NCBI GenBank assembly: GCA_030651035.1 | Contig: JAUSCK010000278.1 | Location: 1-33,503 of the forward strand | Direction of reading: 5' to 3' | Length of the DNA stretch: 33,503 nt | Source of the DNA: Elusimicrobiota bacterium | Lineage (GTDB): Bacteria; Elusimicrobiota; Elusimicrobia; Elusimicrobiales; UBA9959 | Shown here: positions 1 through 33,503 of the stretch, piece after piece | Layout: the number at the start of each line of letters is the position of its first letter | Numbering within the stretch: the first letter of the stretch is position 1 | Position numbers and translations under genes: made by a program | The notes under the pieces: model-generated | Databases searched by the model: none | What the model was told of the DNA's origin: nothing | Seen by the model: the letters and a program-made list of their open reading frames with translations, nothing else

Positions 1-3000
1 GTGGAGCTGCGCGTGGACGGCACCCCGCCCGTGTCGGCGCTTGAGATAAACGGCGGTATGATAGCCGCCGGCGCGACCGTCTACGCCGCCACGACGGACG
101 TGATAACGCTTGTAGCCATGGACACAGTTTCAAACGGCGTAATGAGCGGCCTTACAACCACGTATTTTCTTGTGGATATCACGTCCGACGAGTGCAGTTA
201 TATGGACTGGAGCGGCGGCATAAACGGCATGGGTTCTTGCGAGAACCGCTTCTACGGCGGGCCGTTCAGCCTGCCCGCCGGCGAGCATGTGATTTACTAC
301 TTTAGCCAGGATAACGCGGGCAACATAGAGCCATTGAAGACCGTATACCTGGTCGTCGCCGCAATTGATACCGCGCCGCCCACCGTCACGGCAAGCATAA
401 ACAACCAGATTTTAAGCGATAACGCGGCCGTGATAATGATGTCTACGGATACCATTACGCTTACCGCGATAGATGAAGGCTCGGGCTTGCTGGGTATATA
501 TTACACTGTGGATGCGGCGCTCTCCACCGGTACCGCCACCACCTACACCGCGCCGTTTACGCTGTCCGCGGGCACCCATACCGTGTATTACAGCGCCATG
601 GATAATGCGGGGAATGTGGCGGCAGTGAAGAGCGTTTTTGCGACGGTAGCCGCTAAAAAATACGAGAATCCTGCGCAATGGCCGTATTTCGAGTTTTTAC
701 GCAAATTTGGGTCGTGGAATGGAGCTTTTTTAGGCGGGACTTCCATAAACTTTGATAAAGATGCAAATATGTTGACCTTCTCAGGGGCAGCTGTTCAGAA
801 GTATACCGCTGATGGGGAATATCTTGGGGCTTTTGGGGCGGGACAACTGTATTCCCCGAAAAGCATGGCTGCCTGCCCAAGCGGGGATACCTGGATAGTT
901 GATTATGACTATACCCGTGGTTTATTTAAACTCAAGAAATTTGGTTTTAACGGGGCGCTTCTAAATGATATGGACCTCTCAAACCAGTCTGCCCTGGCTT
1001 ACACAATCCCGGTGTTTGTGACGTGTGATAAAAGCAACCTCTTATATATTCTTGGATTTGAAGGAGCTTGGACAGGAGTAATTTTTAAACTTAACGCCTC
1101 TGGAATATTTCTAAACCGCCTGCCTGTTTCCTTCCCAAGCGGCAATACCGGATTAATTGCTGATGCGCAGGGGAACCTGTATACACGCAACTCTAACCTA
1201 AGTAAAGCGTATAAATATTCTCCCGAAGGGCAGCTCTTGTTTGAATGGGCAACGAACCCGGGAGCCAGCGGCAATTTAGCCGCAGACGATTTCGGAAATA
1301 TCTATCTTAACAATTCCCAGAAACACATGCTTGAGGTTTATGCCAGTACCGGCGGGACGATTGCCTCTTTTGGAAGCTTGCCTGCGGGATATACCCAGGA
1401 GCCGCTGACACCCACGGGTGTACATGCCGTACACCCGGTTACAGGCAGGGTATTTGTGGCCGATAGCGGGAAAATAAAGGTTTATGGACTGGATCATACG
1501 CCGCCATCCGCGCCTGTTATTCTTAGCCCCATTAATATTGGGACGGTTTATACTCAGTCCCCGCTTATTCTTGGCAGGGCCGAGTCCGGGGCTGTTCTAC
1601 AAATATATGAAAATTTGAATTTAACCGGGGCGATAAACACCGATGAGGGCGGTTTAATAAATGCGAAAAGTCCTTTATTAACTTATGGGTCTCACTTGTT
1701 AAACTTTAAAGCATCGGATCTGGCAGGCAATTTGTCCGCTTTTTCGCCTGCTATCCATTTTTCTGTCAACTCCGCTAACCAGGTGGCATTCAGCACCTCT
1801 ATACCAGGGCCGGTGTATCCGCAGGTCCCATGGACAATTCAGGACACCAGCGTGACGGTTGTCGGCGATTTCGATAGAGATGGTAAAGCGGACGTTGTCG
1901 GGTTCAGCCGGGGAGGATGGTATTCTTTTTATGCCGGTAATAATGACGGGACATTTAGAAATGTGTATAACACTATAATTCCCCTAACGAATGGCGCTTA
2001 TGCTGACGGCGATGATGCTGTGGCCGCAGATTTTAATAAAGACGGCAAATTGGATGTAGCCGCTTCAATTCATAATCCGGTCTATCCTTTGGACGATGAG
2101 TTGTTGGTGTTATTGTATGGTAACGGCGACGGTACTTTCCAGATGCCGGTAACCATAGATCACCTTATCCCTTATGCGGGCATATCAAAAGGCGATTTTA
2201 ACAAAGACGGGTATACGGATATCGCAAGCGTTTCCGGCAATGCTATAAAAGTTTACCTCGGAGATCCCGCTTCCCTGTTTATCAGTATTTCAACGCCCAT
2301 ACCGGCCGAACTGCCGGCAGGCCGGGGCGGCGGGATAGTAATGGCGGATATTGACGGTGACGGAAAAACGGACATCCTTTTCAGAAACGCGGTTTTATTC
2401 GGGAACGGATCCGCGGGATTCGATTCCAGGGTTATTCTGTCTTATGACTACGATTACGATTCTTTTGTCAATGTGGGGAAAGCGTTGGTTTCTGATCTTA
2501 ATCAGGATGGGCATAAAGATATTATCCTGGTTGGCCCGGCGGTAGTGAGCGTTTTTGTTAATATGGGGAATCGAATATTTGAAAAAGTCCAGCAGATACC
2601 AAGCGGCGGAACGCTCTTCTACAGCGGAGGTGTCGCGGATTTTAATGGCGACGGCGTTGTTGATATAGCCGTTTCACCATACAATTTACAGAACGTATTC
2701 GTTATGGCGGGATATGGCGATGGAACATTTGCGGCGCCTATGGCGCTTCCCACATACGGGTATGCTCGATATGGTAATACATGCGGGACTATGGCGCTTG
2801 AGGATTTAAACGGAGATGGGAAAACTGATATTCTCCAGTCATCATCAAGGCTGGGGTTGACGGGCAGTGATGATATACATACCTTCTTTTCTTTTCTAAA
2901 TAAAACTTCGGTGCCTGATACTATTCCACCTTCCGCAGTTTCGATATATGTGGAAAACACAGCGGATGGAGTGGTGGCTGTTTCCTGGGTGGCGCCCGGA

Positions 3001-6000
3001 GATGATGGCAATACCAGCGTAGCCAAAAGTTATGAATTACGGTATAAAAATGAGCCGATTTTAAATGATACAGCTTTTAATAGCGCGCAAAGAGTTTTAA
3101 ATCTGACTACCCCCAGGCAACCTGGGGATACAGAGCGGTTCATTATTTATGACCTATCGGGCGGGACCACTTATTACTTTGCCCTGAAAACCTATGACGA
3201 TGCGGGCAACGCCTCGGCACTTTCAAACAGCCCGATGATATTCACAAGATATATAGTCAAAACCACGAATACAATAGCGGGGAATCCTGAAATAAGCATG
3301 GTTTCCGCTGTTCAGCCGTATATTACACAGGTAAGCACGGTTTCGGGTCTCGGAGCGGTGGCCATCGGTTCCGCCGCTGTGCAGTCCCTGGCAATGGCGA
3401 GCAACATGTATGAGATAGGACCCGAAGGTGTTTACGAGCCACCCGCGATTTTGACTTTCTACTATTCAACTGCCGCGCTGGCAGGTGTCGGCCTTATTGA
3501 GGCTGACGCTGCAGTTTATGAATATTTCACCGGAACCGGCTGGGTTAAGCTGAACGGACAGGTGTTGGACACCCTGAACCATAAAATAACCGTGCCCATA
3601 ACGCGCATTGCGTCGCTATTCGGGATATTCGGCGTGGTTACGGATAAAGCCGCGCCGGTGAGTGAGCTTTTTGTGGCCGGTAGTTCATGGACAATACCGG
3701 GAGCCGGCTTATTCATCAATACACGGTCAAGTGTAAGCCTGAATGCTTTTGACCCCATAGTCTACGGCACCTCTTCAGGGGTGGCGTTTACGGAGTTCCG
3801 CATAGACGCCGGCACCGCAACACCATTCACGCTCTACGCTTCCCCATTCATGCTTTCTACTGGCGCACACAAGGTGGAATTCCGTAGTCGGGATAAGGCC
3901 GGAAACATTGAGGCCGTGAAAACCGCAAAGGTTACAGTGGACGGTTCCGCCCCTTCAGCCTGGTATACTATCTCCGGCTCGTCATTTGCCGCAGGCGGGG
4001 TCATATATGCAGCGTCAGGGTCCACTATTACGCTTATCTCGTCGGATACAGCCGCCGGGGTGAAGGCGCTGTTTTACACTGTTAATGGGAGCACCCGCAG
4101 CGCCCTGTCCGGTATGGCGGAAATATCTCTCTCCTCTGCCGGGGCATATAACATAGGCTATCATGCCGAGGATAATGTAAATAATATCGGGGCTGAAAAT
4201 GTCGTGTCGATATATGTCGACACGATCGCGCCGGTCAGCACGCTTTCCCTGTCCGGGGACCAGGGGCGGGGCGGCTGGTATGTTTCCGCTGTTGACGCGG
4301 CAATAAGCGCGCGGGATGATAATTCGGGAATTTGGGACACTTTTTACAGCCTGGATGGATCCAGCTTCACCAGTTATGTTTCCTCTTTCTCCGTTTTGTC
4401 GGAAGGGAAGCATGATATTAAGGCTTATTCCTCTGATAATGTCGCCAATATTGAAAGTGTTCAGTTATTGGCCTTTGGTGTAGATATTTCCACGCCTGTT
4501 GTCGGTTATTCGTATCTACCGGCGGCAAACGGCGATGGCTGGAATAATACCGCTGTAGATGTGGTGTTTACCGCGACTGACGCGGTCTCCGGCATAGAGT
4601 ATTGCAGTTCCTCGTTCACGATCATCAATGAAGGCATAGGGATTCCCATCTCCGGCTACTGCGCGGACTATGCGGGCTGGACTTCTACGGCTTCTTTCAG
4701 CGTCAATATAGATACTACCGCGCCCTTGTCGAACGCGGAAATAGCGGCGGAGTACGGCCTGAACGGTTGGTTATTGTCTCCTGCGGGGATAACGCTTATT
4801 TCCACAGATAACTTAAGCGGCCTGGGCGGCTTATATTACTCGGTTGACGGCTCCTCTTTTGCGCTTTATTCCTCGTCATTCGCCGTCAGCGGTGAAGGGG
4901 CGCATATCCTGAAATATTATTCTGTGGACACGGCCGGCAACAAGGGAACTGAAAGAGAGCTTGCTTTTAAACTGGATATTAATGCCCCAATAGTTGAGGC
5001 GGTCTTCAACCCAGCCGCAAACAATTACGGTTGGAACAACATGGCGGTGACGGCGGTATTTAGCGGAACCGATACGGCGTCGGGCTTGGCCTACTGTGAA
5101 TCTGAAAAAGTTGTGGATATAGAAGGCTCAAGCCAAACCGTAACCGGCTATTGCGCGGATTATGCGGGTTGGACCTCCACGGCGGCATTGGTTGTTAACA
5201 TAGACACCACCGCGCCGAACTTGTCTTATGCGGCGGACCCCGCGCCGAATGAGGCGGGCTGGAATAATTCGGATGTGGCGGTTAAATTCGCCTGTGCCGA
5301 CGGCTTATCCGGGGTTAAATCCTGCCCGGCGGATATCCGGTTTGCCGATGAAGGATTAAATATTTCTACAGTCGCCACGGCGTATGACTATGCCGGGAAT
5401 TTGGAAAACATTTCTGCGACAGGGATAAATATAGACAGAACAGCCCCAGTCAGCACGGCTGCCATTTCAGGTGCATATAAGAACAGCTGGTATTCTTCAA
5501 CTGTTACTGTCGTCCTCGCTTCCACGGATACGTTGTCGGGGGTCGGGCGAATAATGTACCGGCTGGAGGGGGCAGGTGGGAGCGGCGTTGAGAGAGCTTA
5601 CGTCGAACCGGTAATCGTCGGCGCGAATGGACTATTTAAGCTGTATTACTACGCCGAGGATATTGCAGGCAATAAAGAGGCGGAGAAAACCATCGAATTC
5701 AAAATTGACGCCTCCGCGCCTTCTGTGGAGTATACGCTTGTCCCGGCGCCTTCCGGCGGCTGGAATAATACCGCCGTGCAGGTTGTGTTCTCCGGGACAG
5801 ATACTTTAACCGGTATTGATGTGTGTTCTTCTGAAACAGTAGCAGTTGAAGGCGCCATGCAAAAAATCGTCGGCTGGTGCCGCGATCTGGCCGGGAATAT
5901 GGGATACTCTACCGCAAGCGTAAATCTTGACCTGACAAAACCGGTTGTTTCCGCTAACTCGACGCCAGGCCCCAACGAATCCGGCTGGAATAACGGGCCA

Positions 6001-9000
6001 ATTGAAGTGGCTTTCGTCGGCACCGATACATTGTCGGGCCTTGCCTATTGCGAGCCCGAGAAGACCATATCCATAGAGGGCTCCAGCCAGGCCGCGAACG
6101 GGTACTGTCTGGACAATGCCGGGAATTCGTCCACTTCCACCATTATTGTGAACATTGATATTGCCTCACCCGGTATATCCGCCGCGCGTTTACCGTTGGC
6201 GAATGCCTATGGCTGGGCTAATCAGGATGTTAAAGTTTCTTATACCTGTACAGACGGTTTGTCTGGGGTGGCAACGTGTCCGGATGAGAGGCTGTTCTCT
6301 TCGGAGGGAGCGGATATCTCAACTACCGCCGCCGCCTTTGACTATGCCGGCAATATAAGGAGCGTTGACGTGTCCGGGATAAGCATTGATAAAACTTTGC
6401 CCGTGACGCGCGCAGAACTTTCAGGCGTCGCGGAAAACGCCTGGTATAACACGGCTGTCACGTTAACGCTGATCTCAACCGACGCATTATCAGGGGTTGA
6501 TAAAGTGTTGTACAGGGTGGAAGGTTCAGGCTACAGCGGGGCGGAGCAGGCCTATGCCGAACCTGTTGTCTTTGATGGGGCCGGCGTGTTCGAAGTGCAT
6601 TACCAGACCATTGACAGGGCGGGTAACGCAGAGACGGAGAAGTCCCTGACGTTCAAGATAGACCGCGGGCTGCCGCAAATAAGCTACACACTTGCGCCGC
6701 CGTCCAATGAAAAAGGCTGGAATAACACGGACGTGACAGTCAGCTTTGAATGTTCGGACGGTTTGTCGGGGATAGCGGGTTGCCCCGGCTTTATAACATA
6801 TTCCATGGAGGGGATTGATATCTCCACCTCGGTACGCGCCTGGGACCTGGCGGGGAATTATCAGGATAGCACGGTCGGTGGCATCAAAATAGACAAAACC
6901 CCGCCTGTCAGCTCGGCTGCATTTTCCGGTGTATATAATAACGGCTACTACGGTGGGGCCGTTGCCGTAACTATAACTTCCACGGACGCGCTTTCCGGCG
7001 TGGCCGGGACGTTCTACTCGCTGGACGGCGGCGAATTAGCCGAATACCAGGGGCCCGTCTGGGTTAGTGTGGAAGGCAGTCACTTAGTGCGGTATTACGC
7101 GCAGGATAAAGCCGGCAATATCGAGGCCGGGCGGACTGTGACGTTCAACATAGACGTCACCGCGCCAATCGTCTTTTATGCCATTATACCGCCGGCGAAT
7201 TTTAATGGTTGGAATAACTCAGCGGCGGAGGTTGTGTTTACCGCTACCGATACTTTCTCCGGTGTTGCCTCCTGCACGCCTGGTCAGATTGTGTCCATAG
7301 AGGGCTCACCCCAGTTGGTGGCCGGTTCCTGCGCGGACCTGGCCGGGAATGTGGCGTACTCCACGGCTATTGTGAATATTGACCTTTCCGTCCCGGAGGT
7401 TTCAGCCGTGAAAACACCGGTCGCCAATGCAGACGGTTGGAACAACACGGACGTAGCCGTCAGCTTTGAATGCTCGGACGGCTTGGCGGGTGTGGCCAGT
7501 TGCCCCGGTGTTGTAACGTATTCAGAAGCCGGGGTTAATATCTCCACCTCGGTGCGCGCCTGGGACCTTGCGGGGAACTATCAAACTATAGCTGTCAGCG
7601 GTATCAATATAGATAAAACTCCGGCTATCAGCACGGCGGCTCTTTCCGGGCACTACAGGAACGGCTGGTATTCGTCGGCTGTAGGAATAGTGCTGGGATC
7701 CACGGATGCTTTGTCCGGTGTAGAACAGACTTATTATTCGTTGGACGGTGCGGCTTATGCGGGTTATTCCCAACCGTTGAGTGTCAGCGGCGAGGGCGCG
7801 CATGAACTGAGATATTATGCGGTTGATAAAGCAGGCAACATGGAAACCTCCGGGAAAGTTGAATTTAAAATAGACACCCAGGTTCCTGTTGTTGACTACG
7901 CGTTTACACCCATGATGAACGCCGCGGGTTGGAATAATAGTGTGGTCTCCGTGGTATTCAGCGGCACGGACGCCGTTTCAGGAGTTGAAGAGTGTTCTTC
8001 TGGCAATATATCCGCTGAGGGAGCAGGGCAGAAAATCACCGGCTGGTGCCGCGATATTGCAGGCAATATCGCCTATGCCACAGTTACGGTTAATGTGGAT
8101 ATTACGGCTCCCATAGTGTCGGCCTCGCAGACCCCGGCGCGGAACGCCGATGGCTGGAACAATACACCTGTCTTGGTGGCTTTCACCGGAACCGATTCCG
8201 TATCAGGTATGTCCTACTGCACACCCGCTGCGCTGATAACGTCCGAAGGCTCAAGCCGGGCCATAACAGGCTACTGTGCGGACTATGCGGGCTGGACTTC
8301 CACAGCGGCGTTGGTTGTGAATATAGACACCACCGCGCCGAACCTGTCCTATATGGCTACACCTGCGCCGAATGAGGCGGGCTGGAATAATTCGGAGGTG
8401 GCGGTGAAGTTTGCGTGCGCCGACAGCTTATCCGGGGTTAAATTCTGCCCGGCGGATATCCGGTTTGCTGACGAAGGAACAGATATCTCTACAGCCGCCG
8501 CGGGGGATGATAATGCCGGGAATTCGGAAAATATTTCAGTAGCCGGTATAAACTTGGACAGAACAGCCCCAGTCAGTACGGCTGCCGTTTCAGGTGTATA
8601 TAAAAACGGCTGGTATTCTTCCACCGCTACGGTGATCCTGGTTTCCACTGACGCGCTGTCGGGTGTTAAGAGGATACTCTATAGGCTGGAGTGGGCAGGG
8701 GAGAACGGTGAAGAACGACTCTATTCCGAGCCGCTGACTATCAGCGTGGACGGAATCACCCGACTGTATTATTACTCCGAGGACAGAGCCGGCAACCGAG
8801 AGGCGGAGAAAACCATCGAATTCAAGATTGACGCCTCCGCGCCATTGGTGGACTATGCGCTGATCCCGGCGCCCGATTCCGGTGGCTGGAACAATACCGC
8901 CGTCCAGGTCGTCTTCACCGGGACAGATACTTTGTCAGGCATTGATAAATGTTCTTCCGAAACAGTAGCTGTTGAAGGCGTAACGCAAAAAGCAGCCGGC

Positions 9001-12000
9001 TGGTGCCGCGATGTGGCCGGGAATATCGGATACTCTACCGCAATCGTAAATCTTGATCTGACAAAACCGGCTGTTTCCGCCAGCCAGTTGCCAAGCCCTA
9101 ATGAATCCGGCTGGAACAATGGGCCGGTTGAAGTGGCTTTCACCGGCAGCGATACCTTGTCGGGCCTTGCCTACTGCGAACCTGCGAGGATAATATCCGT
9201 GGAGGGCTCCAGTCAGACCGTGAGCGGGTACTGTCTGGATTACTCCGGGCTGTCGTCAACCGTAACGTATATCATTAGCATAGACACCACAGCGCCGCTG
9301 CTGGGATATTTCAAGACTCCGGCGAACGCCGACGGCTGGAATAATACGGACGTAGCCATCGGCTTTGAATGCTCGGACGGTTTGTCAGGTATAGCGGGCT
9401 GCCCCGGCTCTATAACGTATTCGGCGGAAGGGATTGATATCTCCACATCGGTACGCGCCTGGGACTTGGCAGGGAATTATCAGGGTAGCGCAGTCAGCGG
9501 CATTAATATAGACAAAACCCCACCCGTCAGCGCCTCCGCGCTTGCAGGTACTTTTCGTAACGGCTGGTATTCGTCGGCAGTAAGCGTGACCCTAACTTCC
9601 ACTGATACACTATCGGGCGTAAAAGAAACTTATTACTCAATGAACGCCGGTCAGTATGCGCTTTACACACAGGCGCTGGTAGTAAGCGCCGATGGTTCGC
9701 ATGAAGTGCGGTACTATTCAATAGATAAAGCCGGGAATATTGAAACCGTCGCTAAAGTGGGTTTCAAGATAGACACCGGCGCCCCGGGTGTCGGTTACGC
9801 GCTGACCCCGTCGGCGAACGCTGCCGGTTGGAATAATAGCGCGGTTTCTGTGGTATTCTCCGGTACCGATGCTGGTTCCGGTATTGAAAAATGTTCTTCA
9901 GGCAATACTTCTGCCGAAGGTAGAGACCAACAGATAGTTGGCTGGTGCCGAGACTTGGCGGGTAATATCAGTTATGCCACCGCCACGGTCAGCGTGGACC
10001 TGACCGCGCCTGGTATCACGCATACCCGCACAGCGGCTAACGCCGACGGCTGGAACAACGGCGACGTGGCGGTGAACTTCACCTGCACGGACAGCCTGTC
10101 AGGCATCGGTAGTTGCCCCGCCAGCATTACTTATTCAGCGGAAGGGTTGAACATCTCAACCACAACCCGCGCTATAGACCTGGCCGGCAATTTCGCAGAT
10201 GAAGCTGTACAGGGGATAAACATAGACAAGACCAACCCCATCAGCGCGTCCGCGCTTGCCGGAACACTCCAGAACGATTGGTATTCCTCTGCCGTGACCG
10301 TAACGCTGTCCGCCACTGATGTCTTGTCGGGAGTGAAGGAAACTTATTATTCACTGGACAGCGGGCAGTACACGCTTTACATGCAGGCGCTGGTAGTAAG
10401 CGCCGACGGCGCACACGAAGTGAAATATTATTCAGTTGATAAAGCCGGTAATGCCGAAACCGCCGCTAAAGTGGACTTTAAGATAGACACCGGCGCGCCG
10501 GCTGTCGGCTACACGCTTAACCCGCCGGCTAATGCGGCGGGCTGGAACAATAGTGTTGTATCCGTGGCATTTAGCGGAACGGATGCCGGTTCAGGTGTTG
10601 AAGAATGCACATCGGGCAATGTAACCGGCGATGGTGCCGGCCAGAAGCTTGCGGGCTGGTGCCGAGACTTGGCCGGTAATGTAACCTACGCCACCGCCAC
10701 GGTCAGCGTGGACCTTACGCTTCCGGCGGTATCAGCTTCGCAGACCCCGGCGCAGAACGCCAACGGCTGGAACAACGGCTCGGTTGAAGTGAGCTTCGCC
10801 GGTACCGACGCCATGTCTAACATCGCCTACTGCGAGCCGGCAAAGACCATTTCAACTGAAGGCGCAAGCCAAACCGTTTCCGGTTACTGCGTGGACTACG
10901 CGGGCCTGTCGTCCACCGTATCTTACACCGCCAGCATAGACGTCACCGTGCCGGTTATAACGCATACGCGCACACCGGCTAACGCCGATGGCTGGAACAA
11001 TTCAGACGTAGAGGTTACCTTCACTTGTACAGACGGCCTGTCGGGCATCGGTAACTGCCCCGCTGGTATTACTTATTCAGCGGAAGGGTTGAATATCTCA
11101 ACCATAACACGCGCCATAGACCTGGCCGACAACTTTGCTGATGCTGCTGTTCAGAGGATAAATATAGACAAAACAGCACCTATCAGCACGTCCCTGCTTG
11201 CCGGAACCTACCGCAACGGCTGGTACTCGTCTATTGTAAGCGTAACCCTAACTTCCACCGATTCACTGTCCAGCGTGAAGGAAACCTATTATTCGCTGGA
11301 CTCCGGGCAGTATACGCTTTATACGCAGCCGCTGGTTGTAAGCGCCGCCGGTGCGCATGAAGTGCGGTACTATTCAATAGATAAAGCCGGGAATATTGAA
11401 ACCGTCGCTAAAATTGACTTCAAGATTGACACGGGCACCCCAACTGTCGTCTACACGCTGAACCCGCCGGCTAATGCGTTGGGCTGGAACAGTACCACTA
11501 TTTCAGTGATATTCGCCGGCACTGACTCTGGTTCCGGCGTGGAAGAATGCTCATCCGGCAATACCTCCTCCGAAGGCGCGGGGCAGAAAATAGCAGGCTG
11601 GTGCCGAGACTTGGCCGGTAATGTAACCTACGCCACGGCAACTGTCAGCGTAGACCTTACAACACCCGCTGTATCCGCGTCGCAGGTCCCGGCGCAAAAC
11701 GCCTACGGTTGGAACAGCGGCGCTGTTGAGGTTAGCTTTGCCGGTACTGACGTCCTATCCGGCATCGCCTACTGCGAGCCCGCAAAGACCATCTCAACTG
11801 AAGGCTCAAGCCAGACCGTTTCCGGCTACTGCGTGGATTACGCGGGCCTGTCGTCTACTGTATCGTATACCGCCAGTATAGACATAACTGTGCCGGTTAT
11901 AACTCATACGCGTACGCCGGCCAATGCCGATGGCTGGAACAATTCAGACGTAGCGGTTAACTTCACTTGCACGGACAGTCTGTCGGGCATTAGAAGTTGC

Positions 12001-15000
12001 CCCGACAGTATCACCTATTCAGCAGAAGGGTTGAATATCTCAACCACTACCCGCGCTACGGACCTGGCGGGTAATTTCACTGATGCTGCTATTCAGGGAA
12101 TCAATATAGACAAAACAGCGCCCGTCAGCGCGTCCGCACTTGCCGGAATCTACCGCAACGGCTGGTACTCGTCAATTGTAAGCGTGACCCTAACCTCCAC
12201 CGATTCACTGTCCGGGGTGAAGGAAACCTATTACTCACTAGACGGCGGGCAATATGTGCTTTACGAGTATGTGCCGGTAGTAAGCGCCGATGGCGCGCAC
12301 GAAGTGCTGTACTACTCAACTGACAAAGCCGGAAATATCGAAACCGCTGGCAAGGTTGACTTCAAAATAGACACCGGCGTTCCTACCGTAAGCTACACGC
12401 TGAATCCGCCGGCAAATGCGGCAGGGTGGAACAGCGGAGCGGTTTCTGTGGTATTTGCCGGCACGGACGCTGTTTCCGGCATAGAAGAATGCTCTTCCGG
12501 CAATACATCCGCCGAGGGTGCGGAGCAGCAAATAGCCGGCTGGTGCCGTGACTCGGCGGGTAATGTTGGTTATGCCACAGCTACAGTCAGCGTAGATCTG
12601 ACGACCCCTGTGGTATCCGCCTCACAAGCCCCCGCGCAAGACGCCTACGGTTGGAACAACGGCGCGGTTTCTGTTGTATTCACCGGCACAGATACTGTTT
12701 CCGGCATAGCGTACTGTACGCCTGGCAGATTTATTAATGTTGAAGGATCAAGCCAAGCCGTAACAGGCTACTGTGCGGACTACGCCGGGTTGTCATCAAC
12801 CGCGATGTATACCATCAGCATAGACACCACCGCGCCGCTGCTTACATCTTCAAGGACGCAATCGAACGCCGATGGCTGGAACAACGGCGATGTGTTGCTT
12901 AACTTCACCTGCACAGACAGCCTGTCGGGCGTCGGTAGTTGCCCCGCCGGCATCACTTGTTCAGCGGAAGGTTTGAACATCTCCACAACAGTCCGAGCCA
13001 CGGACCTGGCGGGCAATTTCGCCGAAGCGGCTGTTCAAGGAATAAACATAGACAAGACAGCGCCCATAAGCGCCTCCGCGCTCGCCGGTACTTTGCGTAA
13101 CGGCTGGTATTCATCGGCTGTAAGTTTGACTTTAACTTCCACAGATACACTTTCCGGCGTGGCCAAAACGTTCTACTCGCTGGACGGCGGCGCTTTTGCC
13201 GAGTACCAAACACCCATAAGCGTTAACACGGAAGATCTGCACACCGTGCGGTATTATGCGCGGGACAAAGCCGGTAATACTGAGGCCGAGCAGACTCTGG
13301 AGTTCAATATAGACGTCACCGTGCCGGTAGTTTCTTATACCGTTAACCCACCGGCTAATTCCAAAGGCTGGAATAATTCATCGACGGAGATTGTGTTTAG
13401 CGCCACCGACACATTCTCCGGAGTTGATTTCTGTGCGCCCGGCCAGATTGTGGCTGTAGAGGGGGGAAGCCAGAAAGTAGTCGGCTCCTGCACAGACAGG
13501 GCTGGGAATATCGCGTATTCCACGGCTACTATAAATACAGACTTTACTAAGCCGGTAACACTGGCGTCCCAGGTTCCGGTTCCCAATAGCAATGGCTGGA
13601 ATAAAGAACCCGTAACCGTGAGCTTTGCCGGGATCGACGCGCTTTCCGGCACGGCGTACTGCACACCTGAGAAGCTGATATCAGCGGAAGCGGCGGAGCA
13701 GGGAGTCACCGGCTATTGCACGGATTACGCCGGGAACTCAAGCACCGCCACACTGACCCTGAATATAGACCGAAGTGTGCCGACTATAACGATATCCTCG
13801 CCCGTAGCAGGGCAGACATTCATAGCTACGCGCGGTGTAATTCCTGTGCTGTTCGCCGTAAAAGACAACCTGGATCCCGCACCGGCCTTTGAGGCTTTCC
13901 TGACGCAAGTCGAAGATAAAGGAAGCCCGCGCGGGAATAGGCCTTCAATTATAGCGGTCATAAACGGCCAGTCCATAGAGCCGCTGGATATAGACGACGG
14001 AATATGGCAACTGGCCATCAGTGCCACTGATTTTGCAGATAATATAAACTCGCTGTCCGGCGGGGTCTTTGAGGTGGTGCATGATGTGCTCGCGCCGAGG
14101 ACTGTGCAGGCAGTGGCTGGCGGCGAGTGGCTGGCGGCTGACGAAACAACCTATATCAAGAACGACACGGCGCTGGAACTTGTCAGCAGGGACAATCTGA
14201 TACTGGCGGAGGACGGGATAGGATTAGGCGTTAAAAATCAGACTGTCAGGCTGAAGTCTGACGGCTTAATAGTGAAGGAATTGACATTTGCGAATCCGGA
14301 GCCGAAGCAGGGAGCGAGCTTTACATCTACCTTTACCGTCTCAACCTTGGGCCTGGCGGACGGACTTTATAGTCTCGCGTATCGCGCCGAGGATGTGTTG
14401 GGGAACATAGAGGCGGAAAAGGCGCTTACGATAGGGCTGGACAACACCGCCCCGGAGACCGCCGCCGAACTTGCCGGGACGCCCGGCGAAAACGGCTGGC
14501 ATGTTTCTGCCGTGACCATCAACCTTGCCGCTAACGATGCACTTTCCGGAGTGGCGGGGATATCTTATCAGGTTGAATCCAACGGGCAGAAGTCGGAAAT
14601 CAAAAACTACATAGAACCTGTTGTAGTCAGTGCAGAAGGCTTATATAAGGTTTATTTCTCCGCCAAGGACAAGTTGGGGAACACTGAAGCCGAAAAGACC
14701 GTAGCGTTTAAGATAGACCTTACCAACCCGCTTATAAGCGTGGAAAGGTCCCCGCTTGCCAATGAGTATGGCTGGAATAACACGGCTGTGACGGCGGGTT
14801 ATATCTGTACCGACGGACTCTCCGGCGTGAAGTCATGTCCGCCCGCAGCGACCCTTGCGGGGGAAGGTTTAAGCCAAAGCGTTTCCGGCGAAGCTTTGGA
14901 TTATGCCGGCAACAGGGCAGGTGCTTCCGTAAGCGGCGTAAATATAGATAAAACTGCGCCCATATCGACTTATAGACCGGAGGGGATGGTTTATATTTCT

Positions 15001-16890
15001 GAAATCGGAAAAACCTACATAAATCTGGCGGCGAATATATACTTAAGCGCCACTGACCCCATTTCAGGCGGCGCAGCAAGCGGTATTAACGCCGTGGAAT
15101 ATTACATCGATTCCGCGCCGTTCATGGTTTACACCTCGTCGTTCAGCCTCACCGAGGGGATCCGCACAGTCTATTACCGCTCGCGGGACAAAGCCGGGAA
15201 TATCGAGACCGCTAAATCCGCTGAGGTCAACGTGGATGGAACAAGTCCTGTTACGGCATTTAATATCTCCGCCTTGCTCTATATCGCGGACGGGATGCGC
15301 TATATAACACCGGCAAGTATTCTATCCTTCGCAGCCGCCGACCCGTTAACCAATGATACGGCTTCCGGCGTGATGCTTACAAAATACAGGATAGATGGCG
15401 GCAACTGGCAGGTGTATGTGGATAGTTTCAGCATAGCTGCGGAAGGATTGCATACCGTGGAGTATTATTCCCTAGACCGGGTACAAAACACCGAGACAAT
15501 GAAGACCGCAAAGCTGGCCGTGGATAATACGCCGCCGGCCACGGCCATAAGCTTCGGCGAACCCAAAGCGGAGACCTTCGGCCTGCCGATAATAACACCC
15601 GCAACCAAAATAACCTTATCTGCCGTTGACACTGTAATTAATGAGGCCGCGTCCGGGCTTAACAGTATTTTCTACGAAATCAAGAACGTCCCGACCGGCG
15701 CCCTTACGCCTGTAACAGCTTATCTTTCCCCATTCAGCATACCTGAGTCGGGCACCTTCATAATAAGGTTCTGGTCGAAAGATAACGCGGGCAACATTGA
15801 AGCGGTCAAAGAAAAAATGGCGGCAGTGACAACCTGGCGGGAAGATGGCCTTGCGGCGGTCTCCGGCCTTGAGATGTCCGGCACGGCGGATATTGCAGGC
15901 GCTGTAAGATCCAACGCCGTTATAAGCCTTGGCGGCAATGCCAGGATACTCGGCGACGTTACGGCCAGCACTATAACCCTGTCAGGCAAAGCCCAGATAA
16001 CCGGCCGGCAGGTCAGCGGGGCGGCGCCGGTAAATCCCGCGCCCATAAATCTGGCCGGCATAATTCAAAGTGCCGTGGCCGTGAATAACAATATCCTTGT
16101 GTCCTCCAGCCTTGTGAACGGCAAGCTGGTACTCGGCTCAAAGGCGAGTATAGTTCTTTCTACCGGGACCTATTACTTTAAAGGCATGGAACTTTCAGGC
16201 GGCTCCAGTATTATGATCGCCGGTAAGGTGGATATATTAGTGGAAGGCGGGATATCGATAAATGGCGGCAGTTCATTGAACGCTTCGGGCGCAGCCTCCC
16301 TGCTTTCTATAATAATAAGCACGTCTTCCGAGCTGAAATTCAATGGCGGGGCCGCTCTTGCGGCCTGCATATACGCCCCGTATTCGGCTATGAAGTTGTC
16401 CGGCAATGCCCTGCTGGGCGGGCATTATTTTGTGAAGACCGCCGCCGTGAGCGGCACGGGCAATATCCTCCAATCCGGTGAGGTTTTGCCTGTGGCCTCA
16501 GCGCCGACGGGCGGCGGTATAAAGACCAAGGCAGCTGCTATGTCTGCAGGGGGCTTCGGCGTCCTTCCCGGGCCAGATCCTGCGTTCAGGCTGGGTGAGG
16601 TTTACGTGTATCCGAACCCCGCCAAGGGCAGTGAAGTTCCTGTATTCCATATAGAGACCGGCATAGCCGACAGCGTGAAGATAACTATTTACACCGTAAG
16701 CGGCCGGGCGGCGCACGAGTACACGCTTACAGGGCTTCCCGCAGAACTGGATGATGGCAACGGTTTAAGCTATGCCTATGAATACACCTGGCGAGGCCAT
16801 ATTCCGAGCGGGGTTTACCTTTACTACATAGAGGCGCAGAAGGCCGGGCAAAAATTGAAGAAAACCGGAAAATTCGCGGTGGTAAGGTAG
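1..16890 (+). CDS. Giant secreted multidomain repeat protein (OmpL47-like/FG-GAP), 5' partial, with T9SS-like C-terminal domain
   Basis: The frame is open from the first base, so the N-terminus and signal peptide lie outside the window; 5629 residues are visible. Order, approximate residues: two Ig/OmpL47-like repeats (1-215); an NHL-like propeller (220-498); an Ig-like domain (500-592); seven FG-GAP/VCBS motifs of DxDxDG type (620-970); a fibronectin III-like domain (973-1080); a beta-rich linker (1085-1215); about 50 Ig-like repeats, mostly starting near D-x-T-x-P (1215-5275); a short-strand beta-helix-like region (5285-5490); and a C-terminal domain (about 5534-5629) with YPNP, SGVYLY and a final KFAVVR, as in T9SS type A sorting domains. 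Repeats are of two sorts: A (about 87-95 aa, WYSS, YYSLD, DKAGN) and 'GWNN' modules (about 76 aa) with paired cysteines. Likely an exported fibre or adhesin; ligand unknown. It is followed 8 nt later by a PorV-like gene. Confidence 0.9.
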   Translation: MELRVDGTPPVSALEINGGMIAAGATVYAATTDVITLVAMDTVSNGVMSGLTTTYFLVDITSDECSYMDWSGGINGMGSCENRFYGGPFSLPAGEHVIYYFSQDNAGNIEPLKTVYLVVAAIDTAPPTVTASINNQILSDNAAVIMMSTDTITLTAIDEGSGLLGIYYTVDAALSTGTATTYTAPFTLSAGTHTVYYSAMDNAGNVAAVKSVFATVAAKKYENPAQWPYFEFLRKFGSWNGAFLGGTSINFDKDANMLTFSGAAVQKYTADGEYLGAFGAGQLYSPKSMAACPSGDTWIVDYDYTRGLFKLKKFGFNGALLNDMDLSNQSALAYTIPVFVTCDKSNLLYILGFEGAWTGVIFKLNASGIFLNRLPVSFPSGNTGLIADAQGNLYTRNSNLSKAYKYSPEGQLLFEWATNPGASGNLAADDFGNIYLNNSQKHMLEVYASTGGTIASFGSLPAGYTQEPLTPTGVHAVHPVTGRVFVADSGKIKVYGLDHTPPSAPVILSPINIGTVYTQSPLILGRAESGAVLQIYENLNLTGAINTDEGGLINAKSPLLTYGSHLLNFKASDLAGNLSAFSPAIHFSVNSANQVAFSTSIPGPVYPQVPWTIQDTSVTVVGDFDRDGKADVVGFSRGGWYSFYAGNNDGTFRNVYNTIIPLTNGAYADGDDAVAADFNKDGKLDVAASIHNPVYPLDDELLVLLYGNGDGTFQMPVTIDHLIPYAGISKGDFNKDGYTDIASVSGNAIKVYLGDPASLFISISTPIPAELPAGRGGGIVMADIDGDGKTDILFRNAVLFGNGSAGFDSRVILSYDYDYDSFVNVGKALVSDLNQDGHKDIILVGPAVVSVFVNMGNRIFEKVQQIPSGGTLFYSGGVADFNGDGVVDIAVSPYNLQNVFVMAGYGDGTFAAPMALPTYGYARYGNTCGTMALEDLNGDGKTDILQSSSRLGLTGSDDIHTFFSFLNKTSVPDTIPPSAVSIYVENTADGVVAVSWVAPGDDGNTSVAKSYELRYKNEPILNDTAFNSAQRVLNLTTPRQPGDTERFIIYDLSGGTTYYFALKTYDDAGNASALSNSPMIFTRYIVKTTNTIAGNPEISMVSAVQPYITQVSTVSGLGAVAIGSAAVQSLAMASNMYEIGPEGVYEPPAILTFYYSTAALAGVGLIEADAAVYEYFTGTGWVKLNGQVLDTLNHKITVPITRIASLFGIFGVVTDKAAPVSELFVAGSSWTIPGAGLFINTRSSVSLNAFDPIVYGTSSGVAFTEFRIDAGTATPFTLYASPFMLSTGAHKVEFRSRDKAGNIEAVKTAKVTVDGSAPSAWYTISGSSFAAGGVIYAASGSTITLISSDTAAGVKALFYTVNGSTRSALSGMAEISLSSAGAYNIGYHAEDNVNNIGAENVVSIYVDTIAPVSTLSLSGDQGRGGWYVSAVDAAISARDDNSGIWDTFYSLDGSSFTSYVSSFSVLSEGKHDIKAYSSDNVANIESVQLLAFGVDISTPVVGYSYLPAANGDGWNNTAVDVVFTATDAVSGIEYCSSSFTIINEGIGIPISGYCADYAGWTSTASFSVNIDTTAPLSNAEIAAEYGLNGWLLSPAGITLISTDNLSGLGGLYYSVDGSSFALYSSSFAVSGEGAHILKYYSVDTAGNKGTERELAFKLDINAPIVEAVFNPAANNYGWNNMAVTAVFSGTDTASGLAYCESEKVVDIEGSSQTVTGYCADYAGWTSTAALVVNIDTTAPNLSYAADPAPNEAGWNNSDVAVKFACADGLSGVKSCPADIRFADEGLNISTVATAYDYAGNLENISATGINIDRTAPVSTAAISGAYKNSWYSSTVTVVLASTDTLSGVGRIMYRLEGAGGSGVERAYVEPVIVGANGLFKLYYYAEDIAGNKEAEKTIEFKIDASAPSVEYTLVPAPSGGWNNTAVQVVFSGTDTLTGIDVCSSETVAVEGAMQKIVGWCRDLAGNMGYSTASVNLDLTKPVVSANSTPGPNESGWNNGPIEVAFVGTDTLSGLAYCEPEKTISIEGSSQAANGYCLDNAGNSSTSTIIVNIDIASPGISAARLPLANAYGWANQDVKVSYTCTDGLSGVATCPDERLFSSEGADISTTAAAFDYAGNIRSVDVSGISIDKTLPVTRAELSGVAENAWYNTAVTLTLISTDALSGVDKVLYRVEGSGYSGAEQAYAEPVVFDGAGVFEVHYQTIDRAGNAETEKSLTFKIDRGLPQISYTLAPPSNEKGWNNTDVTVSFECSDGLSGIAGCPGFITYSMEGIDISTSVRAWDLAGNYQDSTVGGIKIDKTPPVSSAAFSGVYNNGYYGGAVAVTITSTDALSGVAGTFYSLDGGELAEYQGPVWVSVEGSHLVRYYAQDKAGNIEAGRTVTFNIDVTAPIVFYAIIPPANFNGWNNSAAEVVFTATDTFSGVASCTPGQIVSIEGSPQLVAGSCADLAGNVAYSTAIVNIDLSVPEVSAVKTPVANADGWNNTDVAVSFECSDGLAGVASCPGVVTYSEAGVNISTSVRAWDLAGNYQTIAVSGINIDKTPAISTAALSGHYRNGWYSSAVGIVLGSTDALSGVEQTYYSLDGAAYAGYSQPLSVSGEGAHELRYYAVDKAGNMETSGKVEFKIDTQVPVVDYAFTPMMNAAGWNNSVVSVVFSGTDAVSGVEECSSGNISAEGAGQKITGWCRDIAGNIAYATVTVNVDITAPIVSASQTPARNADGWNNTPVLVAFTGTDSVSGMSYCTPAALITSEGSSRAITGYCADYAGWTSTAALVVNIDTTAPNLSYMATPAPNEAGWNNSEVAVKFACADSLSGVKFCPADIRFADEGTDISTAAAGDDNAGNSENISVAGINLDRTAPVSTAAVSGVYKNGWYSSTATVILVSTDALSGVKRILYRLEWAGENGEERLYSEPLTISVDGITRLYYYSEDRAGNREAEKTIEFKIDASAPLVDYALIPAPDSGGWNNTAVQVVFTGTDTLSGIDKCSSETVAVEGVTQKAAGWCRDVAGNIGYSTAIVNLDLTKPAVSASQLPSPNESGWNNGPVEVAFTGSDTLSGLAYCEPARIISVEGSSQTVSGYCLDYSGLSSTVTYIISIDTTAPLLGYFKTPANADGWNNTDVAIGFECSDGLSGIAGCPGSITYSAEGIDISTSVRAWDLAGNYQGSAVSGINIDKTPPVSASALAGTFRNGWYSSAVSVTLTSTDTLSGVKETYYSMNAGQYALYTQALVVSADGSHEVRYYSIDKAGNIETVAKVGFKIDTGAPGVGYALTPSANAAGWNNSAVSVVFSGTDAGSGIEKCSSGNTSAEGRDQQIVGWCRDLAGNISYATATVSVDLTAPGITHTRTAANADGWNNGDVAVNFTCTDSLSGIGSCPASITYSAEGLNISTTTRAIDLAGNFADEAVQGINIDKTNPISASALAGTLQNDWYSSAVTVTLSATDVLSGVKETYYSLDSGQYTLYMQALVVSADGAHEVKYYSVDKAGNAETAAKVDFKIDTGAPAVGYTLNPPANAAGWNNSVVSVAFSGTDAGSGVEECTSGNVTGDGAGQKLAGWCRDLAGNVTYATATVSVDLTLPAVSASQTPAQNANGWNNGSVEVSFAGTDAMSNIAYCEPAKTISTEGASQTVSGYCVDYAGLSSTVSYTASIDVTVPVITHTRTPANADGWNNSDVEVTFTCTDGLSGIGNCPAGITYSAEGLNISTITRAIDLADNFADAAVQRINIDKTAPISTSLLAGTYRNGWYSSIVSVTLTSTDSLSSVKETYYSLDSGQYTLYTQPLVVSAAGAHEVRYYSIDKAGNIETVAKIDFKIDTGTPTVVYTLNPPANALGWNSTTISVIFAGTDSGSGVEECSSGNTSSEGAGQKIAGWCRDLAGNVTYATATVSVDLTTPAVSASQVPAQNAYGWNSGAVEVSFAGTDVLSGIAYCEPAKTISTEGSSQTVSGYCVDYAGLSSTVSYTASIDITVPVITHTRTPANADGWNNSDVAVNFTCTDSLSGIRSCPDSITYSAEGLNISTTTRATDLAGNFTDAAIQGINIDKTAPVSASALAGIYRNGWYSSIVSVTLTSTDSLSGVKETYYSLDGGQYVLYEYVPVVSADGAHEVLYYSTDKAGNIETAGKVDFKIDTGVPTVSYTLNPPANAAGWNSGAVSVVFAGTDAVSGIEECSSGNTSAEGAEQQIAGWCRDSAGNVGYATATVSVDLTTPVVSASQAPAQDAYGWNNGAVSVVFTGTDTVSGIAYCTPGRFINVEGSSQAVTGYCADYAGLSSTAMYTISIDTTAPLLTSSRTQSNADGWNNGDVLLNFTCTDSLSGVGSCPAGITCSAEGLNISTTVRATDLAGNFAEAAVQGINIDKTAPISASALAGTLRNGWYSSAVSLTLTSTDTLSGVAKTFYSLDGGAFAEYQTPISVNTEDLHTVRYYARDKAGNTEAEQTLEFNIDVTVPVVSYTVNPPANSKGWNNSSTEIVFSATDTFSGVDFCAPGQIVAVEGGSQKVVGSCTDRAGNIAYSTATINTDFTKPVTLASQVPVPNSNGWNKEPVTVSFAGIDALSGTAYCTPEKLISAEAAEQGVTGYCTDYAGNSSTATLTLNIDRSVPTITISSPVAGQTFIATRGVIPVLFAVKDNLDPAPAFEAFLTQVEDKGSPRGNRPSIIAVINGQSIEPLDIDDGIWQLAISATDFADNINSLSGGVFEVVHDVLAPRTVQAVAGGEWLAADETTYIKNDTALELVSRDNLILAEDGIGLGVKNQTVRLKSDGLIVKELTFANPEPKQGASFTSTFTVSTLGLADGLYSLAYRAEDVLGNIEAEKALTIGLDNTAPETAAELAGTPGENGWHVSAVTINLAANDALSGVAGISYQVESNGQKSEIKNYIEPVVVSAEGLYKVYFSAKDKLGNTEAEKTVAFKIDLTNPLISVERSPLANEYGWNNTAVTAGYICTDGLSGVKSCPPAATLAGEGLSQSVSGEALDYAGNRAGASVSGVNIDKTAPISTYRPEGMVYISEIGKTYINLAANIYLSATDPISGGAASGINAVEYYIDSAPFMVYTSSFSLTEGIRTVYYRSRDKAGNIETAKSAEVNVDGTSPVTAFNISALLYIADGMRYITPASILSFAAADPLTNDTASGVMLTKYRIDGGNWQVYVDSFSIAAEGLHTVEYYSLDRVQNTETMKTAKLAVDNTPPATAISFGEPKAETFGLPIITPATKITLSAVDTVINEAASGLNSIFYEIKNVPTGALTPVTAYLSPFSIPESGTFIIRFWSKDNAGNIEAVKEKMAAVTTWREDGLAAVSGLEMSGTADIAGAVRSNAVISLGGNARILGDVTASTITLSGKAQITGRQVSGAAPVNPAPINLAGIIQSAVAVNNNILVSSSLVNGKLVLGSKASIVLSTGTYYFKGMELSGGSSIMIAGKVDILVEGGISINGGSSLNASGAASLLSIIISTSSELKFNGGAALAACIYAPYSAMKLSGNALLGGHYFVKTAAVSGTGNILQSGEVLPVASAPTGGGIKTKAAAMSAGGFGVLPGPDPAFRLGEVYVYPNPAKGSEVPVFHIETGIADSVKITIYTVSGRAAHEYTLTGLPAELDDGNGLSYAYEYTWRGHIPSGVYLYYIEAQKAGQKLKKTGKFAVVR
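655..1494 (+). other. NHL-like beta-propeller segment of the giant protein
   Basis: Residues about 219-498 have no D-x-T-x-P Ig repeats. They show loosely repeated blades with F-G, Y-x-x-G/D-G and D-A-x-G-N-L-Y patterns (for example IADAQGNLYTRN, DDFGNIYLNN, GRVFVADSGKIKVYG), as in NHL or six-bladed propellers. The DNA is visibly AT-richer than the repeats: line 1021-1080 is 23/60 G+C by count, against 38/60 for 10681-10740. The fold call is by motif resemblance only. Confidence 0.6.
1852..2910 (+). other. Seven FG-GAP/VCBS calcium-binding blades (integrin-like propeller)
   Basis: Seven motifs of the form D-[FIL]-[DN]-x-D-G-x-x-D-[IV] occur at roughly even spacing: DFDRDGKADV, DFNKDGKLDV, DFNKDGYTDI, DIDGDGKTDI, DLNQDGHKDI, DFNGDGVVDI and DLNGDGKTDI, starting near bases 1867, 2029, 2200, 2347, 2497, 2638 and 2809. 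Seven is the blade number of an integrin-type propeller, and the acidic loops are classic Ca2+ sites. 'YGNGDGTFQ' and 'GYGDGTFAAP' FG-GAP turns lie between them. Like the preceding NHL block, the DNA is AT-richer than the repeat array. Confidence 0.85.
10225..11166 (+). repeat. ABCD super-repeat copy 1 (942 nt, 314 aa)
   Basis: It starts at the GAC of DKTNP and ends just before the same codon of the next copy. It contains one A, one B, one C and one D module, and is exactly 942 nt, as are the next two copies. Long stretches are near-identical at DNA level to copy 2, including the GWCRDLAGNVTYATATVSVDL segment (10651 and 11599 regions), which points to recent segmental duplication. Confidence 0.9.
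11167..12108 (+). repeat. ABCD super-repeat copy 2 (942 nt, 314 aa)
   Basis: The second exact 942-nt unit, with modules A at 11167, B at 11428, C at 11653 and D at 11881. The internal module offsets (261, 225 and 228 nt) match those of copies 1 and 3, so no indels separate the three units at these boundaries. Confidence 0.9.
12109..13050 (+). repeat. ABCD super-repeat copy 3 (942 nt, 314 aa)
   Basis: The third exact 942-nt unit. It is more diverged than copies 1 and 2: the C module here has YCTPGR rather than YCEPAK, and the D module has an additional, unpaired cysteine (AGITCSAEG, where the others have a tyrosine). Confidence 0.85.
15841..16500 (+). other. Short-strand beta-helix-like segment before the sorting domain
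   Basis: Residues about 5281-5500 leave the Ig pattern and become a run of short hydrophobic/Gly/Ser strands (SGTADIAGAV, SLGGNARILGDV, ITLSGKAQITG, VLSTGTYYFKGMELSGGSS, DILVEGGISINGGSS). This resembles bactofilin-like or right-handed beta-helix proteins and some adhesin anchor regions. It sits between the last Ig module and the C-terminal domain, where a rigid stalk would fit. The assignment is by pattern only. Confidence 0.5.
16591..16887 (+). other. T9SS type A-like C-terminal sorting domain
   Basis: The last ~100 residues contain VYVYPNPAKG, VKITIYTVSGR, a W-x-G turn, SGVYLYYIEA, and the terminal Lys/Arg-rich KTGKFAVVR. This matches the pattern of type IX secretion C-terminal domains (YPNP, GVYxY, GKxxVxR) and of the related FlgD-Ig-like fold. 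The adjacent PorV-like gene supports a role in outer-membrane translocation. No other T9SS component is in the window. Confidence 0.75.
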
Positions 16891-16898
16891 GAGGGATT

Positions 16899-17873
16899 AT
16901 GAAACATAAAACTGACCCTCATGACATGCTGAACCGTATTGTTTATCTGCTTGCAAGACCATGGGTTTTGGGCGCGGCGCTTGTGTTTGTTTTTACGCCT
17001 TCGGTAAAGATAAGCGAGGCGCTGGAAAGCGGCGCTGAGTTCCTGCGTATAGACACGGATGCCCGCGCTGGGGCCATGTCTTCGGCCGGGGCCGCTTCAG
17101 CAATGGGCATAAGCGCCATAACCTATAATCCTGCGGGGCTTGCCTCTCTAAAACACGGCGAGGCCGCTTTAAGCCACAGCGCTTTGTACCTTGGCACGGC
17201 GCACGACTTTGCAGGGGCGGGCTTTGCCCTGCCCGGCTCGGCCGGGTGGAAAATGGGTTTAAGTTTCGCAAGGCTATCAAGCGGCAGCATGGAAGGCCGC
17301 GCGGCCTCAAGGTCCAGAACCGGCGGCTATTCTGCCTATGACCAGGCTGCGAGCCTCGCTTTAGCCAGGCAATACGGCATGTATAGTGTTGGCGGGGCCG
17401 TAAAATACATAGAAAGTTCTATAGCGGGGGTTAAAGGAACCGGCTACGCCGTGGATATGGGGGTACAACGCGGTTTAAAGGGGCTCCCGGTATCTGTGGG
17501 TGTTGCGGTACAGAACCTTGGCCCCGGCATTAAATATATTTCACAGCGGGATCAATTGCCTTTAAGTGTAAGCGCCGGTATAATGTATATGCCGGTGGCG
17601 GGGTTTATGTTGAATTTTGACGCCAGGCGTTATGTGTATGATAAACACACAACCTACAGTCTGGGTACCGAGTACGCCCTGTTCGGCGGGCCGGGAAGCA
17701 TGTCGGGCCTGAGCCTGCGCGGAGGCGTAAATGGCGGGGCGGGCCAGAGCGCGGCGGGGGCGTTCAGCGCGGGCGCGGGAATAAAATTAATGAACGCTGA
17801 TCTGGACTATGCCATGTCGCCGGAAGGTACTCTGGGCAGCACCCAGCGGATAACACTGAAGAAAAAGTTTTAA
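16899..17873 (+). CDS. PorV/PorQ (UPF0164)-family outer-membrane beta-barrel protein
   Basis: 324 aa with an N-terminal hydrophobic segment (about 20-35) as a possible signal sequence, then the family signature: AGAEFLRI-like start, DARAGAMSSAGAASAMG and ITYNPAGLA (residues about 45-85), followed by alternating amphipathic strands typical of a FadL-like barrel (SLALARQYGMYSVGGAVKYI, LPVSVGVAVQNLGPG, SLRGGVNGG) and a C-terminal ITLKKKF ending in Phe. PorV proteins bind T9SS C-terminal domains at the outer membrane. An AGGAGG Shine-Dalgarno overlaps the giant gene's TAG stop (16889-16894), so translation is probably coupled to it. The family is clear; the role as acceptor of the giant protein is inferred from adjacency. 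Confidence 0.88.
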   Translation: MKHKTDPHDMLNRIVYLLARPWVLGAALVFVFTPSVKISEALESGAEFLRIDTDARAGAMSSAGAASAMGISAITYNPAGLASLKHGEAALSHSALYLGTAHDFAGAGFALPGSAGWKMGLSFARLSSGSMEGRAASRSRTGGYSAYDQAASLALARQYGMYSVGGAVKYIESSIAGVKGTGYAVDMGVQRGLKGLPVSVGVAVQNLGPGIKYISQRDQLPLSVSAGIMYMPVAGFMLNFDARRYVYDKHTTYSLGTEYALFGGPGSMSGLSLRGGVNGGAGQSAAGAFSAGAGIKLMNADLDYAMSPEGTLGSTQRITLKKKF

Positions 17874-17899
17874 CATCTTACTTTTAAAGGATTTGCAAA

Positions 17900-18583
17900 A
17901 TGGGACAGTTTCTCACAGCTTTCGGCGCGGGCCTCATGTCGTTCTTTACTCCGTGCATACTTCCGCTGCTGCCGGCCTATCTTTCCATGCTTTCCGGCTT
18001 TTCCGCTTCCGCGATAGTCAAAGGCGAAGCGCATGTGGTTACCCGCAAGGTCGTGGGAAACGCCCTGGTTTTTATAGCCGGCTTCTCGCTGGCCTTCGCC
18101 CTGATGGGCGCGGCGGCTTCGAACATAGGGGACCTGCTGGCCGCGCACAAAGACATGCTGATGAAGGTTTTCGGGGTGGTGATGGTGCTGCTGGGCGCGC
18201 ACATGGCGGGGCTGTTCAACATCCATTTACTAAACTTCGAGAAACGTTTTTCCACGCACGGCATCGCGCAGGGCCCGGCCGGGTCGTTCCTTACGGGTTT
18301 CGCTTTTGCGCTTGGCTGGTCGCCCTGCATAGGGCCTATCCTCGCCGTGATACTGGGGATGGCCGCCGTTTCAGGGACCGCCGCCAAAGGCGTGGCGCTG
18401 CTGCTTGCCTATTCTGCGGGCATGGCGCTGCCGCTGCTGGCCGCCGCCCTCCTTACCGCCAAATTCTTCTCCGTCGTGTCGCGTTTTAAAGCGGCGATGC
18501 ACTACGTGGAACTGACCGCGGGCGTAATACTGGCCGCCGCGGGCACGCTGCTCTTTTTCGACAAGCTGATGTTCTGGGGCTGA
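17900..18583 (+). CDS. ccdA: CcdA-type thiol-disulfide electron transporter
   Basis: 227 aa, six hydrophobic segments. It has the two hallmark cysteines of the CcdA/DsbD-beta family: TPCILPLLP (Cys19) and SPCIGPIL (Cys143), each followed by proline-rich membrane turns. CcdA passes electrons from cytoplasmic thioredoxin to periplasmic thiol proteins for cytochrome c maturation or disulfide reshuffling. The start is supported by AAAGGA 8 nt upstream. It lies 26 nt after the PorV-like gene and before a terminator, so it is the last gene of the giant-protein operon. No cytochrome c or Ccm genes are near, so a role in the folding of the cysteine-rich giant protein is a reasonable inference. Confidence 0.92.
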   Translation: MGQFLTAFGAGLMSFFTPCILPLLPAYLSMLSGFSASAIVKGEAHVVTRKVVGNALVFIAGFSLAFALMGAAASNIGDLLAAHKDMLMKVFGVVMVLLGAHMAGLFNIHLLNFEKRFSTHGIAQGPAGSFLTGFAFALGWSPCIGPILAVILGMAAVSGTAAKGVALLLAYSAGMALPLLAAALLTAKFFSVVSRFKAAMHYVELTAGVILAAAGTLLFFDKLMFWG

Positions 18584-18602
18584 AATTTAACAGGCAGTTG
18601 AG

Positions 18603-18630
18603 AAAGGCCGCTCCAGGCGGCCTTTTTCTT
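18603..18630 (+). terminator. Bidirectional intrinsic terminator between ccdA and the convergent secreted-protein gene
   Basis: Stem AAAGGCCGC / GCGGCCTTT (18603-18611 with 18617-18625), 5-nt loop, and a T tract continuing TTTCTTT on the + strand. Read on the - strand, the same stem is followed by TTTCTC. It serves ccdA and probably also the gene at 18657-19571. Confidence 0.88.
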
Positions 18631-18656
18631 TAAAGTCGGTCTTTAATACCGTTCTA

Positions 18657-19571
18657 TCAAAAGCCGGCGCCTTTCCAATAAACAAGATAGGAGTAGACCC
18701 TGCCTTCCGGTTTCTGATTACTGTATATCTGAAGCCCCACAACTGTTGAACGGCGCTCCGCGGCGGAGATCATGGCGCTAACCGCTTTCCCCCCGCTCAT
18801 GAATTTGCCTTTATAGTCGGTCTTGTTGCTCTCCGTGTTGGAAGCATAGGACGCCAGGCCGGAGATCGCCGCACCCACCTGGTGGGCGCCTTCCACTATG
18901 GCGGCCAGGCCGCCGGCCGCCTCGACCAGGTCCACCGTTTTGGAAGCGCTCCTTCCGGCCGCGCCGCCGCTGAAATAAATCGCGAAGGAATATTTATTCT
19001 CACGCTTGACGTTAAACTTCGCCAGCACTTTTCCGCCGGCGGCCTCTATCTTCGAGGCGGTTTCCCCCATGCCTTTGCCGGAGTCGGCGGCGGTCTCATA
19101 GACAAGGCCCGCCGAGGAGCTGTCATAGCTCTTTATGACCGGCTCACCGAGATAAAGTAACTCGAGGATGTAACCCGACTGGGCGCCCCTGGTGCTCAAA
19201 CCGTACAACTTCACTCCCGCTTTTTCCAGCAGCGCGTTCCAGAAACTTACGGCTTTCAAAAGACTCTTCTTATCCGGTATTACCGCGTGGGACAGAAGCA
19301 CCGGGTAGCCGCTGTCAACACCCGCCTCCTGCGCGGTATAGGGGGGGCGGGATGCCATTAAATAATACGGCAATGTCACGCCATCCTGCACAATATCGCT
19401 ATAGGCCGCCGCTTTGGGGAAGATATCCAGAAGCTCAGGCTCCGCGACCTGGGTGACTGTAGCGCTTTCCGTATTGGCCATAAGTTTCAGGCTTTGCAGC
19501 GTGGAAGCGGAGCAATACCCGGCCTGCGCCGCACATACCGCCGCCGCAACTATCGATAATATTTTTTTCAT
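18657..19571 (-). CDS. Unrecognised secreted protein, 304 aa
   Basis: A classical signal peptide (MKKILSIVAAAVCAAQAGYCSA) with likely cleavage near residue 18-23. The mature part is soluble-looking, with no further membrane segment apart from a mildly hydrophobic VEAAGGLAAIVEGAHQVGAAISGLASYAS stretch. I recognise no family motif. The hydrophilic C-terminal half (RENKYSFAIYFSGG, RSTVVGLQIYSNQ, GRVYSYLVYWKGAGF) is rich in aromatic strands. The start is fixed by AAGGAC 2 nt before ATG within GCTAAGGACACATG. The gene is separated from pyrE by 172 bp of structured DNA, so it is probably transcribed apart from the pyr operon. It may be exported to the periplasm; function unknown. Confidence 0.85.
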   Translation of the reverse strand: MKKILSIVAAAVCAAQAGYCSASTLQSLKLMANTESATVTQVAEPELLDIFPKAAAYSDIVQDGVTLPYYLMASRPPYTAQEAGVDSGYPVLLSHAVIPDKKSLLKAVSFWNALLEKAGVKLYGLSTRGAQSGYILELLYLGEPVIKSYDSSSAGLVYETAADSGKGMGETASKIEAAGGKVLAKFNVKRENKYSFAIYFSGGAAGRSASKTVDLVEAAGGLAAIVEGAHQVGAAISGLASYASNTESNKTDYKGKFMSGGKAVSAMISAAERRSTVVGLQIYSNQKPEGRVYSYLVYWKGAGF

Positions 19572-19664
19572 GTGTCCTTAGCTCAGCGGTTATGGGAAGA
19601 GCCTGTTCCCTCTGTTTAATTAGTTTACAGCACCGCAAACTATTACACCAGGTGCGAAGGACCT
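19572..19664 (-). promoter_or_regulatory. Structured 5' leader with the ribosome binding site in a long-range stem
   Basis: On the - strand mRNA, the Shine-Dalgarno AAGGAC (bases 19574-19579) is the exact complement of GTCCTT at 19657-19662. Between them fold GAGC/GCTC (19581-19584 with 19599-19602), ACAG/CTGT (19612-19615 with 19627-19630) and GCACC/GGTGC (19630-19634 with 19651-19655). The closing stem would hide the ribosome binding site. It could be a translational switch or simply a stable leader. No known riboswitch class is recognised. Confidence 0.4.
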
Positions 19665-19706
19665 GATCATCAGGGGGAAAGGGCCCACCGAGGTTTAGGT
19701 AATATG

Positions 19707-19735
19707 GGCAAGCAAAAAGCTCTTGCTGCCTTTTT
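19707..19735. terminator. Hairpin with T tract downstream of pyrE
   Basis: GGCA-AGCAA (19707-19715) pairs with TTGCTGCC (19723-19730) with one bulged A and a 7-nt loop, followed on the + strand by TTTTTATATTT. In the pyrE direction (- strand) the hairpin comes after the stop but is followed by CATATT, a poor U tract. The hairpin is clear; its use as the pyr operon terminator is uncertain. Confidence 0.5.
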
Positions 19736-19743
19736 ATATTTAT

Positions 19744-20313
19744 TCAGAATTTACGGGAGCCGGGTTTAACTACAGGGACGCCGGCCCGGCACAGCGGGCA
19801 ATTTTCGGGCTGGTAAACCAGCAACTCCAGCCTGAGTATGCATAAAGAGGGGAATGGAAGCGCCTTTGCGCCCATGCGGTTTACCACTGCCATAGCGCCG
19901 ATAGTTTCCGCCCCGCAGGCCGCTGCCAGTGCGGCGGTTTCAAGCGTGGACTTGCCGGTGGTAAAAACGTCTTCAACTATTATCAGGCGCGCGCCTTTCG
20001 GCAGGGAAAAACCGCGGCGCAGGGTCATAACGTTGTTCTCGCGCTCGGTGAAGATAAAATCCACTCCGAAAGCCCGCGCGACTTCGTGGCCTATTATAAG
20101 GCCGCCCATAGCGGGGGACAGGATAAGGTCAGGTTTCTGCCATTTCCACCCAGCCGCCAGGGCCGCGCCTAATTTCCCCGCCCAAGCGGGGTTTTTAAGG
20201 GCGAGGGCGCACTGTGCGTAATTAGGGCTGTGCAGGCCGGAAGAAAGCTGGAAATGGCCTTCCAGGAAAGCTCCGCAGGAGGAAAGATACTCCTTTAGTT
20301 CAGCCTCTTCCAT
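19744..20313 (-). CDS. pyrE: Orotate phosphoribosyltransferase
   Basis: 189 aa. Converts orotate and PRPP to orotidine 5'-phosphate, the fifth step of UMP synthesis. The PRPP-binding motif VEDVFTTGKS (residues 113-122) is intact, and the orotate side shows SSGLHSPNY (24-32) and PAMGGLIIGHEVAR (67-80). The C-terminal ENCPLCRAGVPVVKPGSR tail is typical of one branch of short PyrE proteins. The ATG overlaps the pyrF TAA by one base (TAATG), so it is translationally coupled. Last gene of pyrD-pyrF-pyrE. Confidence 0.93.
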   Translation of the reverse strand: MEEAELKEYLSSCGAFLEGHFQLSSGLHSPNYAQCALALKNPAWAGKLGAALAAGWKWQKPDLILSPAMGGLIIGHEVARAFGVDFIFTERENNVMTLRRGFSLPKGARLIIVEDVFTTGKSTLETAALAAACGAETIGAMAVVNRMGAKALPFPSLCILRLELLVYQPENCPLCRAGVPVVKPGSRKF

Positions 20314-20990
20314 TATTTCAGGTCCTCCAATATCGCTGCTGCTGCGGCGGCCGGGTCCTGGGCCGCGATTATGGGCCTGCCCACCACTATGAAATCAGCG
20401 CCCGCGGCCCGGGCGGCGGCGGGGGAAACGGCGCGCTTCTGGTCGTCGCCGCGCGCCTCGGGCCTGATGCCCGGGGTTACCAGCTTAAGCTTGCCGTCGA
20501 ATATTTTTTTCAGCCGCGCGGCCTCCAGCGGCGAGCAGACCACGCCGTCGGCGCCGTTCTCAAGGCCCTGCGAGGCCAGCAGCTTTACCGTCTTGTCTAT
20601 GCCGCCGCGGAAGCCGACCCGGAAAAGATTGTATTCGTCAAAACTGGTGAGCACGGTGATGCCCCAAAGCTTGGGGCGCTTTTCCAGCTCCGCGCAGGCC
20701 TTCAGCATTTCGCCGCCGCCGGAGAGGTGCAGCGAGACTGAATAGACGCCCATGGCGGCGGCGTGCTTTACGGCGTGCTTTACGGTGTTGGGGATGTCGT
20801 GGAACTTGAGGTCGAGGAATACTTTGCCCCCGTGTTTATGAACAAGGTCCACGGCGGCGGGCCCGGCGGCGGTAAAGAGGACTGACCCGACCTTGAAATA
20901 TTTCACCCGGCCCTCTAATTTTTCGATCAGGTGTTCGGCTGACTTCAGCGTATCCGCGTCGAGCGCCACAATAAGTTCTGTTTTATGCAT
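20313..20990 (-). CDS. pyrF: Orotidine 5'-phosphate decarboxylase
   Basis: 225 aa TIM-barrel enzyme of the classical (type 1) branch; makes UMP from OMP. The catalytic D-x-K-x-x-D is visible as LDLKFHDIPNT (Asp60, Lys62, Asp65), with the substrate Asp11 in ALDADT and the phosphate loop PGIRPE and VVGRPI near the C-terminus. It starts 15 nt after the pyrD stop and ends on the pyrE start codon. Length is normal for the family. Confidence 0.95.
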   Translation of the reverse strand: MHKTELIVALDADTLKSAEHLIEKLEGRVKYFKVGSVLFTAAGPAAVDLVHKHGGKVFLDLKFHDIPNTVKHAVKHAAAMGVYSVSLHLSGGGEMLKACAELEKRPKLWGITVLTSFDEYNLFRVGFRGGIDKTVKLLASQGLENGADGVVCSPLEAARLKKIFDGKLKLVTPGIRPEARGDDQKRAVSPAAARAAGADFIVVGRPIIAAQDPAAAAAAILEDLK

Positions 20991-21005
20991 AAGTTTTAGC
21001 GCCAG

Positions 21006-22052
21006 TTAGTGGTGGCGGGGGGAATGCCAGTGGTGGCGGCCGAGGTATTCGAGGATCTCTTTTACCAGGAAAGGGCCCTCGTAGACCAGGCCGGAGTAGA
21101 CCTGGACCAGGTCAGCGCCCAGGCTGAGCTTCTCAAGCGCGGTAGCCCCGTCGGAAATCCCCCCGGAGCCGATAAGAGGGACTTTGCCTTTAACCAGCGC
21201 GGCGGTTTTTGCCAGGATCGTGTTGGAAAGCTCGCGCAGCGGCTTGCCGCTCAGGCCTCCCTCGTAGGACCGCCAGTAGGCCGGCACCGCGGAGCGGTTC
21301 ACGGTGGTATTGGTGGCTATCAGGCCGAAACCTTTCTCCACCGCCAGCGCGGCCGCCCCCGCCAGGTCGCCGTCTTCCAGGTCGGGCGCTATCTTCACGA
21401 AGAACGGCTTGACTTTTTTCTGGCCGGACGCGAAATCCAGCATAGGCTCCACCAGGCGCTTCAGCTTTTCCCCGCCGTGCAGGGAGCGCAGCTGCAGCGT
21501 ATTGGGGGAGCTTATGTTCACCGCGAAGTAGTCGCCGTAGTCGTACATTATCTTAAGCGTCTCAAGATAATTCCTGGGGGCTTCGTCCATGGTGCAGTCG
21601 GCGTTCTTCCCCACGCTTATGCCCACCGGCACCGGCAGCGGCAGCAGCCGCGAAAGCGAGCGGGCCGCGTCAAAGGCGCCCGCGTTGTTGAAGCCCATGC
21701 GGTTTATGATGGCGTGGTCGTCGCGCAGGCGGAAAAGGCGCGGCTTGGGATTGCCGGGCTGCGGCCGCAGCGTCACCGTGCCCAGCTCGAGAAAACCGAA
21801 GCCGAAGCCGGCCATGAAGCGCGCCGCCTCGCAGTTCTTGTCGAACCCGGCGGCGAGCCCGACGGGATTGCGGAACTTTATGCCCGCCACGGTGAGGGGA
21901 AAGTCTTTGGCGCGCGACAGCAGGCGCACCACGGAATTCACTAATTCCACGCGCTGGGCCGCGCGGGCGGTCTTAATCACCGCGTCGTGGACCAGCTCAG
22001 GGTTGAGGTTGAAAAGCAGCTGGCGGATAAATTTCCGGTATAAAAATCCCAT
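21006..22052 (-). CDS. pyrD: Dihydroorotate dehydrogenase (quinone), class 2
   Basis: 348 aa. Oxidises dihydroorotate to orotate, passing electrons through FMN to membrane quinone. Class 2 is shown by the N-terminal amphipathic extension (FLYRKFIRQLLFNLNPELVHD, residues 3-23), GLAAGFDKN (FMN loop, about 65-73), INRMGFNNAG (116-125) and the catalytic serine in NISSPNT (Ser181/182). Class 1 enzymes use Cys here. First gene of the pyrDFE operon; no Shine-Dalgarno is visible at the ATG. The histidine-rich tail (HHWHSPRHH) is unusual but not functionally informative. Confidence 0.95.
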   Translation of the reverse strand: MGFLYRKFIRQLLFNLNPELVHDAVIKTARAAQRVELVNSVVRLLSRAKDFPLTVAGIKFRNPVGLAAGFDKNCEAARFMAGFGFGFLELGTVTLRPQPGNPKPRLFRLRDDHAIINRMGFNNAGAFDAARSLSRLLPLPVPVGISVGKNADCTMDEAPRNYLETLKIMYDYGDYFAVNISSPNTLQLRSLHGGEKLKRLVEPMLDFASGQKKVKPFFVKIAPDLEDGDLAGAAALAVEKGFGLIATNTTVNRSAVPAYWRSYEGGLSGKPLRELSNTILAKTAALVKGKVPLIGSGGISDGATALEKLSLGADLVQVYSGLVYEGPFLVKEILEYLGRHHWHSPRHH

Positions 22053-22064
22053 GGTCGTGTAACT

Positions 22065-22070
22065 ATTTTA
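22065..22070 (-). promoter_or_regulatory. Candidate -10 element of pyrD
   Basis: TAAAAT on the - strand, 12 nt before the pyrD ATG, with no Shine-Dalgarno in between. No convincing -35 is seen at the usual distance. The 154-bp divergent gap to the radical SAM gene otherwise holds GC-rich sequence without an obvious element. Confidence 0.35.
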
Positions 22071-22206
22071 GCAATATTGCGGCCAATAAGCGCCGCCGCC
22101 AACCCGGGCGAAACGTAGCTTTTTAAAACTCCGGAAAACCGCCCCGGCTTTTTGTATCATAGATAAATTGGAAGAAGAGGGAGAGCTTTTTCTCGGAACC
22201 GCGCCC

Positions 22207-23610
22207 ATGAAGATCCTGCTGATACAGCCTAACCCGCGCTATTGCGCCATTTCCTTCGCCTGCTCCAATATCCCTTTGGGGCCCCTGCATATCGCCTCGG
22301 CGCTGCGGCAGGCCGGCTATAGCCAGGTCCGGTTCATCGACGCCCGGATGCTGAGGCTCAGCCATAAGGAAGCGAGGGAGCGGATAGCGGCGTTCGGCCC
22401 CGACGTGGTCGGCATAACCGGGATGAGCCAGGAGGCCCGCGAGGTACACAGGCTCGCGGCGGAGGCCAAGACGGCCGCGCCAGCCTGCAAGGTGGTGGTC
22501 GGCGGCCCTTACGCCACCTCCAGCCCCGCGGAGGCCCTGAATGACCCAAAGGTGGATTTTGTCGTTGTGGGGGAAGGTGAAAGGACCGCATGCGCGCTTC
22601 TGGACGCCCTGGCTGCCGGTACGCCGCTCGAGGGCGTCGACGGGCTCGGCTTTAAAAAGAACGGCGCCACGGTGCTGAACCGGCCGCGCTCGCCGGCAGC
22701 GGAGCTGGACGAGCTCCCTTTGCCCGCCTGGGACCTGGCCGAGGTGGAAAAATACTTCCACCTGTGGAACCGGCATTCGCAGAATCCTTTTCTCGTCTCG
22801 GAAAGGAGCATGCCGCTGATCACTTCGCGCGGCTGCCCGTACGGCTGCATCTATTGCCATAATATCTTCGGGAAAAAGGCCCGCCTGCGGAGCGTGGAGA
22901 GCGTGCTGGGAGAGCTGGAGACGCTGGTCCGGGAATACGGCGCCGAGGAGATAGAGATACTCGACGATATCTTCAACATAGACCTGCCCAGGGCCAAGAG
23001 CATCTGCGACGAAATAATTCGCCGGGGGCTCAACGTGAAGCTCTCCTTCCCTAACGGCCTGCGGGTGGACCGGATGGACGAAGAGCTTGTGGTCAAGCTA
23101 AGGCAGGCCGGGACGCATTTGGTGGTCTACGCCATAGAGACAGCCTCGCCGAGGCTGCAGCGCGAGATAAAAAAGAACCTCGACCTGGAGAAAGCCGCCA
23201 AAATAATACGCTTTACCGCCGGGCAGGGGATCACGGTCGGCGGCTTCTTCATGCTGGGCTTCCCCGGAGAAACAAGGAAGGAGATGCTGGCCACCATAGA
23301 TTTCGCCGTCAGGCAGCCCTTCGACCATGCGAACTTTTTTTACGTCACGCCGAAGCCGGGCACCCCGCTCTTCGATGCCGTCAGGGATTACCCCGGGGTT
23401 GCGGCGGCAGCGGGCGGCGATTATTTCAGCTGCTCGGTGAACCTCTCGGCAGTGCCGGACTGGTTATTCACGAGCATGTGCGGCTGGGCTTATACCAGGT
23501 TCTACCGGCTCCGGCCGCTGCACCTCCTGCGGCAGGTCGCCGGGGTTCCCAACAAGCTGTACTTCCTGAAGCTGCTTCTGCGGGCTTTTTTCCTGCGGCG
23601 GTGGGCCTGA
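22207..23610 (+). CDS. Radical SAM enzyme with N-terminal B12-binding-like domain
   Basis: 467 aa from the ATG of MKILLIQPNPRY; an upstream in-frame TTG at 22168 would add 13 residues but lacks family similarity. The N-terminal Rossmann-like cobalamin-binding domain spans about 1-150 (GPLHIASALRQAGY, PDVVGITGMS, VVVGGPYATSSP, DFVVVGEGE), without a clear D-x-H-x-x-G base-off motif. The radical SAM barrel follows: CPYGCIYC gives the 4Fe-4S ligands Cys210, Cys214, Cys217, then ETAS, and GFPGETRKEM near 350-365. This BchE/P-methylase-like class includes methyltransferases and cyclases; the substrate cannot be told. Ends 8 bp from the convergent pyrC. Confidence 0.9.
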   Translation: MKILLIQPNPRYCAISFACSNIPLGPLHIASALRQAGYSQVRFIDARMLRLSHKEARERIAAFGPDVVGITGMSQEAREVHRLAAEAKTAAPACKVVVGGPYATSSPAEALNDPKVDFVVVGEGERTACALLDALAAGTPLEGVDGLGFKKNGATVLNRPRSPAAELDELPLPAWDLAEVEKYFHLWNRHSQNPFLVSERSMPLITSRGCPYGCIYCHNIFGKKARLRSVESVLGELETLVREYGAEEIEILDDIFNIDLPRAKSICDEIIRRGLNVKLSFPNGLRVDRMDEELVVKLRQAGTHLVVYAIETASPRLQREIKKNLDLEKAAKIIRFTAGQGITVGGFFMLGFPGETRKEMLATIDFAVRQPFDHANFFYVTPKPGTPLFDAVRDYPGVAAAAGGDYFSCSVNLSAVPDWLFTSMCGWAYTRFYRLRPLHLLRQVAGVPNKLYFLKLLLRAFFLRRWA

Positions 23611-23618
23611 CCCGGGAT

Positions 23619-24887
23619 TTATTTACAAAAAACCATCTTTCCCGCCGCTATGGTCGCTGCCGGCCAGCCGCGGAGGGGCATGCCGATAAACGGGGAGTTG
23701 GCGGATTTTGACACGAACTCCGCCGGAACCCTTCTTACGCGGCGCGGGTCGAGGAGCGTGAGGTCGGCGTCGAAGCCGGGGCGCAGGCGGCCCTTACGCT
23801 TCAGCCCCAGCAGCCGCGCCGGGTTAAGGCTCACCAGTTCAGCCAGGCGCATTTTAGTTATCCGCCCGGCCAGCACCAGCGCCGTGACGCACAGCGGCGC
23901 CAGCGTCTCAAGCCCGATAATTCCGAACGGCGCGCCTTTGAAACCTTTAGCCTTAAGGCGGCGCTCGTGCGGGGCGTGGTCGCTGGCTATAAGGTCTATG
24001 GTCCTGTCGGCTATGGCGGCCAGCACGGCCCGCCGGTCGGCCGGGGAGCGCAGGGGCGGCTTCATCTTGTAATCGGCGCAGTCAGTTTTAATATCAGCGT
24101 CGGAAAGGGTGAAATAATGCGGGCAGGTTTCGCCGGTGACCGGCCAGCCCAGTTTTTTTGCCGCGCGCAGGGCGCCTACGGAGGAGGCAAGGCTAAGATG
24201 CTGCAGATGTATCGGCCCGGCCGCGGAGGCGGCCAGCAGGTCGCGCAGCACCGCGAAAAGCTCCGCCTCCGGAGGTATGCCGGGCAGGCCGAGCCTGCGC
24301 GCCGCGGGTCCGGCGTTGATAACGCCGCGGCCCGTCCTTGAAAATTCCTCCGGGTGGTCCAGCAGCGGCAGGCCGAGCGCGGCGGCTTTTTTTATCAGCC
24401 CCGCCAGCAGGCCGCGCGGCAGGCAGGAGCCGTCGTCGGTAAAGGCCAGGGCGCCGGCGTTTTTCAGAGCGGACAGGTTAGAAGTTCTTTTCCCGGAGCG
24501 TCCGGCGGTGGCGGCGGCGGAAAAATAAAGAGCGGCCGGCAGGCCGGCGGCCCGGCGGCGGTATTTTTTGACCAGCGCGGCGGTCGCCAGCGCCGGCGAG
24601 GTATTCGGCATCAGCAGCGCGGCGGTTATCCCGCCTGCGGCGGCGGCCCGCGCGGCGCTCTCCAGCGTCTCGGCCGCCTCGGCGCCCGGCTCCCTGGCGT
24701 GCACGTGGGCGTCAATAAAGCCGGGAAAGACCCAGAGCCCGGCGGCGTCAAAGACCTGGCAGCCCGGCGGCGGCTTTATGCGCCGGGCCAGGCGGCTTAT
24801 CCGGCCGCCCTTTAAAAGAATATCGTTAAGGGCTTCACCGCAGACCGGGTCAATGACCAGGCCGTTTTTTATCAGCAGGCTTTGCAT
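23619..24887 (-). CDS. pyrC: Dihydroorotase, class I
   Basis: 422 aa amidohydrolase that closes carbamoyl-aspartate to dihydroorotate. Metal and substrate residues are all present: DAHVHAREPG (His61, His63, Arg65), MPNTSPA (93-99), TDDG (150-153), LDHPEE (His178), HLQHLS (His230), GETCPHYFTLSD (252-263), KMKPPLR (274-280) and ASDHAPH (Asp303). The length and the long N-terminal beta domain fit the class I (multifunctional-related) branch rather than short class II PyrC. Its start lies inside the preceding membrane-protein gene (38-bp overlap in another frame), so it depends on that operon. It is separated from pyrDFE by one opposite-strand gene. Confidence 0.94.
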   Translation of the reverse strand: MQSLLIKNGLVIDPVCGEALNDILLKGGRISRLARRIKPPPGCQVFDAAGLWVFPGFIDAHVHAREPGAEAAETLESAARAAAAGGITAALLMPNTSPALATAALVKKYRRRAAGLPAALYFSAAATAGRSGKRTSNLSALKNAGALAFTDDGSCLPRGLLAGLIKKAAALGLPLLDHPEEFSRTGRGVINAGPAARRLGLPGIPPEAELFAVLRDLLAASAAGPIHLQHLSLASSVGALRAAKKLGWPVTGETCPHYFTLSDADIKTDCADYKMKPPLRSPADRRAVLAAIADRTIDLIASDHAPHERRLKAKGFKGAPFGIIGLETLAPLCVTALVLAGRITKMRLAELVSLNPARLLGLKRKGRLRPGFDADLTLLDPRRVRRVPAEFVSKSANSPFIGMPLRGWPAATIAAGKMVFCK

Positions 24888-25545
24888 TTTTTAAAGGTGC
24901 GGGCTGCGCGGCCGGCGGAACTTCCGGGGCGCTTTCCAAGGTTACCAGGCGCGGGGCAAAAGCCGACGCCGTCTCCCTGTAGGAAGCCAGCTGCAGGCCG
25001 GTTATCAGCAGCAGCACCGCCCAGGCAAGGTGCAGGGCGCGGCGGCTGAAAAAGATGTCGGCCGTTTTCGCGGCCACCGCCAGCAGCAGCGTAACACCGA
25101 TAGCAGAGTGCCAGACCATTACCTGGCGCCAGGCGTCTTCGTTGACGCGCCCGGCCATCATGAAGTAAAGCATGCCGGCAAGAGCGAGCAGGGCCAGGGA
25201 CATCGCCCGCCAGCCCCCGCCGCGGCGCCCCAGCGCCTCGTGCATGAGCAGGCTGAGGCCGGCCGCGCCGTAGAGGCAGGCGAAAGCTATAAAGAGGTAG
25301 AAACCGCGGCGCACCTGGAGGGCCGTCTCCAGCTGCGCAAAACTCCAGCCGCCGGGCAGCGCCAGCACGGCCGCGAACATGGCCGCGCCGGAGACCGCCA
25401 GGACCAGCGACGCCGCCAGGACAAACTTATTGCCCTTGTTCTCCAGCGCGTAGGCTTCTGCCGCGCCCAGTGTCAGCAGCGCCCCGCCCTGCAGCCAATG
25501 TATTATGTTAGAAGCCCTGGTAAAATCGGCGTAATCGATTATCAT
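24850..25545 (-). CDS. Polytopic membrane protein, unrecognised
   Basis: 231 aa with about six hydrophobic helices (roughly 15-33, 40-62, 82-103, 113-131, 140-158, 168-187) and a Pro/Ala/Lys-rich tail. Histidines occur at helix ends (IIHWLQGG, LLMHEALG, MVWHSAIG), a layout that would suit b-haem ligands in small membrane cytochromes, but there is no recognised signature. A strong GAGGAGG lies before the ATG, and the start overlaps the previous gene's stop by 4 bp. It sits in the nitroreductase-pyrC operon. Confidence 0.75.
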   Translation of the reverse strand: MIIDYADFTRASNIIHWLQGGALLTLGAAEAYALENKGNKFVLAASLVLAVSGAAMFAAVLALPGGWSFAQLETALQVRRGFYLFIAFACLYGAAGLSLLMHEALGRRGGGWRAMSLALLALAGMLYFMMAGRVNEDAWRQVMVWHSAIGVTLLLAVAAKTADIFFSRRALHLAWAVLLLITGLQLASYRETASAFAPRLVTLESAPEVPPAAQPAPLKNAKPADKKRPGH

Positions 25546-25949
25546 TTCCGCCTCCTCTTTTTAATCCCGCCGCGCAGGTAGAAATACAGTCCGACAAAAC
25601 CGGAGATCACGAGAATAAGCCAGGCGGGGCTGGAAAGCCTGCCGCCCGCCTCGGACGAAGGCCCGGCGGGAACAGGCGGAACGGAGGAGGAGACCGCCAG
25701 GGCCGGGGCGGCGTTCGCGGGCTTCAGCGGGGCTTGTCCTTTTTTTGCCTCGGCCGGGGCGGCCTGAGCCGTAGTGTTTTCCACCATGGAAGCGGCAGCG
25801 AAGGGGGACAGCTTTCCGGCCCCCGCGGCGCAGGCGTCCGAATTTTTGGAGCAGTCAGCGGCATGAAGAAAGGATGAGGGATAAAGGACGAAGGAGGAAA
25901 TTAAGAGGGAAAGAACTATTCCTTTTGATAAACCCGGGTGTTTTTTCAT
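25542..25949 (-). CDS. Small exported, C-terminally anchored protein of low complexity
   Basis: 135 aa: a signal peptide (KGIVLSLLISSFVLYPSSFLHA, cleavage after about residue 30), then DCSKNSDACAAG with two cysteines, an Ala/Pro/Ser-rich linker (about 55-105), one transmembrane segment (WLILVISGFVGLYFYL, about 109-124) and a basic KKRRRK end. The topology would be a periplasmic linker with a short cytoplasmic tail. It overlaps the nitroreductase stop by ATGA and the next gene's start by 4 bp, so it is a true operon member. No function can be assigned. Confidence 0.75.
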   Translation of the reverse strand: MKKHPGLSKGIVLSLLISSFVLYPSSFLHAADCSKNSDACAAGAGKLSPFAAASMVENTTAQAAPAEAKKGQAPLKPANAAPALAVSSSVPPVPAGPSSEAGGRLSSPAWLILVISGFVGLYFYLRGGIKKRRRK

Positions 25950-26494
25950 ATCTTGTTGTAGGAAGAAAACTCTTCTCTTTTTTTGCGCGGGCGCGGGGCG
26001 GGGCTTTCAGCGGGGTAGCCCGCCGCCAGCAGAACCTCTATTTTCTTCCCGGAGCCAAGGCCCAGGACTTTCGCGCCGGCCTTGGCGCCGAACCAGCCCA
26101 GCCAGCAGGTGCCGAGGCCCTGCTCGGCCGCCTCCAGCACAAAATGCTCGGCGGCTATGCCTATGTCCATAAGGCGGAAATTCGTGCCCTGCACCTGGTT
26201 GCCAAGCCAGGCGCTGGCTTTGCCGGTATCGGAAACCACGGCGACTATCGCCGGGGCGGCCGCCGCGAATTTACAGGCGGAGTATACCCCGCTGAAAATC
26301 GCCGCGCAGAATTTCTCCCTGAACGCCGGCTCGTCTATTACGATAAACTTGTAGGGCTGGGCGTTGCAGGCCGACGGGGCCAGACGCGCGGCTTCGAGGC
26401 AGAGATCCAGCTTCTCCCTCTCCACCGGGATATCCTTGTATTTCCGTATGCTGCGGCGGGCCGCGGCCAGCTCAAGAAAACGGGATTCGGGCAT
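25946..26494 (-). CDS. Nitroreductase-family FMN oxidoreductase
   Basis: 182 aa. The FMN-phosphate signature AARRSIRKYKD (residues about 11-20) is followed by ARLAPSACNAQPYKFIVI (35-52). Typical later motifs are IGIAAEHFVLEAAEQGLGTCWLGWF (113-138) and a C-terminal AAGYPAESP-x-PRKKREE. These enzymes reduce nitro, quinone or enone substrates with NAD(P)H. The specific substrate is unknown. First gene of the operon leading to pyrC. It has no Shine-Dalgarno; TAAAAT lies exactly 6 nt before the ATG. Confidence 0.92.
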   Translation of the reverse strand: MPESRFLELAAARRSIRKYKDIPVEREKLDLCLEAARLAPSACNAQPYKFIVIDEPAFREKFCAAIFSGVYSACKFAAAAPAIVAVVSDTGKASAWLGNQVQGTNFRLMDIGIAAEHFVLEAAEQGLGTCWLGWFGAKAGAKVLGLGSGKKIEVLLAAGYPAESPAPRPRKKREEFSSYNKI

Positions 26495-26554
26495 AGCTAT
26501 ATTTTATAATATAAAAAGAACAGGATTAGACGCGCACAGCATACACCGCGCTAA
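26495..26554. promoter_or_regulatory. Divergent AT-rich promoter region, nitroreductase / PAS gene
   Basis: A 60-bp gap in which 26499-26516 is almost entirely A/T. On the - strand TAAAAT (26501-26506) lies 6 nt before the nitroreductase ATG, which would put transcription start at or next to the start codon. On the + strand TATAAT (26505-26510) lies 44 nt before the PAS gene. The two -10-like elements overlap, so the two promoters may compete. No clear -35 is seen for either. Confidence 0.45.
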
Positions 26555-26905
26555 ATGGATAAAATTATGGAAAATTGGAAAGACGGGGTTAATTTCGCGA
26601 TAACGGTCTGCGACGCTGAAGGGAAGATCATAGAGATGAACGGGAGATCGGCCGCCACCTTCGCGAAGGACGGGGGGGAAAGCCTGCTGGGCCAAAGCTT
26701 GCTGGACTGCCACCCGGAACCGTCGAGATCCAAAGTGAAAAAAATGCTGACCGAGCCTTTCACCAACGCCTACACCATAGAAAAGAACGGCGTTAAAAAG
26801 CTGATCTACCAGACCCCCTGGCTGAAAGACGGCAAGCCCGCCGGTCTCGTTGAGCTGTCGCTGGAGATCCCCGCCGAGATGCCGCACTTCGCGCGGAAGC
26901 CGTAA
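26555..26905 (+). CDS. Small single-domain PAS protein
   Basis: 116 aa. The whole length reads as one PAS domain: ITVCDAEGKIIEMNGRS (about 16-32), SLLGQSLLDCHPEPSRSK (43-60), YTIEKNGVKKLIYQTPW (71-87), and a final LSLEIPAEMPHF. Stand-alone proteins of this type, with the LDCHPEPSRSK motif, occur widely in Bacteroidetes-like and related bacteria. No output domain is present, so it probably binds a small ligand or partner; the signal is unknown. It ends 4 bp from the convergent TerC gene. No clear Shine-Dalgarno; a second in-frame ATG lies 12 nt downstream. Confidence 0.82.
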   Translation: MDKIMENWKDGVNFAITVCDAEGKIIEMNGRSAATFAKDGGESLLGQSLLDCHPEPSRSKVKKMLTEPFTNAYTIEKNGVKKLIYQTPWLKDGKPAGLVELSLEIPAEMPHFARKP

Positions 26906-26909
26906 TCGT

Positions 26910-27668
26910 TTACTTGCCGGCCCCTGGCGCTTCCGTGTAGGCTTCGCGCAGATGCACCGGCTTTTCCGTGCGCGCCCGCATTTTCAAATTGATCATCTCC
27001 ACCATCACCGAGAAGGCCATGGCGAAGTAGGTGTAGCCCTTCGGGATGTGCTGGCCCAGGCCGTCGGCCACCAGGTTGACGCCGATAAGGATGAGGAAGC
27101 TCAGCGCCAGCATCTTGATGGTGGGGTGGCGCTCGACGAAATCGCCGATGGCGCGCGACCACCACATCATAAAGACCACCGAGATCACCACCGCCGCCAC
27201 CATCACCGAGACCTGCTGAGCCATACCCACCGCCGTGATCACAGAATCCAGCGAGAAAATTATATCCAGCAGCATTATCTGGACTATTACGCCGCGGAAG
27301 GTCGCGGCGGCCTTAGCCGAACTATGCCCCGCAGTCCCCTCCAGCTTTTCGTGGATCTCGAAGGTGCTTTTACCGATGAGGAACATGCCGCCAATAAGCA
27401 GGATAAGGTCCCGCCCGCTCACAGCGTGCCCGAACGGAGAGAACAGCGGCGAAGTGAGCCTCATAACCCAGGTCAGCGACAGCAGGAGGCCGATGCGCAT
27501 CAGCATGGCCAGCGCCAGCCCCATCCGCCGCGCCCTGTCCCGCTGCGACTCCGGCAGCTTACCAGCCAGGATAGAGATGAAAATAATGTTGTCGACGCCG
27601 AGAACTATCTCCAGCACCGTCAGCGTCAGCAGCGCTATCCAGATCTGCGGGTTTAACAGCCATTCCAT
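26910..27668 (-). CDS. TerC-family integral membrane protein
   Basis: 252 aa from the ATG of MEWLLNPQIW, chosen because AGGAG lies 8 nt upstream; an in-frame TTG at 27701 would add 11 residues. About seven membrane helices. The family hallmark acidic residues appear in two related helices: VLEIVLGVDNIIFI (Glu20, Asp26) and MLLDIIFSLDSVITA. TerC-family proteins are linked to metal efflux (Mn2+) and to metallation of exported proteins in several bacteria; which applies here is unknown. It follows mutL by 29 nt and is probably co-transcribed. Confidence 0.92.
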   Translation of the reverse strand: MEWLLNPQIWIALLTLTVLEIVLGVDNIIFISILAGKLPESQRDRARRMGLALAMLMRIGLLLSLTWVMRLTSPLFSPFGHAVSGRDLILLIGGMFLIGKSTFEIHEKLEGTAGHSSAKAAATFRGVIVQIMLLDIIFSLDSVITAVGMAQQVSVMVAAVVISVVFMMWWSRAIGDFVERHPTIKMLALSFLILIGVNLVADGLGQHIPKGYTYFAMAFSVMVEMINLKMRARTEKPVHLREAYTEAPGAGK

Positions 27669-27697
27669 GTGCGTTTCTCCTGAAATTAAATTTAAGA

Positions 27698-29461
27698 TCA
27701 AAGCGCGCTGCTGCGCTGGAAGCGGCGGGCGATGTCGGACCCAGACAGGTAGAACAGGGTGGGGCGCCCGTGCGGGCAGTGGTAGCTGTCTTTTGTCTTT
27801 TTCAGATCTTCCATCAGCCGCAGAGCCTCCTGCGGCTTCACGAAATCGTGCGCCTTTATGGACTTCTTGCAGGCCATGGTGGCGATAATATTCCGCTTTA
27901 TGTCCTCGGCGGCCTTTTCGGGCTCGCCCAGAACCTCAGACAGGTAGCCCAAGAATTCGGCGAAGGCCGGCTGCGTGAAGTAGAAAAGGGCGGGCGCCGC
28001 GCGCAGCAGGGCCACGGCCGGGCCGCGCTGATCGATCTCAAAACCCGCGGAGTTCAGCCAGTCCCGCCATTTAAGCACCGTCTCCATCTGCGAGCGCGAA
28101 AGCTCGGTCTCCAGGGGCACCAGCAGCGGCTGCACCTTTATTGAGCCTTTTGAAAACTCGTCCAGGTATTTCTCGAACAGCACCCGCTCCTGCGCGGCGT
28201 GCTGGTCCACTACCAGCAGGCCGGCGGCGCTTTCGAAAAGGAGGTAGCTCTTGGCCAGCTGGCCGAGATAAGCCAGGTCATGCCCGCGCCAGTCGGGCGC
28301 GGCCGCGGCGTCCTGCGGCGGAGCCTGGCCCGGGGCGTCGAAAAGGCTGCCGGTTTCCGCGGCGGGAGGGGGGGGAGCCGCGCCCTCGCGGTAGGCGGGC
28401 ACGTCGGGCGCGGCGAATCTGCTTTCGCCGGCGGGGGCCGTCATCTCCACGGCGGCGGTCTGCTTTGAAAGCAGCTCCTCGTAAATAGTGTTGGAGATCG
28501 TCTTGAAGATCTCGTTCTCGGAAGAAAACTTCACATCGCGCTTCTGCGGGTGTATGTTGGCGTCGAAAGAGCCGGGGTCCAGCTCCACGAACAGCGCGCA
28601 GGCGGGATGGCGGCCGGTGAGCATGTGGCCGTAGCCGCGGTAAAAGGCCTGGCGCAGCAGGGCCGAGGCCACCGGGCGGCGGTTCACGAAGAAATGCTGG
28701 TTGGCGCGCGTGGCGGACAGCGCGTCGGGCCTGGAGACAAGGCCGTAGACGGCCATGCCGGCGGTTTTGCCCTCCACCCGGGCCAGCCCGCCGTAAATGT
28801 TCCTGCCGAAGATCGCGGCGGCGCGGTTCTTGAGGTTCTCCCACAGGCCGCCGGGGAGGGCGGGCAGCGAAAGTATCTCCGTCCCGTCTATCACCAGCCT
28901 GAACGAAACCCCGAGGTTGGCCAGCGCGGCTTCCTCGACGGTCTTAATAAGCTGGGCCCGCTCGGCGGCGTCGCTCTTCATGAACTTGGCGCGCGCGGGC
29001 GTGTTAAAAAAAAGATCCGCGGCCTCGATCGTAGTCCCCTTCACCGGCGGGGCGGGAAGTTCGGCCGTCACCCGGCCGCCCTCGCCCTCGATGGCGTAGC
29101 CTGAATCGGCCCCGGCGCGGAAGGAGGCCATTTTAAGGCGCGACACGGCGAAAACGGAGTAGAGGGCCTCGCCGCGGAAACCGAAGGTGGCGAGGGAATA
29201 AATATCGTCGAAAACATTGAGCTTGCTGGTGGCGTGGCGGCCCAGGGCCAGGCGCAGGTCCTCGCGGTCCATGCCGCGCCCGTCGTCGTGCACGCGGATG
29301 AGGCCGCGGCCGGCCTTCTTTATTTCTATCTCGATCTTCGACGCGCCGGCGTCCAGGGAATTTTCCATGAGCTCTTTCAGCACGGAGGCGGGGCGCTCTA
29401 TAACCTCGCCAGCGGCTATCTTGGAGACCACTTCTTCAGGAAGAACTTTAATTTCCGGCAT
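27698..29461 (-). CDS. mutL: DNA mismatch repair protein MutL
   Basis: 587 aa. N-terminal GHL ATPase: IAAGEVIERPASVLKELMENSLDAGA (15-40; catalytic Glu30, Mg-binding Asn34), DDGRGM (58-63), GRHATSK, and TFGFRGEAL (about 91-99). A proline/alanine-rich linker spans about 345-395. The C-terminal dimerisation domain has an intact DQHAAQERVLFE endonuclease motif (near 418, form DQHAx2Ex4E), ACKKSIKAHD, and CPHGRP near 565. This is therefore a nicking MutL as in bacteria without MutH. It has no Shine-Dalgarno, with TAAAAT 6 nt before the ATG. An IS element lies 50 bp upstream. Confidence 0.96.
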   Translation of the reverse strand: MPEIKVLPEEVVSKIAAGEVIERPASVLKELMENSLDAGASKIEIEIKKAGRGLIRVHDDGRGMDREDLRLALGRHATSKLNVFDDIYSLATFGFRGEALYSVFAVSRLKMASFRAGADSGYAIEGEGGRVTAELPAPPVKGTTIEAADLFFNTPARAKFMKSDAAERAQLIKTVEEAALANLGVSFRLVIDGTEILSLPALPGGLWENLKNRAAAIFGRNIYGGLARVEGKTAGMAVYGLVSRPDALSATRANQHFFVNRRPVASALLRQAFYRGYGHMLTGRHPACALFVELDPGSFDANIHPQKRDVKFSSENEIFKTISNTIYEELLSKQTAAVEMTAPAGESRFAAPDVPAYREGAAPPPPAAETGSLFDAPGQAPPQDAAAAPDWRGHDLAYLGQLAKSYLLFESAAGLLVVDQHAAQERVLFEKYLDEFSKGSIKVQPLLVPLETELSRSQMETVLKWRDWLNSAGFEIDQRGPAVALLRAAPALFYFTQPAFAEFLGYLSEVLGEPEKAAEDIKRNIIATMACKKSIKAHDFVKPQEALRLMEDLKKTKDSYHCPHGRPTLFYLSGSDIARRFQRSSAL

Positions 29462-29467
29462 ATACTG

Positions 29468-29473
29468 ATTTTA
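29468..29473 (-). promoter_or_regulatory. Candidate -10 of mutL, leaderless arrangement
   Basis: TAAAAT on the - strand, separated from the mutL ATG by 6 nt (CAGTAT), with no ribosome binding site. Normal transcription start would fall at or next to the ATG. No good -35 is seen. The IS edge lies 38 nt further upstream, so any upstream elements beyond that point have been replaced by IS sequence. Confidence 0.4.
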
Positions 29474-29507
29474 CAATACTATCTATGTGCCGTATCAGGG
29501 GCTATAC

Positions 29508-29511
29508 CCAT
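29508..29511. repeat. Target-site duplication CCAT, left
   Basis: CCAT at 29508-29511 immediately left of the IS recurs at 31272-31275 immediately right of it. A 4-bp duplication is usual for the IS1380 family. With only 4 bp, chance cannot be excluded. Confidence 0.55.
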
Positions 29512-29528
29512 CCCAAAAGCTCACGTAA
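29512..29528 (+). repeat. IS1380 terminal inverted repeat, left
   Basis: CCCAAAAGCTCACGTAA; 16 of 17 bases match the reverse complement of the right end. This is the end distal to the transposase start. Confidence 0.85.
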
Positions 29529-29633
29529 CTTTCAATAGGCCGATTTGGGAACGTGGAAGACACTAAAAATTAAAAAATCTTCCGTTTTAAGACTGTCTCA
29601 TGGCCAGCCGGGTGGCATGCCGATCGACTACCT

Positions 29634-29667
29634 CGTCCCTCACGGACTTTTTCGGTCCTCAGGGACG
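29634..29667. repeat. Imperfect hairpin inside the IS, downstream of the transposase
   Basis: CGTCCCT (29634-29640) pairs with AGGGACG (29661-29667), and GGAC with GTCC inside, around a T-rich loop. It lies 95 bp past the transposase stop and 105 bp inside the IS end. It could stop read-through transcription or protect the 3' end. The rest of 29529-29761 shows no gene. Confidence 0.5.
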
Positions 29668-29761
29668 GTCAGCTTACCCTTTTTCCTCTCGTTACCTCCT
29701 TCGGGACATACCTCTCCCGTAAGTGCCAAAGTTATCAGTCTTATCAACAAGCGCCAGGCTT

Positions 29762-31069
29762 CTACGTCGCGCTCATATTCGTGGAAAGCCACAGCAGCCT
29801 ATATCTCGCGTCTTCAAATATCTGCCGGAAAGGATAATTCTCAGGTATCTTCAGCCATAAATATCTCGCCTTGCGACTGACTATTCCGGCCAGCCGGATC
29901 ATCCGGAATCGCAACGTCTTGATTGTAAAATGTCTCCAGCTCTCAGGCAGCGCCAGATGCTTGAACGCCGCGCTCACCGTACAGGATAATAGCGCCATTT
30001 GGAAATACGCCGCATTCGCCATAAACTCGCGGCATGGCAGCTTTGACAAGCCAAACCCGCCTGAAAGCTCTTTGTTCACATTCTCGGAACCGTCCTGCCT
30101 CGTCCGGTGAAACTGCAATACCAGCCCTGCCGGCCAGGTATCCATGCTCGTAAGCACAGCATGGTATTCATACGGGCTTTTATCAAATAACCCGGGGTCT
30201 TCCTTGGGCCACCGTATCACAATCATCCGGCAGGCTGGTAAATCCTGGGCTTCCACAAAAACATGCAGGTCTTCGGCTATCTCGCTTTTGCGGTTTTTCC
30301 ACGCTCCCGTCTTATAAGGTTTCCACCTGCTTTCCGGTATCCCATAGATCGCTTCCATTACGTTCTCGTCCTTCCTCATTGTGATGGTAAAATCAACTTC
30401 CTTTTTCATAAGGACCCGCACTACCTTCGCCTGAAATCCGGCGCTGTCCGACCTCACCCGCAACGGTATCCCGGGCAGCGCCGCTATCGTCCGCTTTAAC
30501 AGCGCGGCTATGTTCGCCATCGGCGACGCTGTCCCTTTACGGAATATTCCTGCCATCGGCATCATTAATTCCGAACACGTAACCGCCACCGGGTTGTATC
30601 CCCACAACCCTTCATAATTCATCTCTACATCGGATTTCTGGGACTCCAAAAAGAATGAGTCCACGTCCAATGTCACACGTATGAACTTACACGCGCGCAC
30701 CACCTTCGCCGCTGCCGCCAGTTGTATCCGCCCCAATTGATGCACTGTCTTGCACCCAAACCGCCTCAGCCATTCCCCCAGCGTATTCGACGCCGGCAGG
30801 CCTCCCCATAATTCGCGCAGCCCGTCGTCGCCCTGTAACACCGAAATATTATCCAGCGCTTCCCCGCCAGATTGGATCAACCCCATCAGCGCGAACGCGC
30901 TTTCGGCCGGCTTATATCCCCGCGCCCGCTCCTTCAACGGCAACGCGTTAGTCTGTTCTTCCAGCCCAAGACTTTTCGCCATCCCGAGCAGCAAGGGTAG
31001 TCCGGCAAAGGATGTGATAGCCTGCTTTGTCGTCGAGACTTTAAACTTATCAAGGTTTTTTGTTACCAT
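29762..31069 (-). CDS. IS1380-family DDE transposase
   Basis: 435 aa, full length. The N-terminal half has the family's LQGDDGLRELWGG and ASNTLGEWLRRFG (about 78-105). The DDE catalytic core is visible: first Asp in VTLDVDSFF (Asp135/137), second in RSDSAGF (Asp208), and the Glu in GSENVNKELSGGFG (Glu329 or Glu334), followed by C-x-x-F-x-A-N-A-A. No frameshift or internal stop, so it may be functional. Start at MVTKNLDKF. No strong Shine-Dalgarno; a 7-bp inverted pair ATGTACC/GGTACAT (31074-31080 and 31111-31117) lies just upstream and may control expression. Confidence 0.92.
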   Translation of the reverse strand: MVTKNLDKFKVSTTKQAITSFAGLPLLLGMAKSLGLEEQTNALPLKERARGYKPAESAFALMGLIQSGGEALDNISVLQGDDGLRELWGGLPASNTLGEWLRRFGCKTVHQLGRIQLAAAAKVVRACKFIRVTLDVDSFFLESQKSDVEMNYEGLWGYNPVAVTCSELMMPMAGIFRKGTASPMANIAALLKRTIAALPGIPLRVRSDSAGFQAKVVRVLMKKEVDFTITMRKDENVMEAIYGIPESRWKPYKTGAWKNRKSEIAEDLHVFVEAQDLPACRMIVIRWPKEDPGLFDKSPYEYHAVLTSMDTWPAGLVLQFHRTRQDGSENVNKELSGGFGLSKLPCREFMANAAYFQMALLSCTVSAAFKHLALPESWRHFTIKTLRFRMIRLAGIVSRKARYLWLKIPENYPFRQIFEDARYRLLWLSTNMSAT

Positions 31070-31253
31070 TTAGATGTACCTCGTGGATTGAATTTGCGTT
31101 CTACCTACGGGGTACATTTTATTTGTTTTGAAAGCCGTGCGGTTAAAAAAATCACCAACTTTGCCGGTTTTGGTACAACCCCTTTGTTTTAGCCTGATTT
31201 TTCACCGTTTTGGTGAAAGCCTGACAGGTACTTCTTCGTCGTATGTTCAAATA

Positions 31254-31270
31254 TTACGTGAGCTCTTGGG
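31254..31270 (-). repeat. IS1380 terminal inverted repeat, right
   Basis: TTACGTGAGCTCTTGGG on the + strand, the reverse complement (one mismatch) of 29512-29528. With the next A (31271) included, the 4 bp beyond are CCAT as at the left end. Confidence 0.85.
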
Positions 31271-31271
31271 A

Positions 31272-31675
31272 CCATTATAAGCACGGTGGGTTTTGGTGTT
31301 GGCAATCCTATCCCGTTCCTGTCGCAGCCCGAACTTTCAGAAATGGTAGAAGCTAATTTGGTTTCGCCTTTCATGATCTTAAAACATTCCCTGCTGCCGT
31401 TGAAGCAACTTAACGGCGGCAGAGTTATTGTGTTTGGAAGCATTACGTCGTTCAAGGCGGAGGAAGGCGCTTCCGGCTACACCGCGACAAAAATGGCGGT
31501 AAGAGGCCTGATCGAGGCCACACGGCGGGAACTGAAGAGCGGCTTCCAATCTGTTTCGGTCCACGGAGTATACACGGGCAGCATGAGTAAGGTCGGTATT
31601 TCAAGTGTCCTGGACGCAGTTTCCTGCCTTGTCCATATGCCTTGCGGCGTACACGCGGATATTATTATTGATTAA
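31272..31675 (+). pseudogene. Truncated short-chain dehydrogenase/reductase (SDR) fragment
   Basis: The C-terminal two-thirds of an SDR. From the IS edge it reads II-STVGFGVGNP (the N-N-A-G region), MVEANLVSPFMI, GGRVIVFGSITS (catalytic Ser), and GYTATKMAVRGL (catalytic Tyr and Lys of YxxxK), ending at ADIIID. The Rossmann TGxxxGxG N-terminus is missing and the homology begins exactly at the IS boundary. A few SDR-like codons (about 29471-29511, ...AVSGAIPI) continue in the same frame on the far side of the IS, so the IS probably inserted into an already truncated remnant next to mutL. It overlaps the convergent lipoprotein gene by 3 bp. A GTG at 31286 could start a 129-aa peptide, but it would not be an enzyme. 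Confidence 0.75.
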
Positions 31676-32868
31676 TGGACTTCAACTTTAAACGCTGATG
31701 TTCCTGTTTTCTCGCCCAGGGAATCGGAGCCCTGCGGAATAAGCGCGAGTGTAAGTTTTTGAAAAGATTGAAATCCGTATTTTTTATTTTCACTCTCATC
31801 ATTTCCCGCTTCTACGGCGTGCATCCGTACTGCGACTAAATGCCATTTAGGATAAACCACCAAATATTGGCCTAGCCAGCCATCAGCGCCGAATCCACCT
31901 GTAAAATCGTCGGAAGATTTATTGCGGCCCTTCCTCTCCGGTGTGGCGATATCCGTTCCCACCGGCGGTTGTGTTTTTTGACTAGGATACAGCCACCATA
32001 ACATGCCATACCATGTTATATTGTCCCGTGCGGGGGAAATAGATGTCCGCACCCAGGAAGCAGGAATGAGTTGTTTTCCTTTCCAACGTCCAGTATCCGC
32101 CATCAGTTGGCCGATTCGGGCTAAGTCACGAGGGAACAACCATAACCCGCCATAGGCCATAACATTACCTGCCGGGTCGCGGTCCCAATCATATGACGAA
32201 ATCCCCATCGGCTTAAATAACCGATCCCTAAGGTATATGTCTAAAGGCTTTCCTGCTGCCATTTGGACTATCCCAGGGATAAGCGCAACCGCCTCGTTGC
32301 TGTATGAGAAATTCTTTCCAGGTTCGTCAGTAACCGGCAATCCGGCCGAGTAGCGTATTACGTCGTGCTGCTGATAAAGTCTTTCCGCGCTTTGTTCGTG
32401 ATATAACCCGGAAGTGTGGGTCATTATATTCCATAAAGTGATTTTTGTTTTCTTACCTTTACCCCATTCCGGGTACCATTTGGAAACAGGCGTGTTGAGT
32501 CCCGGGATTTTACCTTCTTTAATAAGAAGCCCAACCGCCAGTGATACAACACTTTTTGTTATGGAATTTACACGGAGCGGCTGTTTTGTGTCGTGACCAA
32601 AATACCGTTCCGCCACTAAATGCCCATCTTTAATTACAATAAGCGCATGGGAGCGGGTGGTTTGCGCTTCAGTAACCAATGCGGCAAGAGCTGCCGGGGC
32701 GATTCCGACATCTTCCGGTTTTGCCCTGGGGAAGAAATCATTATCGCTTACTTCTGATTCAAAAAAGTGCGCCTGAGCCGGTGGAGAACTATTGCGACAT
32801 GCTGCCAGCGAGATCGCCACTGCCAGGGAGATTGCGACTCGCGCAACATCGACATGGAAGGAAAACAT
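31672..32868 (-). CDS. Serine hydrolase of the class C beta-lactamase/penicillin-binding-protein family, lipoprotein
   Basis: 398 aa. Signal peptide with lipobox LAAC (Cys24), so it is probably lipid-anchored. The catalytic SxxK is SITK (Ser102, Lys105) and the second motif is YSN (Tyr189-Asn191). MTHTSGL and LFKPMGISSYDW are typical of the esterase/DD-peptidase-like 'beta-lactamase' family. The mature enzyme may be an esterase, amidase or peptidase; resistance cannot be inferred. GC content is visibly lower than that of the mutL and pyr genes, and it lies between IS remnants, suggesting horizontal acquisition. No good Shine-Dalgarno before the ATG. Confidence 0.9.
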   Translation of the reverse strand: MFSFHVDVARVAISLAVAISLAACRNSSPPAQAHFFESEVSDNDFFPRAKPEDVGIAPAALAALVTEAQTTRSHALIVIKDGHLVAERYFGHDTKQPLRVNSITKSVVSLAVGLLIKEGKIPGLNTPVSKWYPEWGKGKKTKITLWNIMTHTSGLYHEQSAERLYQQHDVIRYSAGLPVTDEPGKNFSYSNEAVALIPGIVQMAAGKPLDIYLRDRLFKPMGISSYDWDRDPAGNVMAYGGLWLFPRDLARIGQLMADTGRWKGKQLIPASWVRTSISPARDNITWYGMLWWLYPSQKTQPPVGTDIATPERKGRNKSSDDFTGGFGADGWLGQYLVVYPKWHLVAVRMHAVEAGNDESENKKYGFQSFQKLTLALIPQGSDSLGEKTGTSAFKVEVH

Positions 32869-33019
32869 TGTAGTCCGTATAAGGCCTGTTTTCGTAAGCG
32901 CTTCCTTGATTTCGGTCTTTCCGCTGCTTGAAAATTTTCGGAAAAAGCTCCCCTTCCTTTATTTTATCAATAATACAAAAAAATCAGTGTATTTCTTTGG
33001 ATCTAAGAAAAGCCCTCTT

Positions 33020-33042
33020 CGCCCGGTTGTTGTCGCCGGGCG
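33020..33042. terminator. Hairpin downstream of the IS91 transposase remnant
   Basis: CGCCCGG (33020-33026) and CCGGGCG (33036-33042) with a 9-nt loop. Read on the - strand it is followed by AAGAGGGCTTTTCTT. It may be a transcription terminator or part of the IS91-type replication end; I could not identify the exact IS terminus. The remaining 32869-33068 gap holds AT-rich sequence and a run of nine Gs (33052-33060). Confidence 0.45.
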
Positions 33043-33068
33043 CGCTGGAGAGGGGGGGGGTGTTTGGC

Positions 33069-33503
33069 TTAATCGTCGGCCGGGGCGGGTTCTATGGCTT
33101 CGTCATTAACCCGCGGATCCAGCTGACACTGTTCATCCGGCGGGCCGCAGGCGTGTTCATACAGCGACGCCTGAGCGGCTTGCCTGTATTTTGGAAATTC
33201 CACCGGCCCAGGTGGGTTAGCAGGCGCACCAGTTCCTTATCATTAAGAATTACGGCAACCGGTTTCATTTCAAGGCCGCACCTGGGGCAGATGAGTGGGT
33301 AAACCTCGAAAACCCGGGCCAGGCAGGCCCCGCACTTTGGCTCGTTTACAGAAAAAGTGCGGGGCAGGCGGCCCAGGAGCCGGCTTTCTTTTTGACCTTG
33401 TCGATTTTCTCCCGCAGGGCGGCCCGGTCCGCCTCTTTTTCCGCCTTCGCTACCAGCAGCGGCCGCAGCGGTGACCTGGGCGCGAGGGCGCCGTAATAAT
33501 GGA
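33069..33503 (-). pseudogene. IS91-family (Y2 rolling-circle) transposase, decayed 3' end
   Basis: The visible 3' part reads on the - strand, in pieces, as HYYGALAPRSPLRPLLV..KKKAGSWAAC, then LARVFEVYPLICPRCGLEMKPVAVILNDKELVRLLTHLG, then EFPKYRQAAQASLYEHACGPPDEQCQLDP..APADD and stop. The YYGALAPRSPLRPLLV and CPRCGLEM..AVI..DKELVRLLTHL patterns are characteristic of the C-terminal region of IS91-like transposases. Two lesions break the frame: a 41-bp insertion at about 33322-33369, and an apparent one-base deletion near 33201-33206 (CCGGTGG, where CCGGGTGG would keep frame). The N-terminal Y2 domain lies beyond the window. Confidence 0.75.
33322..33369. repeat. 34-bp palindromic insertion flanked by 7-bp direct repeats in the IS91 remnant
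   Basis: GGCAGGC occurs at 33322-33328 and 33363-33369. Between them are 34 bp with inverted ends: GCCCCGCACTTT (33327-33338) against AAAGTGCGGGGC (33354-33365), a 12-bp perfect stem with a 15-nt loop. Deleting one repeat plus the insert (41 bp) rejoins the transposase frame as SWAACLARVFEVYP, with no leftover change. It looks like a miniature insertion with target duplication. Confidence 0.7.

Follow-up and report, generated by a model that had tools for sequence, protein, structure and literature searches.

The window, which is the whole stretch of 33,503 nucleotides analysed here (contig C67:1-33503), belongs to the MAG of an uncultured Elusimicrobia bacterium (4.47 Mb in 320 contigs), and it opens within a giant gene encoding a surface-type protein (Table 1). 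The gene is a single uninterrupted frame whose 5' end is cut by the contig start, and the protein is therefore longer than 5629 aa. Several FG-GAP/VCBS-type repeats and an fn3-like domain precede a stalk of Ig-like modules of four types (A, B, C and D), and beyond the stalk lie a segment shared with many relatives and a tail resembling T9SS sorting domains, followed directly by a PorV/PorQ-family gene. A DUF7305 match and a weak bactofilin-like match (15781-16557) are located just before the tail, and a DDE transposase (PF13701; 29762-31069) is found downstream, beyond pyrimidine-type genes and MutL. The same genome encodes two more giant OmpL47-repeat proteins (G000:C306, L058, and G000:C259, L059), and the PorV-family gene that comes after each is 87 % and 96 % identical, respectively, to that of the window. 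The relatives used for comparison were Elusimicrobia MAGs, several of them from groundwater, with one genome per species.

Table 1. Features of the giant gene and its neighbour (coordinates of the window)
Feature	Position	Strand	Remarks
Giant surface-type protein gene	1..16890	+	5629 codons; open frame runs off the 5' edge of the contig
Best FG-GAP/VCBS-type repeat, one of several	2494..2673	+	upstream of stalk; FG-GAP_3, E 4e-37 for the whole piece
fn3-like domain	2926..3213	+	domain search; upstream of stalk
Block of 40 Ig-like modules	4219..13767	+	AC-ACD-ABCD-AD-ABD-ABCD-ABCD-ABD-ABCD-ABCD-ABCD-ABC
U0 (A-B-D), fourth super-repeat copy, without module C	9511..10224	+	714 nt
Identical tract, U0 vs U2 (non-adjacent), likely exchange tract	9698..9756 and 11354..11412	+	59 nt
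U1	10225..11166	+	942 nt; A 10225, B 10486, C 10711, D 10939
U2	11167..12108	+	942 nt
U3	12109..13050	+	942 nt; next equivalent codon 13051
Chimeric end unit A42-B43-C44	13051..13767	+	junction near 13149; max-chi2 permutation p<1e-4
Segment of ~224 aa after the block	13768..14439	+	follows the block in many relatives too, mostly at 49-65 % aa identity
T9SS type A-like C-terminal sorting domain	16606..16845	+	TIGR04183, 26.6 bits, cut-off 23, isolated tail
PorV/PorQ-family outer-membrane protein gene	16899..17873	+	NF033709, 115.5 bits, cut-off 90; 8 nt after the giant gene

The A modules are of the OmpL47 type and match NF047446 with 58-88 bits per domain (cut-off 40), while the B, C and D modules reached the cut-off of no Pfam or NCBIfam model, NF047446 scoring at most 14.4 bits. 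Judged by their sequences, B, C and D constitute a domain family that has no model in either collection. Their cysteines follow a clean pattern across 123 modules from many genomes (window span 4483-14946): A modules lack cysteine (44/44), each of the 53 B and C modules has a cysteine pair at p2 and p3 (the strict p3 motif is missing from a single C module), and all 26 D modules carry cysteines at p1 and p2, with a third in two of them. This switch of register within an unmodelled domain family suggests two alternative disulfide registers, one in B and C and the other in D. The structure model of U2 (pLDDT 95.7) is all-beta over its full length and is read as four successive sandwich domains, with a pTM of 0.67 indicating that relative domain placement is less certain. 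A PDB sequence search with the protein found no relative. The best structural matches of the ABCD unit in the PDB were fragments of the grappling-hook protein GhpA of Aureispira (9flx, 9flw and others; query-normalised TM up to 0.59), followed by SiiE and by RTX and ice-binding adhesins, which have the extended tandem beta-sandwich stalk in common. However, identity to GhpA is only 12-16 % and generic chains of Ig-like domains match too, and the likeness concerns the fold, not hooks or predation. SiiE, RTX and ice-binding adhesins use other secretion routes.

In the original prediction, three consecutive ABCD units were described as exactly 942 nt long, with long near-identical DNA runs in the first two copies, and were attributed to recent unequal exchange of a 314-aa unit. 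That observation proved half right. The spacing was confirmed, the equivalent codons being placed at 10225, 11167, 12109 and 13051 with offsets of 261, 225, 228 and 228 nt (modules of 87, 75, 76 and 76 aa) and no internal indels. The near-identity was not, as U1 and U2 agree at 79.6 % of nucleotides and their longest identical run is 41 nt. The other pairs are at 76 % (U2/U3) and 72 % (U1/U3), values far above chance, and third-codon-position identity between units is 53-64 % (64 % for U1/U2, 58 % for U2/U3 and 53 % for U1/U3). Over its A, B and D modules, U0 is 77-78 % identical to U1-U3. The 942-nt register can be traced from 9997 until it is lost near 13150, and three more ABCD units of 945-954 nt are found upstream (5434, 7612 and 8557). 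The array was not reported by Tandem Repeats Finder, for which the longest period covered was 500. A second, distant duplication, independent of the 942-nt repeat, links 5122-6113 with 8245-9239 at an offset of 3123/3126 nt and ~84 % identity in two long pieces.

The inference of recency had relied on the premise that selection on the protein would let length drift, and this premise is not supported. Among the 44 A, 20 B, 33 C and 26 D modules sampled from the window and its relatives, C is invariably 76 aa long (33/33), 17 of the 20 B modules have 75 aa, every D module has 76 or 77 aa, and the usual length of A is 87, 88 or 91 aa; in the wider family, B/C/D matches are mostly 225, 228 or 231 nt. 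The AC-ACD segment that opens the block (405 aa) spans exactly 1215 nt in the window, G019:C14, G021:C148 and G004:C6, at 56-76 % aa identity among the four genomes. Since lengths are conserved between species at such divergence, the exact 942-nt length is no evidence of recent exchange. The ABCD register is also present in a paralogue and in relatives. The exact spacing thus probably reflects fold-constrained module lengths together with in-frame copying of whole modules, rather than recency. These results correct a common inference, in that exact spacing alone cannot date a duplication when the repeat consists of fold-fixed domains.

Fixed lengths could also be taken to mean that no process acts on the array at all, and that selection on the folded protein alone holds length and order, the likeness of the units being descent from a very old array. 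The fixation of module lengths in all relatives and a dN/dS of ~0.17 are in keeping with this explanation, but exchange has left its marks in the array. In the tree, U0-U3 form one lineage-specific clade (support 0.98) apart from all units of the relatives, and this clade already disfavours selection acting alone. Furthermore, the first ~100 nt of the end unit resemble U0-U3, whereas the remainder resembles the unit at 6892, which accounts for the chimeric right edge of the array. The non-adjacent units U0 and U2 share a run of 20 concordant polymorphic sites that includes the 59 identical nt (p<0.0005; global p=0.04 when synonymous codons alone are used). A chimeric edge and a conversion-like tract have thus been left by exchange, and the original proposal of unequal exchange is borne out in this respect. 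Together with the contrast in module number at one address described below, these features render selection alone a very improbable explanation.

The age of this exchange is a different matter. The dS values of the U1-U3 pairs are 0.74, 0.96 and 1.23, and 40-56 % of fourfold sites differ between units, compared with a saturation expectation of 70 %. For single-copy neighbour genes of the window and the syntenic G019 the corresponding dS is 0.65-1.06, all dS values being Nei-Gojobori/Jukes-Cantor estimates that are rough near saturation. Unit dS lies within or above the range of the neighbour genes, indicating that the duplications are approximately as old as that species split. Recent crossing-over of the 314-aa unit, still active at strain level, would agree with the exact 942-nt spacing and with the one 59-nt tract, but is opposed by dS values as old as the G019 split, by the low third-position identity and by the equally exact lengths between species, and is therefore considered unlikely; as a reading of exact spacing, recent duplication was rejected on account of dS and of the equal spacing across species. 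U0-U3 were duplicated inside this lineage around the time when it split from the sister species, and the 942-nt super-repeat is best explained as the youngest recognisable section of an old stalk with ABCD periodicity.

The predicted variation in unit number was found among related genomes, at the level of species. The genes downstream of the locus (CcdA-like, phosphoribosyltransferase, OMP decarboxylase, dihydroorotate dehydrogenase and amidohydrolase) are common to four genomes, and at this one address the block comprises 40 modules in the window, 7 in G004, 6 in G002 and none in G019. The classification of module types was trained on modules from the window itself and divergent modules in relatives are perhaps undercounted; nevertheless, a B/C/D profile search of whole genomes shows the same contrast, with 29 matches in the window gene as opposed to 4, 4 and 0 in the other three genomes at that address. 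In relatives, proteins that share the architecture of the giant protein contain 0-12 strong modules. An incorrect copy number resulting from collapsed or chimeric repeat assembly would be conceivable in a fragmented MAG with a contig break inside the 5' end of the giant gene. However, no exact repeat in the gene exceeds 59 nt, which is little compared with the usual assembly k-mers and read pairs, the units all differ from one another by 20-28 % and the frame is uninterrupted; an assembly artefact is thus highly improbable. The stalk grew by old duplications to ~40 domains, as opposed to 0-7 in relatives at the same position, and its length varies between species.

The C-terminal tail is matched by TIGR04183 in all 23 family members. 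In the window protein, the score of this model falls to 19.6-20.9 bits, under the cut-off of 23, when a longer piece is searched, and Pfam PF18962 gives 22.9 (cut-off 27 not reached); CHU_C matches weakly in only 3 of the 23 tails. The partner gene did not reach the T9SS equivalogs PorV and PorQ. Elsewhere in the genome (L133:8182-13689, G000:C52), a SprA/Sov-like ORF of 1836 aa matches TIGR04189 with 111.5 bits (E 2e-32) but falls short of the equivalog cut-off of 200, and PF14349 (SprA_N) matched nowhere, controls included, and is uninformative. Matches to the PorU model NF033707 were rejected, as they cover short C-terminal stretches only and look like sorting tails; further giant frames of 5708 aa (G000:C34) and 3138 aa (G000:C183) likewise end in short sorting-tail-like matches. 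Profile searches of the genome, in which the SprA-like ORF stayed below its cut-off, confirmed no other T9SS core component, and a search covering parts of the published literature returned nothing on T9SS function in Elusimicrobia. The N-termini of complete relatives are signal-like as judged by eye, the window gene's own 5' end being off the contig. On the basis of these signals, the protein is likely exported.

A clade uniting the PorV-family partners from the four loci at the shared address is rejected (AU p 6e-10). Those of G004, G002 and G019 each group, with starred support, with a copy from their own genome, and that of the window groups with G000:C259 (support 93/90). This clustering by genome and not by address fits either gene conversion between loci or repeated duplication. 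The AC-ACD opening of the window's block is closest to that of G019:C14 (76 % aa, dS 0.92), a locus at a different address, whereas G019 carries a gene devoid of the block at the address of the window. The best block match by itself was consequently rejected as a guide to orthology, and address and content were treated separately; the two are partly uncoupled. A recombining repertoire may be tentatively envisaged, in which each genome holds several PorV-linked loci whose 3' ends (tail and PorV gene) are kept alike by gene conversion, while the stalk bodies expand, contract and change address, although this scenario is more doubtful than probable. If true, it would represent a system diversifying surface rods outside Bacteroidota.

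Comparison with known systems shows partial likenesses. The A modules (up to 88 bits) resemble OmpL47-type proteins such as Leptospira OmpL47 (NF047446; PMC2698987), while the Cys-bearing B, C and D modules of 75-77 aa differ from them. OmpL47 has been called a transmembrane beta-barrel from topology predictions (PMC2698987), whereas the window model is a chain of separate beta-sandwich domains. SprB/SprF and other Flavobacterium T9SS adhesin/shuttle pairs likewise combine a giant surface protein, a C-terminal secretion signal and a co-encoded outer-membrane partner (PMC12618676, PMC9143113). In Flavobacterium, PorV recognises type A tails, while type B cargo frequently comes with a linked PorP/SprF shuttle of its own (PMC12618676). 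The window differs from these linked pairs in having a type A-like tail (the tail fits the type A model), a partner of the PorV family and an origin in Elusimicrobiota, not Bacteroidota. As the Flavobacterium linkage is of type B with PorP/SprF, a PorV-family gene beside type A-like cargo is a variant arrangement.

Taken together, the locus probably encodes an exported adhesin-like rod whose module length is fixed by the fold and which evolves in module number, with old unit copying and a T9SS-like exit. Each module would form a rigid beta-sandwich bead, and each extra unit would lengthen a rod attached at the outer membrane. The protein would leave the cell via a translocon resembling that of the T9SS, with the help of its type A-like tail and the adjoining PorV-family protein, and the rod may serve attachment or contact. 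Few bacterial phyla are as rich in huge proteins as Elusimicrobiota (PMC11573180), and the function and exit route of these proteins are little understood. The locus described here provides a concrete case, combining a giant Ig-like stalk, a T9SS-type tail, an adjacent PorV-family gene and a measurable change of stalk length at one chromosomal address.
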